DNA of 64,000 nt, from NCBI GenBank assembly GCA_016191165.1, contig JACPPF010000037.1, forward strand, positions 1-64,000, in the 5' to 3' direction. The position numbers and the translations under genes are program-made. This DNA is from Planctomycetota bacterium. Its GTDB lineage: Bacteria > Planctomycetota > Planctomycetia > Gemmatales > Gemmataceae. Position 1 is the stretch's first letter. The number at the start of each line of letters is the position of its first letter. The notes under the pieces were generated by a model. The model did not search any database. It was given only the letters and a program-made list of their open reading frames with translations, and was not told where the DNA came from. Positions 1-64,000 of this stretch are shown piece after piece.

Positions 1-157
1 AGGCTGGTCGAAAAATCGAGGGAAAAAAAATTTCGCCGCATCAATCCGCTTAAAACTACGTGATCGCTGGGGGAACCGCATTTGCCGACACCGCTGCCGT
101 TAGGAAAAAGAGCGGGACCGCGAACTTCGCAATAGCCTCACTCCGCTATCGTGACAT

Positions 158-186
158 TTGACTTCTTGACTACGTATGTGTAGACT
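158..186 (+). promoter_or_regulatory. candidate sigma70-type promoter of the XRE gene
   Basis: TTGACT at 158-163 and TAGACT at 181-186 are separated by 17 bases and match the -35/-10 consensus at 5/6 and 4/6. The expected transcription start lies at about 193, which is the first base of the following ATG, so the transcript may be leaderless. No Shine-Dalgarno sequence is visible before that ATG. This is inference from sequence alone. Confidence 0.4.
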
Positions 187-192
187 GTTGAT

Positions 193-426
193 ATGCGAAA
201 GACAATACCATCACTGAAAAACATTCGGGATAAGATGCGAGAGGCCGCGAAGGAAAGCGGGATGACCCAGGAAGAAATTGGGGTCGCAATGGGATTTTCC
301 AAATCGGGAGCACGTCAAGCGGTATCACGACTGCTGAGCACGGAATCGGAAACTGACCCCCGACTGACAACAGTGCTTCAATTTGCCACAGCCATTAACT
401 GTTCACTCACCGACATTCTTGAGTGA
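193..426 (+). CDS. small XRE-family helix-turn-helix DNA-binding protein
   Basis: This 77-residue protein is almost entirely one lambda-repressor-like helix-turn-helix fold. Residues 10-35 carry the pattern MREAAKESGMTQEEIGVAMG, in which the TQEEIG segment is the usual entry to the HTH. The end, INCSLTDILE, is the typical last helix of the fold. It probably acts as a stand-alone transcriptional regulator, because no enzymatic or ligand domain is attached. It lacks a visible ribosome binding site, and a promoter-like pair just upstream would give a leaderless message. The next gene is convergent (GtrA), so its target is not evident from context. It could be an antitoxin-like or phage-derived regulator, but nothing nearby supports either. 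Confidence 0.85.
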   Translation: MRKTIPSLKNIRDKMREAAKESGMTQEEIGVAMGFSKSGARQAVSRLLSTESETDPRLTTVLQFATAINCSLTDILE

Positions 427-524
427 GGGTCGGGCCGACGCAATACGTTGCGCCCTGTCCTTATGCGTTGCAAGTCGTCAATGCGTTGCAAAGCCCCATG
501 CGGGCGCTAAACGAAGACGGCGGC

Positions 525-968
525 TTACTTTGCGATCGCATTTTCGTTCCGAAACAACAGGTACTTTCGGCTCAGGAAGTTCCAGGTAAAGGCCAGGCCC
601 ACGGCGCCGACCTTCGCGATTTCGACCGGCAGCCCGGCCCAATCATGAGCGACCAGCACGACAATCCAGGTGATCCCAAGCCCTACCAGGGAGAGGACGG
701 TGAAGACCAGGAAGCCAGCTGCATCGCTCTTGAGCGAGGTCGAAAAGACCCAAACAGAACACAGGACATACTGAAGCACCCCGCCCGCCAGGTAGCCGAG
801 GATCGCCGCCGGCACCGCCGACATGCCCACCAGGCGAATGCAAAGTTCCAGGAGGATGAAATCCACCGCCAGCGCGAGGACGGACGCCGCCAGGGCGCGG
901 GGAACCTGCATGAAGATGCTCTCAACCGGGTCGGCGACCCACCGTTTCAGCTTCAAAGCGACAAACAT
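525..968 (-). CDS. GtrA family membrane protein
   Basis: The 147-residue protein has four hydrophobic segments (about residues 27-48, 52-75, 87-108 and 116-135) and ends in the basic, aromatic tail NFLSRKYLLFRNE. That FxxxRKxxFR-type tail is characteristic of GtrA/DPMS-related proteins. Family members are thought to help move polyprenyl-phosphate-linked sugars across the cytoplasmic membrane during polysaccharide or teichoic-acid glycosylation. No glycosyltransferase partner is adjacent; the closest is the GT4 enzyme at 4320-5462. The gene converges on the XRE gene and is divergent from the DUF1080 gene, with a palindromic repeat in the divergent spacer. Confidence 0.88.
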   Translation of the reverse strand: MFVALKLKRWVADPVESIFMQVPRALAASVLALAVDFILLELCIRLVGMSAVPAAILGYLAGGVLQYVLCSVWVFSTSLKSDAAGFLVFTVLSLVGLGITWIVVLVAHDWAGLPVEIAKVGAVGLAFTWNFLSRKYLLFRNENAIAK

Positions 969-1037
969 GACAACACCTCCGCCGGGGTTTTGGGCTCACG
1001 AAACTATAGGTCACGATCCCGCCAGGCGAGGAAAATT

Positions 1038-1088
1038 TCCGAGCCTGAGCGCCCGGAAGGGTCTCCCAGCTGGCGCTCGGGCTCGGAT
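1038..1088. repeat. palindromic repeat, family A
   Basis: The arms are TCCGAGCCTGAGCGCC and GGCGCTCGGGCTCGGA, complementary at 15 of 16 positions. It lies in the divergent spacer between the GtrA gene and the DUF1080 gene, so it is not positioned as a terminator. Related copies occur at 2382-2457, 23970-23998, 33490-33540 and 36057-36105. Confidence 0.8.
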
Positions 1089-1174
1089 GTGACAATCCTG
1101 GGCGCGCGGACTACAATCCTCCATGCACTGCGGTCCGCGTCATCAAACCTACCCCGCACCGGAGGACCCCGTTC

Positions 1175-2371
1175 ATGCACCGCCTCATCACCCTGCTTGC
1201 CCTGCTCCTGTTTAGCGCGAACTCCGCCCACGCCCAGGATGGATTCAAGCCCCTCTTCAACGGCAAGGACCTCGCCGGCTGGCATAACGTCAACTGCGCG
1301 CCCAGCACCTGGTTCGTCAAGGACAAGATGATCATCACCACCGGCAAGCCCACGGGCTATCTCCGCACGGATCGGCAGTATGAGAACTTCATCCTCGAAT
1401 TCGAATGGCTCCACGCCCCGAAGAAGATTCGCGACAAGGAAGTCACGAGAAAATCGGGCGAACTCCTGGTCCACGAGGGCAACGTTGGCAACTCCGGAAT
1501 GTTCGTCTGGGGTGATCCTTTGCCGGCCGTCGGCACCGGCTACACGCGCAGCATCGAGGTCCAGGTGCTCGTCGGCCTGCGCTCCACCGTCGCGAAAACC
1601 GGCGCGACCGGCTACACCAGCCACGGCGACCTCTTCAGCATCCACGGCGCCAAATGCAGGCCGGACCGCGCGCATCCCCTGAAATGGGAGCGCTGTCTGC
1701 CCAGCGAAAACCGCTGCAAGGGCGAATACGAATGGAACCACTACCGCGTCACCGCCAACAACGGCGTGCTGAAACTGGCTGTCAACGGCAAGGAAGTCTC
1801 CGGCGTTTCCCAAAGCAACCCACGCAAAGGCTACCTCGCGCTCGAATCCGAAGGCTCGGAGTGCCGCTTCAAGAACCTCAAGATCAAGGAACTGCCGAGC
1901 ACCAACCCGAAGCCCAACGAAATCTGCGACGTGGATAAGGGCTGGAAGTGCGTCTTCACCGGCCTTGACCTGAACGGCTGGAAAGCGACCGACGAGCACA
2001 AGACCCACTGGAAAATGAGCGACGGTGTTCTCAATTACAATGGCAAAGGCGGCGAGACAGAATCGGTCTTGTGGAGCGAGAAATCCTATGGTGATTTCGA
2101 ATTGGTTTGCGACTCCAAACCGGGCGGCGTCATCTTCATGCGCGGCAGCCGCGTCACCGGGATCGTGGCTGGTCGCGCGGAAAAGGGTTGGAGCCGGGCC
2201 GTGCTTCGAGTGAAGGGCAACACCTACCGCATCATCATCGATGGCAAAGATGTAACGGATGTCGGCCAGCTGGAAAAAGGCGCGGCCAAGTCTGGCCCAA
2301 TCGCTCTCGCAGGTGAAAACGCGGTCCAGTTCCGCAACGTCTTCATCCGCGAGTTGAAACGGGGCGAGTGA
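1175..2371 (+). CDS. secreted protein with two DUF1080 (3-keto-disaccharide hydrolase-type) domains
   Basis: A signal peptide (MHRLITLLALLLFSANSAHA) precedes two tandem jelly-roll domains. The first, at about residues 23-245, begins GFKPLFNGKDLAGWHNV, and the second, at about 262-395, begins KCVFTGLDLNGWKATDE. The FNG(K)DLxGW opening is the hallmark of DUF1080, a concanavalin-like fold. Some members hydrolyse 3-keto-glycosides and others may only bind sugars. Planctomycetes carry many copies. I infer a periplasmic or extracellular role in carbohydrate handling. The gene is monocistronic and is followed by a palindrome shared with the convergent DUF1571 gene. Two-domain copies are less common than single-domain ones. 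Confidence 0.9.
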   Translation: MHRLITLLALLLFSANSAHAQDGFKPLFNGKDLAGWHNVNCAPSTWFVKDKMIITTGKPTGYLRTDRQYENFILEFEWLHAPKKIRDKEVTRKSGELLVHEGNVGNSGMFVWGDPLPAVGTGYTRSIEVQVLVGLRSTVAKTGATGYTSHGDLFSIHGAKCRPDRAHPLKWERCLPSENRCKGEYEWNHYRVTANNGVLKLAVNGKEVSGVSQSNPRKGYLALESEGSECRFKNLKIKELPSTNPKPNEICDVDKGWKCVFTGLDLNGWKATDEHKTHWKMSDGVLNYNGKGGETESVLWSEKSYGDFELVCDSKPGGVIFMRGSRVTGIVAGRAEKGWSRAVLRVKGNTYRIIIDGKDVTDVGQLEKGAAKSGPIALAGENAVQFRNVFIRELKRGE

Positions 2372-2380
2372 TCTGAAGTT

Positions 2381-2457
2381 TTCCGAGCATGAGCCCAAGC
2401 GAACGGCTGAACAAACGGTTGCCCTTTGCCCTTCGCTGGCGCTCAGGCTCGGAAGGC
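2381..2457. terminator. palindromic repeat family A at a convergent junction, possible bidirectional terminator
   Basis: The arm at 2385-2405 pairs with the arm at 2436-2456 at 18 of 21 positions, with a loop of about 30 bases. It lies between the stops of the DUF1080 gene (+) and the DUF1571 gene (-), where a bidirectional terminator would be expected. No strong U-tract is present, so the terminator role is inferred. Confidence 0.5.
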
Positions 2458-2488
2458 GTGATGAATCGCCGCGCCGCCGCAAGCGCCG

Positions 2489-3427
2489 TTAGAGCTTCTT
2501 TTGCGTGAACTGTCTCGCATCGAATTGGGGATTGAGGTCGATGACCCGGAAGAAATACTCCGCGATCAGGTTGCCCTCGGTGTCTTTCAGCACCGAACCG
2601 ACTTGCATGAGCATTTCCCGGTCGATGTAGATCGTTAACTCGTTCAGTTTCTCTTCCTTGTCGAGATCGGTTTCCCAGTCCTTGGGATCGTACGGCGAAC
2701 GCACGAACTTGTAGCAAAGGCGCTCTCCCACCTGCGACAGCGGAACGATGCCTTCATAACGCACGCTCAGTGTGCCGATTTGTTGCGCTTTCTTCATGGC
2801 GTTGACGGTATTCTCCGCGCCCTTGAAGATGCCGAATTCCCTGATCGTGAATCGACTGGTCGCCAGGGCTTCGGGGTCATCAGTGCGCCGTGAGATCAGC
2901 AGCGGGCTTTCAAAACGGCCGAACATGATGCGGGCCACCAGCTTGTCGTCGTTTTCTCCCTGCACGTACAGCGTGCGAATCGCTCGGGCCCGGCCTTCGA
3001 GCCAGTTCATGTGCACACTGAACGGCTTCTCGCGGAAATGAGCGACGATTTTTTCCTTGGGCCTGAGCTTGCCCTGCACGCGCTCTTGCTTGAGGAAAAG
3101 AACGCGATAGCCCGCCACTTCCTTCTTGTAATGTTCAAGGCAATGTTCGAGAAACGCCAGCGGCCTGGTCCTGGCCAGGTCGTCCATGACTTTCGTCCGC
3201 TGCTCGCCGATGTCGCGCAACGGGCCCCAGGGAATCGCGCCGGGAAACGCCTGGCCCGGCAGAAACGCCAGCGAACCAAGAACGAGCCGTTCGTCCTGTG
3301 TCAGCGGCGGCGGCCCTGGGTTCGGAATATTTAAGTTCGGGGGCAGGCAAACGTCACGGTCGTCGCGGAGAAAGGGATAAGCGGCGAGCGGGCTAAGCAG
3401 TAGCAAGCCCAGGAGGAGTTTTTTCAT
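2489..3427 (-). CDS. secreted DUF1571 domain protein
   Basis: The 312-residue product begins with a signal peptide (MKKLLLGLLLLSPLAAYPF). After a proline-rich linker, the region from about residue 100 onward (LEHCLEHYKKEVAGYRVLFLKQERVQG) matches my recollection of DUF1571, a family common in planctomycetes. The domain has a LolA-like pattern: strands describing a small protein (PFSVHMNWLEGRARAIRTLYV) and a late element with VIDLNPQFDARQF. If LolA-like, it may carry or measure lipoprotein or lipid at the envelope, but the function is not established. The start is supported by GAGGATCGG upstream and a candidate promoter. It is convergent with the DUF1080 gene. Confidence 0.82.
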   Translation of the reverse strand: MKKLLLGLLLLSPLAAYPFLRDDRDVCLPPNLNIPNPGPPPLTQDERLVLGSLAFLPGQAFPGAIPWGPLRDIGEQRTKVMDDLARTRPLAFLEHCLEHYKKEVAGYRVLFLKQERVQGKLRPKEKIVAHFREKPFSVHMNWLEGRARAIRTLYVQGENDDKLVARIMFGRFESPLLISRRTDDPEALATSRFTIREFGIFKGAENTVNAMKKAQQIGTLSVRYEGIVPLSQVGERLCYKFVRSPYDPKDWETDLDKEEKLNELTIYIDREMLMQVGSVLKDTEGNLIAEYFFRVIDLNPQFDARQFTQKKL

Positions 3428-3472
3428 CGTCCGATCCTCGGAAAGAAGCGCCCCGGTCCTTGGTGTAGGTTT

Positions 3473-3502
3473 AGTTTAACCTGTTTTACACCTGCCGGTC
3501 AA
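3473..3502 (-). promoter_or_regulatory. candidate promoter of the DUF1571 gene
   Basis: On the minus strand, TTGACC (3502-3497) and TAAACT (3478-3473) are spaced by 18 bases, about 45 bases before the start codon at 3427. The match to the sigma70 consensus is 5/6 and 4/6. Sequence inference only. Confidence 0.4.
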
Positions 3503-3677
3503 TTACAGTGCAGATTGTCCCGAAAAATTCGACGTTTTTCGGGATGCTGCAACGATTAGGCAATTGTGGCAAAGAGACCGCAAGTCTTGCCCATTTCATC
3601 CATTTTATCGTTGAAATCGGTTGTGACATCTGGGAGAATAATGCTGCCAGCATCATTCATTTGGTGGGGAGCGTGCC

Positions 3678-4277
3678 ATGACGATTGTACTCTCTTTGGT
3701 TTTGCGGTTCGCCTTCGCAGCCCTGACGGCTTCGTCGGTCCACGGCGGTTGGTATCCAGCGTTTCCAATGCCCGATTGCGTCACTTTTGAAGCGCGTCAG
3801 GTCGTTTCCTACCGGCCCGAATGGCGGGAGGAGCGAATCCCGTGCGTGGTGCCGAGCGTGAGCTATCGCAAGGTCGTGACGCCGGTGGCGACCTGGGTAT
3901 GGAAACTGAAGCAATTTGACGAGCGAGTACGGACATCGTACTACACGCCGGTGCCGCGCGAGGTGGAACGGGAGGCGGCGCGTTGCGTGATGGTCCCGAT
4001 CATGGTGATCGACCCCTGCACGGGTTGCTGTTTCGCGTCGTGTTATCCGCACTGGGTGCGGGAGCGGGTTCGCTGTGTCGAGGTCGATTATCGCCGGGAG
4101 GAACGCGATGTGGACGTGCGCGTCAGCCGCTGGGTGCAGGAGTACCAGATGGTCGATCAGGTGAGCTACGTCCCCGAGGTGACGCAAATACAAACCTGGA
4201 CGGTCCGGCGTTATTGCGTGTGGGTTCCGTGTCAAACGACGGTGATCGTGCCGGTGTATCGTGTCCAGCAGCCCTGA
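3678..4277 (+). CDS. secreted YRV-rich protein of unknown function
   Basis: The 199-residue product has an N-terminal hydrophobic signal ending near VHG. The rest is built of loosely repeated segments rich in Tyr, Arg, Val and Glu (VSYRPEWREERIPCVV, SYRKVVTPVATWVW, RTSYYTPVPREVERE, VSYVPEVTQIQTWTV). A Cys cluster, DPCTGCCFASCYPHW, is near residues 110-125. Planctomycete genomes carry many secreted proteins with such repeated V-x-Y motifs, and they probably form beta-rich envelope or appendage material, although I know of no assigned function. It is flanked by a family B hairpin directly after the stop. Alternative: a structural crust or matrix protein. The coding call is supported by the signal peptide and the repeated periodicity. 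Confidence 0.72.
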   Translation: MTIVLSLVLRFAFAALTASSVHGGWYPAFPMPDCVTFEARQVVSYRPEWREERIPCVVPSVSYRKVVTPVATWVWKLKQFDERVRTSYYTPVPREVEREAARCVMVPIMVIDPCTGCCFASCYPHWVRERVRCVEVDYRREERDVDVRVSRWVQEYQMVDQVSYVPEVTQIQTWTVRRYCVWVPCQTTVIVPVYRVQQP

Positions 4278-4285
4278 CCGGCAAG

Positions 4286-4314
4286 CCCCAGGATGAGCGC
4301 AGCGAATCCTGGGG
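4286..4314. repeat. hairpin repeat, family B (conserved 11-nt loop)
   Basis: A perfect 9-bp stem, CCCCAGGAT/ATCCTGGGG, encloses the loop GAGCGCAGCGA. It sits between the convergent 3678-4277 gene and the GT4 gene, 9 bases after the former's stop, so it may terminate transcription. The same loop with different stems occurs at 30985-31023 (opposite strand) and, with one change, at 34267-34291. Confidence 0.8.
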
Positions 4315-4319
4315 ATCGG

Positions 4320-5462
4320 TCACGCCGCCGCCCGCGCGCAGCCTCCCATCACACTTTCCACATACGCGAACAGTTCGTCCTCGTAGCGCTCCGCCCGAAA
4401 TCGCAGGGCATGCGCACGCAGATGGCGCGGGTCGCAGGCGTCGCGGTGTCGCTCGAATTGCTCAAGAGTCGCTGCGAGGCTGTCAACGGATTGCTCTTCA
4501 AACCAAAACCCGGTGGCCTCAGGTCGCGGCCAGGGAATGACGGTCTCGGTCGCTCCCCCTCGGCCAAACGCGATCACGGGAGTACCGCACGCCTGCGCCT
4601 CGACCGGCACGATACCGAAATCTTCTTCGCCGGGGAACAGCAGCGCCTGGCAGCGGCGCAAATGATCGCGCACCACGTCGTCAGGCTGCCAGCCCAGGAA
4701 CTGAATCTTGTCATCCGCCAGATGCCGCAACTTCTTCTCGTCCTGGCCGGAGCCAATCACCACCAGCTTTCGCCCAAGTTTGCGACAAGCGTCGATCGCC
4801 AGATCGAGCCGTTTGTACGGCGCGAACGCGGAGAGGATCAGATAGTAGTTCTCTCGTGGCACATCGGCGGGTGCGTAAAATCGAGTATCGACCGGCGGAT
4901 AGATGACCACACTGTCGCGATCGTAGCATTCGCGTATTCGCTGACGAACGGTGTCGCTGATGGCGATGAAGTGCGTCACGCCGTCCGCGGTGCGGCGATC
5001 CCATTCGCGCAAGCGGTTGAGAATGCGCACGGCCAGCGCGGATTTCAGATCGTACCAGCGCCGGTCGCGGAAGTAGGAACCCTGCATATGCCAGGCGTAA
5101 CGCATCGGCGTGTAGCAATAGCAAAAGTGCAACGCACCCGGGGGCGCCTGCACTCCCTTGGCCACGCAGTGGCTGGAACTCAGGACTAGATCGCAATCGG
5201 GCAGCTTCCACCCGACCGCCCAGGGCATCAACGGCAGCAAGTAGCGGTAGTAGCGATCCACGCGCGGCAACTGGTTCAGGAAGCTGGTGACGATGGGATG
5301 ATTCTCGATCGTCGCGCTGACGGAGCCGCGTTTGTGGATCAACGTGTGGAGCGGCGCCTCGGGCCAGCGCCGGCACATTGCCTCCAGACACTTCTCGCCG
5401 CCGCGCATGCCGGTGAGCCAATCGTGAATCAAGACGACTCGTGATGACTTGTTAGCGTCCAT
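4320..5462 (-). CDS. GT4-family glycosyltransferase
   Basis: This 380-residue GT-B enzyme has an N-terminal acceptor domain with VVLIHDWLTGMRGGEK (the glycine-rich loop of GT4 enzymes) and a C-terminal nucleotide-sugar domain. The latter shows ILSAFAPYKRLDLAIDA near residues 211-227, VVIGSGQDEKKL, and the E-x7-E retaining motif in FPGEEDFGIVPVEAQACGTPV near residues 275-295. It should transfer a sugar from an NDP-sugar to a polysaccharide or lipid-linked acceptor in the cytoplasm. The protein resembles mannosyl- or rhamnosyltransferases of exopolysaccharide clusters (WcaI/WbaZ type), but no other polysaccharide genes are adjacent. It is convergent with the YRV-rich gene. Confidence 0.92.
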   Translation of the reverse strand: MDANKSSRVVLIHDWLTGMRGGEKCLEAMCRRWPEAPLHTLIHKRGSVSATIENHPIVTSFLNQLPRVDRYYRYLLPLMPWAVGWKLPDCDLVLSSSHCVAKGVQAPPGALHFCYCYTPMRYAWHMQGSYFRDRRWYDLKSALAVRILNRLREWDRRTADGVTHFIAISDTVRQRIRECYDRDSVVIYPPVDTRFYAPADVPRENYYLILSAFAPYKRLDLAIDACRKLGRKLVVIGSGQDEKKLRHLADDKIQFLGWQPDDVVRDHLRRCQALLFPGEEDFGIVPVEAQACGTPVIAFGRGGATETVIPWPRPEATGFWFEEQSVDSLAATLEQFERHRDACDPRHLRAHALRFRAERYEDELFAYVESVMGGCARAAA

Positions 5463-5828
5463 GCAAGGGTTCCAGATTGTTAAGCGGCTCGCCCTTGGCG
5501 ACCGGGCGCCGCAGCGCTCCCCTGCGGGTCGCGGCTAGACGAGGATATTGGCATGCGCCACTTTAACCGCTCGTCGATTTTTCGCCTAGTCGAAGTTCGC
5601 TTTTTGTTTGCATTCCCACGGTTTTCGCTATCAAATATTTCACAGCAACCCCATTCGCCAAGGAGTATTTCATGCGACGAAGTCTGTGCATCGCGTTCGA
5701 CAACCTCAAGATCACGCCGCGGCGATAGCGCCAACCCCAAGCCCGCAGCCGAGAGGCTGCGGGATCCCTTTGCGCCGCGCCTTGATTATGACATAATAGC
5801 CTCATCAACCAGTTCCAGGAGTTTGCGC
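5463..5828. other. 366-bp divergent spacer with degenerate repeats and one perfect hairpin
   Basis: No gene is supported here. 5478-5505 resembles the family D hairpin found at 10990-11020 (CGGCTCGCC/TTGGCGA core). 5510-5536 resembles one arm of the repeat at 57805-57863 (AGCCGCGACC, GGGAGCG). A perfect hairpin lies at 5742-5763. The AGGAG at about 5816-5820 is the ribosome binding site of the DUF4058 gene. Confidence 0.6.
5742..5763. repeat. perfect hairpin with GAGA tetraloop
   Basis: CCCGCAGCC and GGCTGCGGG form a perfect 9-bp stem around the loop GAGA. It lies 65 bases before the DUF4058 start. It could be a 5'-leader structure or a terminator without a T-run. Confidence 0.6.
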
Positions 5829-6626
5829 ATGCCGAGTCCGTTTCCGGGCATGGATCCTTTCCTTGAAGAGCCGGCAATCTGGCCCACGGTTCATCAAGGT
5901 CTGATTTCGTTGGCGTGGATGGAATTGAATCGCCACCTGCCACACGGCTACGTGGCCACAATCGAGGAGCGTGTCTTCCTGATCGAACCGCCGCGGACGC
6001 GCTATCCCGATGTTCATGTCGTGAAGCACCCACGCCAGACGGCTCGTATTGGTTCCGGCGCCGCGGCGGTCGCCGTTCTGGACGCTGATCCCGCCCTGGA
6101 CATCGAATTCCCGCCAGCGGAATTTCGGGAGCCGTTCATCGAGATTCATCTGGCGCGAAAACCCGGCACGCTGATTGCGGTTCTGGAAGTCCTGAGTCCG
6201 ACCAACAAGAAACCAGGCGAAGGCCGCGATTTGTATCTCGAAAAGCAAGAGGAGCTTCGCACGAGCAAGACGCATCTCATCGAGATCGATCTGCTTCGTG
6301 CCGGGCAGCATACCGTCATGGTGCCGCGCGATCGGCTCGACGAAAACGGCTGGGATTATTTGATCTGTCTGCACAAGGGCGGCTGGCGCAACAAGTTTCG
6401 CGTGTGGCCCCGGGCCCTGCCCGAGCGGCTGCCTCGCTTTGAAATTCCCTTGGCGGGAACCGACGTCGACGTGATCATGGATCTGCAAGCCCTTGTGGAC
6501 CAGTGTTACGACGCTGGCCGATTTGACGAGCGCATCGACTATCGCGGCCAATGCCCGCCGCCGCTCACGAAAAAAAACGCCAAGTGGATTGACGAATTGC
6601 TGCGCAAGAAGAAGCGGTTGAAATGA
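5829..6626 (+). CDS. DUF4058 family protein
   Basis: The start is placed at 5829 because DUF4058 proteins begin MPSPFPGMDPxLE, which is exactly what follows, and AGGAG lies 9 bases upstream; an in-frame extension to 5553 is non-coding. The 265-residue protein contains FIEIHLARKPGTLIAVLEVLSP and KTHLIEIDLLR, the conserved blocks of the family. The E-x-LSPxNK and EIDLLR arrangement suggests a PD-(D/E)XK-like nuclease fold, but I do not know of biochemical evidence. The family is abundant in planctomycetes and cyanobacteria and has no assigned role. It is a single gene, 133 bases before the next one. Confidence 0.93.
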   Translation: MPSPFPGMDPFLEEPAIWPTVHQGLISLAWMELNRHLPHGYVATIEERVFLIEPPRTRYPDVHVVKHPRQTARIGSGAAAVAVLDADPALDIEFPPAEFREPFIEIHLARKPGTLIAVLEVLSPTNKKPGEGRDLYLEKQEELRTSKTHLIEIDLLRAGQHTVMVPRDRLDENGWDYLICLHKGGWRNKFRVWPRALPERLPRFEIPLAGTDVDVIMDLQALVDQCYDAGRFDERIDYRGQCPPPLTKKNAKWIDELLRKKKRLK

Positions 6627-6759
6627 TTGACGCCGCGCCGGCCGGTGCGATTCGTGGCAATCCCCTTGCTTTGATCCCGCGCTCCCTTATACTGATTGAC
6701 GAGCGAAAATCCCCCCAAACAGAACACCTTTTTGACCGATTCCGAAAGGAGCACTCCCA

Positions 6760-7272
6760 ATGTCGCTTCAGAAAATCGCCATCGCCCTGGGCTGCGCCGG
6801 CTGCCTCATCATCACCGCCGTCAGCGCCAAGGACATCCTTTTCCCCCAGATGACGCCCGACAAGGGAACCTACGAAAAGCCATTCGGCAAGCTCGGCAAG
6901 AAGACCAAGGCGCCGTGGAGCGCCACCACGCTCGCCGCAGGCGTCAACGGCAAGCCGCTCAAGGGCAAGGTCGTCACCGTCGTCGGCGAAATCATCGATT
7001 TCTCCTGCTACACCCAGCTTGGCAAACACGGCACGAAACATCGCGACTGCGGCCAAAAATGCCTGAAGAACGGCCAGCCCATCGGCCTGTTGGCGAAAGA
7101 CGGCACGGTCTATCTGCTGATGGACGAGGAACACGATCAACGCCGTGACGGGCTCACCACCTTCCGCACCGCGGCCATCGAAAATATGGCCTATGTCATG
7201 GAAGTCACCGGCACGCTCTCCGAATTCAAGGGACTGAACGCCCTGTACGTTCGCGGTTATCTCAAGAAGTAA
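6760..7272 (+). CDS. secreted Cys-rich OB-fold-like protein
   Basis: The 170-residue product has a signal peptide (MSLQKIAIALGCAGCLIITAVSA). The core (VVTVVGEIIDFSCYTQLG, then KHRDCGQKCLKNGQPIGLLAKDGTVYLLM) has the pattern G-x-hhD-x-x-C...H..C...C..G.P.Ghh...G.hY.h. I recognise this from secreted bacterial proteins annotated as DUF5818-like or OB-fold, though I cannot confirm the family. The conserved Cys/His set could bind a metal or heme, or form disulfides. It stands 81 bases before a cytochrome c peroxidase gene on the same strand, which makes a redox or metal role plausible but unproven. AAAGGAG precedes the ATG. Confidence 0.78.
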   Translation: MSLQKIAIALGCAGCLIITAVSAKDILFPQMTPDKGTYEKPFGKLGKKTKAPWSATTLAAGVNGKPLKGKVVTVVGEIIDFSCYTQLGKHGTKHRDCGQKCLKNGQPIGLLAKDGTVYLLMDEEHDQRRDGLTTFRTAAIENMAYVMEVTGTLSEFKGLNALYVRGYLKK

Positions 7273-7288
7273 TTCCGAAGGCCGTTTA

Positions 7289-7325
7289 CGTTTAGCGCTC
7301 GTGCGACGCCTGCGGGCGCTAAACG
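7289..7325. repeat. inverted repeat before the peroxidase gene
   Basis: CGTTTAGCGC (7289-7298) and GCGCTAAACG (7316-7325) are perfect 10-bp arms with a 17-base loop. A solo arm (GGGCGCTAAACG) occurs at 501-512. It may be a terminator for the upstream gene or a leader structure for the next. Confidence 0.7.
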
Positions 7326-7353
7326 AATGTTTTTGCGACGGGGGGACCTTTTC

Positions 7354-8448
7354 ATGCGACTGCGTGCCTTGGTCGGTTTGGCTGTTCTCTGCGCGGCATT
7401 GGTTTTCACGTTCAAGGTCGCATCGCCGGTCGGACGCGCGCAGCCGGCCAAAAAGGTCCCGCCAAAAAAATCCCTGTTTCCTCCCGACGGACCCAAGATT
7501 CCGCGCGGCCTGGTCGAGATCGTTTGGCCCGATGAAAATCCTTACACGCCGGAGAAGGCCGAGCTGGGCTGGCTGCTGTTCTTCGATACCAGGGTCTCGT
7601 CCGACGGTTCCGTATCGTGCGCGAGTTGCCATGCGCCAGAACACGCCTTCGGGGATGGCAAGCCGGTGTCCACCGGAATCGGCGGGCAGAAGGGCGGCCG
7701 CAGCGCTCCTACCGTCATCAATCGCGTCTACGGCGCCGCCCAGTTCTGGGACGGACGCGCCTCCTCGCTCGAAGATCAAGCGAAAGGGCCCATCGCCAAT
7801 CCCATCGAAATGACCAGCGAAAAAGATGCCGCCAGGGCCCACGCCACCTGCGTCGATCGACTGCGCCAGGTCAAGGGATATCGCCAGCGCTTCAAGAAAG
7901 TTTTCGGCACCGAGAAGTTCACCATCGACCATGTCGCCATGGCCATCGCCACGTTTGAACGAATGGTCCTCTCGGGAAACTCCGCCTTCGACAAGTTCAA
8001 GGCAGGAGACAAGAACGCCTTGACCGAAAGCCAGCAACGCGGCATGAACGTCTTTTTCTCCAACAACGCCCGCTGCGATAGCTGCCACGACGGGGCGGCG
8101 TTCACCACCAACCAGTTTGCCAACATCGGCATCGGCATGGACAGGCCGAAACCCGATTGGGGCCGATACAACGTGACCAAGAAAGACGCCGACAAGGGAG
8201 CCTTCAAGACCCCCGGCCTGCGCGACATTTCCCGCACCGGCCCCTACATGCACGACGGCAGCCTCAAGACCCTGGAAGAAGTCGTTGAGCACTACGACAA
8301 GGGCGGCATCAAGAACCAATGGCTTCACCAGGATATCCGTCCGCTCAAACTCACCAAGCAGGACAAGTCCGACCTGGTCAACTTCCTGCGCGCCCTCGAT
8401 GGCGAAGGCTGGCAGCAATTCACGGCGCCAAAGGCCTTGCCGAAGTGA
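7354..8448 (+). CDS. di-heme cytochrome c peroxidase (MauG/CcpA superfamily)
   Basis: The start at 7354 is preferred over 7327 because GGGGGA lies 8 bases upstream and a signal peptide follows directly (MRLRALVGLAVLCAALVFTF). The 364-residue mature-type protein has two heme c sites, C89-A-S-C-H93 and C241-D-S-C-H245, with the usual spacing between the N- and C-terminal heme domains. FFDTRVSSDGSVSCASCH, GRSAPTVINR and QFWDGRASSLEDQA are hallmark blocks. The enzyme reduces hydrogen peroxide with electrons from cytochrome c, or oxidises an unknown partner as MauG does, in the periplasm. The late block FKTPGLRDISRTGPYMHDGS is the conserved C-terminal motif. The preceding secreted Cys-rich protein may be functionally linked. 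Confidence 0.96.
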   Translation: MRLRALVGLAVLCAALVFTFKVASPVGRAQPAKKVPPKKSLFPPDGPKIPRGLVEIVWPDENPYTPEKAELGWLLFFDTRVSSDGSVSCASCHAPEHAFGDGKPVSTGIGGQKGGRSAPTVINRVYGAAQFWDGRASSLEDQAKGPIANPIEMTSEKDAARAHATCVDRLRQVKGYRQRFKKVFGTEKFTIDHVAMAIATFERMVLSGNSAFDKFKAGDKNALTESQQRGMNVFFSNNARCDSCHDGAAFTTNQFANIGIGMDRPKPDWGRYNVTKKDADKGAFKTPGLRDISRTGPYMHDGSLKTLEEVVEHYDKGGIKNQWLHQDIRPLKLTKQDKSDLVNFLRALDGEGWQQFTAPKALPK

Positions 8449-8469
8449 TCGGCACGTCAGGTGCGTGTG

Positions 8470-8539
8470 GTGTCTCACTTTGCGTCTGCGGATCGTAGAC
8501 CTCACGCTCCGCGTGAGGTCTACGGTCAAACTGAGACAC
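8470..8539. repeat. nested palindrome downstream of the peroxidase gene
   Basis: The inner hairpin at 8495-8523 has perfect 13-bp arms (GTAGACCTCACGC) around a 3-base loop. Outer arms GTGTCTCA (8470-8477) and TGAGACAC (8532-8539) enclose it. It starts 22 bases after the peroxidase stop and is positioned as a terminator, without a clear T-run. Confidence 0.75.
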
Positions 8540-8627
8540 TACCCCAATCAGATTCATCTGGACACACCCTCCGATTGCCGTTATACGGACGCTTCCGATA
8601 TCCAGGGATATAGGGAGGCGTCGTGCC

Positions 8628-9866
8628 ATGAAGCGCTGGTTGGGGAGCTTGGCCGTTCTGAGTATGGCCGTGGGCGTCATCGTGGACAATACCAGCCACG
8701 GGCAGTTCCCGGCCGGCAAGTCCGCGCCGCTGGGGCCGGGCGAGAAGGGAGCAACCCTGCGCATCCCCGGACTCGATACGCCGTCGGCTCCGGTGCTGCC
8801 GTCGTATGTGCCCCGGGCGTCGGCGGCCCCGGGCGGTTTGCTTTCCAACCCCTTCCAGACCAGACCGGAACGCATCGCCTTGCCGCCGTCGAACTCCAAT
8901 ACCAACAAGGACCTCCAGATTACCCCCGATGTCGGCCCCTGGGCAATCTACGTGATTTCCTATTCCGGCCCCGAAGCGCCGACGATGGCGCGCAGGATGG
9001 TCGAGCAGCTCTGGAAGTCCTACAAGCTGCGGGCCCACGTCTTCAACTACGGCGCCAAGGAAAAGGAAGCCGAGTACAAGCGCGTGCAAGAGTTGCGAAA
9101 AAAACAAACGGAAGAGCTCGCCGAGGCGGGCTTCAAAGGTAGTTTTGTGCCGATCCCGGTACGGGCCGTCCGAATCAAGGAACAAACCGGGGTGCTGCTG
9201 GGCGGGTATCGCAGCTACGATGAAGGGGCAGCCGCTCTAAAAAAGATGCGGGCAATCAAGATCGACCGCAGCAACTTCGATGTGAAGTTGCTCGACATCA
9301 TCAGGGTCGATCACGAGGCCCCCAATGAAAAGACAAAAAAACTGGAGAAGGTCAAGCAAATGGGCGTGGCCTATAATAACCCATTCTTGAGCGCATTTCT
9401 GACGCGCAATCCGTCGCTTCCGCCAGATCACGTGGGTTCCACTCACGACGACGACATGAAATACCTCCGCAAGGTCAACGATGGCGAAAAATACAGTCTC
9501 TTGCAATGCAAGGCCAAGCTAACTCTGGTCGTCAAGCAATTCAGTACACCGCACAAAACCGTAGGTCAGGACGTTGATTCGCGAAGCATTTGGAAGACTT
9601 TGCTTCGTCCCACGGGACGCGAATGGCAGGATCATGCCGCCCATAACGCCCACAACCTGGCCGAAGGCCTGCGCAAGGCCGGCTTGCCAGAAAGCTATGT
9701 TCTCCATTGCCGATATTGCAGCTTTGTGACCGTGGGCGGCTACCGCGGGATCGACGACCCGCAATTGACCGCCATGCAAAACTTCCTCGCGTCGCATTTC
9801 CGCCGCGAGGAGTTTCGCAAGCTGGATATGTACCCGCGCCCCATCCCGATGGCGGTCCCGCATTGA
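8628..9866 (+). CDS. secreted protein with SPOR-like segment, function unknown
   Basis: The 412-residue product starts with a signal peptide (MKRWLGSLAVLSMAVGVIV). A low-complexity Pro/Gly linker follows to about residue 100. Residues 104-225 (WAIYVISYSGPEAPTMARRMVEQL... VLLGGYRSYDEGAAALKKMR) have the look of a SPOR-type domain, in which the GxYxSxxxAxxxLxxL pattern is typical. A second segment near residues 330-400 (HNLAEGLRKAGLPESYVLHC, FVTVGGYRGIDDPQLTAMQN) repeats that pattern. SPOR domains bind denuded peptidoglycan. Planctomycetes lack classical FtsZ division, so a general wall-binding role is more likely than a divisome role. It has relatives only in planctomycetes as far as I recall. 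The function is not assigned. Confidence 0.75.
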   Translation: MKRWLGSLAVLSMAVGVIVDNTSHGQFPAGKSAPLGPGEKGATLRIPGLDTPSAPVLPSYVPRASAAPGGLLSNPFQTRPERIALPPSNSNTNKDLQITPDVGPWAIYVISYSGPEAPTMARRMVEQLWKSYKLRAHVFNYGAKEKEAEYKRVQELRKKQTEELAEAGFKGSFVPIPVRAVRIKEQTGVLLGGYRSYDEGAAALKKMRAIKIDRSNFDVKLLDIIRVDHEAPNEKTKKLEKVKQMGVAYNNPFLSAFLTRNPSLPPDHVGSTHDDDMKYLRKVNDGEKYSLLQCKAKLTLVVKQFSTPHKTVGQDVDSRSIWKTLLRPTGREWQDHAAHNAHNLAEGLRKAGLPESYVLHCRYCSFVTVGGYRGIDDPQLTAMQNFLASHFRREEFRKLDMYPRPIPMAVPH

Positions 9867-9873
9867 GGGCGCG

Positions 9874-10056
9874 TCATTTGCTCAACCACTCCACGCAGGT
9901 CGTGAATAGTTCGTGGTCCTCATCGCCGTGGCAGCCGTGCGCGAACAGCATCGACGCCAGCAGCGCCGCGGCGAAAAGCCACCGGGCGGCCGTGAACAAG
10001 AAGCCGTGTTCCCGCCGGGGTGTTTTCACATCGAGTTCAGCGATGAGCCGAGTCAT
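9874..10056 (-). CDS. 60-residue single-pass membrane protein, translationally coupled to the esterase
   Basis: This small gene starts at ATG 10056, which overlaps the stop of the upstream esterase gene as ATGA (10056-10053), a classical translational-coupling arrangement. The product, beginning MTRLIAELDVKTPRREHGFL, has one hydrophobic segment at about residues 21-40 (FTAARWLFAAALLASMLFAH) and a short acidic tail with two Cys residues. A Cys after that segment (AHGC) does not fit the lipobox well. The coupling is the main argument that it is real. Function unknown; it may anchor or assist the esterase, or be an unrelated inner-membrane microprotein. Confidence 0.6.
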   Translation of the reverse strand: MTRLIAELDVKTPRREHGFLFTAARWLFAAALLASMLFAHGCHGDEDHELFTTCVEWLSK

Positions 10057-10922
10057 TTTTGCAGCTTGTCCTTGAAAAAATGCACGGTTTGATTGAGCGT
10101 CGTGGTCAGCTTTGCTCCGCCCCAGCCGTGCCCGGCGTCGGGGAGCGTCACCAGTTTCGCGGACACGCCGAGGTCGGTCAGCTTCTTCGACATCTTCCGC
10201 GAATGCTCGATGCCAACCAGCACATCTTTGGCGCCGTGGAAGAAAAGAAACGGCGGGCAGTCCTTGCGGCAATAGATGAGCGGGGAGCATTTGCGGTAGT
10301 CGTCCTTCTTGTCTTCAAAGCGCCCGCCCAGCAGCGGGATGAAGAAGATGTTCTCGACGTCGTTGGCCCAGGTCTTGACGGTGAAATCGGTCGGCCCGAA
10401 GTAGCTGACGACGGCCTGCACGCGCGTGGATTGGCTGGGATTTCCGCCCTTGCCTTCAAGTCCCGCGGCTTCCGTGGCGGCGCCGAGCAAGCAGGCGAGA
10501 TGGCCGCCTGCGGAAAAGCCGACGGCGCCGACGCGATCCGGGTTGATCTTGTATTTCTTGGCATTGGCGCGGAGCCAGCGGACGGCCGCCTTGCAATCCT
10601 CGATCTGGGCGGGAAAGCGATACTTCGGCGCGAAGCGGTAGGACACGGTGACCGCGACGAACCCGTTGCGCGCGAGCAACTCGGTCAACCCGTTGAGCGA
10701 CTGGCGACTGCCGCCGCGCCAACCGCCGCCATGAATACACACGACCGCGGGAAAAGGCCCCGCGCCGCTGGCGGGCATTGCCAGATCGAGTTCCAGATCG
10801 ACCTCGGCGCCTTTGCCGTAGACAATCTTTTTCTCGCTCTTGATCTTGCCATCGCCGGCGTAAAGCGGCAGCGCGGCCAGCAACGCGACCATACAGGCGA
10901 TGGAAAATGATTGTGGATTCAT
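10053..10922 (-). CDS. secreted alpha/beta-hydrolase esterase (BD-FAE/carboxylesterase type)
   Basis: The start at 10922 is chosen over 10958 because GGAGAGG sits 8 bases upstream and a signal peptide follows (MNPQSFSIACMVALLAALPLYA). The 289-residue enzyme has the oxyanion motif HGGGWRGG, the nucleophile elbow GFSAGG (GxSxG), and the acid and base in KDVLVGIEH and DAGHGW. The N-terminal phrase KKIVYGKGAEVDLELDLAMP is typical of the feruloyl-esterase-like group that planctomycetes use to deacylate plant or algal polysaccharides. Substrate not determinable from sequence. It is the first gene of a two-gene unit with the 60-residue membrane protein. Confidence 0.93.
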   Translation of the reverse strand: MNPQSFSIACMVALLAALPLYAGDGKIKSEKKIVYGKGAEVDLELDLAMPASGAGPFPAVVCIHGGGWRGGSRQSLNGLTELLARNGFVAVTVSYRFAPKYRFPAQIEDCKAAVRWLRANAKKYKINPDRVGAVGFSAGGHLACLLGAATEAAGLEGKGGNPSQSTRVQAVVSYFGPTDFTVKTWANDVENIFFIPLLGGRFEDKKDDYRKCSPLIYCRKDCPPFLFFHGAKDVLVGIEHSRKMSKKLTDLGVSAKLVTLPDAGHGWGGAKLTTTLNQTVHFFKDKLQK

Positions 10923-10989
10923 GGGAGCACCTCTCCGATCAGTTTGAAGTGTCGGCATCCGGAAAACAAGCCAAATCCCGAACTCGCCG

Positions 10990-11020
10990 TTTAGCCGCTC
11001 GCCTTTGGCGAGCGGCTAAA
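10990..11020. terminator. perfect hairpin (family D) after the prenyltransferase gene
   Basis: Perfect 14-bp arms (TTTAGCCGCTCGCC / GGCGAGCGGCTAAA) flank a 3-base loop. It lies 5 bases past the UbiA stop, where a terminator is expected on the minus strand. A degenerate relative is at 5478-5505. Confidence 0.6.
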
Positions 11021-11024
11021 TTTG

Positions 11025-11921
11025 TTAAATCCACCGCTGCAGCGCCACCTCCACCAGCAGGATCACCAGGAGGCCAATGCTGATGATGACGTTGACGTTG
11101 AAGAACGCCTGGTTGACGCGCGTCAGGTCGTCCGCCTTCACGAGCGCGTGCTCGAACACCAAAAGCGCGGTGACGCAGCCCAGTCCGCCCAGGAACACCA
11201 GACCGAGCGGGCCGTTCGGCGGCGACGCCAGGTAGTACAGCACCATCAACATCACGATCATGGCCGCATGGCTTAGCGTTGCGAGCCGCAGGGCCCTTGG
11301 CACGCCCAGCCAGGCGGGAATGCTATGCAGCCTGGCCTGGCGATCAAACTCGGCGTCTTGACAGGCGTAGATGATGTCGAACCCCGCGACCCAGAATAGG
11401 ACGGCGGCGCCGACGACGAGTGGGATGGGCCAATCCTCGAATCCCCGGATCGCGATCCACGCCGCCGCCGGCGCCATCATCAGCGAGGCGCCGAGCCAAA
11501 AGTGCGCCAGGGCGGTGAATCGCTTGGTGTACGAGTAGCCCAGCAAAAAGAGCAAGACGGGAACCGCCAGATAGATCGGCCAGGGATTGCCTTCAACGAG
11601 GAAGATCGCCGTGCTGGCGACGAAGCCGGCGCTGCACAGCAAGGTGAAGACCCAGACGCCCGCGACGGTCAGCTGGCCGCTGGGCAGATGCCGGGACGCC
11701 GTGCGAGGATTCAGGGCGTCCACATCGCGATCCGCCAGCCGGTTGAAAGCCATGGCCGCGCTGCGGGCGAAGACCATGCAAAGGAGGATGCCGCCAAATT
11801 CGACGAATGAAAAGGCGTTCTTCCCGTACCAGGCAAGGATGGCGCTAAAGAGAGCGAAGGGAAGCGCGAAGAGCGTGTGGCTGAAGCGAATCATCTCCAG
11901 AACTCGCCGCAGCGTTTGCAT
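11025..11921 (-). CDS. mqnP: UbiA-family prenyltransferase, MqnP-like
   Basis: The 298-residue membrane protein has about eight transmembrane segments and both aspartate motifs of the UbiA family: NRLADRDVDALNPRT at about residues 60-74 and YACQDAEFDRQ near 183-193. The opening MIRFSHTLFALPFALFSA is typical of the TIGR01475-type clade, whose members attach the polyprenyl tail in the futalosine menaquinone pathway (MqnP) or were annotated as putative 4-hydroxybenzoate polyprenyltransferases. The polyprenyl diphosphate donor could be supplied by the synthase at 35030-36025. Nine bases separate it from the upstream helix-hairpin-helix gene, so the two form an operon. The MqnP assignment rests on motif resemblance, not on neighbouring mqn genes. 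Confidence 0.88.
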   Translation of the reverse strand: MQTLRRVLEMIRFSHTLFALPFALFSAILAWYGKNAFSFVEFGGILLCMVFARSAAMAFNRLADRDVDALNPRTASRHLPSGQLTVAGVWVFTLLCSAGFVASTAIFLVEGNPWPIYLAVPVLLFLLGYSYTKRFTALAHFWLGASLMMAPAAAWIAIRGFEDWPIPLVVGAAVLFWVAGFDIIYACQDAEFDRQARLHSIPAWLGVPRALRLATLSHAAMIVMLMVLYYLASPPNGPLGLVFLGGLGCVTALLVFEHALVKADDLTRVNQAFFNVNVIISIGLLVILLVEVALQRWI

Positions 11922-11930
11922 GAACGGGTC

Positions 11931-12209
11931 TCAAACGGTTACTGGTTCCTTTTCCGCTCCTTTCAAACTAGCGATCTCGCCAGTGCGGACCAGCGTTTCG
12001 ATCTTGACGGACAGCTTCGGACCGATGCCCGGCAGCTGCTTGAGGGTCTTGCGGCCATCGTGCGCGACCAATTCCTCGACCGGTTGATCGAGTCCGAGAA
12101 TGGTTTGCGCGGCCCGTCGATAGGCCTGCACGCGGTAAAGGCCAGCATGTTTGCGCTCCAACGTGTGGGCGACATCCAGGAGCCGAGTTGCGATGGTGCG
12201 ATTGTCCAT
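11931..12209 (-). CDS. small helix-hairpin-helix protein, PolX N-terminal-domain-like
   Basis: The start at 12209 is supported by GGAGG 7 bases upstream; the open frame extends to 12293 without support. The 92-residue protein begins DNRTIATRLLDVAHTLERKH, then YRVQAYRRAAQTILGLDQPVEEL and LKQLPGIGPKLSVKIETLV. This is the 8-kDa-type domain of DNA polymerase X followed by a helix-hairpin-helix that binds DNA non-specifically. A stand-alone version without the polymerase or PHP parts could be a DNA-end- or gap-binding accessory protein. It precedes the prenyltransferase by 9 bases, an operon without an obvious functional link. Confidence 0.87.
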   Translation of the reverse strand: MDNRTIATRLLDVAHTLERKHAGLYRVQAYRRAAQTILGLDQPVEELVAHDGRKTLKQLPGIGPKLSVKIETLVRTGEIASLKGAEKEPVTV

Positions 12210-12736
12210 GGTGAAACCTCCGGTGTGAACTTCTGTATACATTCTAGGCCCGGCCAAATGAAAATCAAGCGTTATGTGTAAATTTGTCCACAATCAATAA
12301 GCTGAGCCTTTTTCGGGGGGCTGTTTTTAACAGGCAACGGTTTTTTTTCTGCCTCACCCAAACTTCCTGGTCGGGATACCCCCCACGCCCCGTGAGAAGT
12401 CCTCAAAAAAAACGCTGTAACCTAATGATAATTAGTGGCTTAGGAATGTGACGGGACTTCTCACTTAGGCCTGTTTCAATTCCATCGATTTTAGGGTAAC
12501 AAACAATCCGCGAGCCGCCGGGCTTGTCCCGGCGGTGAACCAAGATGGCTCGGGATGCACCGCCGGGACAAGCCCGGCGGCTCGTTGTGACTTTCACTTG
12601 AACCAGGCCCTCACTCACCGACGAAGGGACGGCGAGGCAAACCACCGCCCCACAGCTCCGGTTTGTGACCTACACTTGACGTGGACTACGTACACCACAG
12701 AAACGAAAATCCGTTGATTGGACTGGTCAATTTCCC
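12210..12736. other. 527-bp divergent spacer
   Basis: No gene is supported. 12240-12500 is comparatively AT-rich, with several homopolymer runs (for example TTTTTTTT near 12343). A long perfect inverted repeat lies at 12511-12584. The region must contain promoters for the minus-strand HHH/UbiA operon and the plus-strand TPR gene, but no convincing -35/-10 pair was found by eye. Confidence 0.6.
12511..12584. repeat. perfect 27-bp inverted repeat
   Basis: The arms at 12511-12537 and 12558-12584 are exactly complementary over 27 bases (core GCCGCCGGGCTTGTCCCGGC) with a 20-base spacer. There is no coding sequence on either side. The perfection of the arms suggests a recent or actively maintained element. 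Confidence 0.88.
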
Positions 12737-15700
12737 ATGCGACGAAAACTGAACGTCAAGTTGGTTGCTATCGTTTTTGGCGGCCTCCTCGTTGTCGGCG
12801 CCGCCGTGCATTTCGTGCATGGCTATCAACTCGCTCGCAACGCCCATCGGCTGCTGGAGCGGGCCGATGACGCGCGCGGCGAGAACGACCTGGATCGGGC
12901 GTTGACGCTTTACGATCAGTATCTCAAGTTTGTTCCCAACGATGTCGAGACCGTGCAGAAATATGCAAGGGCACTCGACCAGCGCGCTCGCAGCGGGGAC
13001 GAGCGGGTGCAGGTGGTCCTCAAAATGGAGCAGGTTCTGCGCGTCAAACCGGGCGAGCACGACCTGCGTTTTCGGCTCGTGCACAACCTGATCGCTCTCG
13101 ATCGCTACCCCGAGGCCCTGAGCCAGTTGCGGAAACTGCAAGGCGTCTGGCACGACAAGGCGCAGGTGCTGCACATGATTGGCTGGTGCCAGGATGCGCA
13201 GAAGGAATACGCCCAGGCGGTTCGCTCCTTCGAGGAGGCCAAGCGAACCAATCCCAAACAACTCGCCAGTTATCACCTACTGGCCGAGGTGCTGCAAGAT
13301 CGCCTGAACCAGCCCGATGAGGCGGCCAAGGCCATGGACGAGATGATCCAGAAAAACCCGGCTTCCTGGGAAGCGTACCTGTCGCGGGCGCGCTTCCATC
13401 GCCGGCGCGGCGAGGAGAAGCCAGCGCGCGTCGATCTGGAGCGTGCCCTTGAACTCAGCCCGAAACAGCCGGAGGTGATCCTCGAAGTCGCTGATGCCGC
13501 CCGATTCCGCGGCGACTGGCGTCATGCCGTTGATCTGCTGACAACGGGGTCGAAGCTGTATCCAGGCGACGAACGGTTTTACATCGAGCTGGCGCGGGTC
13601 AAAATGCAGGCGGGCAAACCAGGGGAGGCGATCGTTCATCTCAAGCAAGGCCGGCAACACGCGCCGAAGTCCGCCGAGCTGGCCGTGCTCACGATCGACT
13701 TGATGATCGAACAAGGCGCGCTGACCGAGGCAGCGAAAAAAACGGCCGAGTTGATCCAGACCGGCGGGCAATCCGGATTGACGAGCTACCTTCAGGCTCG
13801 TTTGAGCCTGGCCGAGAAAAAATGGAGTGAAGCGATTCGGCTCCTGCACCGCGCCGGGCAAGACCTGGGGCCGCGCTCACGCTGGAGCGCGCGCGTCAAC
13901 GTCTACCTGGGCCTGGCCTATCGGCAACTCGGCGATCGCGAGCAGGAGTTGGAAGCCTTTCAGCGTGCGGCCGCGGCGGAACCGGGGTGGGCGCCGGCTG
14001 GCATTGGTCTGGGCGAGGCGCTGCTCAGTGCGGGACGAGTTGAAGACGCCAGCCAGACGTTGGAGCCATTACAGGTCGCGCGCGATTTGCCTAATGGGTA
14101 CTGGTCCGTGCTGGCGCGATGCCGGCTGAACCAGCAAATGCGGCTGCCTGCCGCAAAACGCGCCTGGGAGCCGGTGGAAGCCGCGCTGCAGCGAACGGAC
14201 GCCACGTCCGTCGCGGCGATTCTCGTACGCGCCGACTACCTGTCAGCCCGCGGGGACTTCAAAGCCGCCGAGGCGCTGCTCGGCAAGGCAGCCTCGACGG
14301 ATGCCAACGAAATCTTGTTTCCCTGCGCGCTCGCCGACCTGGCGGCCCGGCAGAATCAATTGGCTGCCGCCGAGGCGCTTCTTGAAAAAACCGCGATGCA
14401 AAAACAGTTTGCCGACCGCCTCGAATGGCGGCTGGCCCTGGCTCGCCTGTGGAGCCAGCGCAACGGCGCCAGCGATCGCGCGAAGTTGACGGGCCTGGCA
14501 AGGCGATTGCCCGCCAACGCATCCGCCGAGACGCGTGCCCGGTTGTGGCGAGAATTGGCGGACCTGTGGACCGCGCTGGGCGAGCCAGGCCGGGCCGAGG
14601 AACTCACCGCCGCGGTCGCAAGTGCATTACCGCTGAATCTGCCGAGCCGGGTCGCTCTCTTCGAGCGGGCGCTACAAAAGGACCAGGTCGGCATCGCCCG
14701 GGCCCGCCTTGGCGAGATTCGCGCCATCGAAGGCGAGCAAGGCGGCCTCTGGCGCTGGGCAGAAGCGGCGTTACTGGTCCATCAAGCGCGCGGGCGAATC
14801 TCCCAGCTGGCGCAAGCGCGTAAACAACTACAAACGCTACCGGCCAAGAGCAAGAATTGGCCGCGCGTGGCTCTGCTTTCAGGCGCCATTCACGAGTTGG
14901 AAGGAAAATACCAGAAGGCCATCGAGGATTACACGCGCGCCCTGGAACTGGGCGAGACGCAACCGCGCGTGCTGGCAAGCGTCCTGGTGCTCCTGGTGAA
15001 TCGACGCGAGTACGCCCGGGCGGAGGCGGAGATTGCGAGATACGAACAACGGCTGCCTTTGACGCGGGACCTGGCTCGCCTTGGCGCGGAGATTGCGTTG
15101 AAGCTGCGCGAAAAGCATCTTGCGAAGGTGGCGCTGGCGCGGGCCGAGCGCGCGGTCGAAGTGCCGACGCGCGACTACCGCGACGCGCTTTGGCTGGCGC
15201 GCATTTACCAGGGCGCCGGGGAAGCCGCGAAGGCGGAGCCACTCCTGCGCGCGGCGCTGGACCAGGCGGGCCATGCACCCGATACCTGGATCGCCTGGAT
15301 GCATTTTCTGTTTCAGGCGAATCGGCGTGACGAAGCGTTGAAAGACCTGGAACGTCTCAAGAAGGAGATCGCGCCAGGCCGGCAGGCGTTGACGCTGGCG
15401 CGCTGCTACCAGACGCTACATCTGCCGGGACGCGCCGACGACGCCTATCAGGCCGCGTTGAAATCAACGCCGGACGACTTCGGCGCGCTCGCCTATGCCG
15501 CCGACTTTTATCGCCAGGCCGATCGTATCGACACCGCCATCAAACTATACGCCCGCCTGCTTGACGCGAAGCTGGCGGCGCCTGCTCAACTTACCCTGCG
15601 CGCGCGTCGGGACCTTGCGATCTTGCTCGGCAGGCGCGGGGAGCCAACGCGCGCTCTGGCCGTGCTCGACGCCAATCGCACGTTGGGCGGCGAAACCATC

Positions 15701-16072
15701 GCCGATCGGCGGATCAGGCTGTACTTGCAAAGTCTCGCGCCCGCGGCAAGGCAGGACGCCATCGACCAGTTTCAGCTCACGCTGCGCGCGCAACCCGCGT
15801 CGGCCGACGAACGCGTGCTGCTGGCGTCCATGCTCGAATCGGCCAGGCAATTTGGCCCCGCGCGCATGCTACTGGCCGAGGTTGTGGCCGAGCATCCCGC
15901 CACGCCCGTCTACCTGACACGCTACGCATCTATTCTTATTCGCATGGAGGAGACCGAAGAAGCCGAGCGCGTGCTGGCGCGCCTGGAAGCCCTGGAACCT
16001 GGAAGCGAGCGCGCGCGAACGCTGCGGGCGGAATTGAAGCTGGTTGGGCTGAAGGGGGTCCGCGCACCGTAG
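12737..16072 (+). CDS. large membrane-anchored TPR-repeat protein
   Basis: The 1111-residue protein has one N-terminal transmembrane anchor (VKLVAIVFGGLLVVGAAVHF, residues 7-26) and then tetratricopeptide repeats almost to the end. Clear repeat units include LLERADDARGENDLDRALTLY, ALDRYPEALSQLRKLQGVW, PDEAAKAMDEMIQKNPASWE and EKYQKAIEDYTRALELGETQ. The superhelix would project into the periplasm and scaffold protein complexes. The length and anchor resemble the PrsT/PelB-type TPR proteins of exopolysaccharide export, but no such genes surround it. It is monocistronic, and a perfect palindrome follows its stop. The protein is rich in Ala, Arg and Leu, as expected for a GC-rich genome. Confidence 0.92.
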   Translation: MRRKLNVKLVAIVFGGLLVVGAAVHFVHGYQLARNAHRLLERADDARGENDLDRALTLYDQYLKFVPNDVETVQKYARALDQRARSGDERVQVVLKMEQVLRVKPGEHDLRFRLVHNLIALDRYPEALSQLRKLQGVWHDKAQVLHMIGWCQDAQKEYAQAVRSFEEAKRTNPKQLASYHLLAEVLQDRLNQPDEAAKAMDEMIQKNPASWEAYLSRARFHRRRGEEKPARVDLERALELSPKQPEVILEVADAARFRGDWRHAVDLLTTGSKLYPGDERFYIELARVKMQAGKPGEAIVHLKQGRQHAPKSAELAVLTIDLMIEQGALTEAAKKTAELIQTGGQSGLTSYLQARLSLAEKKWSEAIRLLHRAGQDLGPRSRWSARVNVYLGLAYRQLGDREQELEAFQRAAAAEPGWAPAGIGLGEALLSAGRVEDASQTLEPLQVARDLPNGYWSVLARCRLNQQMRLPAAKRAWEPVEAALQRTDATSVAAILVRADYLSARGDFKAAEALLGKAASTDANEILFPCALADLAARQNQLAAAEALLEKTAMQKQFADRLEWRLALARLWSQRNGASDRAKLTGLARRLPANASAETRARLWRELADLWTALGEPGRAEELTAAVASALPLNLPSRVALFERALQKDQVGIARARLGEIRAIEGEQGGLWRWAEAALLVHQARGRISQLAQARKQLQTLPAKSKNWPRVALLSGAIHELEGKYQKAIEDYTRALELGETQPRVLASVLVLLVNRREYARAEAEIARYEQRLPLTRDLARLGAEIALKLREKHLAKVALARAERAVEVPTRDYRDALWLARIYQGAGEAAKAEPLLRAALDQAGHAPDTWIAWMHFLFQANRRDEALKDLERLKKEIAPGRQALTLARCYQTLHLPGRADDAYQAALKSTPDDFGALAYAADFYRQADRIDTAIKLYARLLDAKLAAPAQLTLRARRDLAILLGRRGEPTRALAVLDANRTLGGETIADRRIRLYLQSLAPAARQDAIDQFQLTLRAQPASADERVLLASMLESARQFGPARMLLAEVVAEHPATPVYLTRYASILIRMEETEEAERVLARLEALEPGSERARTLRAELKLVGLKGVRAP

Positions 16073-16120
16073 CCGTTCCTGTTTCCCCGCAATCATGTTC
16101 GTCGAGCGGAGGGATACCGG

Positions 16121-16181
16121 CCCCACGCGCAAGCGTGGGGGTTTAGGCTGCCTGCCAAAACCCCCACGCTTGCGCGTGGGG
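16121..16181. repeat. perfect 24-bp inverted repeat (family C)
   Basis: The arms at 16121-16144 and 16158-16181 are exact complements (core CCCCACGCGCAAGCGTGGGG) around a 13-base loop. Each arm is itself palindromic, so cruciform alternatives exist. It lies at the convergent junction of the TPR gene and the ABC exporter gene, where it may terminate both. Confidence 0.85.
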
Positions 16182-16246
16182 CTGGTCAAGAGCACATCGA
16201 CGAACGATATTTCGTTTACGCGGCTGGGGCCTTACCCTGTTTGGCG

Positions 16247-18463
16247 TCAGGCCGGCGAATCTTCCGCCGTCGGCGCGGGCGCCGCGGGACTTGCCAGCCC
16301 GGCAAATTCGTTGAACTCCATGTATTGAAGGTGGCGGTACAACTCGCTGGCGTTGATCAACTCGCGATGATCCCCCACGGCCTCCAGCTTGCCCTCGTAT
16401 AAGAGAAAAATCTTATCGCAGGCACGGAGGGTCGTCAGGCGGTGGGGCAGAAAGATCACCGTCCGCTCGCCCACGAAACGCTTCAGCGTGTCGTCGATCA
16501 GCCCCTTCGTGTCCTCATCAAGAGGCGTCGCCGGCTCCTCGATCACCAAAATCGTCGGATCGCGCAGGATGGCGCGCGCCAGGGCGATACGGAACATCTC
16601 TCCCTGCTTCAACGGGTGGCCCAGCTCGCCGATGAGGGTCTCATAACCCTGCGGCAACTTGGACACGAACTGATGCACATGGGCCACCTTGGCCGCATCG
16701 ATGATGCGCTGGAGGTTGTAGGTCGGATCGCCGCAGCCGATGTTGTTGGCGACCGTGTCGTTGAAGACCAGATTGGGTTGCAGGATCATGGCGATTTGAA
16801 TGCGCAGCGAATCGAGCGTCACCCAGCGCAGGTTCTTGCCGTCGATGCGCACTTCGCCGTGGGTGGGATCCAGAAAGCGAGGCAGCAGGTAGACGAGGGC
16901 ATGCTTTTCAGCCTCGTCAGGTCCGACAATCGCGACGCGCTCCCCCGCCTTGATAGTCAGGCTGATGTTTTTGAGCAGCTTGCGTCCGTTGCCTGGCTCG
17001 CGCAGCGAAACCTGAGCGAACTCGATCTCCGTGGTCATCTGGCCGATAAACTCCGCCTCGATTGCCTGGCCGACGCCGCCGTGGCGATCCAGGAAATCGA
17101 AGAGCGCGACGGCCGCGGCCCGGCTGCGGCGCACGATTCGGCGTGCCGACAAGAACGTCAACACCGGCCAGTAAAGACTGATGATCGCCGACGCGAGCAC
17201 CAGGGAGCTGGTGACGCCGAGTTGCCTGGCCAGGATGACATTCCCCGCCACGAACAGCAACACCATCGCGGCGAGAAGTCCGAGAAAAAAGAAAAACGAC
17301 CGATAGATCGCCTCGCCGCGGTACCGCGCTAGCTGTGCTTTGGCGTACCCGCTCAGCTGGGTTTCCAGACGCGCCTGGCTGAACGCCTCCATCAGGTAGA
17401 CCTTGATGAGCCGCATTAGCATCAACGTCTCCTGAATCAGCACCAGCTGATCCGCGGAGCGCATCTCGGCCCGGCGACCCCGGCGCCGGAAAAAGGCGGC
17501 GATCTGGCCTCCCACGATCCACACCAGCACCGCAATCAACAAAAACGCCAGCGATAGCCAAAAATGGATCACGAAGGCAAAACCCAGCACCAGCGCGAAT
17601 TTGACCGGCTCGCGAAAATACACGGTCAGCCAGTGATAGAGTCCATCGTGAACGCCCTCAAGATGCCGGGTGGATGCGCTGACGGCATCGCTGGGCCCCA
17701 GCGTGCGAAAGGCCAGCGGGCCGAGCCGGCTGGCTTGAAAGTAGATCGAGCGCCTTAGCCGAGTGACCGCTTCCAAGACCGCGACCGCGCCGAGATAATT
17801 GGAAAGGTAAAGCAAGCCCAGGCGCGCGATCGCGATGCCAACGCCCGCCAGAAAAAGCCCGAGAAGGAACTCTTGATTGCCGCGCACCCAGGTCCAGTCG
17901 TTCCAGACCGCGAGCGGAGCCAACCACCGGGCGTGCATGGTAAAGCGAGTGCGTACAACCAGGCTCAAGAGGCCGCACGGGCCGATCGCCTGGTGCGGCG
18001 TGGCCTCGACACCGTAACGCCGATTGGCGGCGCGGACTTCCGCACGGACCGTTTCCGCGGCGGCTGGACTCACGCTCGCGTCCAGCCAGCGCGTTGTATC
18101 GGCCAGCCAGAGCAGGGCCGGTTCCCGCGGCGACCAGGCCTCGATCGGGTCTCCCTTCGCCCACTTGCCGACGTGTTGGGCATCGAAACCGAGGGATTTC
18201 AGTTCGTCCTTGATGGCTTGCATCCCCTCCGCGTCGTCAGGCGTCGGTAAGTCCTTCAAAAAGCGATGGCGATCGGCGGTGGATAGCTGGTGGTACGCGG
18301 GAATTTCGCCTTGTTCCACAAGCAGGTCGATGAACAGTCCCAAAAGTGCGATCAGGGCCAAATAAAGAAACGCGGCGCCGATCGAGGCGAAAATGGACAG
18401 CCACCTCGCCAGGGGATGATATCCCAAAAACGCACGGCAACGTTTGAACGCGTTGTTGGGCAT
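16247..18463 (-). CDS. ABC exporter-like protein with degenerate nucleotide-binding domain
   Basis: The 738-residue protein has the architecture of a type IV ABC half-transporter: transmembrane helices in about residues 20-430 and a C-terminal ATPase-like domain from about 480. The nucleotide-binding motifs are abnormal. The Walker A position reads G514-PDEAEKHA with Glu at both inner glycines (E517, E519) and H521 in place of Ser/Thr; only K520 is kept. The signature is LKQGE (618-622) rather than LSGGQ. The Walker B aspartate is Glu (E642), followed by E643. The switch-region His survives in LPHRLTT. It may be a catalytically dead partner or may bind ATP unusually. An extra N-terminal insertion (about 45-170) between the first helices is also unusual. 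Coding integrity over 2.2 kb argues against simple decay. Confidence 0.85.
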   Translation of the reverse strand: MPNNAFKRCRAFLGYHPLARWLSIFASIGAAFLYLALIALLGLFIDLLVEQGEIPAYHQLSTADRHRFLKDLPTPDDAEGMQAIKDELKSLGFDAQHVGKWAKGDPIEAWSPREPALLWLADTTRWLDASVSPAAAETVRAEVRAANRRYGVEATPHQAIGPCGLLSLVVRTRFTMHARWLAPLAVWNDWTWVRGNQEFLLGLFLAGVGIAIARLGLLYLSNYLGAVAVLEAVTRLRRSIYFQASRLGPLAFRTLGPSDAVSASTRHLEGVHDGLYHWLTVYFREPVKFALVLGFAFVIHFWLSLAFLLIAVLVWIVGGQIAAFFRRRGRRAEMRSADQLVLIQETLMLMRLIKVYLMEAFSQARLETQLSGYAKAQLARYRGEAIYRSFFFFLGLLAAMVLLFVAGNVILARQLGVTSSLVLASAIISLYWPVLTFLSARRIVRRSRAAAVALFDFLDRHGGVGQAIEAEFIGQMTTEIEFAQVSLREPGNGRKLLKNISLTIKAGERVAIVGPDEAEKHALVYLLPRFLDPTHGEVRIDGKNLRWVTLDSLRIQIAMILQPNLVFNDTVANNIGCGDPTYNLQRIIDAAKVAHVHQFVSKLPQGYETLIGELGHPLKQGEMFRIALARAILRDPTILVIEEPATPLDEDTKGLIDDTLKRFVGERTVIFLPHRLTTLRACDKIFLLYEGKLEAVGDHRELINASELYRHLQYMEFNEFAGLASPAAPAPTAEDSPA

Positions 18464-18693
18464 GCGCGATCCCTTCCCTCGGACCCCCGAAACAGGCGGT
18501 CGGATCCCGATCGCGATCCGCCCGTTCCGCCATTGTAACAGAGGACGTTCTTTTTTGGGAATCGCCTTTTGCCGGAAGGGAAGCGAGCAATCAAAGAACC
18601 CGCGCCTCGCGGCGCAGTCCTACCACCTGGGCAAGAATTGCGGGGGGATCGCCCCGATCACCCGGCGTGAACGAGTAAATCCGGGAAGATCGG

Positions 18694-19878
18694 TCAGGCG
18701 ACGTCGCGATCCTCGAAGAGGATCAAACCCGCCAGCATCGCGATTGCGGTGTACGTGAGGGCGTAAAGGGCCACGTTCAGGGTATACGTCGCATAGCGTG
18801 CCGGATCGAGGGGCACATCGCGGATGATGGCGGAGCTGACATCGAAGTTTGCCAGCCCCGGCAGCAGCAACTCGAAGAGTTGCGCGAAGAAATGCACCAG
18901 CGGCAAACGCTGGCTGACCTCGGTCATGATCGGCGCCAGATGGCCCAGCAGGTAGATCACCAGACAGGCCGTGAGGTTGACGACCATGGGCATGCGGGTC
19001 GCCAGGGCGACACTAACCGCGGTCAGCGTCAACACTTGCCCAAAGCCGATGACCAGGCCAGGCAACGCCTCACTCACGTCGCTGGCCCACAACCCGATGC
19101 CGCGAATCATGCCCCCCGATGCCGTTTGGCCAAACGGGGTCGCCATCATGTCCGCCACCCAGACCGGGTCGGGCGGCAACTGGGTGATGCCGGGCGAATA
19201 GTCATAATACGTTTTCGCGAGCACGACCCAGATCAGCACCCAGCCCATCAGCATCGTCATGAACAGGCCCGCCAGCGTGATGCCGAAAAACTTGCCAAGC
19301 AGGAAATCCCGGCGATTGATCGGCTTGCTCAACAGTGTGACTGCCGTTCGGCCTTCGATCTCTTCGCTCACGGAGATACTCGCGGAGATGACGCCGAAGG
19401 CGGCGGGAAAAAGCATGGTCAAGGCATAGGTGATTTCCTTGACCATCTTGAGATCTTCGCCGAAGGTGAAGTAAGGGATGACGATGGCAATCGCCATGAA
19501 CAGGGCGCCGAGGCCGGTCAGCATCCAGAACATCGGCTGACGCACGCCTTCCCGATAGGCTGCTAGCGCGACCGCGCCGCCCTTGGGCCAAAACGTCAGG
19601 AGGAGGTAGAAGGTCAGGACGAACAGATCGATGCCAATCTGCAAGGTCAAGACCGAGGTATAGAGTCGGCCCCAGATCGCGACGAAACGGGGATCGCTGT
19701 TCGCCCCGGCCAGGAGAGCGAAAACCAGGCCGCCCGCGGCGACTCCGCCTACCAATTTGGCGTAATAGCTCGCTTGCGCGCGAAAGGTATTGCGGGAGAA
19801 CGCGAAAAGCCACGGAATCGCCGCCAGGCCCTGCACCGCGAACAGACCGACACAAAGCAACAGGAAATCGAACGACAT
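18694..19878 (-). CDS. ABC-2-type transporter permease
   Basis: The start at 19878 lies one base beyond the stop of acyP (19880), so the upstream open frame to 20076 is not used and translation is probably coupled. The 394-residue product has six or more membrane segments and the cytosolic block ISASISVSEEIEGRTAVTLLSKPINRRDFLLGKFFG, which is diagnostic for ABC-2 permeases of the NatB/YhaP kind (EExEGT-hhLLxxPI-R-hhGKhhg). It would form the membrane channel of an exporter or of a gliding/copper type ABC-2 system. No ATPase gene is adjacent; the degenerate ABC protein downstream is a different class. The partner ATPase must be encoded elsewhere. Confidence 0.9.
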   Translation of the reverse strand: MSFDFLLLCVGLFAVQGLAAIPWLFAFSRNTFRAQASYYAKLVGGVAAGGLVFALLAGANSDPRFVAIWGRLYTSVLTLQIGIDLFVLTFYLLLTFWPKGGAVALAAYREGVRQPMFWMLTGLGALFMAIAIVIPYFTFGEDLKMVKEITYALTMLFPAAFGVISASISVSEEIEGRTAVTLLSKPINRRDFLLGKFFGITLAGLFMTMLMGWVLIWVVLAKTYYDYSPGITQLPPDPVWVADMMATPFGQTASGGMIRGIGLWASDVSEALPGLVIGFGQVLTLTAVSVALATRMPMVVNLTACLVIYLLGHLAPIMTEVSQRLPLVHFFAQLFELLLPGLANFDVSSAIIRDVPLDPARYATYTLNVALYALTYTAIAMLAGLILFEDRDVA

Positions 19879-19879
19879 C

Positions 19880-20149
19880 TTAGATCCGTATCTCAAAGCT
19901 GGAAAAGGAATCGCACGCCACGTCCGCCATCGTCTGCTCGCGGATGAGCGAACCCATCCGCTCCGACACCGCTGCCAGAAACGCTGCCACTTCCCCTGAT
20001 TCGCCGCTTGCCACGACTTCCACTCCGCCGTCAGGCAGGTTGCGGACGTAGCCGGTGACCGCGAAGCCCTCGGCAATGCGCTTCGTCGTCATCCGAAAAC
20101 CGACGCCCTGGACCCGGCCACGATAATGAACATGCTTGCAGGTTTGCAT
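19880..20149 (-). CDS. acyP: acylphosphatase
   Basis: This 89-residue protein matches the full acylphosphatase fold. The motif [36 protein letters not shown] holds the phosphate-binding loop, the catalytic Arg (GFR) and the Asn in GYVRN. It hydrolyses carboxyl-phosphate bonds such as acetyl phosphate or carbamoyl phosphate in the cytoplasm. It ends one base before the ABC-2 permease start. The stretch belongs to a minus-strand run nadK-acyP-ABC-2, where the first gap is 93 bases. Confidence 0.95.
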
Positions 20150-20242
20150 GACAGGGATCCTCCGCCGCGTCGACGCCTCGATGGGCTCGAGGTCCAGTCG
20201 CGGGCGGAAAACGGCATCGATTCCACTACGTTGTACGACTTC

Positions 20243-21091
20243 TCAAGGTTCACCACGGTAACTCGGCGTCGTGCCCCAGCGGAGTTTGTCGCGCAAAGTC
20301 TGGTAATAGGTGTGCCCCGGGACTTTGACCAGCTGAAACGTCACCGGGGCCTTGCGAATCACGATCCGATCCGCCGCGGTCACCTCGGCGGCCGTCTGCC
20401 CGTCCACCACCACGGCGGCTTTCTCCGCGCCGCGACCCGGGCGGATTGTATATATTTTCTCCGCCGACTCGACGATCGGCCGGCTCGTCAGCGTGTGCGG
20501 GCAGATCGGTGTGATGGCGAATGCGGCGAGCGTCTGCCCGAGGATGGGCCCGCCGGCCGAGAGGTTGTGCGCCGTCGAACCGATCGGCGAACTCACGATC
20601 AGCCCGTCGCCGCCGAAACGCGACACGACCTCGCCATCGACCTCCAGTTCCAGTTCGATCATGCGCATCGGCGGCAATGCGTGGACCACCACTTCATTCA
20701 GTCCGAGAATGGTTTCCGTCTTACCCAGCGCGGTTGATTCGATTACGCACTCGAACATCAGGTGATTCGTGACGCAATATTTCCGCTGTACGACTTGCTC
20801 GAAACAGCCAGCGAAATCCCGCGGATGAATGTCGGCCAGGAACCCCAGGCGCCCCAGATTGATGCCCAGCACCGGAACTTGGCGATAGCCCATCTGCCTC
20901 GCCGCACGTAGAATCGCCCCATCGCCGCCGAAAACCAAGGCCAGGTCGGCGATGGGCAAAGCCGCGAGGTCACACGCCTGTTTGAGATCGGTGACGATAA
21001 CTTCCACCCGACCGGCGAGCAGCGGGCCGCAGCGTTCGACTTCCGCCGCGACGCCGGGGCGCTCGGCATTGCCCAGCACGTAGACTTTCAC
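20243..21091 (-). CDS. nadK: NAD kinase
   Basis: The 282-residue enzyme has the family's GGDG motif (LVFGGDGAILRAARQ, near residue 53), the block LGINLGRLGFLADI, and the C-terminal glycine-rich signature DGLIVSSPIGSTAHNLSAGGPI. It phosphorylates NAD(+) to NADP(+) with ATP. The GSTAHNLSAGG block has His-Asn where GSTAYSLSAGG is usual, which I take to be a lineage variation. The gene heads a minus-strand run with acyP and an ABC-2 permease. It is divergent from the ceramidase-like gene with a 113-base spacer. Confidence 0.95.
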   Translation of the reverse strand: MKVYVLGNAERPGVAAEVERCGPLLAGRVEVIVTDLKQACDLAALPIADLALVFGGDGAILRAARQMGYRQVPVLGINLGRLGFLADIHPRDFAGCFEQVVQRKYCVTNHLMFECVIESTALGKTETILGLNEVVVHALPPMRMIELELEVDGEVVSRFGGDGLIVSSPIGSTAHNLSAGGPILGQTLAAFAITPICPHTLTSRPIVESAEKIYTIRPGRGAEKAAVVVDGQTAAEVTAADRIVIRKAPVTFQLVKVPGHTYYQTLRDKLRWGTTPSYRGEP

Positions 21092-21204
21092 GGCGAAGAA
21101 TCCCTTGGTGGGGTTGCAGGTTCTCTTTGGCTTAATCTATGGACAAATCCACGGCCCAGGGACGAACGTCCCTTGGCTTTCTGCACCGCAGAGGAGGTTT
21201 ACTC

Positions 21205-22764
21205 ATGTGCCGATACGGTTCTTTTGTGGCCTTGCTGGTCGTGCTAATGGGCTTCAACCAACTCCACGGTGGGGCCGGAGCCAGGCCCAAAGCCGCGGTC
21301 GCCAGGCCGATGGTTCAACCCGCCGCGGCCGGGCAACTCATGGCGGGCGTTGCCAAGGTCGAGATCACGAACAAGAAGGTCATTCCCATCAATGACCCAC
21401 TGTACGTGAAAGCGCTCGTACTCAAACGAGGCCCGACCACCGCTGTCATCGTCACCGTCGATGCGGTCGCCGTGGGCCAAATCGGCTACATCGGCAATGA
21501 CTACCTGGGCAAAGTCCGCGGGCGCATCCAAAAGGAACTCGGCATCGCTCCCGAGAGCGTCATGGTCAATGCCAGCCACTGTCATGCCATTCCCTGTGCC
21601 GACGTGGATGACAAGACCGTTCAAGCGGTCAAGGAAGCCGCCCGCAATCTGGTCCCCGTAACGGTTGGCGTGGGCGTTGGCTACGAAGACCGCGTCTCGG
21701 AGAACCGCCGGCTCAAGCTGAAGAACGGCAGGGAAGTGGACGTCCGCCACGCCTACTCCCTGCCCCCCGACGAGGAAATCGCCGAGGTCGGGCCGATCGA
21801 TCCACACATCGGCATCCTGCGACTCGATCGAAAAAATGGCAAAACGTTGGCCATTGTCTATAACTTCGCCTGCCATCCCATCATGGGCTTGCCCAATGGC
21901 CAAAACACCGCGGACATCGTTGGCTTCGCGTCCAGAGTAATCGAGGACAACCTGAGCGACGGGACCATCGCCTTGTTCGTGCAGGGCTGCGCCGGTGACA
22001 TCAATCCGGTGCTTTACAAGGACGTCAATCAGCCGCGCAATGCCGAACCCCTCGGAAACATGCTGGGCCTGAGTGTGCTCAAGGCCGTGCGGAAAATCAA
22101 ATGCGTGGAAAGCGAATCGTTCAAGGTCATCCACGAAAATCTAGGTTTGCCGCGCGCCGACAATTCCAAACGCATTGACGCCATGCTCCTGGAGCGCGCG
22201 AAGTTGCTCAAGGCGCTCCAGGGGACCACTCTCAACCTGCGGACGTTCCTGCCCCTGGCCGCAAAGTACAACGCGGCGCCGAAGTTTCCGTCGTACTATT
22301 CTCACCGCTACCTTCACGAGAAGAAACTGGGCCGAGATGACCTGACGCGGCTCGATGAGGCGAATCGCCGTGACATGAAGGCCTACATGAACAACATCTT
22401 CACCATGGAAGAACTCACGCGCCTTCAAACCAACCTCGCCTTGTTGCGCCGCCACCACGAGACCAATCGCCTCGCCCAGTTCAAGCCGCTGGTAGTGGAG
22501 GTCGTCGGCTTGAAGGTTGGAGATTTCGTGCTGGTGACGTTTCCCGGCGAGCTCACCGTCGAGATCGGCCTGAACATCAAGAAGGCGTCGCCCCACAAGC
22601 ACACCTTCGTCGCTGGTTACACGAATGGCTACATCTACTACACCCCGACGGCCCGGCAGTTGCAAAACGTCGGCGGCGCCCAGGAGGACAGCGATTGCCT
22701 GGTGGCGCCAGCCTGGCAGCGGATTTTCGAGGCGAAGGTCGCGCAGATGTTGAAGAAGCTGTGA
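21205..22764 (+). CDS. secreted neutral/alkaline ceramidase-like protein
   Basis: The start at 21205 has AGGAGG upstream at 21192-21197 and opens a signal peptide (MCRYGSFVALLVVLMGFNQL). The 519-residue protein has the N-terminal layout of the neutral ceramidase family: MAGVAKVEITN at the mature start, TAVIVTVDAVAVG, and NASHCHAIPC with the metal-binding His pair. YNFACHPIMGLPNGQNTADIVG and VQGCAGDINP are the conserved substrate-pocket blocks. Planctomycetes have many such paralogs and most have no assigned substrate, so it may hydrolyse amide bonds in lipids or another compound. The C-terminal part (FPGELTVEIGLNIKKASP) matches the family's end block. Confidence 0.9.
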   Translation: MCRYGSFVALLVVLMGFNQLHGGAGARPKAAVARPMVQPAAAGQLMAGVAKVEITNKKVIPINDPLYVKALVLKRGPTTAVIVTVDAVAVGQIGYIGNDYLGKVRGRIQKELGIAPESVMVNASHCHAIPCADVDDKTVQAVKEAARNLVPVTVGVGVGYEDRVSENRRLKLKNGREVDVRHAYSLPPDEEIAEVGPIDPHIGILRLDRKNGKTLAIVYNFACHPIMGLPNGQNTADIVGFASRVIEDNLSDGTIALFVQGCAGDINPVLYKDVNQPRNAEPLGNMLGLSVLKAVRKIKCVESESFKVIHENLGLPRADNSKRIDAMLLERAKLLKALQGTTLNLRTFLPLAAKYNAAPKFPSYYSHRYLHEKKLGRDDLTRLDEANRRDMKAYMNNIFTMEELTRLQTNLALLRRHHETNRLAQFKPLVVEVVGLKVGDFVLVTFPGELTVEIGLNIKKASPHKHTFVAGYTNGYIYYTPTARQLQNVGGAQEDSDCLVAPAWQRIFEAKVAQMLKKL

Positions 22765-22854
22765 GGATATGTTGACAGGCCCGACCCGCGTAAGCGACGG
22801 CCACGCTACTGCCGTCGTTTCCTCTTTCGGCTCGGCCTTTTTTCGGGAACTTCA

Positions 22855-23934
22855 ATGATGCGCATCTGCGTATGCCTTCTGACGCCGGTCCTCTTCGGAC
22901 TCACCGTCTCGGCGCAACCGCTTGTTGAACCCACGTGGACCGATCCACTTGGCTACGTCTGCCACCGGGCGGCCATGCCGATCACGATCGACGGCAAGCT
23001 CGACGACCCCGCCTGGCGCACGGCCCCCTGGAGCACGGCCTTCGTGGACATTGAAGGCGACGCCAGGCCGAAGCCGCGCTGGCGCACGCGCATGAAGATG
23101 CTCTGGGACGACCGCTTCCTCTACATCGCCGCCGAGATGGAGGAGCCGCACCTGTGGGCGACCTTGAATGAGCACGACTCCGTCATCTTTCACGACAACG
23201 ACTTCGAGGTCTTCCTCGACCCCGACGGCGACAACCAGAATTACTGCGAGCTGGAAATCAACGCCAAGAACACGACCTGGGACTTGCTCCTGACCAGGCC
23301 CTACCGCGACGGCGGACGGGCGATCAACGCCTGGGAGATCCTCGGTTTGAAGACCGCCGTCCACCTCGACGGCACGCTCAACGACCCGCGCGATCGCGAT
23401 CGCGGCTGGACGGTGGAAATCGCCTGGCCGTGGAAAGGGCTGAAGGAGTTGACGTCGGTGAGCGTACCGCCACGCGACGGGGAGCAATGGCGCATCAACT
23501 TTTCGCGCGTCCAGTGGGACCTGGAAGTGGTGGACGGAAAATACCGCAAGGTCAAGGGCAGGCCGGAGTACAACTGGGTCTGGTCCCCCCAAGGCGCCAT
23601 CGACATGCACCGCCCCGAACGCTGGGGCTACCTGCAGTTCAGCACCGCCAAGCCAGACAGCGTCAAGTTTCGCCCCGACCCCGATCGGCGGCTGCGCGAC
23701 GCGCTGCACCGCGTCTACTACGCCCAGGCAAGACATCGATCCAGGACCGGCGCCTACGCCAGCTCGCTGGAGGCGTTGAAGCTCAACCCGGCCCATTTCC
23801 CGAAAGGCCTGCGCATCGACCGCGGGCGTCTGGGGTACGACGCCGAGCTAACGATCCCCGGCAACCCTGGCGCACGCTGGGTGATCTCGCAGGATTCGTG
23901 GATCCGCCGGCTCGCAGCGCCGAAGGCAAAGTAA
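22855..23934 (+). CDS. secreted CBM9-like carbohydrate-binding protein
   Basis: The 359-residue product has a signal peptide (MMRICVCLLTPVLFGLTVSA). The domain from about residue 35 to 260 begins ITIDGKLDDPAWRTAPW and continues MKMLWDDRFLYIAAEM, NDNDFEVFLDPDGD-type and YCELEINAKNTTWD. These are the signatures of the CBM9-like domain often attached to planctomycete enzymes. No catalytic domain is present, and a C-terminal stretch of about 70 residues (RRLRDALHRVYYAQARHRSR) looks like a pseudopilin-type tail. It follows the ceramidase-like gene by 90 bases, possibly in one transcript. ATG at 22858 is an equally possible start. Confidence 0.9.
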   Translation: MMRICVCLLTPVLFGLTVSAQPLVEPTWTDPLGYVCHRAAMPITIDGKLDDPAWRTAPWSTAFVDIEGDARPKPRWRTRMKMLWDDRFLYIAAEMEEPHLWATLNEHDSVIFHDNDFEVFLDPDGDNQNYCELEINAKNTTWDLLLTRPYRDGGRAINAWEILGLKTAVHLDGTLNDPRDRDRGWTVEIAWPWKGLKELTSVSVPPRDGEQWRINFSRVQWDLEVVDGKYRKVKGRPEYNWVWSPQGAIDMHRPERWGYLQFSTAKPDSVKFRPDPDRRLRDALHRVYYAQARHRSRTGAYASSLEALKLNPAHFPKGLRIDRGRLGYDAELTIPGNPGARWVISQDSWIRRLAAPKAK

Positions 23935-24296
23935 GCCGCATGTTAACGTTTCCGCCAGTTTGCCGAATCCGAGCCTGAACGTCAGCGAAGGGGCACCAGG
24001 TCTGCAAATCGCTCGATGAAGATTTCATGGATTATTCTTGACGATTTGGAATAAAAGCCGTTAAGCTGAATCTAGACTTCATACGGATTCGGGTGAGACT
24101 TTTGGCGAGCCTGACCGGCCAAACCAGCGGTTGGCATTGGCAATCGCGTGACCATCCTGGCCCGTCCGGGTTCTGCTTTGGGTCGTTCAGGACCGCGCGT
24201 GACGCAATCAACTCCAGGCCCGATGGCACGCCAAGGTTTGGCGGAATTGACAACCCATGAGCTTCGTGTTGGTTTCCCGTTGGCGAGCTACCATTT
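23935..24296. other. 362-bp spacer with possible promoter and long leader
   Basis: No gene is supported. 23970-23998 contains a half copy of the family A repeat (CCGAGCCTGAACGTCAGCGA). TTGACG at 24038-24043 and TAAGCT at 24062-24067 are spaced by 18 bases and could be a weak promoter for the gene at 24297, giving a leader of about 225 bases. The leader shows no recognisable riboswitch to my eye. Confidence 0.4.
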
Positions 24297-26393
24297 ATGC
24301 AATCTTCCTTTGCGATCGATAATTCCATCAAGTCCGGCTCGGCCGAGCCGGTTGCCGCCCAGGCACAATCGCCGCCGGAATGGAACACGTTCGAGGCCCA
24401 GCGCCGCCGAACGCTCATCTTCCTCCTCTTGGCCGCCGTTTACGTCGGATATGGTCTGATCACGCGCTGGGTGGAATATCCACTCTTCCAGGCCGACTGG
24501 TATTACTTCGGCGGCGAGCCACCACCGTGGTACGAATTTGAGCCGCTTTATCGCTGGTTCCTGACCCTGCTGCCGTTGGCGGCCTGGACGGGCATCCTCT
24601 TTTTCTTTCTTTCTCGCGTCAGGTTCCTGACTCATCGGCGCGTCGCGATGATCGTGGTGTTCCTCGGCCTGGCCTTCTTTGAAGGAAACATGCGCTGGTA
24701 CCAGATGTCGCAAAAGCATGTATCCTGGAATGAAATCCTCGCGGTCCTGGACCAGGACGCTAGCGCCGATCTGGGGCTTCGTTCCTCCGACTACCAAGAA
24801 ATCAGCTGGCGCCTGGCATATCACTTTGGTTTCCTGGCCCTTTGCGCTTTCTTCGCGGGGCCTGAACCGCGTTACTGCGTTCAGGCGATCTGGAATGGTC
24901 CCGTCGGCCGAACTTATTTCGGGATTGTCTGCCAATGGTTCTATCACGCCATCGTTTGGCTTCGGCTCGAAACCGCTCTGCTTCGCGTCCTGGGTTGGCT
25001 TGATAGCAAGGCCGTGTTTGCGTGTATCGCCGGGCTGGTCATGATCGATCCGGTGGTCATCTGGGCGTTGGACAAGGAAAAACAGGACAACCAGGCCGAA
25101 CGTACCGTGGTCCGCCAAATCGCCGACTGCAATCCGCTGCGCTTCCAGGCCCTTGATCGAACCTGGGATCGGGTTGTCTTTCTTTATTCCCCGGACTCGC
25201 AAGAACGCGAGGCGGCCAACCAGGCCCTGCGCGACCTCGACACGCTCTCGATCAGTGTCAAGGGCCCCAAACTTGCCGTACCCAAACGCAATGTTCCCGC
25301 ACACGCCGAAACCATCTTGATCCTGCAAGCGGAAACCTTGAGTGCGGAGATATTCAACCAGACCGATCTGCCCTTCCTCAATGAATTCTCGAAGAAATGC
25401 CTTCGCCTGAAACGCCATTTTTCCGCCGGCAACGCCACCCATTACGGCATCCTGGGTCTAATGCACGGCAACCCCGTGACCTTCTTCACGGGGCCGCGTG
25501 AGTATTTTCGTCCCAACCCCTATCTGGATCATTTCAAGGAACAAGGCTATAAGACCCGGCTCATTACACGCAGTGTCCTGGGCCATCACAAACTGGGCCA
25601 TTATCTTCACAATTGGACCGAACCGCCCAGCGAACCGAAGGGCGATTTCAAGGTCATCCCGGAGATCCACGCGGAAATTGCAAAGCCGGGACCGCGCCTG
25701 GTTTATTCCTTCTACCATGCAACACATTATCCCTACGATCACGACGATGAACCGAGGTTCAAAAAGTACCTGCCGGAAGTCGATTATGAGTTCAATTACA
25801 ATCGCTCCGGCCTGGTCGAGTGGAAAGAACAGATCGTCAATCGCTACAAGAATACGCTGCTGCAGATGGACGATTGGTACCGCGACATCCTGGCAAAGGC
25901 AGACCTGAGCAAAACCATCGTGATCATCACGGGCGACCATGGCGAGGAGTTTTTCCAGCAAGGCCGCCTGGGGCATTGCTCGGCGTTGAATATCCATCAA
26001 ACCATGACGCCTTGCCTGGTCTATATTCCCGGCGTGGAGCCGGCCGACGTGACGTTTGTTACCTCGCACGCGGACATCATGCCCACCATCGCGGACGCCC
26101 TGGGCCACAAAAAGAAACCGGAAACGCTCGGGCAATCGTTGTTTGAACCGGTTTCGTTCCGCTACGCGGTGCTTTCCCATTTTGACTACGCGAAATGCAA
26201 GCTTTGGGCCGTCGCCACCGAAGATCGCATGGCCGTTTTTGAAAGGGATTACTGGGACAACGTCGAGATCATCAGCCTGACAGACTGGAATGGCCAACGC
26301 CTACCGTATATCGGCGACGCCGACGTCTGGAACGACCGATTTCGCATCATCCGGCGCGTGGAGGCGGAACTCCACGCCTCCCGTGACGACTGA
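24297..26393 (+). CDS. inner-membrane sulfatase/alkaline-phosphatase-fold protein, YejM/LTA-synthase-like
   Basis: The 698-residue protein has about six to seven N-terminal membrane segments (residues 40-260) and a C-terminal hydrolase domain from about 335. The catalytic region opens ILQAETLSAEIFNQTDLP, in which E and T would hold the metal and nucleophile. ITGDHGEEFFQQGRLGHCSALN supplies the DHGE metal ligands. LTA-synthase-type enzymes transfer phosphoglycerol and YejM-type proteins control lipid A levels. This family is related to both, and the domain order matches YejM (membrane bundle first). The substrate is unknown; a phosphoethanolamine or phosphoglycerol transferase acting on envelope lipids is the best guess. 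It is convergent with the orphan gene at 26408 with a 14-base gap. Confidence 0.85.
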   Translation: MQSSFAIDNSIKSGSAEPVAAQAQSPPEWNTFEAQRRRTLIFLLLAAVYVGYGLITRWVEYPLFQADWYYFGGEPPPWYEFEPLYRWFLTLLPLAAWTGILFFFLSRVRFLTHRRVAMIVVFLGLAFFEGNMRWYQMSQKHVSWNEILAVLDQDASADLGLRSSDYQEISWRLAYHFGFLALCAFFAGPEPRYCVQAIWNGPVGRTYFGIVCQWFYHAIVWLRLETALLRVLGWLDSKAVFACIAGLVMIDPVVIWALDKEKQDNQAERTVVRQIADCNPLRFQALDRTWDRVVFLYSPDSQEREAANQALRDLDTLSISVKGPKLAVPKRNVPAHAETILILQAETLSAEIFNQTDLPFLNEFSKKCLRLKRHFSAGNATHYGILGLMHGNPVTFFTGPREYFRPNPYLDHFKEQGYKTRLITRSVLGHHKLGHYLHNWTEPPSEPKGDFKVIPEIHAEIAKPGPRLVYSFYHATHYPYDHDDEPRFKKYLPEVDYEFNYNRSGLVEWKEQIVNRYKNTLLQMDDWYRDILAKADLSKTIVIITGDHGEEFFQQGRLGHCSALNIHQTMTPCLVYIPGVEPADVTFVTSHADIMPTIADALGHKKKPETLGQSLFEPVSFRYAVLSHFDYAKCKLWAVATEDRMAVFERDYWDNVEIISLTDWNGQRLPYIGDADVWNDRFRIIRRVEAELHASRDD

Positions 26394-26407
26394 ATCCGTG
26401 AAGTTTT

Positions 26408-27451
26408 TCAGGAAGCCTTTTTCTTCGCCTGCGGCCCCACCAGCGGCCACAACTCCAACAGCGTTTTCGCTCGGCCTTCGATGTTGACGCGCTCGAGCTT
26501 GGTGGGGTCGAAGGTCTCGAACGTGGTCGCGGATTTCATCTCGAAGTAGTAGCCGCGCTTGGCGTCCTTCTTGTGCTTGGCGAAGAGAAACACCTTGTCG
26601 CGGTCGGCGTCTTCGATGATGGCGTTGATGGGCCGCTGCGGGTCGTCCCAGAGGGCGGTCATCTTGCGCGACTTCTCGCCTTTCTTAGCCGGCGGGGCGT
26701 GGTAGAGCTTGCCGGACTGGGTGACGAAGTAGTAGTGGTTTTTTTGAAGGAAGGCGAAATAATCCTCTACGAATGTCGAATCGAAAGCCTCGAAGTTGCG
26801 CTCGTCGGCGACGACTTCCCAAATTTGTTTTTTTGGATCAAACCGAGCGTGTGTTTCCCAGGTTTCGAGCTTGTTGGTTTTCTTTGGAAAATAAAAAACG
26901 CGGCAACTGTTCCCTGAAATGGGCGCGAAGTCAATACCCGCGACACCCTTTGCCGGTCGAAAATCAAACCCCTTGTTGCCATTCTCTTTCGCTCGCAAAT
27001 TGTAGTATTTATACGGTAATGCTTGAAAACCCCAACAAATCAGATTGCCAAGATATGGCTCAGGTGCCGGGTATTTTTTTTTGAACTGTTCAAGCCGCGG
27101 CTCATTGAAAGGATCAAATAGGTGAAGGTCGTCCACGGGCAACCGGCACACCAAACTGGGGCCGGTAGCGAACCAAATAGCCCCATACTTAACGTGGTGA
27201 CGATTGAAGAAATGAAGATCAAGTATGCATTCCGGTGCGATTTGCCTCGAGGTTTTTTTTTCGGGTTTGGCAATGAAAATCGAAAAAATGGAAGTGTCGG
27301 ACGCCTTGTCGGAAAAAAAACCGTAAAGACGTTCCTGATAAACCGTGCCGTGGAGGGGCATGTTGAGTTGGGCGTGGAACTCCGGTCCGGGTTCATCTTG
27401 AATCAGGAGGAAAAGCGTGCCAGCTAACAGGGTTGACATTTGTATCATCAT
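26408..27451 (-). CDS. orphan secreted protein of 347 residues
   Basis: I do not recognise this protein. It has a short hydrophobic start (MMIQMSTLLAGTLFLLIQ), suggesting export, and then a mixed alpha/beta sequence with regularly spaced aromatic strands. It includes motifs such as SGKLYHAPPAKKGEKSR and HYYFVTQSGKLYHA that resemble propeller-like or kelch-like strands. The DNA has several long A/T runs and appears lower in GC than its neighbours. It starts 12 bases after the stop of the giant Ig-repeat gene, with GAGG in between, and is surely co-transcribed with it. A partner role to the repeat protein (chaperone, co-exported factor or immunity-type protein) is possible but not supported by homology. 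Confidence 0.75.
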   Translation of the reverse strand: MMIQMSTLLAGTLFLLIQDEPGPEFHAQLNMPLHGTVYQERLYGFFSDKASDTSIFSIFIAKPEKKTSRQIAPECILDLHFFNRHHVKYGAIWFATGPSLVCRLPVDDLHLFDPFNEPRLEQFKKKYPAPEPYLGNLICWGFQALPYKYYNLRAKENGNKGFDFRPAKGVAGIDFAPISGNSCRVFYFPKKTNKLETWETHARFDPKKQIWEVVADERNFEAFDSTFVEDYFAFLQKNHYYFVTQSGKLYHAPPAKKGEKSRKMTALWDDPQRPINAIIEDADRDKVFLFAKHKKDAKRGYYFEMKSATTFETFDPTKLERVNIEGRAKTLLELWPLVGPQAKKKAS

Positions 27452-27463
27452 GGGACCTCGTAT

Positions 27464-30400
27464 TCATGGGTTGAAGAAAGCCAAGTTCACGCTAGGCCTG
27501 TTTGCAACTGTCACTGGTCGGATGTAGTGTACGGGGACGTTGCCAGGTAAGGTGCCTAAGAAATAATACCCTGCCAAGGCATCACCCTCAAAGGCCCGAA
27601 GAAGGTCAATGTCCGCAGGATTGACGAGGTTGGCACCGTAGGTCACTCCGTAGCTTGGGTCGTATAGGACATTCCCGATCCTAACGACGATGTGGCGTTC
27701 GAAGTCGGCACCGGGCCTTGTGTTGTTTTGCGCCAATCCACCCGAATAGGTGACGGCGGACACTTGCCAACTGTAATTGTTGTTCACGTAAAGTGGATTG
27801 TTCCGCCGGTTATAATAGCGGTAACCTGAAGGGTTGTTAATCAGGTTCGCCGGGACATTTTCATCGCCAAAAATCCAATCCTTCACAAGGAATCCGGTGG
27901 GGCGCAAAGGCACGCCGGAAATCTGGGCAACTTGAATGCCTTTCAAAGCGCAGTAGGTAAGGTTACCGCCTTGAGCACGCAGGACGTCGATGAAAAACCG
28001 CGTCCAAGCACCACACTGCCCGTCGGCACCGGCAATCAGTGCAGGTGAGGTCGTCGCCGTTGTGTTCCATTGGCCGTAATACTTCATCGGGGTTCCGTCG
28101 GCACGGGTGATCGCCTTCTCCTCAAAATGTCCGAAGACAGTCTGCACGAGTTCGGCTTGGTTCGTCGCCCCCGCGGTAGGCCACGCGCCGGCGTAGAACA
28201 CCGTGTGCTGAATCTGGGGTCTTTGTACCGCGTTCTGACCATTCCACCCGTTCGGATTCTCAAGCGTGATGAATGTTTGATTGCTGCTCGAATTGGACAA
28301 GAAGGGCGTGATCCACGTCGCTCCCATGTCGGGAGAGAATTGCCATTGCAAGTCCAGGCTTGAATAATAATCCGTGAAATTTGGCAGGTCGTTATCCATG
28401 TCAACGAAGTTGACCGTGCTTAGCACATCTTCATTGTTCACGCGCCGAAGTTGCAATCGAATCGTGCGCGGTGCAGGCGGGTTGGCAAGGCCCTCGGTAT
28501 TAGCCAATCTAAGCGGCAAAGTGGCGCCAACTGGTTGGCTGATCGCCCGCACCAAAATGTTGGTTCCTCGGCTGCGCCAATAGTTGACGGACACTGGATT
28601 CACTCTGAAAACAGGTTGCACGCCAATTTTCGTATTGCGCGTGAAACTAATCGGATATTGGCGATCGCCTGTTTCCACAACGCCGTTCGCATTCGCGTCG
28701 AGAAACTGCGGTGTGGCGTAATTCTGAATTACGGCCACCCCTGGCAGCGGCGCGTCCCTCCGTATGGTTGCATTTGTTCTGAAATTCACGGACTTCAAAC
28801 CGGTGTTGAGACTGACGAACAATCTACTGGTCACGACCAACTGCGCCGTTGAGATCACACCAATCGAAATACCATCCACGACCCGGTTCACAGCATAGAT
28901 GAGAATGGTGTCACCCGAAAAACTCGGGTAGGTGGTGATGTTGAAGCCGCCGTCGGGTTGTAGGTTAACTGTCGCGACGTTGGGGTCGGGGGCTTGCACC
29001 AATTCAACGGACATCTGCCAATTCATTGGGTTGAATTCATTGGCCAGAAGCCCTTGGGCGGCGGACACGGTAAGCTGCCCGTCCACGTCCAGAATATAGC
29101 CATCGTCCTTCGCCACCGCCGTATCGGTCACCTTCAGCGTCACCGTGATCGGCTGGCTATAGGTCGTGCCGTCGAAGAGTTTGTAGCTGAAGAAATCGGT
29201 GAAGTTCGCGCCTTGTGGGCCGGTGATGTTTGGCGTGTACGAAAAACTCCCGTCAGAATTAAACTGGAACGCATCGGCGTAGAACGGCGTCATGTCGATG
29301 ACGGTGGTCAGCGCGTCGTTGTCGGCGTCGCTGTCGTTGTCGAGGACGTTGGCGCTGCCGGACGAGATGCCGGCGGCGCTCCAGACGTCGAACGTGTCCG
29401 CCGTGCCTTCCGGCGACGCGTTTTCGACGTGGATCGTCACCACGGCGGTGCTGCTGGTGGATGCGCCGTCGGAGAGGCGATAGCTGAAGAAGTCGTCGCC
29501 CACGTAGCCGGCGTCGGCCTGATAGGTGAACGAGCCGTCGGCGTTGAAGACGAGCGTGCCATGCAACGGGTCGCTCATCTTCTCGGCAGTCAGCGCGTCA
29601 TACCCGGCATCGTAATCGTTGTGCATCACGCCATCGGTTGCGTCGAGCGCCAACACCAGCCCGGCGTGCAGGTAGAATTCATCCGCCTCGGCGACCGGTA
29701 AATCGTTGGTGACGTGCAAGATTACCGTGGCGTAGCCCGATTGATCCATGCCATCGGACGCGGCATAGGTGAAGGTGTCGTCGCCCACGTAACCCGCATT
29801 GGGCACATAGGTAAAACCACCGTCCGAATTAAACGTTAGCGTGCCGTGCTGGGTTGTCTGGCCCAGGGTCGCGGTCAGCGGATCGTTTTCGCTGTCGGTG
29901 TCGTTCCACAGGACGCCGTTCCAGTCGTCGATGATCAGCGTTTCATCGTGCGGGATCGAATACTCATCGCCCGAGGCGATGGGCGGCTGGTTGGTGACCG
30001 TGAAGGTGAGCGTGGCCAGGTTGCTGTCGGCCACGCCGTCCGAGGCGATCACGTTGAAAACATCGGTGCCGGCCCAATCCGTCGGCGCGATGTACGACAG
30101 CGTCCCGTCGCCGTTGGACACGAGCTGCCCGTGGCTCGGGGGGCCGTAGATGGAGAACTGGAGTGTGTCGCCGTCGGCGTCGAAAGAGTTGGCGAGCGGG
30201 TTGACGTTGCTGATGGTTTGGCCGTGGGCGAGGTTGAACTGCTGGCTCATGATCGACGGGGCCTGATTGGTCACGTTGATCGTGATGGTGGCGTTCATGC
30301 TGGTGGCGACGCCGTCGCTGACGTTCACGTCGATGGTGACGGTGCCGACCCAGTTCGCTGCGGGCGTGAAGGTGTACAGCCCGCCGGCGGCCGGGGTGAG

Positions 30401-30850
30401 CGTGCCGCTCGCGGGGCCGTTGACGATGTTCGCGGTCAGCGTATCACCGTCGGCGTCGTAGGCGTACAGCAGCGGGTTGACGCTGAGATTGCGGTCGTGA
30501 ATGACCGACAACCATTGGCTCATCGCATTGGGCGTCATGTTCGTGACGTTGAACGACACGGTGCCTTGCGAGGTTTCACCGTTGGCCGCAGCCTCGTAGG
30601 TCAGCGAATCGCTGCCGACGTAACCTGCGGCCGGGGTGTACTGGAATGTGCCGTCGCTATTGAGCGTGACGCTGCCGTGGCCGGGGCCGTTGATGAGCGT
30701 GGCCGCGAGCGGGTCCTGGTTGGAGTTGTAATCGTTGGCGAGCACGCTGAGGCCGTTGTAGACGCGATCATGCACAAGCGAATAGGAATCCATCATCGCG
30801 TTGACGGTGGGCACGATGCGGTCCTCCAGGCGCTCTACACAGAGACGCAC
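27464..30850 (-). CDS. giant surface protein: seven Ig-like repeats plus C-terminal transglutaminase-like domain
   Basis: The 1128-residue protein opens with MRLCVERLEDRIVPT, the LEDR-type motif seen at the N-terminus of many exported planctomycete proteins. Seven repeats of about 90-100 residues follow (to about residue 670). Each has the cadherin/Ig-like pattern N/DxxxDAD-DxLTA...HGTLTFNSDGSFTYTPxAGYVGxDxFTY..DG. A spacer of about 250 residues leads to a C-terminal domain with GADGQCGAWTRFFIDVL (Cys946), FERHIVVRIG (His1053) and LYDPSYG (Asp1064). That Cys-His-Asp order matches transglutaminase-like cysteine peptidase or amidase folds. The DNA encoding the C-terminal part appears less GC-rich than the repeat part. 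It probably acts at the cell surface in adhesion, with an enzymatic tail. The following gene is 12 bases downstream. Confidence 0.85.
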   Translation of the reverse strand: MRLCVERLEDRIVPTVNAMMDSYSLVHDRVYNGLSVLANDYNSNQDPLAATLINGPGHGSVTLNSDGTFQYTPAAGYVGSDSLTYEAAANGETSQGTVSFNVTNMTPNAMSQWLSVIHDRNLSVNPLLYAYDADGDTLTANIVNGPASGTLTPAAGGLYTFTPAANWVGTVTIDVNVSDGVATSMNATITINVTNQAPSIMSQQFNLAHGQTISNVNPLANSFDADGDTLQFSIYGPPSHGQLVSNGDGTLSYIAPTDWAGTDVFNVIASDGVADSNLATLTFTVTNQPPIASGDEYSIPHDETLIIDDWNGVLWNDTDSENDPLTATLGQTTQHGTLTFNSDGGFTYVPNAGYVGDDTFTYAASDGMDQSGYATVILHVTNDLPVAEADEFYLHAGLVLALDATDGVMHNDYDAGYDALTAEKMSDPLHGTLVFNADGSFTYQADAGYVGDDFFSYRLSDGASTSSTAVVTIHVENASPEGTADTFDVWSAAGISSGSANVLDNDSDADNDALTTVIDMTPFYADAFQFNSDGSFSYTPNITGPQGANFTDFFSYKLFDGTTYSQPITVTLKVTDTAVAKDDGYILDVDGQLTVSAAQGLLANEFNPMNWQMSVELVQAPDPNVATVNLQPDGGFNITTYPSFSGDTILIYAVNRVVDGISIGVISTAQLVVTSRLFVSLNTGLKSVNFRTNATIRRDAPLPGVAVIQNYATPQFLDANANGVVETGDRQYPISFTRNTKIGVQPVFRVNPVSVNYWRSRGTNILVRAISQPVGATLPLRLANTEGLANPPAPRTIRLQLRRVNNEDVLSTVNFVDMDNDLPNFTDYYSSLDLQWQFSPDMGATWITPFLSNSSSNQTFITLENPNGWNGQNAVQRPQIQHTVFYAGAWPTAGATNQAELVQTVFGHFEEKAITRADGTPMKYYGQWNTTATTSPALIAGADGQCGAWTRFFIDVLRAQGGNLTYCALKGIQVAQISGVPLRPTGFLVKDWIFGDENVPANLINNPSGYRYYNRRNNPLYVNNNYSWQVSAVTYSGGLAQNNTRPGADFERHIVVRIGNVLYDPSYGVTYGANLVNPADIDLLRAFEGDALAGYYFLGTLPGNVPVHYIRPVTVANRPSVNLAFFNP

Positions 30851-30984
30851 GGAATCGCTCCGCTTGCGCGCGGGGCGGGTATTAGCGCGCCGCCCCCCCC
30901 CAGGTACATGAATTTACCTATCCAGGTGCGCCAGCTGAACATGGTGCGATTCCTTGCTTTTTTGGAAATGAACGGCCTGATAGT

Positions 30985-31023
30985 CGAAGCCCAGGGGTTC
31001 GCTGCGCTCACCCCTGGGCTTCG
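30985..31023. repeat. hairpin repeat, family B (conserved loop)
   Basis: A perfect 14-bp stem (CGAAGCCCAGGGGT / ACCCCTGGGCTTCG) encloses the loop TCGCTGCGCTC, the reverse complement of the loop GAGCGCAGCGA found at 4295-4305. It lies 8 bases beyond the stop of the 31032 gene (minus), where it may act as a terminator. Confidence 0.85.
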
Positions 31024-31031
31024 ACGGTTGC

Positions 31032-32336
31032 TTATTGCTGAGGCTCGGTGCCGACCTGGGCGTTCAGGGCGATGTTGTAGGTGGCCAGGGCGGAGTGGAT
31101 GGCGCGGTAGGCGGCCTCGTCGGCGGCGGTGGCGGAGGCGAAACGCAGACCGCGGGTCACCATGTACTTGGCGATCTCTTGAATTGATTTGCCCGATTCG
31201 ATGTAACGCTGGAAATCCGCCTGCACCGGGGCCTCGCCGCGTTCCAGGGCCACCGTCGCCTCATGGAACTCTTGCAGGAAGCGCTTGGCGTCCGTGTACT
31301 GGGTCGAGGGGACCTCGTTGGCTTTCTTGACGAGTTCTTCGCGCAGTTTGTCAACCTCGGCGCGAATATCCTTGAGGGCGGTCGCGTCAAGCCGGCCCTT
31401 GGTCGCCTCGGTGACGAGACGCTGGATCTGGCCATCGAGCGCCTTTCGCTGCGTGACTGTCATTCGTTCCTGGAGCGCGACCGGCCAGGTCAATTTGCCG
31501 TCGTCGCGGAAAAGGCCCAGGCCGTATTGATTCTTGGTAACATTCAGGTGCTTGAGGATGTCATAGGAAAGCTGCCCGGAGTCCTGGCTGAGCTTCTGAT
31601 TGGGGTGCTTGCGGAGATCATCGAGAAGGAAGTTGAGCGACTTGCCGCTGGAGACCTCGCCTGGCAGGGAATTATTCTGAATCCGGCGCAGCAGGAGTTT
31701 CATGTTTTTTTCGAGGACTTCGTTGTAGGACGGGGTGTTGGCCTCGATGTACATTTTGAGGTCGAACGCTTTTTTTCGGGTTTCAAGCTTGGCCTGGTGC
31801 CACTGCTCGCGCATGAGGCGAGCCTGTTCGAGGTTGGTGACCGTGGTGCCATAGGCGCGCATCACGTCGGCGTTCCCCATGAGGATGGCGCCTTCGCTAT
31901 TGCCATAGTTGAACCCGTTGTAGGGGCTGTAGGGTAGAATCGGGTTGTACGGATTATAGGGGTTGATGGCCGCTGCCGCGGCGGGTGAGTAGGGATTGAT
32001 GGCGCCGTAGCCCGGGGCGCCGGGGGAATAGGGATTGACCGCGCCCACGCCGATCGGCGCGATGGGTGCAATCGGCGCGATCGGGACATTGTAGGCCGGG
32101 TAGTAGGTTGAATTGAAGCCCGGATAGTAATTTGCCCCAAATTGTCCGTAGTTGGCGTTGGCGTAGAACTGATTGGTCGTGTTGGCCATCAGTTGTTGCG
32201 CGTAGAGGTTCTGTTGCGCGGAAAGGTTTTGCGCGTAGGCCAGGTAGGGATTGAATTGCGCGTTCGCAGCCTGAGGGCCGAGCAAGAAGGCCACGGTCAA
32301 GAGCAGCGCACCGAAAGCAATTGTCGAGCGTTTCAT
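31032..32336 (-). CDS. secreted low-complexity (Asn/Pro/Tyr-rich) protein with helical C-terminal region
   Basis: The start at 32336 has GAGGTGG upstream and opens a signal peptide (MKRSTIAFGALLLTVAFLLG). Of the 434 residues, about 28-150 are low complexity with repeats such as PIAPIAPIAPIG and NPYSPGAPGYGAINPYSP. The remainder (from about 160) is alpha-helical and charged, with LEQARLMREQWHQAKLETRKKA and RYIESGKSIQEIAKYM. Planctomycete secreted proteins with this layout are common, but I do not recognise a named family. The N-terminal part could be a flexible surface display stalk. It precedes the Ig-repeat gene (stop to start 181 bases) on the same strand. Confidence 0.78.
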   Translation of the reverse strand: MKRSTIAFGALLLTVAFLLGPQAANAQFNPYLAYAQNLSAQQNLYAQQLMANTTNQFYANANYGQFGANYYPGFNSTYYPAYNVPIAPIAPIAPIGVGAVNPYSPGAPGYGAINPYSPAAAAAINPYNPYNPILPYSPYNGFNYGNSEGAILMGNADVMRAYGTTVTNLEQARLMREQWHQAKLETRKKAFDLKMYIEANTPSYNEVLEKNMKLLLRRIQNNSLPGEVSSGKSLNFLLDDLRKHPNQKLSQDSGQLSYDILKHLNVTKNQYGLGLFRDDGKLTWPVALQERMTVTQRKALDGQIQRLVTEATKGRLDATALKDIRAEVDKLREELVKKANEVPSTQYTDAKRFLQEFHEATVALERGEAPVQADFQRYIESGKSIQEIAKYMVTRGLRFASATAADEAAYRAIHSALATYNIALNAQVGTEPQQ

Positions 32337-32413
32337 CGGGCCACCTCGATTGGATGTGGGGTCACCGTTTTCCATACCGATCTGCCGCAGGGCTTTTTCC
32401 ATCCTGGGTATTT

Positions 32414-32419
32414 ATTATA
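32414..32419 (-). promoter_or_regulatory. candidate -10 box
   Basis: TATAAT on the minus strand is a perfect -10 hexamer 78 bases before the start codon at 32336. No good -35 hexamer at 16-18 bases upstream is visible. The leader would be about 70 bases. Confidence 0.4.
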
Positions 32420-32536
32420 CTAACGCCACGCCTACGCGATAGCAAGCAATAAATGGCAAAAACGGGAATGTCAACATCCAAGGGCAGGCGGGTGGAAGTA
32501 GGCGGAGCAAATCGAGTGCCATAGGCGTACGTTGTC

Positions 32537-33475
32537 ATGACTATCCTTTTCACCGATCCGCTGTTTCAGCATCACGAGACAGGCCGCCATCCGGAGCGCC
32601 CGGCCCGGCTGGCGGCGATTCAAAGCCGGCTTGAAAACGCAGGTCTCGTGGCGCAATGTGCGAAAGGAGCGTTCACACCCTTGACTGCCCAGGCCGTGTG
32701 CGAAATTCATACAGCCGAGGTGGTCAAAATCATCCATGAATTGGCGGCCTCGGGCGGCGGCTGGCTTGAGGCGGATACCTTTGTCAGTGAGAAATCGTTT
32801 CAGGTCGCCCTCGCGGCTGCCGGTGCGTGCGTGGCGGCTGTGGATCAGGTCCTTCGGGGCAACGACCGCGCGGCGCTGTGCCTGGTGCGGCCGCCTGGGC
32901 ACCATGCGACGCCGGGGCGCAGCATGGGCTTCTGCCTGTTCAACAATATCGCCCTGGCGGCGCATCACGCCCGAAAGGCCTTTGGTCTGGATCGCATTCT
33001 GATCGTGGACTGGGATGTGCATCACGGCAACGGGACACAGGACATCTTCTGGACCGACCCGACCGTGTCGTTTCTAAGCATCCATCGTTTCGGCCAGGGT
33101 TTCTACCCGGGCAGCGGCGCCGACGACGAAACGGGATCGGGCGCCGGGCTGGGGTTCACGACGAACATTCCGCTGCGGTTCGGGACCTCGCGGGCCGATT
33201 TTCGCGGCGCCTTTCGCAATGCAGTAGAGGGCGCCGCGGATAAGATTAAGCCCGACTTGATCCTCCTCAGCGCCGGCTTCGACGCCCATGTGCGGGACCC
33301 TATCGGCTCGCTGGGACTGGAATCGGAAGACTTTGCCGAGCTGACCAAAACCCTGCTCGCCATCGCCGCGACCCATGCGCGGGGTCGGCTCGTCAGCTGT
33401 CTGGAAGGTGGTTACAATCTGGAAGCGCTGGCCGAATCGGTGCAGGCGCATCTGGAAGAGTTGTTGAGGCATTAG
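32537..33475 (+). CDS. histone deacetylase superfamily amidohydrolase
   Basis: The 312-residue protein has the arginase/deacetylase fold markers: RHPERPARL, PPGHHATPGRSMGFCLFNNIALAA with the active-site His pair, and the zinc site DWDVHHGNGTQDIF. LILLSAGFDAHVRDPIG supplies another metal ligand Asp. SCLEGGYNLEALAESV is the family's end block. Bacterial members deacetylate acetylpolyamines, acetoin-related substrates or acetyl-lysine, and substrate cannot be chosen from sequence. It is divergent from the gene at 31032, with a 200-base spacer, and is followed by an SGNH hydrolase gene across a family A repeat. Confidence 0.95.
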   Translation: MTILFTDPLFQHHETGRHPERPARLAAIQSRLENAGLVAQCAKGAFTPLTAQAVCEIHTAEVVKIIHELAASGGGWLEADTFVSEKSFQVALAAAGACVAAVDQVLRGNDRAALCLVRPPGHHATPGRSMGFCLFNNIALAAHHARKAFGLDRILIVDWDVHHGNGTQDIFWTDPTVSFLSIHRFGQGFYPGSGADDETGSGAGLGFTTNIPLRFGTSRADFRGAFRNAVEGAADKIKPDLILLSAGFDAHVRDPIGSLGLESEDFAELTKTLLAIAATHARGRLVSCLEGGYNLEALAESVQAHLEELLRH

Positions 33476-33489
33476 ATTTAAGTTTTCGG

Positions 33490-33540
33490 ATTGAACTTTC
33501 CGGGCTTGTGCGCCAGCGAAGGTCACCTGCTGGCGCTCAC
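33490..33540. repeat. degenerate family A palindrome
   Basis: The arms GCGCCAG (33511-33517) and CTGGCGC (33531-33537) lie within the family-like context CCGGGCTTGTGCGCCAGCGA. It sits between the deacetylase gene and the SGNH gene. Pairing is weaker than in other copies. Confidence 0.5.
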
Positions 33541-33571
33541 GCGCGGACGAATCGCGAAGGGGGTTTCTGTC

Positions 33572-34255
33572 ATGCGAATCATCCTGGCCCTGGCCCTGGC
33601 GGTGGGGTTATCGAACCGTGGCGTCTCTGGCGCGCCTCCGGTCAAGATCGTCACGCTCGGCGATTCGATCACCCGCGGTGTCCGCGGCGGCGTCAAGGCC
33701 GAAGACACCTTTGCCTACCAACTGCAACAGTCGCTAGCCAAGGAGAATCTCAAGACCAACGTGGTGAACGTCGGCATCGGCGGCGAGCGGACGGATCAGG
33801 CCCTCAATCGGCTCGGTTCCATTCTCAAGCTTCGGCCCAGTATCGTCACGATCATGTACGGCACGAACGACAGCTACGTCGATCGCGGCGCCAAGGACGC
33901 GCGCATTTCACCCGAAGCCTTTAGAAAGAACCTCGAAAAGTTGATCGCCGATCTTCGCAAAGCCGGTGTAACCCCCATACTGATGACCGAGCCACGCTGG
34001 GGAGACAAGGCAGGCAAGAACGGCGTCGGCGAACATCCCAACCTGCGCCTGGAACGCTATGTGAAGGTCTGCCGCGAGGTGGCCGTCAAAACCAAGACAC
34101 CGCTGGTCGATCACTTCGCCCACTGGACGGCGGCCAACAGCAAGGGCACCGACATCGGCACGTGGACGACCGATCAATGCCACCCGAACCCGCGCGGCCA
34201 CGCCGAAATCACCAAACTCATGCTTCCCACCGTGCGCGGCGCACTCAGAAAATGA
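33572..34255 (+). CDS. secreted SGNH/GDSL hydrolase
   Basis: The start at 33572 is supported by AAGGGGG and opens a signal peptide (MRIILALALAVGLSNRGVSG). The 227-residue enzyme has block I TLGDSITRG (Ser nucleophile), block II GIGGERT (Gly), block III GTNDSY (Asn) and block V DQCHPNPRGH (Asp and His). It hydrolyses esters in the periplasm, probably acetyl groups on polysaccharides, although lysophospholipase-like activity is possible. It is in a run of three co-directional genes with the deacetylase and the RraA-like gene. A family B hairpin follows its stop at 34267-34291. Confidence 0.95.
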   Translation: MRIILALALAVGLSNRGVSGAPPVKIVTLGDSITRGVRGGVKAEDTFAYQLQQSLAKENLKTNVVNVGIGGERTDQALNRLGSILKLRPSIVTIMYGTNDSYVDRGAKDARISPEAFRKNLEKLIADLRKAGVTPILMTEPRWGDKAGKNGVGEHPNLRLERYVKVCREVAVKTKTPLVDHFAHWTAANSKGTDIGTWTTDQCHPNPRGHAEITKLMLPTVRGALRK

Positions 34256-34266
34256 TTCGCGAAGCC

Positions 34267-34291
34267 CGCGGGTAAGCGCAGCGAACCCGCG
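34267..34291. repeat. hairpin repeat, family B
   Basis: A 7-bp stem (CGCGGGT/ACCCGCG) encloses AAGCGCAGCGA, which differs from the other family B loops only at the first base. It lies between the SGNH gene and the RraA-like gene, 12 bases after the former's stop. Confidence 0.75.
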
Positions 34292-34312
34292 CGATCCGGA
34301 TTCAGGAATACC

Positions 34313-34963
34313 ATGACCATCACTGTCGACCAGATGCGCGAATCCTTCTACAGCGCAGTCGTTTGCGACGCGCTGGACGCCGCGGGTTTTCCGCGCCAGT
34401 CGCCGCGCGTCCAGCTTCGGCCCCTGACAGGGTCTGGCGTTCTCGTCGGCCGTTGCAAGACCACGCTGTGGGCGGACATGGCCCATGCCGATCCGAACCC
34501 GTATGAACTGGAACTGCGAGCGGTGGATAGTTGCGAGCCGGACAACGTCCTGATCGCCGCTGCCGCGGGTTCGATGCGTTCCGGCATCTGGGGCGAGTTG
34601 CTGACGACTGCCGCGCGCAATCAGGGCTGCGTCGGCGCGATCATTGACGGCGCGATCCGGGACGTGACCAAGATCCGTGCCCTGCAGTTTCCGGTTTTCG
34701 CCCTGGGCACGTGTATCTACGACAGCAAGGATCGGCAGCGCGTCATCGACATCGACGTGGTGGTCGAGATCGACGGGGTGCGATTCGAACCGGGTGATCT
34801 CGTCATCGCGGATGAGGACGGCGTGGTCGTCGTGCCGCGCGCGGTCGAGGACAAGGTCGTGCAAGCCGCCTGGGAGAAGGTCCACGCGGAGAACGCGGTG
34901 CGCGACGCGATTCGCGGCGGCATGAAGGCGACGGAAGTGTTTCGCAAATATGGCGTGTTGTAG
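34313..34963 (+). CDS. RraA-like protein (HMG aldolase/regulator family)
   Basis: The 216-residue protein carries the central RraA-fold signature GAIIDGAIRDVTKIRALQFPVFALG, in which the conserved Gly-Asp-Arg-Asp set binds metal and substrate in 4-hydroxy-4-methyl-2-oxoglutarate aldolases. GDLVIADEDGVVVVPR is the second hallmark. Family members act as class II aldolases, as RNase E regulators (RraA proper) or have unknown roles; the full active-site set here favours an enzyme. It is the last gene of the HDAC-SGNH-RraA run. A second, longer RraA-like protein lies at 46034-46786. Confidence 0.9.
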   Translation: MTITVDQMRESFYSAVVCDALDAAGFPRQSPRVQLRPLTGSGVLVGRCKTTLWADMAHADPNPYELELRAVDSCEPDNVLIAAAAGSMRSGIWGELLTTAARNQGCVGAIIDGAIRDVTKIRALQFPVFALGTCIYDSKDRQRVIDIDVVVEIDGVRFEPGDLVIADEDGVVVVPRAVEDKVVQAAWEKVHAENAVRDAIRGGMKATEVFRKYGVL

Positions 34964-35029
34964 ATCGCAAATTCCATTTCGGTGAGCGTCGGGCCACGGC
35001 GTCCGGACCCGCCCCGCGCCCTGGACGGG

Positions 35030-36025
35030 TCATTGATCTCGATGAACGACCCGCTCCGCCAGCGACTCCAGCACGGTTCGGCCCGGCGATGGGGGCAAAC
35101 AGTCGAGTTCGCGCAGTGCCGACGACGCAAACGCGTCCGCTTTGCCACGCGCGTATTCCAGTGAACCGGCCGCGTGCAACTGGGGCAAGAGGGATTCGCG
35201 CTTGTGATTGCCCGCCGCCGTCAGGATCGAACGAACGCGCAGCGCCTGCTCTGCCGGGGCCGTTTGCATTAAATGAATCACAGGCAGGGTCAGTTTCTGT
35301 TGTTCCAGATCGGTGCCAAGCGATTTGCCCGCCAGCGTTTCCTCGCCAACCAAATCGAGCAGATCATCCGCGATCTGAAACGCCATGCCGAGCGCCCGGC
35401 CATAATTCGTCAGGCATTCAACGTCCCGCTCGGGCATGTCCGCGTAAACGGCGCCGAGCTTGCAACAACAGGCGGTCAACTCGGCGGTCTTGGCATCGAT
35501 GATTTCGAGATATTCATCCTCGCTCAAATCCAGAACGCCGCGCCGGCACAGCTGATGCACTTCGCCCTCGCACAGGCGATTCGTCGATTCGCCGATGATC
35601 CGGCATGCACGCACGTCGCCCAGGGTGCTGGAAAGGTGGAAGGCGCGCGTAAAGAGAAGGTCGCCGAGCATGATGCTGGATTGATTACCCCACAGCGAGT
35701 TGACGGTCGGCACATGGCGCCGCACCGATGCGCTGTCGAGAACATCGTCGTGAACCAGCGTCGCGGTGTGGATCATCTCCACGACCGCTGCCAGTACATG
35801 ATGCTCGGGCCTCACCTTGCCGCAGGCGCGCGCGGTCAGCAGAAGGAGCGCCGGCCGCAGACGTTTGCCCTTGTAGTGCGCCAGATGAGCCAGCAAGCGA
35901 TCCACCCCGGGACGGGTGCTGTCGAGATTTTCTTGCAGAACGCGTTCGACCTCGGCCAAATCGCCGGCGATAGGAGCGAACAAAGCAGCCGCACGCGGCT
36001 TCAATGGCGTCAGCGTTGCACTCAT
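35030..36025 (-). CDS. polyprenyl diphosphate synthase
   Basis: The 331-residue enzyme has both aspartate-rich motifs of trans-isoprenyl synthases: LVHDDVLDSASVRR (DDxxD, near residue 93) and QIADDLLDLVG (near residue 218). KGKRLRPALLLLTARA and GEVHQL are also conserved. The residues ahead of the first DDxxD are small, consistent with a long-chain product (octaprenyl or similar) for the quinone side chain. Its product could feed the UbiA-type prenyltransferase at 11025. GGGCGGGAG precedes the start. It is convergent with the RraA gene and sits downstream of moaC. Confidence 0.95.
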   Translation of the reverse strand: MSATLTPLKPRAAALFAPIAGDLAEVERVLQENLDSTRPGVDRLLAHLAHYKGKRLRPALLLLTARACGKVRPEHHVLAAVVEMIHTATLVHDDVLDSASVRRHVPTVNSLWGNQSSIMLGDLLFTRAFHLSSTLGDVRACRIIGESTNRLCEGEVHQLCRRGVLDLSEDEYLEIIDAKTAELTACCCKLGAVYADMPERDVECLTNYGRALGMAFQIADDLLDLVGEETLAGKSLGTDLEQQKLTLPVIHLMQTAPAEQALRVRSILTAAGNHKRESLLPQLHAAGSLEYARGKADAFASSALRELDCLPPSPGRTVLESLAERVVHRDQ

Positions 36026-36056
36026 AAAAACTCCCGCCCGGGTTCGGCACGTCCGA

Positions 36057-36105
36057 GCCTGAAGCGTAAGCGAAGGTCACCCTTGCTTGCGCCTCAGCCC
36101 TGGAA
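36057..36105. repeat. family A repeat before the prenyl synthase gene
   Basis: The copy contains GAGCCTGAAGCGTAAGCGA and a partly complementary second arm CCTTGCTTGCGCCTCAG. It lies in the 223-base spacer between moaC and the prenyl synthase gene. Pairing is imperfect. Confidence 0.6.
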
Positions 36106-36248
36106 CATGTAGCCAATCGATCCCTTCGCGCCCGCCCACGGCAAGCGGCCAAGCGAACAACCGCAAACCGTGGGGCGCCATAACGGTCGGCCCGGGGATT
36201 TCTGAATTTTCAAATCTATTTGAATATTAGAAAGGTCGTCAAACAGCG

Positions 36249-36725
36249 TCAATCGGCGCGCGTGAAGTGTCCGCTCTTGCCGCCCGATTTTTCTTCCAGG
36301 CGGACGCGCTCGATCGTCATACCGCGATCGACCGATTTGCACATATCGTAAACCGTCAGGGCGGCAACGCTGGCGGCGGTCAAGGCCTCCATCTCCACGC
36401 CGGTGCGGCCCAAGACGCGGACGACAGCCTCGATCAGGAGGGTATCGTCTGCTTCGAAACGAAAGTCGATGGTGGCGCCCGTGATGGGGAGGGGATGACA
36501 AAGCGGAATCAACTCGCCCGTGCGTTTGGCGGCCATGATGCCCGCCAGGCGAGCGACTTCCAGGACGTCCCCCTTGGCCAGCCCTCGGTCGCGGATGAGC
36601 CGCGCGGTCGCGAGGGCCATCTTCATCCGGGCGCTGGCGCGCGCTTCACGCAGCGTCTCGGGTTTGGCGCTGGTATCCACCATGCGGCTCGCGCCGGCTT
36701 CGTCGAAGTGGGTGAGTTCGCTCAT
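36249..36725 (-). CDS. moaC: cyclic pyranopterin monophosphate synthase MoaC
   Basis: The 158-residue enzyme matches MoaC over its full length: RMVDTSAKPETLREARA at the N-terminus, KRTGELIPLCHPLPITG, and EALTAASVAALTVYDMCKSVDRGMTI. It converts 3',8-cyclo-GTP to cyclic pyranopterin monophosphate, the second step in molybdenum cofactor synthesis. Its start ATG overlaps the stop of the upstream YdjY lipoprotein gene as ATGA (36725-36722), so translation is probably coupled. No moaA is present in the window. Confidence 0.97.
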   Translation of the reverse strand: MSELTHFDEAGASRMVDTSAKPETLREARASARMKMALATARLIRDRGLAKGDVLEVARLAGIMAAKRTGELIPLCHPLPITGATIDFRFEADDTLLIEAVVRVLGRTGVEMEALTAASVAALTVYDMCKSVDRGMTIERVRLEEKSGGKSGHFTRAD

Positions 36726-37534
36726 TTCTTCTTCTTGGCCACCGGTTCCAGCACGAGGGTTACCGGCGTGCCCTTGGCCGGGATGCGCTCGGTGTGGGCC
36801 TCGAATGCCAGATCGTCGTTATCCTTGGTGCTGACGAACGGAACATCGAGGCAGGACGTCTCAAAATTGACGACGCTGATCATATCGCCGACGTTGGCCC
36901 CGTAGTAGGGTTTCTTCTTATCCTCCGGATTCGGCGTCAACGTGCTGCCGGCGAAGACCCAGTCCGTGGGAAAATCCTTCTTCGTTTTGAAGCTACGAAT
37001 CCATTGCTGGGCGGGCACACGTACGTCTTTCCCCTTGACCTTGTATTCAAGATAGATCTTGATCAACGTGCCGGTCGGGGCAGTGACTTTCGGCCGAAAT
37101 TGCACCGGCGTGCCCGCCTCCGCGCCGGCGAGGGTCAACGCCAGGTGAAGTTCGCGGCCATCGATGTCGGCGGCCAGGACGGCCTCGTGTTCCTTGGTGC
37201 GTTTCTTCGTCAAGAGTTGTTCGAGCAGCCCCTTGCGCAAGCACACCTCGGCCTCGATGCGGACGCGGCGCTTGGCGCCATCGATTTCCAGGGACACATT
37301 TTTGCCCACGGGAACGCGCTTGACCTTGGACGCCGCCTTCGGCTCCGCCTTTTTTTCGCCGGCTTGCTCGTGAACTTCCGAGGAGACCTCTTCGGTTCTC
37401 GGCACACAGCCGATTAGCGCCGGCGCCAGCAGGAATGCAATCCCGATCGCAAGATTTTGCGACGTTGCGCGGAAGCGTTGCCAACGGCGCTTCTGCGAGA
37501 CGTCGCCAACCTGGCTTTTAACTTTTCGATGCAT
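36722..37534 (-). CDS. YdjY-domain lipoprotein
   Basis: The 270-residue product has a long N-terminal region with a hydrophobic segment ending in APALIGC, which fits a lipobox, so the mature form starts near Cys43. The domain from about residue 75 (VSLEIDGAKRRVRIEAEVCLRKGLLEQLL, KEHEAVLAADIDGRELHLALTLAG, GANVGDMISVVNFETSCLDVP) is a YdjY-type domain common in planctomycetes. Its function is unknown; it has been linked with iron-sulfur and cofactor genes only by genomic position. It is 21 bases downstream of citrate synthase and overlaps moaC by 4 bases. Confidence 0.85.
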   Translation of the reverse strand: MHRKVKSQVGDVSQKRRWQRFRATSQNLAIGIAFLLAPALIGCVPRTEEVSSEVHEQAGEKKAEPKAASKVKRVPVGKNVSLEIDGAKRRVRIEAEVCLRKGLLEQLLTKKRTKEHEAVLAADIDGRELHLALTLAGAEAGTPVQFRPKVTAPTGTLIKIYLEYKVKGKDVRVPAQQWIRSFKTKKDFPTDWVFAGSTLTPNPEDKKKPYYGANVGDMISVVNFETSCLDVPFVSTKDNDDLAFEAHTERIPAKGTPVTLVLEPVAKKKK

Positions 37535-37555
37535 GAGTGAAACTCCTGTAAACGG

Positions 37556-38689
37556 TTAACCGCGTTCCGCAATCGCTCGCACTTGCCGTTCCTCGGGCCC
37601 GGTGTAGAGCCCGCGTGGCCGCATGATGCGATTGCGCGCCAGTTGTTCGATCACGTGCGCCGCCCAGCCGGTGACGCGCGAGGCGACGAAGAACGGCGTG
37701 TAGAGCGACACCTCCAATCCCATCGCGTGATACAGCCGCCCGGCCGGCCAATCGAGATTTGGGAAAAGGTTCTTCTCGGTCTCCATCACCTTTTCGATGA
37801 TCTCGGCCGCCGTTTCCCACTGCGTCGTGCCGGCGCGCTGGGCCGCCTGTTTGGCGTATTCCTTGAGCACGCGAGCTCGAACGTCGCCGTGTTTGTAAAC
37901 GCGATGCCCGAAGCCCATCACTTTATGCTTGCGTGCGAGTGCGTCGCGGATCCACTTCTCGGCCTGGTCAGGTCCGCCGGTCGCGAGCAGGAGGTCCATC
38001 ACTTTCTCGTTGGCCCCGCCGTGCAGCGGCCCCTTGAGCGCGCCAATCGCGCCGACGATGCTCGCGTGCATGTCGGCCTCGGTCGAGCAGATCACGCGCG
38101 CGGCAAACGTCGAGGCGTTGAACTCGTGTTCCGCGTAGAGGATCAGCGACACGTCGAACGCCTTCGTGTCAAACGCATCCGGCGCCCTGCCGCTCAGCAT
38201 GAACAACATGTTGGCGGCGAAACCAAGCTCCGATTTCGGCGCCACGACCGCCTGACCCTTCGTCGCGCGATAATACTCCGCGATGATCAGCGGAATCTGG
38301 GCCAGCAGGCGCTCAGCCTTGCGCAGATTGGCGGCGGCGCCATTGTCGCCGAGGTCCGGATCGTAATGCGCCAGCATGCTGACGCCAGTGCGCAGCACAT
38401 CCATCGGCACCGCGTCCTTTGGCAGCTTCGTCAGCAACTCGCTCAAGGCAGCAGGCAACTTCTGTGCCGTGGCCAATCGATTGTTGAAATCGGCGAGTTG
38501 CGCCGTGGTCGGGAGTTCGCCGTGCAGGAGCAGGAAAGCGACCTCGTCGAAGCTGGTTTTCTCCGCCAGTTCGACAACGGGGTAGCCGCGATAGCGCAGC
38601 CCGCCGGCGATGGTGGAGATGGCCGTCTCGCCGGCGATGACGCCTTCGAGGCCAGGGGAGTAGGTTTCGGTGGGGGTGGTCATGGTCAT
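37556..38689 (-). CDS. citrate synthase (type I-like, short form)
   Basis: The chosen start 38689 (MTMTTPTETYSPGLEGVIAG) gives 377 residues, the usual length for the short citrate/2-methylcitrate synthases; 38683 is also possible. Active-site blocks are GPLHGGANEKVMDLL (His near 223), MGFGHRVYKHGDVRA (near 261) and the terminal R-rich segment. It condenses oxaloacetate and acetyl-CoA, or propionyl-CoA if it is a methylcitrate synthase. The open frame continues upstream without a stop to 38986, into the remains of a PIN toxin gene, which is described separately. Because a weak SD is seen only before the internal ATGs (GAGCAGAAG), the internal start is more likely than a fusion. Confidence 0.93.
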   Translation of the reverse strand: MTMTTPTETYSPGLEGVIAGETAISTIAGGLRYRGYPVVELAEKTSFDEVAFLLLHGELPTTAQLADFNNRLATAQKLPAALSELLTKLPKDAVPMDVLRTGVSMLAHYDPDLGDNGAAANLRKAERLLAQIPLIIAEYYRATKGQAVVAPKSELGFAANMLFMLSGRAPDAFDTKAFDVSLILYAEHEFNASTFAARVICSTEADMHASIVGAIGALKGPLHGGANEKVMDLLLATGGPDQAEKWIRDALARKHKVMGFGHRVYKHGDVRARVLKEYAKQAAQRAGTTQWETAAEIIEKVMETEKNLFPNLDWPAGRLYHAMGLEVSLYTPFFVASRVTGWAAHVIEQLARNRIMRPRGLYTGPEERQVRAIAERG

Positions 38690-39096
38690 CTTCTGCTCGG
38701 GTGGCAAATGCCAGAGGATGGGTACGACTCCGGCGTTCGTGATGTTCACATCCCGCGTCAAGAGCGATGCTTCAACGCCATTGCTCCGCAGTTGCAGAAC
38801 GGTGGCGACAATCAACCGATCGTGCATCTCTTCTATCGTTCTCAACGTCAACGAAAGATCGAGGATCGTCCGGTCCATCGGCACGATCACCAATCGCCGA
38901 TCCGCATCGACCTCAAGAAGTAGGTCGTGAACAGACGGAATTACGCAGCGTCTTTTCTCCACGACCCACCAAGCCTCGGCCAATGCAGCGTGCTGGAGGG
39001 CTTCTCAATCGCTCGTTCGGCCGCCTGGCCGAGTCGGGGGTTTCCTTCAAGAAACCAGACCAACGCATGAGCGTCAACGACGAAATCGCGGGCCAT
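38690..39096 (-). pseudogene. frameshifted PIN-domain (VapC-type) toxin
   Basis: The 5' part begins at ATG 39096, one base after the antitoxin stop, and encodes ARDFVVDAHALVWFLEGNP, the first PIN block with its Asp. The frame is lost at 38988-38986, and the rest of the domain continues in another frame: LAEAWWVVEKRR, VIVPMDRTILDLSL, EMHDRLIVATVLQL and LLTRDVNITNAGVVPILW. About four or five residues of the usual strand before LAEAWW are missing, so a small out-of-frame deletion is the likely cause. The original stop is also gone: the second frame reads straight on into citrate synthase. PIN toxins are RNases, and this copy should be inactive. Confidence 0.88.
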
Positions 39097-39097
39097 C

Positions 39098-39322
39098 CTA
39101 CTTTTCCCATTCCTTTTTCCCTCGCCAGTCGGCGATGCGAAAGTCATCCTCCGTCGAAAGCGTACCCGCGGAATATTTGCCGAACTGCATCTGGCTCGAT
39201 GGCTTTTTTTCCTCGCCTTCCTCAATCACGATGACGCGTACCTTCCCGTCACGAATGCCGACAGGCGTTTGCAGAAGTTCTATTTTTCCTTGGGCATAGA
39301 TACCAGGCACGATCGCAGTCAT
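39098..39322 (-). CDS. VapB-like antitoxin for the broken PIN toxin
   Basis: The 74-residue protein (start 39322, with GAGGGA upstream) begins MTAIVPGIYAQGKIELLQTP and has VRVIVIEEGEE in the middle, a small beta-rich DNA-binding fold of the type often paired with PIN toxins (AF2212/AbrB-like). The C-terminal tail STEDDFRIADWRGKKEWEK would wrap the toxin. Its stop lies one base before the toxin start, the normal TA layout. With the toxin frameshifted it is now a solo antitoxin, possibly still repressing its own promoter. Confidence 0.8.
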   Translation of the reverse strand: MTAIVPGIYAQGKIELLQTPVGIRDGKVRVIVIEEGEEKKPSSQMQFGKYSAGTLSTEDDFRIADWRGKKEWEK

Positions 39323-39409
39323 GGCAATTTCCCTCAAAAAACTGCGTCACGACGACGTCTCGGTAACGCTCGCATGCCGCCTCGCGATCGCTAGACCGCA
39401 AGCGGCGGG

Positions 39410-39451
39410 TCAAAACAACTGTTTAATCACGCGCCCGCCGACGGTGGAGGC
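39410..39451 (-). pseudogene. remnant of a DUF1501 gene 3' end
   Basis: The minus strand encodes ASTVGGRVIKQLF followed by TGA, which matches the end of the intact DUF1501 protein (GINIGGRVIEELF, stop at 40250). The nucleotide match is close over the last 33 bases. No further DUF1501 sequence is recognisable upstream, where the ParE remnant begins. It is either the residue of a deleted paralog or a duplicated 3' end produced when the toxin-antitoxin segment entered. Confidence 0.7.
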
Positions 39452-39648
39452 CAAGCGCCGTCGCATTCGCGCTTTGGTTGGTCACAACAGTTCCTCAAGA
39501 TTCCTCGCCCCATGCAGGACACGCTCAACGATAAGCAGGTCACCGCTTGCGCGGTAAAAAAGCAGGTACTTCCTGAAACCACGAACCAAGGCTACTCGGA
39601 GCTCGTTCAATTCTAGCGAGGTTTCCACCTCAGACCAAAGCAACCCAC

Positions 39649-39721
39649 GCATACTAGCCCGAAGCGTAAGCGAGGGATCGCTTGCAACGGAAAACCTCGC
39701 TAACGCTTCGGGCTAGTATGC
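39649..39721. mobile_element. palindromic element (family A-like) inserted in parE
   Basis: The arms at 39649-39675 and 39695-39721 pair at 26 of 27 positions (core CCCGAAGCGTAAGCGAGG, with one GTAAG/GTTAG difference) around a 19-base loop. It interrupts the ParE toxin coding region. The arm core AGCCCGAAGCGTAAGCGA is the family A theme seen elsewhere in the window. No transposase is encoded, so it would be a MITE/REP-like passenger. Confidence 0.8.
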
Positions 39722-39789
39722 AAACTTGACTCAATCGCCATGAGTTTCGCGCTAGTATGCAAACTTGACTCAATCGCCATGAGTTTCGC
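39712..39789. repeat. perfect 39-bp tandem duplication beside the parE element
   Basis: 39712-39750 and 39751-39789 are identical copies (each beginning GCTAGTATGCAAACTTGACT). The first overlaps the end of the palindromic element arm, so duplication occurred after, or together with, the insertion. Perfect identity suggests a recent event. Confidence 0.92.
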
Positions 39790-39942
39790 GGTTCAAGAAC
39801 ACTAGGCGGTCCGACTCGAATCGCGCCGCCGATTCTGGAAAATCAAGCAGGCGTCCAACTGTCTTTTCCACCGCGCCGAGGAAGCGGAGTGCGGAGCGCG
39901 GCCGATCTTGGCGAATGAGGTTGGCGATCTCGTCGATATCCC

Positions 39943-40227
39943 TCAAGGCGTTCTTTGAGTATTCTGCTTGCATGGATCCAACTCAGGGTGTTGGTCGTAA
40001 ATCTTCTGTCGGCGGGCTCGCCAAAAGGCTTCGTCGCCCGGAACTTTTGGGGAGCGCACGCCTTCGAGAAGTTTCTCCTCCAGTTCCTTCCGGTCCTGTT
40101 CGCGTTCTTGTAGTTCGCCAAGCAACGATTGAACGTAGTCGGACGATGAGGAAAAGCCCTTTTTCGTCGCCTGTTTTTCGAGGAACGTTTTTAAGCTTTC
40201 ACTCAACGGGATTTGCAATGTTTCCAT
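39943..40227 (-). CDS. ParD-type ribbon-helix-helix antitoxin
   Basis: The start at 40227 has GGAGGG 8 bases upstream. The 94-residue protein begins METLQIPLSESLKTFLEKQA, with a ribbon then helices (GFSSSSDYVQSLLGELQERE), the MetJ/Arc-type fold of ParD antitoxins. The Glu/Lys-rich C-terminus would bind the toxin. It overlaps the 5' half of the toxin by 31 bases, which is the usual ParDE layout. The toxin is interrupted, so the antitoxin appears to be an orphan. It sits 22 bases after the DUF1501 stop. Confidence 0.85.
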   Translation of the reverse strand: METLQIPLSESLKTFLEKQATKKGFSSSSDYVQSLLGELQEREQDRKELEEKLLEGVRSPKVPGDEAFWRARRQKIYDQHPELDPCKQNTQRTP

Positions 40228-40249
40228 CGTGTACCCTCCAATCGCAAAA

Positions 40250-41641
40250 TCAAAACAACTCCTCAATCACCCGCCCGCCGATGTTGATGCCGAGGGTTGC
40301 CGATTGCTCTGTCGTGATGCCGACGGCGTGCATGATGGACGCCGCCAGATCCGCGGGCGTGACCGGGCGCAGGCGTGGACGTTCGGCACGGGCATCGCTT
40401 TCGCCGATGACCTGCCCGCCGCGCACGCCGCCGCCGGCGATCAGCGCGCTGTAGCAGTGCTCCCAGTGATCGCGGCCCGCCTTGTCGTTGATCCTGGGCG
40501 TGCGGCCAAATTCGCCGATCGCGACGACCAGCGTGGTCGCCAGCAGGCCTCGCTGGTGCAAATCCGTGAGCAAGGCGGGCAGCGTCTGATCGAGCCAGGG
40601 GGCTTGTCGATCTTGCATGATCTGGAAGTTGCGGTAGTGGTTGTCCCAGCCGCCGTCCCCCGCGTCCTCCTCGGCCTCGACGTGATCCGACCAGTTGACC
40701 TGCACGAACGGCACGCCATGCTCGACCAGCCGGCGCGCGAGCAGACACGACTGTCCAAAGCGCGTTCGGCCATAGCGATCGGCCAGCTCGGGCCGTTCGC
40801 GCGACAGATCGAACATGCGCGACGCTTCCGGTGTGGTCAACAAGGCGAGCGCCTGCGTGCGATAGTCGTCGATGGTGCGCTGACTACCGGTGTCAAGCGA
40901 TCGTCCTGCCTGGCCCAAAGCGCGCAGCAGTCGCTGGCGATTTTGTAGCCGCTCTGGTGAAAGATTCGCCGGCAGTTGCAGAGCGGGAATGCGAGTGCCC
41001 TGGTCTGGGTCGTACAGGAGCCGAAAAGGATCGTAGAGTGCGCCAAGCGTGCCTCCGCCTTCGCCAGCGATGGCACGCTTGCCCTGATGAAGGCGTCCGC
41101 CGACCACCATGAATGGCGGCATTTCCGAGCGAAACCCCTTGGCCCGTGCCACGATCGAGCCTAGGCATGGCCGAACGCTCCCCGCCGCCGAGGCCCCGCC
41201 AAGGTTGACGCTGCCGACCGTGCTGCCCGTCAGGCCCGCCGTGCCCGCGACGCCGTGATCGTTGGAGGCGGTGTGGAGGGAGCGAATGATCGCAATGCGG
41301 TCAGTCCACTCGGCAATCTCCGGAAAAAGTTCGCCCATCCGTGTGCCGGCGACGCGCGTCTGGATCGACGAGAACGGGCCGCGATACTCCATCGGCGCGT
41401 GGGGCTTCGGGTCCCAGGTGTCAAGCTGCGCCGGTCCGCCCCAAAGCCAAAGGAAGATCACCGCGCGAGCCGTCGTCGTTTTTTCGGCGAGCGGGGTCGC
41501 GTAAGCGGCCGGATTACTCGCCTGGAGTGAAAGCAAATCGGCCATCGACAGCCCGAGCGCCGCCCGGCCGACGGTCCGCACGAACTCCCGTCGGCCAAGG
41601 CTCTGGCAGGCATACCGCCGATGATGTCCCATGAACAACAT
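40250..41641 (-). CDS. DUF1501 domain protein
   Basis: I place the start at 41641, since GGAGAG is six bases upstream; 41647 and 41632 are alternatives. The 463-residue protein has a Tat-like N-terminus (RREFVRTVGRAALGLSMADLL), then VIFLWLWGGPAQLDTWDPKP and ASNDHGVAGTAG, the hallmark DUF1501 blocks. VVAIGEFGRTPRIND and GRDHWEHCYSALIAGGGVRGG are also conserved. The fold is that of alkaline-phosphatase/sulfatase-type enzymes. Planctomycetes typically encode it after a DUF1549/DUF1553 cytochrome-type gene, which is absent here, so the operon may have been split. Its substrate is unknown. Confidence 0.92.
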   Translation of the reverse strand: MLFMGHHRRYACQSLGRREFVRTVGRAALGLSMADLLSLQASNPAAYATPLAEKTTTARAVIFLWLWGGPAQLDTWDPKPHAPMEYRGPFSSIQTRVAGTRMGELFPEIAEWTDRIAIIRSLHTASNDHGVAGTAGLTGSTVGSVNLGGASAAGSVRPCLGSIVARAKGFRSEMPPFMVVGGRLHQGKRAIAGEGGGTLGALYDPFRLLYDPDQGTRIPALQLPANLSPERLQNRQRLLRALGQAGRSLDTGSQRTIDDYRTQALALLTTPEASRMFDLSRERPELADRYGRTRFGQSCLLARRLVEHGVPFVQVNWSDHVEAEEDAGDGGWDNHYRNFQIMQDRQAPWLDQTLPALLTDLHQRGLLATTLVVAIGEFGRTPRINDKAGRDHWEHCYSALIAGGGVRGGQVIGESDARAERPRLRPVTPADLAASIMHAVGITTEQSATLGINIGGRVIEELF

Positions 41642-41742
41642 CAACATCTCTCCGCGCGTGGCGTGGGGGGCAGTGGGATTATAGCAGAATCGGAAGGGCC
41701 GTTGTGAGTTCGCCGTCCCATCGTCCGATCAAGGATTGTCGC

Positions 41743-43164
41743 TCAAACTTTCGCCAGCACCTCGCCCATGCTTCGGTCCAGAATCGACAACATTTCATCA
41801 ATCTGCTCGGCGGTGACCACCAGCGCCGGCCCGAACGCCAACCAATGCGGATCGAAGCGACACAAAAGGCCGTTGGCCAGCGCCTGCTTTCCGACTTGCG
41901 TGCCGAAGGCGACCGTTTGGGGAAACTGTTCCTTCGTCCTGGGATTCTTGACGAACTCCATGCCAAGGAACAGTCCCTTGCCGCGGATGTCGCCGATGAC
42001 GCCGTATTTGTCCGCGAGTTTCTGGAAGCCGGCCTTGAGCCTGGCGCCCTGCGTACGGGCGTTGGCACACAGATCGCGTTCGAGGATTTCGCGCAGCACG
42101 GCAATGCCGGCCGCGCAGGAAATCGGATTGCCCTCGAAGGTGTGGCCTTCGACGAAACCCGGATTCTCGCTGATCGGCCCCCAGAAGGCGTCGGCGATGG
42201 GCTGCCGGCAGATCATCGCCGAGACTGGCACGAACCCGCCCGACATGCCCTTGCCCGTGCAGATGACATCGGGGACCACGCCAAACGTCTCCGCGGCGAA
42301 CATGCGTCCCGTGCGGCCGATGCCGGTGATGATCTCATCGAAGATGAGCAGTACGTTGTGGCGATCGCACAACTCGCGCAGCATCGGCAGGTATTCCTCG
42401 GGCGGGTCGATGATGCCGCCGGTGTGGCCGATGGGCTCGACCATGACCGCAGCCACGGTTGCCGGGTCTTCCATGTCAATGACATCGTTAACAAGCGACG
42501 CGCACGTGATGTTGCAGCCATGCTCCCCTCGCCCCTCGTGGGAGAGGGGTTGGGGGTGAGGGACATAGGTCTTGCCAAACGGACAACGGTAGCAAGTCGG
42601 TGGAAAGACCTTTACGAAGCCGGGCGGCAGCGGTTCGTTCACGGTCTTGCGGGACTTCAGGCCCGATGCGGCCAGGGAGCCCATGGTTGAACCGTGCCAG
42701 GACTGGTAGCGGCTGATGATCTTGTACTTGGCTGGGTTGCCGGTCAGCTTGTGGTATTGGCGGGCCAGTTTGATCGCCGCCTCGGTGACTTCGGAGCCGC
42801 CGCACTGAAACTTGACCGTCGAAAGATCGCCCGGCGCGACCTCGGCCAGCAGATTCGCAAGTTGGACGGCGACCGGATTCGTGCCGTGCATGGGGGGCGA
42901 AAAGTGAAGCGTATCGAGTTGCGTGCGAACCGCGTCGATAACGCGCCGGTTGTTGTGCCCGACCGAGGCAACGTAGATGCCCGACAGCGCATCGAAATAG
43001 CGCTTGCCCGCCACATCCCAGTAGAACACGCCGTCCGCCTTCGCCATGATCAGCGGCTGCTTGGTCCATTCGTACATCTGATCGCGCACGAAGATATGGC
43101 GGAGGAAGGACTCCTCGGTGGTCTGCGCCTCGGTAATGAGATCGGGAAACGAATGGGATGGCAT
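41743..43164 (-). CDS. class III PLP-dependent aminotransferase
   Basis: The 473-residue enzyme (start 43164; upstream frame to 43302 not supported) has the class III hallmark DEIITGIGRTGRMFAAE and the PLP-lysine block CTGKGMSGGFVPVSA (Lys near 303). YFDALSGIYVASVGHNNRRV is the N-terminal glycine-rich block, and HTFEGNPISCAAGIAVL is the C-terminal one. Such enzymes move amino groups between omega- or beta-amino donors (such as beta-alanine, putrescine, taurine) and a keto acid. It stands divergent from the flippase-led cluster and might supply an amine to it, but it could equally be independent. Residues about 201-214 (VPHPQPLSHEGRGEHG) come from an inserted DNA repeat. Confidence 0.92.
   Translation of the reverse strand: MPSHSFPDLITEAQTTEESFLRHIFVRDQMYEWTKQPLIMAKADGVFYWDVAGKRYFDALSGIYVASVGHNNRRVIDAVRTQLDTLHFSPPMHGTNPVAVQLANLLAEVAPGDLSTVKFQCGGSEVTEAAIKLARQYHKLTGNPAKYKIISRYQSWHGSTMGSLAASGLKSRKTVNEPLPPGFVKVFPPTCYRCPFGKTYVPHPQPLSHEGRGEHGCNITCASLVNDVIDMEDPATVAAVMVEPIGHTGGIIDPPEEYLPMLRELCDRHNVLLIFDEIITGIGRTGRMFAAETFGVVPDVICTGKGMSGGFVPVSAMICRQPIADAFWGPISENPGFVEGHTFEGNPISCAAGIAVLREILERDLCANARTQGARLKAGFQKLADKYGVIGDIRGKGLFLGMEFVKNPRTKEQFPQTVAFGTQVGKQALANGLLCRFDPHWLAFGPALVVTAEQIDEMLSILDRSMGEVLAKV
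42522..42562. repeat. intragenic palindromic repeat (GGGGAG.CCCTC type) in the aminotransferase gene
   Basis: The sequence with inverted GCTCCCCTCGCCCCTC and GAGAGGGGTTGGGGGTGAGGG arms is read in frame as residues 201-214 of the aminotransferase (PHPQPLSHEGRG). The same repeat in opposite orientation lies inside lhr at 62559-62596. The repeat type is widely seen in intergenic bacterial DNA. It probably forms a loop that the enzyme tolerates. Confidence 0.75.
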
Positions 43165-43304
43165 GACCGTGGCCCTTGAAGCGGTTGCGGTTGGAGCGAT
43201 AGTCAACAGTCTAATGGGCGCGGGCCGGAATTGCAAGAAAACGGCGCCGCGATCGCCGCATCGCATGGTTTGCGTCAAAAATTCCGAATATCGGCCGGGC
43301 AAAA

Positions 43305-43334
43305 TTGGCAGCCACTGAAAAAGTGACCTAGAGT
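43305..43334 (+). promoter_or_regulatory. candidate promoter of the 43374-52833 cluster
   Basis: TTGGCA (43305-43310) and TAGAGT (43329-43334) are spaced by 18 bases, a 5/6 and 4/6 match to sigma70 consensus, 40 bases before the flippase start. Sequence inference. Confidence 0.4.
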
Positions 43335-43373
43335 CGAGTGAAGGTTAATTCGGATCAGACGGCCGGGATAAAG

Positions 43374-44894
43374 ATGGATAATCCACGAACGCTCGCCCGC
43401 AACATGATTTGGAACTGGGCCGGCTTGGCCTTGGGTATGGCGGCCGGGTTCGTGGTCATGCCGTTTTTGATTCGCCGGCTGGGTGAGACCAACTACGGCC
43501 TGTGGGTTTTGATTGGCTCGCTGACGAGCTATTTTGGCCTTCTGGACCTGGGCGTGCGGGGATCGATTGGCAGATTCATCGCATTACACCGGGCGCGGGG
43601 AGATCAGGAGGCGGTCAACGCGACCTTGAGTACGTCGATGGCCATTCTGGGAACGCTTGCGTTCTTGGCCGTGGTCGGCGTTCTGGCGCTGGTGGTGGTT
43701 TTTTTCCAGCTGTTCGAGGTCTCCCCCGATGAGGTCGCCAACGTTCGCCTTGCCCTGGTGATCGTTGGGCTAAACCTGGCGTTGTCGTTTCCATTTAGCC
43801 TTTTCGACGCCATTCTCTGGGCGTACCAGAGATTTGACCTCCTGAACGCGATTGATATTCCGACCATCCTCGTGCGGACGGTTTTGACCTTTGCTCTGAT
43901 CGACGGCGAAGGCGATCTGGTGACGTTGGCGGTGCTCACGCTCCTGAGCGCCGTTTTGAATGCGGCCGCCAAGGCGGTTGCGAGCTACTACCTCGATCGA
44001 GGCCTCCGGATCAAGGTTGGGCTGGTGCGGCGCGAAATGGCCGGGGCGCTTTTTGGGTATGGGTTCTGGCACTTTCTGCTGACGGTCACCGTGCTGGTGT
44101 CGGGGCAGATGAGCCTCTTGATCGTCGGCGCGATGTTGAGTGTCGGGTTGGTGACGGTCTACAGCATTGCCCACCGCCTGGTTGGAATCGCTGGCGCTTT
44201 CTTGAATGCCGTGACCGGCGTGCTCACGCCGGTGGCAACCACGAACCACGCGGAGGATCAAGCGGAGCGACAACAGGACTTGTTCATTGCAGGAGGGAAA
44301 TACTGCCTGGCCCTGGGGCTTTTCTTCTGGGGTTTCTTCTTTTTCCTCGGCCAGTCGCTTCTGCTCCTCTGGCTGGGCTCGGAGCAGAGCGGTGCGGCGG
44401 AACTGCTGATCTTGATGGCTTCGGGTTTGATCCTGCCCATGTCCCAGCGCGTCACCCATAGCATCCTTTTGGGCATGGGACGCCACAAGGTGATTGCCCT
44501 GGTCGGCGTGGCTGAGAGTTTCGCGGGTACGATCCTGGCGCTGGCCGTCGCCGGGCGATTTGGCCTGATCGGGGTGTGCCTCGCCTTCGTGGCGTGCGAA
44601 TTCGTCTGTCGAGGGGTCATTCAGGCCATGTATACGTGTCGGCTGCTGGGGGTTTCGTATCGCCGGTATGTTGTCAACGCCCTGACGCCGCCGTTGATCG
44701 CGGCCGTGCTTCCGACGCTTGGATTGGCCGGCGTGACCTGGTTCTGGATGCCGGCGACCTGGCCGCAATTGATCCTGGCGACTGGCGTGTTCAGCCTGAT
44801 TTTCCTGGGCTCGTGCGTGTTATTCCTGAACGCCGGGCTCGGTCTGCGCCACGGGGTTTTCCCGACGTTCGGGACGGTTCCGAAGGAGGCCTGA
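43374..44894 (+). CDS. oligosaccharide flippase / MOP-superfamily exporter
   Basis: The 506-residue protein begins ARNMIWNWAGLALGMAAGFVVMPFLIRRLG and continues YGLWVLIGSLTSYFGLLDLG, matching Wzx-type polysaccharide flippases, with 12 or so membrane segments. The start at 43374 is chosen because the upstream GTG (43338) extension has no homology-like character. It moves a lipid-linked or large polar molecule across the cytoplasmic membrane. As the first gene of a long co-directional cluster with ligases and acyltransferases, it is the likely exporter for whatever the cluster makes. Some MOP members export peptides or small molecules, so an oligosaccharide cargo is not certain. Confidence 0.92.
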   Translation: MDNPRTLARNMIWNWAGLALGMAAGFVVMPFLIRRLGETNYGLWVLIGSLTSYFGLLDLGVRGSIGRFIALHRARGDQEAVNATLSTSMAILGTLAFLAVVGVLALVVVFFQLFEVSPDEVANVRLALVIVGLNLALSFPFSLFDAILWAYQRFDLLNAIDIPTILVRTVLTFALIDGEGDLVTLAVLTLLSAVLNAAAKAVASYYLDRGLRIKVGLVRREMAGALFGYGFWHFLLTVTVLVSGQMSLLIVGAMLSVGLVTVYSIAHRLVGIAGAFLNAVTGVLTPVATTNHAEDQAERQQDLFIAGGKYCLALGLFFWGFFFFLGQSLLLLWLGSEQSGAAELLILMASGLILPMSQRVTHSILLGMGRHKVIALVGVAESFAGTILALAVAGRFGLIGVCLAFVACEFVCRGVIQAMYTCRLLGVSYRRYVVNALTPPLIAAVLPTLGLAGVTWFWMPATWPQLILATGVFSLIFLGSCVLFLNAGLGLRHGVFPTFGTVPKEA

Positions 44895-44922
44895 AGTACC
44901 AGGCCGGCGGTCGAGTCTTTGT

Positions 44923-45053
44923 TTCTCGCAAAGACGCAAAGATCGCAAAGTAGGACAAGAGAATGGACGGGCGAGGAGTACAAGCAGAGGGGTGACAATT
45001 ACAGCCGGTTCCCTCGGTTGAATTCCTTTGCGTCCTTGGCGGCTTTGCGAGAA
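44923..45053. repeat. inverted repeat flanking the spacer before 45068
   Basis: TTCTCGCAAAGACGCAAAG at 44923-44941 and CTTTGCGTCCTTGGCGGC at 45026-45043 (ending GCTTTGCGAGAA at 45042-45053) are imperfect inverted copies; outer TTCTCGCAAAG pairs exactly with CTTTGCGAGAA. The pattern is a common dispersed bacterial repeat. It separates the flippase from the rest of the cluster and could form a leader structure or terminator. Confidence 0.75.
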
Positions 45054-45067
45054 CTCAAGAAAGGCTA

Positions 45068-45970
45068 ATGGCCATGTCGGCCGTGACGAAACCGGTCATT
45101 GGCATCCTGTTCCCCGGCGAAATGGGGTCCACGCTGGGACGGCTTCTGATTGGCCAGGGATATCGCGTGATTACCACGTTCGCGGGCCGAAGCGCGCGAA
45201 CCCAGCGACTGTCGGGCGACGCGGGTCTGGAAACGGTCGCTTCCATCGCCGACCTCGCTCGTGGGGCCCAAGTTGTTTTGTCGTCGGTGCCGCCCGGCGT
45301 GGCGCAGGCGGTGGCCAGGGGGTATTGCCTCAACATCGCTCCAGCGCAAGCGCCGTTGTACGTGGATCTCAACTCCATCTCCCCGGAGGAGACCCTCGCG
45401 ATTGCCGAGGCGTGCAAACAAAGAGGAGTTCGCTTCGTGGATGGAGCGATTCACGGCATGGCGGCACGACTGCCCGAGGCCGGGACTCTCTACCTAAGCG
45501 GACCGTGGGCCAACGAGGTGGCGGAAATGTTCGCTCCGGTGATGCGGGTCAAGGTTCTGGGCGAAACCGCAGGCCAGGCGTCGGCGTTCAAGATGCTGAT
45601 TTCTGGCCTGGCCAAGGGAGTCGTCGCCCTTTTTCTGGAAATGGCCCTCGCGGCCCGTGAGGCGGACCTTCTGGACGAGTTATTGACGTGCTATCGCGAT
45701 GCCTATCCCGGCATCATGGAACTGGTGGATCGGCTCCTGCCGACCTATCCCATGCACGCGGCCCGGCGCGGCGTCGAACTGGAGGAGGTCGGACGAACGT
45801 TCCGCGGCCTGGGCTTACGGCCTTGCCTGGTGTCGGCGGCACAGCAGCTCACCGCGGCGGTGGGGCGGCTTGACCTGGCCGACCGAAAACGAAGCGACGC
45901 CGCGAAATGGTCCGTGCCCGAAGTGATCGAAGTAATTTTTGCTGGCAACCCGCTGCGGGCATTCCAATAA
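45068..45970 (+). CDS. NAD(P)-dependent dehydrogenase, 6-phosphogluconate/hydroxyisobutyrate type with DUF1932-like C-terminus
   Basis: The 300-residue enzyme has a Rossmann N-terminus (IGILFPGEMGSTLGRLL, with GxxGxxG) and a helical C-terminal domain (SAFKMLISGLAKGVVALFLE, YPMHAARRGVELEEVGRTF) like DUF1932 proteins. VVLSSVPPGVAQAVAR and DLNSISPEET are conserved segments of the beta-hydroxyacid dehydrogenase superfamily, and KMLISGLAKG holds the catalytic Lys. It should oxidise or reduce a beta-hydroxy acid with NAD(P). AAAGG precedes the ATG. Context suggests it prepares a building block for the following ATP-grasp ligases. Confidence 0.85.
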   Translation: MAMSAVTKPVIGILFPGEMGSTLGRLLIGQGYRVITTFAGRSARTQRLSGDAGLETVASIADLARGAQVVLSSVPPGVAQAVARGYCLNIAPAQAPLYVDLNSISPEETLAIAEACKQRGVRFVDGAIHGMAARLPEAGTLYLSGPWANEVAEMFAPVMRVKVLGETAGQASAFKMLISGLAKGVVALFLEMALAAREADLLDELLTCYRDAYPGIMELVDRLLPTYPMHAARRGVELEEVGRTFRGLGLRPCLVSAAQQLTAAVGRLDLADRKRSDAAKWSVPEVIEVIFAGNPLRAFQ

Positions 45971-45972
45971 CC

Positions 45973-45996
45973 AGCCCCACGCGCCAGTGTGGGGGC
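45973..45996. repeat. short family C hairpin
   Basis: AGCCCCAC and GTGGGGGCT form an 8-bp stem around a 7-base loop, related to the CCCCACGCG palindrome at 16121-16181. It sits between the dehydrogenase and RraA-like genes in the cluster. Confidence 0.7.
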
Positions 45997-46033
45997 TTGC
46001 CCGGCGATTCCAGCCTTTGGAGGGGATAAAGTC

Positions 46034-46786
46034 ATGGCGAAAAAACCGCGCTCGGCAGAACTGCATCCTGGCCCCGGGTTCCGCGTGAGGACCGACTTTC
46101 CGCGCCTGGACAAGGCCCTGTATCAACAACTAGGGGAATTTCCCACTCCCGACATCTCCGACCTGTTGAATCGGCTTTACGCCGTGGACCCGGCCATCAC
46201 CTGCCTGACCGGCGCCCACCACCGCTTGTGTGGGCCGGCCTGCACGGTCAAGGTGTTTCCTGGCGACAACCTTCTGGTTCACAAGTCACTGGATGTTGCC
46301 CAGCCTGGCGACATCGTGGTCGTGGACGCCGGGGGATCAACCATGAACGCGGTCCTCGGCGATCTGGTTTCGACCAAGGCCAAGCATCGGCACATCGCCG
46401 GCTTCATCGTCGATGGCCTGATCCGCGATCTGCCCGGGATCATGCCGCTGGATTTTCCGATCTTCGCACGCGGCGTCACTCCCATCGGTCCCTTGCATCG
46501 CGGGCCGGGGGAGATCAATTTTCCGATCTGTTGCGGCGGCATCGTGGTCAATCCGGGCGACATCATCGTGGGCGATGCCGCCGGCGTCGTCGTGGTGCCG
46601 CGGGAGATCACCCACGAACTTTTGGCCAGGCTGCAAAGCCACGAGGAAGCGAATGCGGCCTATTTCGCATCGGTCAAACGAGGCGATTTCTCCAATCAGT
46701 GGGTGGACCGAATGCTCGAAGAGCTGAATTGCCCCACGTTTGAAGCGGAACCATGTTTTTCCACCATGAAACCCGAGGAGTTCTGA
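46034..46786 (+). CDS. RraA-like protein of the biosynthetic cluster
   Basis: The start at 46034 has GGAGGGG 8 bases upstream. The 250-residue protein has the RraA signature GFIVDGLIRDLPGIMPLDFPIFARGVTP and a second block GDIIVGDAAGVVVVPREI, so metal and substrate residues are present. It extends about 30 residues longer than the copy at 34313, with an extra N-terminal segment (FPRLDKALYQQLGEFPTPDISDLLNR) and a C-terminal helix. Aldolase activity on a 2-oxo-4-hydroxy acid, or oxaloacetate decarboxylation, would fit. Two bases separate its stop from the next start, so it is tightly coupled to the oxygenase-like gene. Confidence 0.9.
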   Translation: MAKKPRSAELHPGPGFRVRTDFPRLDKALYQQLGEFPTPDISDLLNRLYAVDPAITCLTGAHHRLCGPACTVKVFPGDNLLVHKSLDVAQPGDIVVVDAGGSTMNAVLGDLVSTKAKHRHIAGFIVDGLIRDLPGIMPLDFPIFARGVTPIGPLHRGPGEINFPICCGGIVVNPGDIIVGDAAGVVVVPREITHELLARLQSHEEANAAYFASVKRGDFSNQWVDRMLEELNCPTFEAEPCFSTMKPEEF

Positions 46787-46787
46787 A

Positions 46788-47828
46788 ATGGCCCGTATGT
46801 TTTCGTTTGATCCCCGCGACTACGCAGCGACTTTTCGCAGCGAGGGATTCGTGCACATTCCCGGGGGGTTGTCGGAAGAATTTTACCAGATTCTTTCCCG
46901 GCAAGTTGACGAGTACCTCGCCGGCGAGTTGATGAAAGATTTCGCCATCGGCGACAAGCAACAGGCCCTGTATCAGTTTCCTCCGAACGGAAACTACCAG
47001 GAAGACCTGAGACAGGCCGTTGCCGGCGTGTGTGGTGTTGAGGCCTCGGCGCTGGTCTTGTCGGAACGCCACATCAAGGCGTATGAGGCCAAGGCGATCC
47101 CGGATCCCCTGGCCCATAAAGATCGCTTTGCGTCGGAATTCTCCGTCGGGTTTTCGGTTCGCGTGGCCAATGAATCCACGCTGTCCTTGTTCCCGTATGA
47201 CGAGCTGGATGTCAATCCCTTCAACTCGTCCACGGAACTGCGCGCCAGCTTGAGACCCGCTTGGCTGCCGGAGAAACCGCTCCAGAATGCCCGCCGCGTT
47301 GACATCAAGGATTCGCCAGGCGATGTGATCATGTTCCGTGGCAACTCGATCTGGCACCTTCGCTCCAGGCCGGCGGGCACGGTCATGCTGTACCTGAAAT
47401 TGAACACGTTCAACTGCGACCCTCTGGGTGAGGACGCGGCCACGGCTGACTTCCGCAAACGTACCAACGAATTGCTGACGCATTCCGATGCGGAGCTTGA
47501 GCCGATGATCCCGCTGCTTGGTCGGCGCGTCGATTATTTTCACCGCCGGTACAACCGGGATTGGCAAGAAGTCATCGGCGTGGTCCTGTGGGGAGAACGG
47601 CATTTCACCATCGACGCGGAAGAATTGCGCGCCTTACAGGCGGTTGACGGGAAGCGATCAGTTCGAGAGATGATCGAGGCCATGGGCCCGGGCGGCGCCT
47701 GGCAGGAGCGAATGGAAAAGGTCCGGGCCCTCGCGGCTCGGGGGATTCTGGATTTGCTTCCGGCCCGCGTGAACAGTCACCGGAGCAACGGCACCCTCCA
47801 GGAGGATCGCCTGCTCGTTTCCGTGTGA
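46788..47828 (+). CDS. Fe(II)/2-oxoglutarate oxygenase-like protein with winged-helix-like tail
   Basis: The 346-residue protein has the phytanoyl-CoA-hydroxylase-like opening DYAATFRSEGFVHIPGGLS. The facial triad candidates are H110-K-D112 and H190 (GDVIMFRGNSIWHLRSRPAG), and the following R194 is placed to bind 2-oxoglutarate. A separate C-terminal part (about 275-330: FTIDAEELRALQAVDGKRSVREMIEAMG) has the look of the PqqD-like or winged-helix domain seen in peptide-modifying proteins. It could hydroxylate an amino-acid or peptide intermediate. It is directly preceded by the RraA gene with a 1-base gap, and followed by ATP-grasp genes. Both assignments are by motif only. Confidence 0.78.
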   Translation: MARMFSFDPRDYAATFRSEGFVHIPGGLSEEFYQILSRQVDEYLAGELMKDFAIGDKQQALYQFPPNGNYQEDLRQAVAGVCGVEASALVLSERHIKAYEAKAIPDPLAHKDRFASEFSVGFSVRVANESTLSLFPYDELDVNPFNSSTELRASLRPAWLPEKPLQNARRVDIKDSPGDVIMFRGNSIWHLRSRPAGTVMLYLKLNTFNCDPLGEDAATADFRKRTNELLTHSDAELEPMIPLLGRRVDYFHRRYNRDWQEVIGVVLWGERHFTIDAEELRALQAVDGKRSVREMIEAMGPGGAWQERMEKVRALAARGILDLLPARVNSHRSNGTLQEDRLLVSV

Positions 47829-47899
47829 TTGAAGGTTTTCACGCAGGTTTGGACGGAACCGTTGCGTAATCAGCACCGGATTGCGAATTGGAGAAGAAC

Positions 47900-49015
47900 A
47901 TGCTGGATCTTACGCGGCATCCCCGGCTGGTAAAAATGCTTTCCTGGTGGGACCGCATAAAAGCCTCGTTGAACGGGCGTCACGCCAAGGGACAGGCTGC
48001 CGAGAAGAACCTCGGCGCGTTTTATGCCCGAATCTGGCGCGAGGCGGCGCTTGCCGTGGGAGCGACAATCGAGTCCCTGGGACATGATGTCTTCGAGATT
48101 CGCCGGGGCGAGGCGCGCACCCGCGTGCTTCAGAATTTCACCGGCATGGACGACCTGGCCACCCACTGCGTCGTCCGGGCCAAGCCGGTGATCTATCGGT
48201 TGTTGCGCGACGCGGGTTTGCCCACCCCTCGCTTCGTCGATTTCGACAGTCAGGATTTGACGCCGGCCGTGGCTTTCATGGAAAGCGCCGACAGAGATTG
48301 CGTCGTCAAACCCGCCAGCGGAACGGGCGGTGGGCTCGGGGTGACCACCGGGATTCGCAGTCGATGGCAGCTGGCCCGATCCGCTTTTTCCGCTGGCAGG
48401 TTCGGAGGTGATTTGTTGATCGAGGAGCAGGTCGCCGGCGAAAACTACCGGCTCTTGTATCTCGACGGCAAACTCATTGACGCTGTCGTCCGCAGGCCCC
48501 CCTCGGTCACCGGGGACGGAAAACACAGCATCGCCCAGCTCGTCGAGGCAGCCAATTCTCGACGGCTTCAACAAGACCAGTCCGTTTCGCACGATCTGCT
48601 CGGCGTGGACATGGACATGAGGAATACCCTGGCCAGGCACGGCCGGTCGCTGCGCTCGATTCCCGGCCCTGGCGAGGTCGTTTTTTTGAAGACGGTGATC
48701 AACCAAAACTCCGGGGCCGATAACGAGACCGCCACGTCGATTCTGTGCGAATCGGTCATTGCCGCTGGCGCGCGAGCGGCAGAAGTGGCTGGCGTGCGGC
48801 TGGCGGGGGTGGATGTCATTACCACGGATCCCGGGCGCCCTTTGGGCGAGACGGGCGGCGTCATCCTGGAGGTCAACTCGCCGCCGGGCTATTTTTGGCA
48901 TTACCACAAGCGCGATGGCGAGTTCCCTCTGGCGGTAGTCGTGCTCGAATGTCTGCTTGCTGGTCCGCGCGGAATTCAATCCATGCTCTGTGAAACGGAG
49001 TCGCTCGCCCTGTAG
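47900..49015 (+). CDS. ATP-grasp ligase, cyanophycin-synthetase/glutathione-synthetase-like
   Basis: The 371-residue protein starts at 47900 with GGAG upstream. ATP-grasp hallmarks are VIYRLLRDAGLPTPRFVDF, CVVKPASGTGGGLGVT (nucleotide-binding loop) and LLIEEQVAGENYRLLYLDG, followed by the metal site GGVILEVNSPPGY. The lid motif VVRRPPSVTGDGKHSI is close to the cyanophycin synthetase and MurE-like ATP-grasp proteins. It should join a carboxylate with an amine using ATP, with an acyl phosphate intermediate. It lacks the Mur ligase half of cyanophycin synthetase. Second gene of the ligase section of the cluster. Confidence 0.88.
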   Translation: MLDLTRHPRLVKMLSWWDRIKASLNGRHAKGQAAEKNLGAFYARIWREAALAVGATIESLGHDVFEIRRGEARTRVLQNFTGMDDLATHCVVRAKPVIYRLLRDAGLPTPRFVDFDSQDLTPAVAFMESADRDCVVKPASGTGGGLGVTTGIRSRWQLARSAFSAGRFGGDLLIEEQVAGENYRLLYLDGKLIDAVVRRPPSVTGDGKHSIAQLVEAANSRRLQQDQSVSHDLLGVDMDMRNTLARHGRSLRSIPGPGEVVFLKTVINQNSGADNETATSILCESVIAAGARAAEVAGVRLAGVDVITTDPGRPLGETGGVILEVNSPPGYFWHYHKRDGEFPLAVVVLECLLAGPRGIQSMLCETESLAL

Positions 49016-49047
49016 CACGGGCCCCTGACGCCAAGGAATGTATCAGA

Positions 49048-50298
49048 ATGAACAACCTGATCCCCATGCCGTGTGAACGACCTGAGCCGCACGCTCGGCG
49101 CCAAAAAGCCGGCGGCGCTCGAATCCCGGCCATCGTGCTTGGCGGGAGCGCGAATGCCCTTTCCGTGGTGCGCAGCCTCGGACGGGCCGGCGTTCCGGTG
49201 TCAGTCATCAACCAGGCCGATTCGGCGGCGCGGCGCTCCCGTTATGCCCGCTGGATCCCTCTTTCGGAAGACGGCCAGGTGGAAGAAGTCTGGGCGAATT
49301 TTTTGCTCGGGCCCGAGTCGGATCATTTGGCCGGCGCAGTCCTCTTTCCCTGCTGCGATCCGGCTCTGGAGATCCTCGCCCGGCATCGCGCCGAGCTGGC
49401 GGAAAAATTCACACTGGACGACGCCAATCCGCAGGCGCGCATCGCCATGCTGAACAAAATCAGCACCTACCAAATCGCCGCCGCCGCCGGCATCGCCACC
49501 CCCCGTTTTTGGCAATTGACCGCGGGCCAGGACCTTCACGCCCTGGAAGCGGAGTTGTCGTTTCCGCTGATCGTAAAGCCGTCGCATACGCATCTTTTTC
49601 GTGAGCGGTACGGAAAAAAATTCGTCACCGTCCACGATTTCGCGGCACTCAACGAAGCCTACCAGCTGGTGCGCGAGCTGGGCATTGACGTGATGCTCGT
49701 CGAGTTCATCCCCGGTCTGGATGACCAGCTGTGTAGTTACTACACCTACCTGGACCACGACGCCGAGCCGTGCTTCCATTTCACCAAGCGCGTCATTCGA
49801 CGTTATCCCCTGGTCATTGGCAACGGTTGTTATCACATCACCGACTGGAACCCGGAAGTGGCATCCGCGGGGCTGGCTTTTCTGCGCGCCGCCGGCGTGC
49901 GCGGCCTGGGCAACGTGGAGTTCAAACGCGACCCGCGCGACGGGGCCCTCAAGCTGATCGAATGCAACGCTCGCCTCACCGAGGCCAACTGCCTCGTCGC
50001 AGCCGCCGGCCTCGACCTGCCCTTGTTCGTCTACAACCGCTTGACCGGCGGGGATCCCGTAACCCTCGCGCCATACCGGCAAGGCCTGCGCCTCTGGTAT
50101 CCCTTCGCGGATTTCCGCGCCTTCCGCCAGCTTCATCGAGAAGGGCAGATCTCGTGGGCGACGTGGCTTAAAAGCATCGTCCATCCGCAGACGTTCCCTT
50201 TTTTTCGCTGGAGCGACCCGTGGCCGAGTGTGATCCGGGCATGGTCCAATCTGCAAGACAGCGTCAAACGCCGGTTACAAAAAAAGACCTCCGCTTGA
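49048..50298 (+). CDS. ATP-grasp carboxylate-amine ligase
   Basis: The 416-residue protein has IPAIVLGGSANALSVVRSLG at the N-terminus (a preATP-grasp Rossmann-like domain) and the ATP-grasp core LSFPLIVKPSHTHLFRERYG, VMLVEFIPGLDDQLCSYYTY and NVEFKRDPRDGALKLIECNA, with the metal-binding E-x-N. It is a different subfamily from the neighbouring ATP-grasp ligase and closer to the carbamoyl-phosphate-type predicted ATP-grasp enzymes seen next to polysaccharide genes. Having two distinct ATP-grasp ligases in tandem suggests two different amide-bond steps. It follows the previous gene by 32 bases. Confidence 0.88.
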   Translation: MNNLIPMPCERPEPHARRQKAGGARIPAIVLGGSANALSVVRSLGRAGVPVSVINQADSAARRSRYARWIPLSEDGQVEEVWANFLLGPESDHLAGAVLFPCCDPALEILARHRAELAEKFTLDDANPQARIAMLNKISTYQIAAAAGIATPRFWQLTAGQDLHALEAELSFPLIVKPSHTHLFRERYGKKFVTVHDFAALNEAYQLVRELGIDVMLVEFIPGLDDQLCSYYTYLDHDAEPCFHFTKRVIRRYPLVIGNGCYHITDWNPEVASAGLAFLRAAGVRGLGNVEFKRDPRDGALKLIECNARLTEANCLVAAAGLDLPLFVYNRLTGGDPVTLAPYRQGLRLWYPFADFRAFRQLHREGQISWATWLKSIVHPQTFPFFRWSDPWPSVIRAWSNLQDSVKRRLQKKTSA

Positions 50299-50325
50299 TC
50301 GGAGCAATGCGACGGGAGAAAGAAC

Positions 50326-51552
50326 ATGGAAATCACGCTGGAGACCTCGAAACGCCCACCGCCGACCTCCGCGCCGCCGCGGCCGGCTGGCGCCAAAGAC
50401 GCCGGCGATGCACAACTACGCGTTGTGGTCGTTGACAGCGCGGAGGCACTCGAGGCCCATGTGTCGGCCTGGCAGGATTTGGCTGCCCAAGCCCTCGAAC
50501 CCAATCCGTTCTACGAACCCTGGATGCTGATGCCGGCGCTACGCGCTTTTGGCAAGGGCCAGGACCTCTTGTTCGTATTCCTCTATCGCGACACTCCCGG
50601 CGCCAAGGCGCGCCTGTGCGGATTCTTTCCGCTGCACCGGCGCCGGCTCAAAAAGATATCGCTTCTTGGTTTGTGGCAACACCAGCACTGTTTTCTATGC
50701 ACCCCATTGTTGCGCAAGGAGGACGCCGTCGAGTGCCTGGCCGCCGTGGTGGATTGGGCACGCCGTGATCGGCGCGGCGCCTCGATTCTGGAATTCAATC
50801 AGGTCAGCGCCGAGGGCGGATTCCATCGAAGCTGGATTGATTTCCTTCAGCGCCACGAATGCTTTACCTTTTTGCAAGCCTGTCATACCCGGGCTTTATG
50901 GCAGCCCCGAGCCGACGTCGATACCTATGTCAACCTGGCTCTTTCCAGCAGCGGACGACAGGATTTTCGCCGCAAACGAAAACGGCTGGGTGAACTCGGC
51001 CGACTCGAATTCAGGTCTCTGGAAATCGGCGGAGACGTCGAGCGCTGGCTCACCCAGTTTCTTGAGGTGGAAGCGAGTGGCTGGAAAGGGGACCAGCAAA
51101 CCGCCCTGGCGAAAATTCCGGAAGAACGAGAATACTTTCTGGAAATCGGCCGGGCCGCGTTTGCCCGGGGCCAGTTGCAAATGCTTGGCCTGTTTCTCGA
51201 CGACAAGCCCATTGCCCTGAAGTGTAATTTTCTGTCCGGCGCCGGCGCCTTCGTCTTCAAGCCCGCCTATGACGAATCCTTCGCCCGCTATTCCCCGGGA
51301 GCCCTGCTGGAACTTGACAACATGCAGCTTTGCCACCGGTCCTCGCCTGTCCCGTGGATGGACTCCTGCACCGAGCCCGATCATCCCCTCTGGAATCGGC
51401 TCTGGATGGATCGACGCCCGATCCAGACCATTCTTCTTTCCACGGGTGGAACCTGGGGGAATTTGCTGGTGTCGTTGCGACCTCTCCTGAGGTGGTTTGG
51501 CACGTGGCTCCGGAGAAAACGGCCGACATCTGGACAACCGGCGCCTTCGTAA
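50326..51552 (+). CDS. BioF2/CelD-type GNAT acyltransferase 1
   Basis: The 408-residue protein contains the BioF2-like acetyltransferase domain (Acetyltransf_6, FemAB-related) with WQDLAAQALEPNPFYEPWML and FVFKPAYDESFARYSPGALLEL near residues 305-330. The KPAYDESFxxYSPG block is diagnostic for the CelD/BcsL group, which is found in exopolysaccharide and cell-envelope clusters and may transfer acyl or aminoacyl groups. An N-terminal Pro-rich linker of about 25 residues precedes the domain. It is 27 bases after the ATP-grasp gene and 33 bases before a paralog of the same family. Confidence 0.87.
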   Translation: MEITLETSKRPPPTSAPPRPAGAKDAGDAQLRVVVVDSAEALEAHVSAWQDLAAQALEPNPFYEPWMLMPALRAFGKGQDLLFVFLYRDTPGAKARLCGFFPLHRRRLKKISLLGLWQHQHCFLCTPLLRKEDAVECLAAVVDWARRDRRGASILEFNQVSAEGGFHRSWIDFLQRHECFTFLQACHTRALWQPRADVDTYVNLALSSSGRQDFRRKRKRLGELGRLEFRSLEIGGDVERWLTQFLEVEASGWKGDQQTALAKIPEEREYFLEIGRAAFARGQLQMLGLFLDDKPIALKCNFLSGAGAFVFKPAYDESFARYSPGALLELDNMQLCHRSSPVPWMDSCTEPDHPLWNRLWMDRRPIQTILLSTGGTWGNLLVSLRPLLRWFGTWLRRKRPTSGQPAPS

Positions 51553-51585
51553 TTGGGCGACCTCGAACTGCAAACAGGTATTCAC

Positions 51586-52833
51586 ATGGAAACTTCACTG
51601 GTCATCGCCGAGACCGTCCAGCCACGGGCTGCCGAGGCGTCACTACGTCTCGAAGTGGTGACCTCGCCTGAGGTGCTGGAAAACCTTCGCACGGACTGGA
51701 CTGACCTTTTGGCTCGCAGCGCGAGCCCGGAGCCCATGTTGAGCCCGACCTGGCTTCTACCGTGGTGGCGGATTTATGGTGGGGGCCGGGAATTGCGCGT
51801 CGGGGTTTTTTATCAGGGCGAGCAACTCGTCGGCCTGGCTCCCTTGCAACACCGCCGCCACTGGTATCGGCCGGGCATCCCCTTCTGGCGCCTGGAACCC
51901 CTGGGCGCCGACGTGGACGAACAGGACGGCGTCGGCTCGGACTACCTCAACATCATCGCCCAGACGGGCCGCGAGAAAGCGGTGGCCGACAGCCTGGCCG
52001 ATTCCCTGGCCAGCGGGAAATTCGGGAAGTGGTCCGAATTCGTGATCCCGTCGATGGACGAAGGCAACATTATGGTGCCGCTCCTGGGTCAGGCACTCAA
52101 CCGCGTCGGGCTTACCGTGGCGAGTCCCATTACGGGTGCAGCGCCGTATATTCCGTTGCCGAGGACCTGGCCTGACTATCTGCAATCCTTGCATCAAAAA
52201 AAACGCTACGTCATTACGCGTTCCATGCGGGATTTTGAAACCTGGACGGGCGGGGCCTGGAAACTTCATCAGGCCCGCAACACCGCCGACCTCGCCGAGG
52301 GGAGTCGAATCCTTGCTGACCTGCACAACGCCCGCTGGCACGCCGATGGTGAGACCGGCGCTTTTCAACAAAGGCGTTTTCAGGCCTTTCACGCGGACGT
52401 CATGCAGCGCCTTTTGGAAGAAAACCGCCTGGAACTCACCTGGCTAACCGCGCATGGCGAGCCGATCGCGGCGCTTTACAATGTGATTGAAAATAACAAG
52501 GTCTACTTTTATCAATCCGGGCGCCGGACCGACCTGCCGAAGGGGCAACGCCCGGGGATTGTCATCCTGGCCATGGCAATCCAGCGGGCCATTGCGAGCG
52601 GGAGACGCGAATTCGATTTCCTGGCAGGCCCCTCACAATACAAAAGTCAATTCGCTCCGCTCCAGCGCTCCCTGGTCGAACTCCGCGCCGTGCCGTCCTG
52701 CCTGAATGAACAGGTCCGCCGCTGGGCCCAGCTTGGCAAACGTGGCGCCCGCTTTCTCATTCATCAGGTCAGATCAACCTTTCCCCGCTGGCTTGGAACG
52801 GGCAAGCCAAATGCAAACCAGAACCCGGATTGA
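51586..52833 (+). CDS. BioF2/CelD-type GNAT acyltransferase 2
   Basis: The 415-residue protein starts at 51586 (AGGT upstream); the in-frame TTG at 51553 gives an extension without character. The pattern is that of the CelD/BcsL acetyltransferase family: RTDWTDLLARSASPEPMLSP, LLPWWRIYGGGREL, and the C-terminal block FDFLAGPSQYKSQFAP. It differs strongly from the preceding paralog, especially in the middle, and so is likely to have a different donor or acceptor. It is the last gene of the cluster, and a 428-base spacer with an inverted repeat follows. No donor-loading enzyme is visible, so an aminoacyl-tRNA or acyl-CoA donor is possible. Confidence 0.87.
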   Translation: METSLVIAETVQPRAAEASLRLEVVTSPEVLENLRTDWTDLLARSASPEPMLSPTWLLPWWRIYGGGRELRVGVFYQGEQLVGLAPLQHRRHWYRPGIPFWRLEPLGADVDEQDGVGSDYLNIIAQTGREKAVADSLADSLASGKFGKWSEFVIPSMDEGNIMVPLLGQALNRVGLTVASPITGAAPYIPLPRTWPDYLQSLHQKKRYVITRSMRDFETWTGGAWKLHQARNTADLAEGSRILADLHNARWHADGETGAFQQRRFQAFHADVMQRLLEENRLELTWLTAHGEPIAALYNVIENNKVYFYQSGRRTDLPKGQRPGIVILAMAIQRAIASGRREFDFLAGPSQYKSQFAPLQRSLVELRAVPSCLNEQVRRWAQLGKRGARFLIHQVRSTFPRWLGTGKPNANQNPD

Positions 52834-53261
52834 TCGAATCCCGTCCCCTTGGCGCACGTCATGGTCCAGCAATTCTCCTGGCGGCGTCGGCATGGCGCGA
52901 GGCGACAATTGCGAAGGCGCAATGATCCACCGGTGATCCCACCGCGCGTCTTTGCGTCCGCCTGTTTTGCCTGGTTTTTGTGCAAAGGCCGTCGAAACGG
53001 CGCTGGAGAGTTTATTGTACCTAGAGAATTGAGGAGCCGAACACTCAGGGCGGGCGTTGCCCACAACCCAACCAGGCAATGTGGAATGAAGAGTCAGGAA
53101 TTCGGAAGTGCTCGACCGCGGCGTCCTCCAATTTCTCAATTCCTCGTTCTTCATTCCTTATGGCATTTCCTCGTGCGGCGCGAGAATCTTGTGGTAATCT
53201 CCATGAAGCAGGCGGGGCCACGGCCGCTCGCTCCGTGTGCGCCTCTTTCTCTTGGGCGCTT
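52834..53261. other. 428-bp convergent spacer at the cluster end
   Basis: No gene is supported. A hairpin lies at 53083-53157, and GCGTCTTTGCGTCC near 52950 resembles part of the repeat at 45026-45053. The region separates the plus-strand cluster from the convergent ABC importer operon. Confidence 0.6.
53083..53157. repeat. inverted repeat in the convergent spacer
   Basis: GGAATGAAGAGTCAGGAATT (53083-53102) and AATTCCTCGTTCTTCATTCC (53138-53157) pair at 17 of 20 positions with a 35-base loop. The position favours a terminator for both the cluster and the importer operon. Confidence 0.8.
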
Positions 53262-54137
53262 TCAATCATTTCCAACCGGAACGCGGGCGTGCTCGACCAT
53301 TGCGTGATAGCTTGCGGCATCGGCTTGGGGTTTCGCTGATCCCGGCGGCGGCGTTTGCTGGGGGTAGGCATGTTCCTCGAGGAACTCGATGAGGTATTCG
53401 CGCAGCCTGTAGTAGTCGGGATGGGCCATCACCTCTTCGCGACCGCGCGGCCGAGGGAAGGAAACCTCCAGGATGTCGCCGACGCGCGCCGCCGGGCCAT
53501 TGGTCATCATGACGATGCGATCCGCGAGAAACAATGCCTCATCGACGTCATGGGTGACCATCAGGGCTGTTTTCTGGTTTTCGTTCCACAGGTCAATCAG
53601 CACCTGCTGAAGTTCAAAACGGGTGAGCGAGTCGAGCATGCCGAAGGGTTCGTCAAGGAGCAGCAAGCGCGGATCAAGGGCGAACGCGCGCGCCAGGCCC
53701 ACGCGTTGCCGCATGCCGACGGAAAGCTCAGGCGGCTTCTGGTGCACCGCATCCCCCAGACCGACCAGAGTCAGAAATTTGGCGGCAATCTCGCGACGCT
53801 GGTTGCGCGTCGATTGCGGGTAGATCTGATCGACACCGAGTTGGACGTTGCCGAGCGCGGTCATCCAGGGGAGCAAGCACGGGGCCTGGAAGACGACGCC
53901 GCGATCGGGGCCTGGGCCTTCGATTTTCTTGCCCGCCAAAATCATTTCGCCGCTGGAGAGCGGGTTGAGTCCCGCCACCATGGACAGAACCGTCGATTTG
54001 CCGCACCCGGAGTGGCCGATCAGGCAAACGAATTCGCCCTGGCGCAGGCTGAGATTGAAGTCCTCGACGATCACCGCCGAGCCCTTGGGTGTCGGATACG
54101 TTTTACCAACGTTCCGCAGGCTGAGATAAGGATTCAT
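53262..54137 (-). CDS. ABC importer ATPase (NrtD/SsuB type)
   Basis: The 291-residue protein has Walker [10 protein letters not shown] (near 43), the signature [17 protein letters not shown], Walker [13 protein letters not shown] and H-loop [10 protein letters not shown], all canonical except for V in the LSGGM position. The Q-loop is [12 protein letters not shown]. The family energises nitrate, bicarbonate, sulfonate or aliphatic uptake. The C-terminal 60 residues ([20 protein letters not shown]) extend beyond the usual end. It overlaps the preceding ATPase gene by 4 bases (ATGA), so the two are translationally coupled and probably form a heterodimer. Confidence 0.95.
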
Positions 54138-54976
54138 ACCGCCTCCCGGACCAGGCCGAGCGGAACGTCAAACGCCGGTATGGGGGCGGTTTTCCTGCGG
54201 ATCCTCGGATTGGAACCAAGCAGATAGTGGATTACCTCGGCCCGGATTTTCTGAAAGCGAGGGTCGTGATTCATCGCCTTTCGGTCACGCGGGCGTGGCA
54301 GGTTGACTTCAACCGACGGCCCCAGCGTCGCCCGCGGGCCATGGCTAAGCGGAACGATGCGGTCGGCCAGCAGGATGCCCTCATCGACATCATTCGTGAT
54401 CATCACGACGGTCTTCTGGTCGCGCCTCCAGATGCGTTCAATCTCGTCCTGCAAGGTGGCGCGGGTCAGCGCGTCGAGAGCGCCAAGCGGTTCGTCCATC
54501 AACAGAATGCGCGGCTCAACCGCCAGGGCGCGGGCCAGGGCAACGCGTTGCCGCATGCCGCCGGACAGTTCATTTGGCCTCTTGTTGCGCGCGGGGGTCA
54601 AGTTGACCATCTCGATGTACCGCTCGGCATGTTCGGTCTTGTTGGCCTTGGTCCAATCGGGAAAGACCTGATCGACGGCGAGATAGATGTTGCCAAACAC
54701 CGATTTCCAGGGGAGCAGGGAATAGTTTTGAAAAACGACGCCGCGATCGGGCCCAGGGCGGGTGATTGGCTTGCCCTCCAATCGCAGCGAGCCGCTGTCA
54801 GGGGCGAGCAGGCCGGCGATCATCGAGATCAGTGTACTCTTGCCGGCGCCAGAATAGCCGACGATGGCGACGAATTCGCCCTGCTCAATCTCGAGGTTGA
54901 TGTCCTTGAGAACTTCGACCCGGCTGCCGTTGTAGCCGAAGCCTTTGCACACTTTGGAGAGTTCGAGAAGAGGCAT
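54134..54976 (-). CDS. ABC importer ATPase (NrtC-like ATPase part) with Asn at the switch position
   Basis: The start at 54976 has GAGGA upstream. The 280-residue protein has Walker [11 protein letters not shown]-loop [13 protein letters not shown], signature [17 protein letters not shown] and Walker [14 protein letters not shown]. The switch region reads [12 protein letters not shown], so Asn stands where the His of the H-loop is usual. In the paired ATPase the His is present. A heterodimer with one weakened site is therefore possible. Unlike cyanobacterial NrtC it has no C-terminal solute-binding domain. It follows the permease gene by 76 bases. Confidence 0.94.
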
Positions 54977-55052
54977 TTTGGGTTCCTCATAGGTTGCTTG
55001 CAGCCTCGCCTTCGCATGGCGCCATGCGCGAGCGAAGGCGTTGGCGGCCGGA

Positions 55053-55835
55053 CTAGGCGAAAACACGCTTGAGGTTGTTTTCGACGATGCTCATGATTCG
55101 ATCCATGGCAAAGCCGACGATACCGATGGTGATGATGCATAACAGGATGTGCTCGAAAATCCCGCTGTTGTATTCCTGGTAAAGAAAGTTGCCCACGCCG
55201 GGAATACCAGTGAGCATCTCCGCCGCGACGATGACAAGCCAGGCAATCCCGAGGCTCAAGCGGAAGCCGGTGAACATGTACGGCAAGGCCGCGGGCAGGA
55301 GCACCGAGAAAAGCGTCCGGGTCCGCGACAGGCTAAGGACGCGCGCCACGTTCAGGTAATCCTGCGGGATTGAACGCACTCCCACCGCCGTATTCAGCAC
55401 CGTGGGCCACATCGCGCAGATGGCAATGGTGAAAATCGCCGCCGGTTCGTTCTTGTGAAACAGCACCAGCCCGAGCGGAAGCCAGGCCAGCGGCGACACG
55501 GGCCGCAGAATCTGAAAAATCGGGTCAAACGTCCTGGTGAAAAAATCCGACAGGCCGAGACAGAAGCCCAAAGGCACCCCAAGCAATAGCGCCAGGGCGT
55601 AGCCCTTGGCTACAAGGATTAACGAATACAGAGTAAAGCGAACGATCCCCTGATCCTGAACGCCGCGGTGCGCGAACGGCTCGGTGATGTAGAGCTTGCT
55701 CTTGTCCCAGGTTTGCCCGGGCGAAGGCAACTTGCCGGCCCAGGTTTCGCTGGAGGCGCTCCAGATTGCCAGCACCAGAGCAAGACCGATCGCGGGCAGG
55801 ACCACCCAGTCGAACTTGAAACGGAAATTCTTCAT
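55053..55835 (-). CDS. ABC importer permease (NrtB/SsuC type)
   Basis: The 260-residue membrane protein has six segments and the EAA-like loop [34 protein letters not shown], which contacts the ATPase. [12 protein letters not shown] near the N-terminus and [13 protein letters not shown] are typical of nitrate/bicarbonate/sulfonate permeases. It forms the membrane pore of the importer. The start is at 55835 ([16 protein letters not shown]); the longer frame to 55925 lacks character. Between it and the solute-binding gene lie 116 bases. Confidence 0.95.
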
Positions 55836-55951
55836 GCCACATTTCTCTCGTTTAGTCGCAATTCGAATGTGAGCGGGGTCACCAACCCCTTCGCTTGCAG
55901 CGAGGCGCACAGCCCGCGCGCCCATGAGGCCGCGGCAAGACCGGGGCTTTA

Positions 55952-57208
55952 CTAATCGCGGCGGTTGTGGACGGTGAACGCACGGGCGTAATCCTCAGGC
56001 CGGCGCGGGTCGAATGTGACGCGATCGAACAACGTCTCCGGCGTCATGTTCGGGCCGCCGTGTTCATAGTTGAGTTCGCGCATTGCTTCTTCGTACAGGT
56101 CGGGCCGCATCACCTGGTCGGCGATCCCCTGATAGTCGGGCGTGCCGGTGACCATGCCCCAGCGACGGAACTGGGAAAGCCACCAGATCGCATACTTCTT
56201 TTGCGGATAGTTGCAGTTGCGATCACTGAAGATCATGTAGTTGGGATCTTGACGGGTGCGGCCGTCGCCGAAGTCGTAAGTGCCCTGCATGCGCGGGAGA
56301 ATCCGCTCGGGCTCACAGTTGACGTAGGTCGTGCGTGAAATGATCTGAGCTTGTTCGGGCCGATTGGACATGGTGTCGAGCCAGACGCTCGCCTCGTGGA
56401 GCGCCTTGAGGACGGCCTTGACCGCGCCCGGATTGGCGTCGGCGTAATCCTTGGTGAAGGCACACACTTTTTCGGGATGATCGCGCCAGATGTCCTGCGA
56501 GTTCAGGGCCGTGAAGCCGACGCCATCCGCAATCGACTTGGCATTCCACGGTTCGCCTACGCAGAAGCCGTCCATCGACCCGACGGCCACGTTGGAAACC
56601 ATCTGCGCGGGCGGAATAACGATCAGGCGCACATCGTTGTCTGGATGGATGCCGCCGCTGGCCAGCCAGTAGCGCAGCCACATGGCGTGGGTGCCGGGCG
56701 GAAACGTCATGGCGAACGTCATCGGCGTGCCGGCGTCGCGCGCCCGATGCACAATGGGACGAAGCGGCGCCGGATCGTCGCGCACCTGACCGCGCAGCGC
56801 TGCCTTCAACGTGATGCTCTGGCCGTTGCGATTGATAATCCAGGGGATGATCATCGGGACGCGTGCGGCGCCCAACAGCCCCATGGTGGACGCGAGGGGC
56901 ATGCCAAAAAGCATGTGAGTCGCTTGAATGTCGCCGCTGACGAGTGAATCACGGATCGACGCCCAGCTTGCCAGCTTGTTGACGGTGGAATTGACGCCGT
57001 GTTTACGGAAGAAGCCCTTCTCATGGGCGATCACGATTGGGGAGCAATCGGTGAGCGCGATCATGCCGAATGTGATGTCATATCCCGACGCGGATGAACT
57101 CGAACAACCGCCGAGCAAAGAGGCTGCTCCGAGACCAGCGACGGCGGAACCGAGAAATCGCCGCCGAGTTACTCCGGTGCCAGGGTTTTTGGGAGGCGAG
57201 GATTTCAC
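55952..57208 (-). CDS. ABC importer solute-binding lipoprotein (NrtA/CmpA type) with Tat signal
   Basis: I start the gene at GTG 57208, because GAAAGGA lies 5 bases upstream and a twin-arginine signal (R15-R16-R17-F-L-G) with lipobox L32-G-G-C35 follows. The 418-residue protein binds small oxyanions such as nitrate, bicarbonate or taurine. Blocks ATHMLFGMPLASTMG, FPPGTHAMWLRYWLASGG and DGFCVGEPWNAKSIADGVGF match NrtA/CmpA proteins. Together with the permease and two ATPases it makes a complete importer. Longer in-frame starts (to 57430) give a low-quality N-terminus. Which anion is bound is unresolved. Confidence 0.93.
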   Translation of the reverse strand: MKSSPPKNPGTGVTRRRFLGSAVAGLGAASLLGGCSSSSASGYDITFGMIALTDCSPIVIAHEKGFFRKHGVNSTVNKLASWASIRDSLVSGDIQATHMLFGMPLASTMGLLGAARVPMIIPWIINRNGQSITLKAALRGQVRDDPAPLRPIVHRARDAGTPMTFAMTFPPGTHAMWLRYWLASGGIHPDNDVRLIVIPPAQMVSNVAVGSMDGFCVGEPWNAKSIADGVGFTALNSQDIWRDHPEKVCAFTKDYADANPGAVKAVLKALHEASVWLDTMSNRPEQAQIISRTTYVNCEPERILPRMQGTYDFGDGRTRQDPNYMIFSDRNCNYPQKKYAIWWLSQFRRWGMVTGTPDYQGIADQVMRPDLYEEAMRELNYEHGGPNMTPETLFDRVTFDPRRPEDYARAFTVHNRRD

Positions 57209-58021
57209 GGTCGTCCTTTCGCATGAGACCCGGCGTAGATTGATTGGCGCGCACCACCACCGTTGAGGCAGAATGTCTGCACAATTCACTCCTACTGGGT
57301 TGATGAACTTCCAGTGTCGATAGCGTGTTGGAACCCAACGGTTCGCACCCTCGGCTCCTCGCCGCAACTCCCGGGTTCGTGGAGTTGAGGCATGTTCTTG
57401 AATGATGGACAAAAGCGATTTGTGTGCCAAACCATGTGACGCCTCAAATAGTTGCTGTAACCCATTTTTGAATCAACACTTGCAACGGCACGTGCCGGCC
57501 CCAAACTTGATTATCGGCATCGCACGCCGCTCGATGAACGAGCAGGCCTCGCCAAACAATTGGGCATGAACGCAAGGGATTTGACGTGCAACTGCCGGCA
57601 AACTGGGGATTGGTCCGATTTGTTCACCGCAAAGAACGTGAAGAACGCTCAGAGAGCAAGAATAAGCCAAGCAACTTATAAGTAAAATAAACTATGTGTT
57701 GCTTTTTCAGTGGGATGGATCACCCCAACTCCGTTTCTCGGGATTCTCCGCGGTGATTTTTTTGGAGAATCTACTGCACGCGCTCGATATTGGCACATTG
57801 GTCACGAGCCGCGACCGTGAGGGAGCGGGAACAGGCCCAACGCTCCCCCACGGTCGCGGCTCGGGCAGTATGATCAGGATCATGGGATGAAACCCAAGTC
57901 TTAATCTTTGGGCGCGAAAAAACGAGGTCGTCCCAACGCAACCAGGGCTCCGCGGCGCGGGTCTGGCGTGTCAAGTTGATAATGGCTTTTTCCTGGTTCG
58001 TCGCCGGGACCCCGAGGGAAA
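57209..58021. other. 813-bp spacer upstream of the importer and downstream of the ParA pair
   Basis: No gene is convincing here; a 65-residue minus-strand frame at 57473-57670 looks like chance. The segment 57240-57500 is the leader or promoter zone for the importer, and AT-rich stretches around 57670-57700 could be promoter-like. A palindromic repeat sits at 57805-57863, near the end of the ParA-partner gene. Confidence 0.55.
57805..57863. repeat. palindromic repeat (AGCCGCGACCGTGAGGGAGCG type)
   Basis: CGAGCCGCGACCGTGAGGG... (57805-57827) and its inverted partner (57841-57863) pair at 22 of 23 positions, with a 13-base loop. It resembles a degenerate half copy at 5510-5536. Confidence 0.85.
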
Positions 58022-58537
58022 TCACGACGAGATATCCCCAGCCCGAAACTGCGTTCGCTCGTAGCTGCCCTTGCGCTCCTTGATCTTGCGCTTGAATTCG
58101 GCCAGGATTTCGTCCTTTTTTCGCGATTTGCTCGGCACCGTCGTGTCGACGGCCGCGGCCACCTCTTTGAGCTCGGCGATGGTCAATCCGCTCAGCGTGT
58201 CGATCTCCGCGTCGATGGCGGGGTATTCGAGCGTCGGGTCGGTGGCGCGGGCGTAGAGGGCCTGGAACTTCTGGGCCGCCTCTGCGACGGTCAGCTTCGG
58301 GGCCTTTGGCGTGCGCGGCCTGGCAACGCGGGCGGGCTTCTCCGGCAACCTGCCCGTGCGCACATACTCGTCGGCCAGGCGCAGGAAATCGTTGAACTCC
58401 GCGAGCGACTTGTCCTTGAACGGAGCAAGACACAACACCGCGCGGTCCAACTCCACCGCCACCTTGTCGCCAGCGCCCGCCGCACGCGCGAACGGAACGA
58501 TCTGGCTAAGAAACTGTTGCAACTCCGCGACTTTCAT
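58022..58537 (-). CDS. partner protein of the ParA-like ATPase
   Basis: The 171-residue protein is soluble, charged and rich in Ala, Lys and Glu, with two helical halves: FLSQIVPFARAAGAGDKVAVELDRAVLCLAPFKDKSLAEFNDFLRLADEY-like N-terminus and a SAP-like or HeH-like tail (LSGLTIAELKEVAAAVDTTVPSKSRKKDEILAEF). The tail would suit nucleic-acid or ParA binding. No named family was recognised. It begins within the last 32 bases of the upstream ParA-like gene, so it is translated together with it. A role as the ParB/adaptor partner is inferred only from this overlap. Confidence 0.82.
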   Translation of the reverse strand: MKVAELQQFLSQIVPFARAAGAGDKVAVELDRAVLCLAPFKDKSLAEFNDFLRLADEYVRTGRLPEKPARVARPRTPKAPKLTVAEAAQKFQALYARATDPTLEYPAIDAEIDTLSGLTIAELKEVAAAVDTTVPSKSRKKDEILAEFKRKIKERKGSYERTQFRAGDISS

Positions 58538-59984
58538 CGTGTTGGGCCCTTCTCTGTTCGATCTCGGCGATCAGTTCCTCAAAAATCGGGTACAGCGTGA
58601 CATCGAGCGCGGCAAAAGTGCGCTCGTCGGCGGCATCGGCGAAACGCGCGTTGGTCGGGACGAATCGCTCGAACAGGTGAACCGGCCCTTGCCACGCGTC
58701 GGCGCAGTTGTCACGCAACGTTTTCCAAACGCCGCGCTCGCGCGTGCTCAATTTGTCCTTGCGCCAGGCCCGGTTGCCAACGACACCCAGGATCGACATC
58801 TCGGCGCAAACCTGTTTCGCTTTCAAGCTATGGAGCCAGGCGAGCAGGCGCGGCACCGCCTCGGCGCTGGTGCGGTCGAGCAGCACCGGGATCAACACGA
58901 AATCGCACGCCGCCAGCGCGTTGATCGACGCCGGCGTCCAGCGCGGCGGGCAATCCAGCAGGACCATATCGAACCGGTTCTGGATCAGCGGATCGTGCAG
59001 AGCCGAGCGCAGGAGGTAACGCATGTCAAACGCATCCGGCTGGATGAGCCACTGCGCCTTGGCGTGTTCCTCGACGTCGGCGAGTTCTTCACTGGCGGCC
59101 AGAAGACACGAGCCGGCGTCGTCAAGATGTGTCAGGTTGTTCCAGGCGACGCGCGCGAAATCCCCGCGTGCCTTGAACACATTGGAGAGCAGCTTGCCGT
59201 CGCCGCGCGCGAGGTCCTTGATCCGTTCCAGCGGCAAGCAAAGATTGGTCAGCGAGGCCTGGTGATCGAGATCGACGACCAGCACTTTCTTGCCTTGCTG
59301 ACCAAAGACCGCGGCGAGGTTGGCGGTGAGGCTCGTCATGCCCACGCCCCCCTTGAGGTTGGTGACCGCGATGATCGGCGCCTGGCGATCCTCAAGAGGC
59401 TGAAACGGCGTCGCGCCCGCGCGCGGCGGCGCCTCCCAGATGCGGCCCTCCAGCGCCTCGATCGCCTTGACGTGATCCGTCTGCACGGCGAGTTGCTTCT
59501 TGTACGACACCACGACGGTCGTGGCCTTGCGCTTATACAGGTCCAACGCCTTCCGCGCGGCCTCAAGCTCGGCTCGCAGCGCTTCCGCGCCGCTCGACAT
59601 CTCGGTGTGATTCTGACCGGACTCCTGGACTTGCTTATTAAGTTGCTCGATGTCTTCCCGCAATTGCTTCTTTTCGCGCAGATGTTTCTTCCTGGTTGTT
59701 TCGATGGAATTGGCCAACTCCGCGGCCTGGCGTTCCTCCGCTTCGAGCTTCCGGGCGAGGGCCGCATTCTCGGCATCCTTGCGTGCGATCTCCGCATCCT
59801 TGCGATGAATCTCCACGTCCTTCTTCGCCAGCTCGGTGTCTGAATCTCGCTGTGGCAAAACCCAGCGCCGCAGCGTGTAGGCGCCAACCAGGGTGATAGC
59901 GACGCCGACAAAAAACGAGGCGATCACCTCCGCCTCATTGCGCAGCAGGTTCGTCAGGAAGTGGAACAACTCGAGCGGGTTCAT
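58506..59984 (-). CDS. membrane-anchored coiled-coil ParA/MinD-like protein lacking the P-loop lysine
   Basis: The 492-residue protein has one N-terminal membrane segment (EVIASFFVGVAITLVGAYTL), then about 130 residues of charged coiled coil (KKDVEIHRKDAEIARKDAEN..., KKHLREKKQLREDIEQLNKQ) and a ParA-type ATPase from about residue 200. The Walker A reads K211-GGVGMTS: the deviant signature Lys is kept, but M216 replaces the catalytic P-loop Lys. VVDLDHQASLT and MVLLDCPPRW, the Walker A' and B-like strands, are preserved. The unusual order TM-coiled coil-ATPase and the lost Lys suggest a structural or ATP-independent role in positioning. It overlaps the next gene by 32 bases. Confidence 0.85.
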   Translation of the reverse strand: MNPLELFHFLTNLLRNEAEVIASFFVGVAITLVGAYTLRRWVLPQRDSDTELAKKDVEIHRKDAEIARKDAENAALARKLEAEERQAAELANSIETTRKKHLREKKQLREDIEQLNKQVQESGQNHTEMSSGAEALRAELEAARKALDLYKRKATTVVVSYKKQLAVQTDHVKAIEALEGRIWEAPPRAGATPFQPLEDRQAPIIAVTNLKGGVGMTSLTANLAAVFGQQGKKVLVVDLDHQASLTNLCLPLERIKDLARGDGKLLSNVFKARGDFARVAWNNLTHLDDAGSCLLAASEELADVEEHAKAQWLIQPDAFDMRYLLRSALHDPLIQNRFDMVLLDCPPRWTPASINALAACDFVLIPVLLDRTSAEAVPRLLAWLHSLKAKQVCAEMSILGVVGNRAWRKDKLSTRERGVWKTLRDNCADAWQGPVHLFERFVPTNARFADAADERTFAALDVTLYPIFEELIAEIEQRRAQHDESRGVATVS

Positions 59985-60075
59985 CGATCGCGATCTCGGC
60001 GTGGCGATTTTCCGTCATTGTGACCCGCAACATCGCGCGCGGCAAGCGGCTTTTCGAAGAAAGTCGGCGTTTCGA

Positions 60076-60708
60076 TCAACTTAGCAAGCAACCGACACCA
60101 TTTCGAATGGACGTTCCAGTCTCGATCGCAAAGTACTCCCAGCCGCGCCAGCGTGCCTCTTTCCGGATGTCAACCCCCGCCGCATCCAGCGAAAACGCGG
60201 GCAACACCAGATGTTCGTTTTTGAGGAGAAAGCATGGCGTCTTGCGGCCACGCACCTTGATGGCTGGATGCCAGTGGCCCATCACGGCGCGCCTGGCCTC
60301 GACCGGCTGGTCGCCATGCACGATCTGCCAGCCGGCCAGGTCGTAGCCTCCCGCAAAGGTCGGCAGCGCCGTGGTGTCGATGCCGCGATCATGGTTGCCT
60401 GGAATGAGCCCAAGAAAATCGATGTGAGCCTGCTTCAAGACCGCGCTGAATTGCTGATACAATTCGGGATCAAAACCCCGCTCGAACAGATCGCCCGCGA
60501 CGAGCAAGCCGCGCAGATTCACCGCGCGTGCGGCATCGAGGAGCGGCTGCATCTCCTCGGCAACGGCACGCAGCGGGACCGCATCCCCCTGGCGCTGGCG
60601 GGCGGCGCTGTACCCCAGATGCACGTCGGCAATCACGGCCGTCGCACTTGGCTCGTGCAGAGCGATCCGCTGCGGCAGCAAACGCCAGGTGTTGAACAGC
60701 AATGGCAT
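60076..60708 (-). CDS. pdeM: ligase-associated metallophosphoesterase PdeM
   Basis: The 210-residue enzyme has calcineurin-type motifs: DVHLG, GDLFERGFD, PGNHDRG, HGD and GHWHP, in the order of the PdeM family. It lies 12 bases downstream of lhr; that pair often occurs with LigD-type ligases in bacterial DNA-damage clusters. It hydrolyses phosphodiesters, possibly of damaged nucleic-acid ends. No ligase is visible in this window. It continues the lhr transcript. Confidence 0.93.
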   Translation of the reverse strand: MPLLFNTWRLLPQRIALHEPSATAVIADVHLGYSAARQRQGDAVPLRAVAEEMQPLLDAARAVNLRGLLVAGDLFERGFDPELYQQFSAVLKQAHIDFLGLIPGNHDRGIDTTALPTFAGGYDLAGWQIVHGDQPVEARRAVMGHWHPAIKVRGRKTPCFLLKNEHLVLPAFSLDAAGVDIRKEARWRGWEYFAIETGTSIRNGVGCLLS

Positions 60709-60720
60709 CGGAATCCCATT

Positions 60721-63342
60721 TCAGCGAGCGCCGTCAGGCAGGAAAGCCTGACCTGCGGCGGGGGCGAAACCCGCCGCTCGTTGCATCAAGGTTTCACCAA
60801 ACGGCGATGGCTTCGCCAAATGCCGCACGCGAATCGGCATCCGGGCGAGCGCCTCGGCAAACGCCAGCGCGCCGGCAAGGTCGCACGTCGTGGTAATCGC
60901 CTCCGCCTGGGCTTGCCTTAGGAGCACGAAGTTCGGGCAGCGAGCGCGAACCTGCTCAAACAGCCGGCGCTCGGTCCAGTCTTTGCCGCCGACTTTGCGC
61001 TTGAGGCCGGCGGGGTTGCGCAGGATCATCAGGCCTGTCTGCGCGATCCGCCCGAACTGCTGCTTAAGGAGGTCGCTGCCCTGCAAGTGTTCGTAGAAGT
61101 CACGCTCCAGGTGAACCGTCGACCAGTGCTCGCGCCAAAGATCAGCGGACGCAAGCGCCGGCTCGAACGCCATCACATAGACGCCGAGATCGGCAGCCAG
61201 CGCCAGACAGGGTTTGCTCTTGGCGCGTTGCCAGCGCTGAGCGAGAACGCGTGCGAGCGTTTCGTTGCTCGAGCGGGGTAAAGGGGTGTGTACGAAATAC
61301 TCCGTACATGCCTGCATCGCGACGCATTCGATCGTCAGCGCGCAAAGAGTCGGAATCTCGCTGGTCGATTCCTGTTCGCCAACGTAATCGGTCAAGGCGC
61401 CGATGGCGGGCTGGTCGAGTCGATAGTCGGTGCGCAGCCAGGCGGCCAGGTCACCATCGCGCAACATTTCGCCCGCCTGGGCCCGGAACAGGAAGATTCG
61501 CCGGGCCAGTTCGCCTGGCATCGGCACCCCCGTACCCAGCCAGCGCGGCGCCTGCGGTCTGCCAAACACTTCCTCCACGACCAGCTCGACGGCGCCGCGT
61601 TTCTTTAGCTCCAGGCATCGGCCATCGAGAACGAATCGATCACCAAGCTCCAAACGGTCGGCATAGACCTGATCGACCTCGCCAAGTGTTTTGGTGTCGG
61701 CGTCCTCGTGGGCTGACTCGCGCAGGCGGATGACGCACGCGTCCTCGCTCAGGATCGTGCCCAGGTTGCGGCGGAGCAGTTTGGCCGTGCGGTCGTCCGC
61801 GATGGTGAAGCGTCCGTCGTCCCAGCGCAGGCGGGCCGGCAGCCAGGTCGTGCCGTCGCGCAGTCGGCCCGAAAGATAGTCGAGGCAATCCTGAAAAACG
61901 TCCCACGCCAGGTGGCGGAAGGGAAACGCCTTTTGAAGCAATGCAAACGTCGCGCCCGGCGTTGCCCAGCCAGTCATGGCGATGCCGACGATCTGCTGGC
62001 AGAGCACGTCGAGCGGTGCATTTGCAAAGCGCACCGGTTCAATCTGCCCCGCGCAACCGCTGTCGGCGGTGACGACGGCTTCGAGCAATTCGCCCGCCGA
62101 AGCAGTCAGGAGCAAGCCGCGGCGCGGCGCGTCGGGGCGATGTCCCGACCGGCCCACGCGCTGCAACAACCGCACGACCGCGCCGGGGGGATGCACGAAG
62201 ACGACCAGATCGACCGAACCGATGTCGATGCCCAACTCCAGACTCGTGCTACTGACGATCGCCCACAGCCGCCCCTGTTTCATCCGGCGTTCGACGCTGC
62301 GGCGCCGGGCCGCGGACAGGGCGGAGTGATGCACTGCGATGTCGTCCCAGCGTTCCGGATAGCGGCGCCGCAGCGCCCAGGTAAGCCGTTCCGCGAGGTT
62401 GCGCGTGTTCGTGAACAGGAGCGTTGTGCGATTTGTCGACAACTCAGGCTCGATCCGGTCGAGCAAGGCGGCGATCCAGCCTGCGCCGCTCGCCGCTTGG
62501 GTGAGGGTGGGCTCGGTGCCGGCACGTTCGTCAGACTCGCCGGTCGTTGGGGCTTCCGCCCTCACCCCCGGCCCATCTCTCAGAGGGAGAGGGGAGCAAA
62601 ACTCAAAAAGCGGCTCGATGACGAAATGCTTTTCCGTGCGGTCCGCAATCGACGCCACGGTACACGAACGACCAACCCCGACCAGGTATTCCGCGACGTT
62701 CTCCAACGGGGCGCAGGTTGCCGACAGGCCGATACGCTGGGACGGGGTTGGCGTGAGCGTGTCGAGGCGCTCGAGGCTGCACGCGAGATCGGCGCCGCGT
62801 TTGGCGCCGATGAGTGCGTGAATCTCATCGACGACGACCCAGCGCAAGGATCGGAAAACCGCCTGCCAATCGGGCTGCGCCAGCATCTGGGCGAAGCTCT
62901 CCGGTGTCGTCAACAGGATCGCGGGCGGATCGGTGAGTTGCCGTTGGCGAATGCGCCAGGATGTGTCGCCGGTTCGCAAACCAATCCGAAGGTCAATCGA
63001 TGTGGTTTCCCGCAGCGAGCGTACCGCCTGTTTGAGGTTGGCGCGTACATCCCGTACCAGCGCCTTGAGCGGCGCCACGTACAGGCAGCGAAGCCCTGTT
63101 GCCGAATCGGTCAGCAGATGATTGAGTAGGGGCACAAACGCCGCCAGCGTCTTGCCGCTGCCGGTCGGCGCGGACAGGAGCAGGTTCCGCCCAAGGGCGA
63201 TGGTCGGCCAGGCGCAGCGCTGGGCGGGGGTCGGAACGCCGAACGTGGTCGCAAACCAGGCCCGCACCTTGGGTGTCAGGCCATGCTCGGCGACTTCGCG
63301 CGACGGCGGGATCGTCAGGAAGTGGATCGCATCCTTGGCCAT
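60721..63342 (-). CDS. lhr: Lhr-type ATP-dependent DNA helicase
   Basis: The start at 63342 follows AAGGA by 5 bases; the TTG at 63345 gives only one more residue. The 873-residue protein shows motif I SAPTGSGKTLAAFVPLLN, motif II DEIHAL, motif III LSAT and motif VI LLQRVGRSGHRPDAPRRG, the arrangement of Lhr-core helicases. FYEHLQGSDLLKQQFGRIAQTGLMILRNPAG in the C-terminal part matches the Lhr-specific domain. It unwinds RNA-DNA hybrids or forked DNA in repair. Near residues 249-262 (FCSPLPLRDGPGVRAEA) the sequence is an in-frame copy of a DNA repeat. Confidence 0.95.
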   Translation of the reverse strand: MAKDAIHFLTIPPSREVAEHGLTPKVRAWFATTFGVPTPAQRCAWPTIALGRNLLLSAPTGSGKTLAAFVPLLNHLLTDSATGLRCLYVAPLKALVRDVRANLKQAVRSLRETTSIDLRIGLRTGDTSWRIRQRQLTDPPAILLTTPESFAQMLAQPDWQAVFRSLRWVVVDEIHALIGAKRGADLACSLERLDTLTPTPSQRIGLSATCAPLENVAEYLVGVGRSCTVASIADRTEKHFVIEPLFEFCSPLPLRDGPGVRAEAPTTGESDERAGTEPTLTQAASGAGWIAALLDRIEPELSTNRTTLLFTNTRNLAERLTWALRRRYPERWDDIAVHHSALSAARRRSVERRMKQGRLWAIVSSTSLELGIDIGSVDLVVFVHPPGAVVRLLQRVGRSGHRPDAPRRGLLLTASAGELLEAVVTADSGCAGQIEPVRFANAPLDVLCQQIVGIAMTGWATPGATFALLQKAFPFRHLAWDVFQDCLDYLSGRLRDGTTWLPARLRWDDGRFTIADDRTAKLLRRNLGTILSEDACVIRLRESAHEDADTKTLGEVDQVYADRLELGDRFVLDGRCLELKKRGAVELVVEEVFGRPQAPRWLGTGVPMPGELARRIFLFRAQAGEMLRDGDLAAWLRTDYRLDQPAIGALTDYVGEQESTSEIPTLCALTIECVAMQACTEYFVHTPLPRSSNETLARVLAQRWQRAKSKPCLALAADLGVYVMAFEPALASADLWREHWSTVHLERDFYEHLQGSDLLKQQFGRIAQTGLMILRNPAGLKRKVGGKDWTERRLFEQVRARCPNFVLLRQAQAEAITTTCDLAGALAFAEALARMPIRVRHLAKPSPFGETLMQRAAGFAPAAGQAFLPDGAR
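62559..62596. repeat. intragenic copy of the palindromic repeat in lhr
   Basis: The plus strand reads CCCTCACCCCCGGCCCATCT... GGGGAGC and is nearly the inverse of the repeat at 42522-42562. In lhr it is read in frame as residues 249-262 and probably forms an exposed loop. Confidence 0.75.
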
Positions 63343-63425
63343 CAACGTCCTTGCGAGAAGGAATTACCTGGGAGGCATTGTAGCGACGGACCAATTTCAG
63401 GCAGGGTGATTCTTCCGCTCGCCGG

Positions 63426-64000
63426 TCAGAAGGGTTTTTCGACAATCCGCTCATCTGGCCGACGTGGCGTAGGTTCATGACGAAGTTGGTCCCGGTTTTC
63501 CCATGCCTCGCGCAACTCGGCGACGAATTGGCGATACTCCTCCTCGGGATACAGGTTCATGGGAATCACATACGCCTGAATCGACGCGATGTAGACGAAT
63601 ACGTATTGCTCATTTCCAACGATCCTTTCGATCGCCCGTAGATCAATGGAACACTGAATCAATTCCGTATTCATCAAGAGTCGTCCATCCCTCAACTCCA
63701 TTTCGCGCCAGCCCAGCATGGTGCGATTACTCCCCTCGGCCATGAGCCGTCGCAGATTATATTCCATGGCCAGGTTTTGGATCCAGCGAATTGCGAGGAT
63801 CCAGGCGCTGGAGATGCCTGCGAGGAAGATACCAGAAAAAAGGTACTTGACGATGAGGATTTCGGGATCCTCCCACGCTAGCTCGCCTACCAACGGCCAA
63901 AAAAGCACAACGGCCATGCCGAGCGGTAACACGGCGGCAAGGAGAAGACGCTGTCTGCGCGACGTCGGCGAGTTGGCGTGATGAAAACGCAGGAAAGCGA
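63426..64000 (-). CDS. YcxB-like membrane protein, 5' end beyond the window
   Basis: The visible 191 codons encode two hydrophobic segments (AVLPLGMAVVLFWPLVG and ILIVKYLFSGIFLAGISSAW) and a soluble tail with RTMLGWREMELRDGRLLMNTE and IERIVGNEQYVFVYIASIQAYVIPMN, the YcxB C-terminal pattern. The frame stays open to the window end with AFLRFHHANSPTSRRQRLLL, so the gene starts outside; a start inside at 63932 (GTG) would cut the usual N-terminal part. Function unknown. A spacer of about 80 bases separates it from lhr. Confidence 0.75.
   Translation of the reverse strand, partial: AFLRFHHANSPTSRRQRLLLAAVLPLGMAVVLFWPLVGELAWEDPEILIVKYLFSGIFLAGISSAWILAIRWIQNLAMEYNLRRLMAEGSNRTMLGWREMELRDGRLLMNTELIQCSIDLRAIERIVGNEQYVFVYIASIQAYVIPMNLYPEEEYRQFVAELREAWENRDQLRHEPTPRRPDERIVEKPF

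Follow-up and report, generated by a model that had tools for sequence, protein, structure and literature searches.

In the usual view, an ABC exporter cannot do without at least one functional ATP site. In pseudoenzymes, including pseudo-ATPases, the active site has been lost while the fold and purifying selection are kept, as appears to be the case in the family described here, which we call the pseudo-ABC family. We know of no published family of ABC exporters in which both sites are dead, and searches of an open-access library showed no paper on the pseudo-ABC family. Its closest described relatives are MsbA and other homodimeric type IV (ABCB-like) exporters, with which it shares the half-transporter architecture of a transmembrane domain (TMD) and a nucleotide-binding domain (NBD). 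According to PMC7756269, one degenerate site is common among exporters, and the members of this group (TAP1/2, TM287/288, TmrAB, CFTR, and Pdr5) resemble the pseudo-ABC family in their evolutionarily kept loss of consensus ATP-site residues; they keep one canonical composite site, whereas the pseudo-ABC family would lose both. A second precedent comes from PMC4979069, in which MsbA without its NBD (MsbA-MD) and LmrA-MD carry out proton-coupled transport. Like the pseudo-ABC proteins, these are exporter TMDs without a working ATPase, but they are laboratory truncations, whereas the pseudo-ABC family is natural and has a full pseudo-NBD. In the same source, removal of the Walker A Lys from full-length MsbA led to strong inhibition in cells; thus, a dead NBD can block transport.

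The window, the whole 64,000-nucleotide stretch of planctomycete DNA that was analyzed, contains the gene for such a protein at positions 16247 to 18463 on the minus strand. The frame runs from ATG to stop, and its 738 codons are intact, as the sequence-only reading had stated without giving a strand. Residues 1 to 195 (17879 to 18463, minus) comprise TM helix 1 and a long loop before TM helix 2, predicted to be helical from the alignment and the secondary structure of a model. By the usual exporter topology, this loop would be extracytoplasmic; in the alignment, the N-terminal part is long in Gemmataceae and shorter elsewhere. It is followed by an ABC_membrane domain (residues 186 to 434; 17162 to 17908, minus; Pfam PF00664, 1.1e-18), whose most conserved stretches, for example R237, R246, and residues 351 to 359, appear to coincide with the expected places of the coupling loops. 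The pseudo-NBD (residues 476 to 712; 16328 to 17038, minus) retains the ABC fold according to Pfam and a model of the domain, with an ABC_tran match (PF00005, 6.8e-17) at residues 497 to 645. Both the ABC_membrane domain and the ABC-type NBD fold of a type IV exporter are therefore present, and a sequence comparison with the PDB places ABCB-type exporters closest.

The full-length AlphaFold2 model, built from 4 sequences, was poor (mean pLDDT 55.4, pTM 0.34) and served only for the N-terminal secondary structure, where residues 53 to 165 mostly had a pLDDT of about 72 to 87. For the NBD alone, an alignment of 6 rows, 2 of them distant intact ABC proteins, gave a model with a pLDDT of 74 and a pTM of 0.75 in which a normal ABC domain was predicted. 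Its superposition on ABCB-type NBDs, at a Z of about 27, was best at Z 27.8 with an rmsd of 2.3 over 245 residues. The NBD of the pseudo-ABC protein is thus predicted to be folded like an ABC domain. The best NCBIfam matches were MsbA models, but the score for TIGR02203 (267.4 bits) was far below its curated cut-off of 602, which does not permit assignment as an MsbA lipid A exporter.

In contrast to MsbA, the protein lacks both the Walker A and the signature motif. The Walker A site (residues 514 to 522; 16898 to 16924, minus) reads GPDEAEKHA (G514-P-D-E517-A-E519-K520-H521-A), with E517 and E519 in place of both inner glycines and H521 in place of Ser/Thr; the P-loop Lys520 is present. From the sequence and the family alignment, the signature (residues 618 to 622; 16598 to 16612, minus) is LKQGE. 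In the Walker B region (residues 639 to 644, LVIEEP; 16532 to 16549, minus), Glu (E642) replaces the Asp and is followed by the retained catalytic Glu (E643) and a family-specific Pro. The letters that had been given for these motifs from the DNA alone were right. Accordingly, three marks of a functional ABC ATPase were looked for and not found, namely, a Walker A GxxGxGK[ST], an LSGGQ-like signature, or a Walker B Asp paired with the catalytic Glu. The window copy does have the Q-loop Gln562 and the H-loop His674 (16442 to 16444, minus). The His switch had been noted as remaining, which holds for this copy but not for the family, as most relatives lack it. Elsewhere in the window, two ATPases, a permease, and a binding protein are encoded at 53262 to 57430 (minus), a cluster that we take to be a nitrate/sulfonate-type ABC importer. 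Its first ATPase (53262 to 54137) combines a normal Walker A with an altered signature, LSVGM in place of LSGGM.

The motifs were then counted in an alignment of 117 unique sequences (124 minus 7 duplicates), truncated genes included; L031 to L033, copies of genes already in the set, had been removed before the 124 were counted. The pattern G..G.GK[ST] occurred in 0 of the 114 family members with a readable P-loop and [LIVMF]SGG[QE] in 0 of 117, the signature site being aligned without gaps in 115, whereas both motifs were present in 31/31 intact outgroup proteins. Further members beyond the alignment were likewise degenerate (6/6, 11/11 with 3 counted before, and 7/7), so that the P-loop was degenerate in all 135 readable relatives (114 + 6 + 8 + 7), with the signature gone too. 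At the Walker B Asp position, Glu was found in 107/117 rows and Asp in none, and both the catalytic Glu and the next Pro were present in 114/117. The D-loop Asp was present in 100/117 rows, but the Q-loop Gln in only 54, the P-loop Lys in 53, and the H-loop His in 46. Asp was common at P-loop position 3 (88/117). Replacement P-loops differed between groups: sequences like GPDEAEKH were frequent in the window's own order and sequences like SLDPLAPR in group f2. Thus, alignment of the homologs, which the sequence-only reading had proposed for Gemmataceae, revealed a loss common to relatives far beyond that family and no single conserved replacement motif. Judged by these sequences, the ABC ATPase of the pseudo-ABC family is very probably dead. 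Two observations count against this reading: the near-universal catalytic Glu is odd for a fully dead ATPase, and the window copy retains the P-loop Lys, Q-loop Gln, and H-loop His.

Profile searches were confined to the window's phylum, with mostly draft genomes. With the query P0001 at E <= 1e-100, a match was found in 66/95 genomes of the window's family group. In the order sample, a second family group, f102, had a strong match in 7/7 genomes among the matches listed. A profile of 35 members (A2) found matches in other groups of the class, of which 20/20 examined were degenerate. Among 392 genomes of the phylum, P0001 at 1e-100 found only its own gene; therefore, a broader profile of 37 members (A3) was used there. 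Besides the window's own gene, it gave 28 matches above 590 bits, all degenerate, which came from 27/27 f2 genomes among the matches listed and from the one f6 genome; we take f2 and f6 to be probably Pirellulaceae and Isosphaeraceae. The next match, at 474 bits, had an intact ATP site. In 165 of the 248 sampled class genomes there was exactly one match at E <= 1e-145, and 11 genomes from the low-scoring end of these were degenerate without exception (11/11). The family is retained across several family-level groups of planctomycetes, and these searches suggest that it is single-copy and, within the phylum, found only in the window's class, Planctomycetia.

Directly upstream of the window gene lies a gene for an ABC-2 type membrane protein (18694 to 19878, minus; Pfam PF12730/PF12679; C-terminal end FEDRDVA). 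Such a gene was found directly upstream on the same strand in 33/44 neighborhoods; its stop ranges from 55 bases within the pseudo-ABC open frame to 341 bases ahead of it. It was not found there in 11/44 loci, one of which (L180) ends at the contig edge. In the window, a gap of 230 bp (18464 to 18693) separates them and holds the one promoter-like match in 15900 to 21200, a region in which 1.2 such matches are expected by chance. Further upstream are an acylphosphatase gene (19880 to 20149, minus; Pfam), which a single base separates from the ABC-2 gene and which is a same-strand near neighbor in 14/44 neighborhoods, and a preceding NAD kinase gene (20243 to 21091, minus; Pfam), a near neighbor in 8/44. 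A CysQ/IMPase-like phosphatase gene lies downstream of the pseudo-ABC gene in 16/44 loci (for example, L125, L127, L135, and L140), all of them from the window's order, which contributed 24 loci; no such gene follows in the window. Genes named from sequence, and presumably dxs-like and polyprenyl-synthase-like, occur at 4 loci each. None of the phosphatase, NAD kinase, dxs-like, and polyprenyl-synthase-like neighbors was general, and all were set aside as hints of function. Convergent to the pseudo-ABC gene, a 1,111-aa repeat-rich protein, presumably TPR-like, is encoded at 12737 to 16072 (plus); it was not a conserved neighbor in the compared loci.

The ABC-2 protein occurred as one copy in 32/32 genomes tested, including 12 of groups f3 to f5, and in 17/22 other genomes, where the five misses were drafts 59 to 74% complete. 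The pseudo-ABC family was not found in the 12 tested f3 to f5 genomes that have the ABC-2 protein, which can therefore work without it. Behind the ABC-2 gene, nothing ABC-like was found in 8/8 genomes of groups f3 to f5 or in 6/6 genomes with the pseudo-ABC gene elsewhere.

In six of six Gemmataceae genomes from groups g27, g30, and g36, where the family had seemed to be missing, the ORF directly behind the ABC-2 gene was a diverged one that matched the profile. The same was found in 7 of 14 further genomes in which the family was missing or weak; in the other 7, nothing ABC-like lay behind the ABC-2 gene, the L335 sequence ending soon after it. These 13 ORFs had neither a Walker A (0/13) nor a signature at its place (0/13), L348 having a chance SGG[QE] away from that site. 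Of three of the diverged proteins searched against Pfam, L307 gave no match and the other two only a weak ABC_tran, borderline in L309. L307, L308, L309, L341, and L342 are examples of hyper-diverged pseudo-ABC proteins encoded directly behind the ABC-2 gene. Bit score alone did not separate the family everywhere, as intact proteins reached 474 bits and hyper-diverged members scored 130 to 475; the latter were recognized by synteny together with the profile match. Synteny thus finds diverged members that family models miss.

The members had been gathered with a degenerate query, and motifs had played a part in the first sorting into family and outgroup; to break this circularity, a tree was built without the motif columns. 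One branch with an SH-aLRT of 100 split 39 degenerate from 31 intact rows. Family members clustered largely by taxon, with the exception of L121 and L123, long-branch Gemmataceae that fell beside other groups. One ancient loss followed by vertical descent would be the simplest reading of this unrooted tree.

Entropy was compared in thinned sets of 51 family and 28 outgroup sequences. The ATP-site columns had a mean of 2.20 bits in the family versus 0.09 in the intact outgroup, while the other NBD columns had 1.68 versus 1.52. As the rise is confined to the ATP site, this site has been released and the rest of the domain held. The columns of the Walker A, the Q-loop, the signature Ser and first Gly, and the H-loop were no less variable than the median column of the domain, whereas T549, K592, H595, D657, D658, and R662 were fixed in the family but variable in the outgroup. 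The dN/dS of the NBD was 0.014 to 0.28 in 41 of 50 non-independent pairs (>76% identity), the other 9 being saturated in dS, and was mostly below that of the TMD. For the window gene, dN/dS was 0.133 over 220 codons against a fragment from the nearest congener (G062), while two further congeners gave values of 0.204 and 0.155; dS exceeded 1 in all three comparisons. The family therefore combines an active-site loss common to orthologs with purifying selection on the domain, as expected of a pseudo-ATPase family. This result supports the earlier proposal that a pseudo-ATPase has been selected for and that the gene is not decaying, and we regard it as almost certain that a pseudo-ABC family is being kept by selection. 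An altered nucleotide preference, offered as its alternative, gained no support because most old ATP-site columns now equal or exceed the domain median in variability.

A related possibility is that the NBD acts as a sensor that binds a different nucleotide or a phosphorylated ligand in a remodeled P-loop. The common Asp at P-loop position 3, the newly fixed residues outside the old ATP site, and the NAD kinase and phosphatase genes near some loci would fit such a role. However, a new phosphate pocket should be conserved, the opposite of the variability seen in most old pocket columns, and the nucleotide-related neighbors are not general; we thus consider a sensor improbable. Somewhat less likely again is that the protein pairs with a second chain that hydrolyzes ATP, in a heterodimeric exporter of the TAP or TM287/288 kind. 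The same genome does encode an MsbA-like paralog (G000:C47; L113 in the alignment) with intact motifs and 29% identity, and one-site degeneracy has the exporter precedents described above. Against this, no other ABC ATPase gene was seen in 42/44 neighborhoods, the window included, the two exceptions being 5.5 and 8 kb away. Moreover, since the Walker A and the signature are both gone from one chain, neither composite site would be complete with any partner, whereas the degenerate exporters described above from PMC7756269 retain a canonical one. The check for an intact partner, suggested by the sequence-only reading, thus found none in these 42 neighborhoods, and such a partner could not rescue hydrolysis.

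Unconventional ATP binding or hydrolysis through the kept catalytic Glu pair and the H-loop is very unlikely. E643, E642, and the D-loop Asp are indeed widely kept, but no readable row retains the inner P-loop glycines, and the Lys, H-loop His, and Q-loop Gln each remain in fewer than half of the rows. Local decay of this copy, as a pseudogene or through sequencing error, could have been suspected from the simultaneous change of several active-site residues but is practically excluded by the intact frame, the dN/dS of 0.133 against the nearest relative, and the loss common to independent genomes across the class. The case of homologs with normal P-loops and one degraded copy did not arise, and chance or sequencing error is ruled out because relatives from many separate assemblies have the same loss.

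We therefore favor, with reasonable though not strong confidence, an ancient pseudo-ATPase type IV (MsbA/ABCB-like) exporter with folded but dead NBDs, which would have an ATP-independent role and may work together with the ABC-2 protein. The ATP-independent role is preferred because no composite site would be complete and because MsbA without its NBD provides a precedent. As the ATP-using parts were lost and the gene was long kept, its job probably needs no ATP of its own. Whether the protein works with the ABC-2 protein is evenly balanced in our judgment; counting against it are the ABC-2 genes in genomes without the family, the 11/44 loci in which no upstream ABC-2 gene was found, the six genomes with the pseudo-ABC gene elsewhere and nothing ABC-like behind the ABC-2 gene, and the 230-bp gap in the window with its chance-level promoter match.

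In the proposed mechanism, the pseudo-NBDs would act on the TMDs through the kept coupling surfaces, holding or gating them like a brace that is either fixed or operated by a ligand. The pseudo-ABC protein and the neighboring ABC-2 protein may act together in the membrane, and a substrate, perhaps lipid-like, could be moved by facilitated or ion-coupled alternating access. Alternatively, the pseudo-ABC protein might be a non-hydrolyzing subunit. ATP-free transport is a tentative proposal, and a purely structural or regulatory role is just as tentative. The most specific version is more speculative still: an exporter lineage without ATP, in which the TMDs would be gradient-driven or form a gated scramblase, the dead NBDs would act as gate or regulator, and the ABC-2 protein, which lacks a linked ATPase, would take part.

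Automatic annotation would label these proteins ATP-driven pumps. If the lineage is indeed an ATP-free exporter, it would represent in nature what the NBD-less MsbA and LmrA represent in the laboratory. A family without both ATP sites, yet kept as a single copy across planctomycete groups, would separate the exporter fold from its fuel and offer a natural system for asking whether transport by the membrane domain of an exporter is possible without ATP.

Follow-up and report, generated by a model that had tools for sequence, protein, structure and literature searches.

We propose that an eight-gene cluster in a 64,000-nucleotide stretch of planctomycete DNA (hereafter, the window) is probably an exopolysaccharide-decoration module of Planctomycetota, the core of which would make a small non-sugar acid and two amide bonds. 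Four of the genes form a conserved unit, their products have diverged in parallel and retain their catalytic motifs, and in relatives the unit sits in an exopolysaccharide context. From this pattern we infer what the substrates may be, in what order the steps may proceed, how the product may be attached to a glycan, and what the accessory genes may contribute.

Organization of the cluster and its surroundings

The window lies on contig C23 of the draft genome G000 (7.2 Mb in 183 contigs). Positions 43338 to 52833 of the plus strand hold eight uninterrupted ORFs separated, from 5′ to 3′, by 173, 18, 1, 59, 32, 27, and 0 nt, which bears out the eight genes, the order, and the single strand given in a preliminary description of the sequence. 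The flippase start reported there, 43374, is an internal ATG and likely the true start, but the ORF itself opens at a GTG at 43338. Seven of the eight family labels are backed by Pfam or NCBIfam; the gene labeled as an Fe/2OG oxygenase matched no family, and its label comes from a reading of motifs.

The cluster is flanked by opposite-strand genes that look unrelated to it: upstream, a class III aminotransferase gene, and downstream, genes for an ABC importer and an NMT1-type binding protein. The gap between the flippase and dehydrogenase genes contains an imperfect inverted repeat (44916 to 45060; 57-nt arms, 70% complementary) with many TTTGCG motifs. It may be a repeat of the dispersed kind, or it may mark the boundary between two transcription units. 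A second repeat-like element, a 32-nt inverted repeat (75% complementary), lies between convergent genes directly downstream of the cluster (53076 to 53164). Inside the aminotransferase ORF (41743 to 43302), a G+C-rich palindrome-like element (CCCTCACCCCCAACCCCTCTCCCACGAGGGGCGAGGGGAG) at positions 42505 to 42565 (minus strand) encodes VPHPQPLSHEGRGEHG as an in-frame insertion. This element resembles a repeat element inserted into coding sequence; it is present in a single copy in the window, and no exact copy was found in the relative loci retrieved. Ten kilobases upstream of the cluster, at 34313 to 34963, is a second ORF that is RraA-like by eye (MTITVDQMRESFYSAVVCDALDAAGFPRQ...). About 11.5 to 14.5 kb downstream, at positions 64272 to 67348 of contig C23 (L027:272-3348), three ORFs that by eye resemble a sulfotransferase (one ORF) and NAD-dependent epimerases (two ORFs) are possible further sugar genes.

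A conserved four-gene core

We define the core as the genes for a dehydrogenase, an RraA-type protein, a cyanophycin-synthetase-like ATP-grasp protein (AG1), and a PRK12767-like ATP-grasp protein (AG2). All 17 planctomycete genomes with a close AG2 orthologue, the window genome included, carry these genes in the order dehydrogenase-RraA-AG1-AG2. Four families are represented among these genomes, and one of the four lies outside the class of the window genome. Because the same four genes recur in the same order in every one of these genomes, the clustering is far beyond chance. As a negative control, we inspected four loci whose AG2 homologues are more distant (L060-L063), in which the dehydrogenase, RraA, and AG1 genes are all absent nearby, and therefore we regard the four-gene core as a true and specific unit. 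The pairwise distance matrices of the four core proteins are strongly correlated (Mantel r = 0.84 to 0.92; 0 of 2,000 permutations reached the observed value). This parallel divergence fits co-inheritance as one unit, although part of the correlation comes from shared species history. Across the 17 orthologues, catalytic residues of the core proteins are kept almost throughout.

The distribution of the core, which we searched for in Planctomycetota only, is patchy. A profile search with AG2 recovered strong orthologues in 2 of the 102 genomes of the window's order and in five others of a 392-genome sample of the phylum, while family-level searches of three families yielded AG2 orthologues in 10 of 149, 4 of 170, and 1 of 16 genomes (already known genomes counted in). 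Within the window's genus, none of the six further genomes has close relatives of AG1 and AG2; within its order, 2 of 102 do. One instance is in a metagenome-assembled genome (MAG) of the same family, "Planctomycetota bacterium K_Offshore_120m_mx_222" (G093; hereafter, the sister MAG), where the gene order is GNAT-dehydrogenase-RraA-AG1-oxygenase-AG2 and the proteins are 40 to 68% identical to those of the window. A scan of genome contigs with peptide patterns detected the sister MAG alone, as the patterns were narrow.

The preliminary description had read all eight genes as a single pathway and had proposed a search for co-occurrence of the eight families. In the 17 genomes, the four core genes are always together, but the other four are not constant: the Fe/2OG-like gene and the GNAT genes vary by locus, and the flippase is replaced. 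The idea of one pathway is retained, with a conserved unit of four genes and not of all eight.

Predicted enzymes of the core

The first core gene (45068 to 45970, plus strand) encodes a beta-hydroxyacid dehydrogenase-like protein with a DUF1932 C-terminal domain (Pfam DUF1932, 4.4e−11; NAD_binding_2, 1.4e−9). Most of the glycine-rich nucleotide-binding loop is kept among the 17 orthologues and K183 is invariant, while K175, the expected position of the usual catalytic Lys, is Arg in the sister MAG. The second core gene (45989 to 46786, plus strand), which opens with a GTG at 45989 but may actually start farther downstream, encodes a protein of the RraA/HMG-CHA-aldolase family (Pfam RraA-like, 6.6e−47; NCBIfam PRK06201, 3.6e−69, above the cut-off). 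Its closest solved structure is the HMG/CHA aldolase 3NOJ (1e−26), in which Arg-123 stabilizes the pyruvate enolate and Asp-124 binds the metal (PMC5065237). The residues aligned to this pair, R146 and D147, are invariant in the 17 orthologues, and together with the family match they place the protein in the RraA/HMG-CHA aldolase superfamily. The protein falls short of the LigK equivalog cut-offs (PRK09262, 131.9 versus 179 bits; ligK, 121.3 versus 304.5 bits). Aldolases of the 3NOJ type may have a third acidic residue following the Arg-Asp pair, and this residue is not conserved in the orthologues. Given this and the Arg at position 175 in the sister MAG, non-standard chemistry of the dehydrogenase or the RraA protein is possible.

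The remaining two core genes encode ATP-grasp proteins. AG1 (47888 to 49015, plus strand) is a stand-alone ligase of the cyanophycin-synthetase/GshF/NAGGN-synthetase group (cya_phycin_syn, 1e−42) that matches cyanophycin synthase in the PDB (1.9e−30); it is not a full-length CphA, as it reaches 146 of 850 bits with TIGR02068 and covers positions 139 to 458 of the 862 in that profile. AG2 (49048 to 50298, plus strand) is a carboxylate-amine ligase-like protein of the PRK12767/CPSase-like type (PRK12767, 1.2e−10; CPSase_L_D2, 4.9e−5). Invariant in the 17 orthologues are K141, E179, R188, and E328-x-N330 of AG1 and K177, E219, E291, and E305-C-N307 of AG2. Both proteins have the ATP-binding Lys and the metal-binding Glu-x-Asn of ATP-grasp amide ligases, and this retention of residues is as expected if both work as ATP-grasp ligases. 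Among the plasmid matches listed for AG1 and AG2, identities are below 34%, and those with an annotation are CphA/NAGGN synthetases or generic ATP-grasp/carbamoyl-phosphate-synthase-like proteins. The amide-linked product suggested in the preliminary description is upheld as likely.

Exopolysaccharide genes surround the core in most relatives

Of the 16 relative loci, 14 have genes of two or more exopolysaccharide families within about 10 kb of the core. These neighbors are of the Wzx/Wzy type and comprise initiating sugar transferase, Wzz, Wzy, Poly_export, flippase, glycosyltransferases, and polysaccharide deacetylase. Counted over the 16 loci by blastp clusters, whose representatives were identified to family, the deacetylase occurs in 12, Bac_transf in 11, Wzz in 9, and Poly_export and Wzy_C in 7 each. 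The arrangement is clearest in the single-contig genome G482, which has, in this order, Bac_transf, Acetyltransf_6 GNAT, GT2-like (assigned by eye), Wzz, Wzy_C, the four core genes, HTTM, polysaccharide deacetylase, and Poly_export. HTTM-like proteins are encoded in 11 loci, mostly directly after AG2, and APH-type kinases in some. Two loci contain no exopolysaccharide genes, L076 and L026, the latter cut at the contig start. Two side observations concern individual loci. At L055:2468-5266, beside the core, a flippase and an APH-type kinase domain share one open frame of 932 amino acids; elsewhere they are separate neighboring genes. In two relatives (L077:10477-11031 and L055:10622-11104), a gene of a small protein family separates AG2 from the HTTM-like gene; the one member checked had no Pfam match.

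In the window, no glycosyltransferase, Wzy, Wzz, or initiating sugar transferase gene is next to the core, and the Wzy_C and Bac_transf genes of the window genome are on contigs C166 and C85. Because Wzy, the initiating transferase, and glycosyltransferases are not beside the core, we call the window cluster a module working with a Wzx/Wzy locus and not a complete locus. The earlier remark that no glycosyltransferase accompanies these genes accordingly holds for the cluster of the window genome but not for the 14 relatives with the core among exopolysaccharide genes. Of the two products considered in the preliminary description, a modified peptide and an envelope conjugate, the envelope conjugate is the better option. 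The single-pathway idea had also been said to fail if the cluster matched a known capsule or siderophore locus; the setting is indeed that of a polysaccharide locus, but we found no such locus described.

Accessory genes of the window

The flippase (43338 to 44894, plus strand) is of the Wzx/MATE type (Pfam Polysacc_synt, 2.3e−13; Polysacc_synt_3, 2e−6) and matches NCBIfam WZX_like at 1.2e−10, under the model cut-off. The window therefore has one component of a Wzx/Wzy-dependent locus, a flippase of a polysaccharide-export family. Flippases of the relatives have no similarity to it detectable by blastp, and different flippases take its place. The two genes at the end of the cluster encode divergent Acetyltransf_6 (CelD/FemAB-like) GNATs at 50326 to 51552 (Pfam, 1.4e−21) and 51553 to 52833 (Pfam, 1.4e−25), both on the plus strand. 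The first has a 40% identical orthologue in L026, at the contig edge of the sister MAG's locus; the second has no counterpart in the relative loci (blastp, 1e−6). Other Acetyltransf_6 genes are present in five relative loci. The flippase and the two FemAB-like GNATs fit an exopolysaccharide setting. We also considered a BspF-type effector for the first GNAT and rejected it, as 122 of 775 bits reflect general family similarity only.

The remaining gene (46788 to 47828, plus strand) is a lineage-specific accessory gene for a putative PhyH-like Fe/2OG oxygenase, with an H110-x-D112...H190 motif and a possible PqqD-like C-terminal segment. The protein had no Pfam or NCBIfam match. It has an orthologue (49% identity) only in the sister MAG, with no further match in the 392-genome sample of the phylum, and a search of plasmids found none. 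H110-x-D112 and H190 are kept in both sequences, although two sequences carry little weight. Profile comparison with four PhyH proteins of the window genome gave a weak alignment, confined to 31 N-terminal residues, that was better than those of four control profiles; a profile search of the PDB gave only a weak PqqD-like C-terminal match (E = 0.16) and one unrelated match. An AlphaFold model from the two sequences (pLDDT 34) was unusable and was discarded, and a YopM match from a single-sequence search, covering 48 residues, was taken as spurious. An Fe/2OG oxygenase is a plausible though putative identity for this protein.

Proposed role of the module and alternatives

We hypothesize that the RraA-type enzyme would make or break a hydroxy or oxo acid via pyruvate-enolate aldol or decarboxylase chemistry, and that the DUF1932 dehydrogenase would interconvert the hydroxy and oxo forms of the acid. 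AG1 and AG2 would activate carboxylates with ATP and form two amide bonds, through which the acid may be coupled to an amino acid, to the amine or carboxylate of a sugar in the repeat unit (an amino sugar or a uronic acid), or to both. The Wzx flippase would then flip the decorated lipid-linked unit, to be polymerized by Wzy machinery that is encoded beside the core in relatives and on other contigs in the window genome. The FemAB-like GNATs may add a further acyl or aminoacyl group and, in the lineage of the window, the putative oxygenase may introduce a further modification. More tentatively, the product could be an undescribed glycan substituent, in which a hydroxy/oxo acid made by the RraA and DUF1932 enzymes would be linked to both an amino acid and a polysaccharide sugar through two amide bonds that the ATP-grasp ligases form one after the other; tailoring by an oxygenase, HTTM protein, or kinase would vary with the lineage.

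An alternative product is a secreted free small molecule: the eight genes would make a modified, dipeptide-like amide, and the MATE-like flippase would export it. MATE-fold proteins are able to export small molecules, two ATP-grasp ligases and GNATs could build short amides, and polysaccharide genes do not adjoin the core in the window genome or in L076. Nevertheless, we consider such a product unlikely: 14 of the 16 relatives carry the core within Wzx/Wzy-type loci, the flippase matches polysaccharide families while the Pfam scan reported no drug-efflux MATE model, and the GNATs and the oxygenase are not conserved with the core. Somewhat less probable still is that the decorated molecule is a lipid carrier, a glycolipid, or a surface protein and that the polysaccharide genes are neighbors sharing export. 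The APH-type kinases and HTTM-type membrane proteins that recur by the core could act on lipids or proteins, but no lipid-specific or protein-targeting gene is constant, and initiating sugar transferase, polysaccharide deacetylase, and HTTM are the commonest neighbors. We regard as highly improbable both a RiPP of the graspetide type and a set of unrelated housekeeping genes brought together by chance: ATP-grasp enzymes are a graspetide hallmark, but these ligases fall in the cyanophycin-synthetase-like and PRK12767-like groups and, judged from the gaps alone, 0 to 173 nt between genes leave little space for a precursor gene, while synteny in 17 of 17 genomes and parallel divergence exclude chance assembly.

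Decoration of an exopolysaccharide, the reading that we favor, would give a concrete and testable function, including in single-contig genomes, to the RraA and DUF1932 families, whose members are widespread and mostly unclear in biological role. The surface-polymer chemistry of planctomycetes is likewise little known, and the core can serve to mark, in genomes, a type of polysaccharide decoration for which we found no description.

Comparison with known systems

The preliminary description named no matching cluster, and none was found in the literature searched. That literature consisted mostly of freely readable papers, and an earlier mention of the four-gene core is possible. The stieleriacine (N-acyl tyrosine) clusters of Planctomycetota were considered and set aside; the main text of the paper describing them has no ATP-grasp, dehydrogenase, or aldolase. 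Loci of the PEP-CTERM/EpsH type and other Wzx/Wzy loci share with the core loci their Bac_transf, chain-length determinant, polysaccharide deacetylase, and glycosyltransferase neighbors (PMC1569441), and we did not find the four-gene core mentioned there.

At the level of single enzymes, the RraA protein resembles HMG/CHA aldolase-oxaloacetate decarboxylase and RraA in its catalytic Arg/Asp pair (3NOJ; PMC5065237). It differs from the 3NOJ-type aldolase in scoring under the ligK and PRK09262 cut-offs and in a genome context of polysaccharide synthesis instead of aromatic degradation. Similarly, AG1 belongs to the same sequence group as the ATP-grasp domains of cyanophycin synthetase, NAGGN synthetase, and GshF and retains ATP-grasp catalytic residues, but it is a single 375-amino-acid protein without Mur-ligase, GNAT, or GshA partner domains and is encoded together with RraA and AG2.

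The closest parallel in function is in Campylobacter jejuni, in which an ATP-grasp domain amidates glucuronic acid in capsule synthesis (PMC11800379). There, the C-terminal ATP-grasp domain of Cj1438 acts with Cj1435 as a capsule-locus ligase that links a small amine, through an amide bond, to the carboxylate of a sugar in the polysaccharide as it grows (PMC11800379), and we propose the same principle for the core. Unlike in the core, the ATP-grasp domain of Cj1438 is TupA-like and fused to a glycosyltransferase, the amine is serinol-P or ethanolamine-P, and neither an RraA protein nor a DUF1932 dehydrogenase is described as part of the amidation (PMC11800379). Because the enzymes differ, we regard Cj1438 as a functional parallel and not as a member of the same family. 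We rate the core as a probable amide-decoration module for surface polysaccharides, with the four-gene unit itself not found described in the literature searched.
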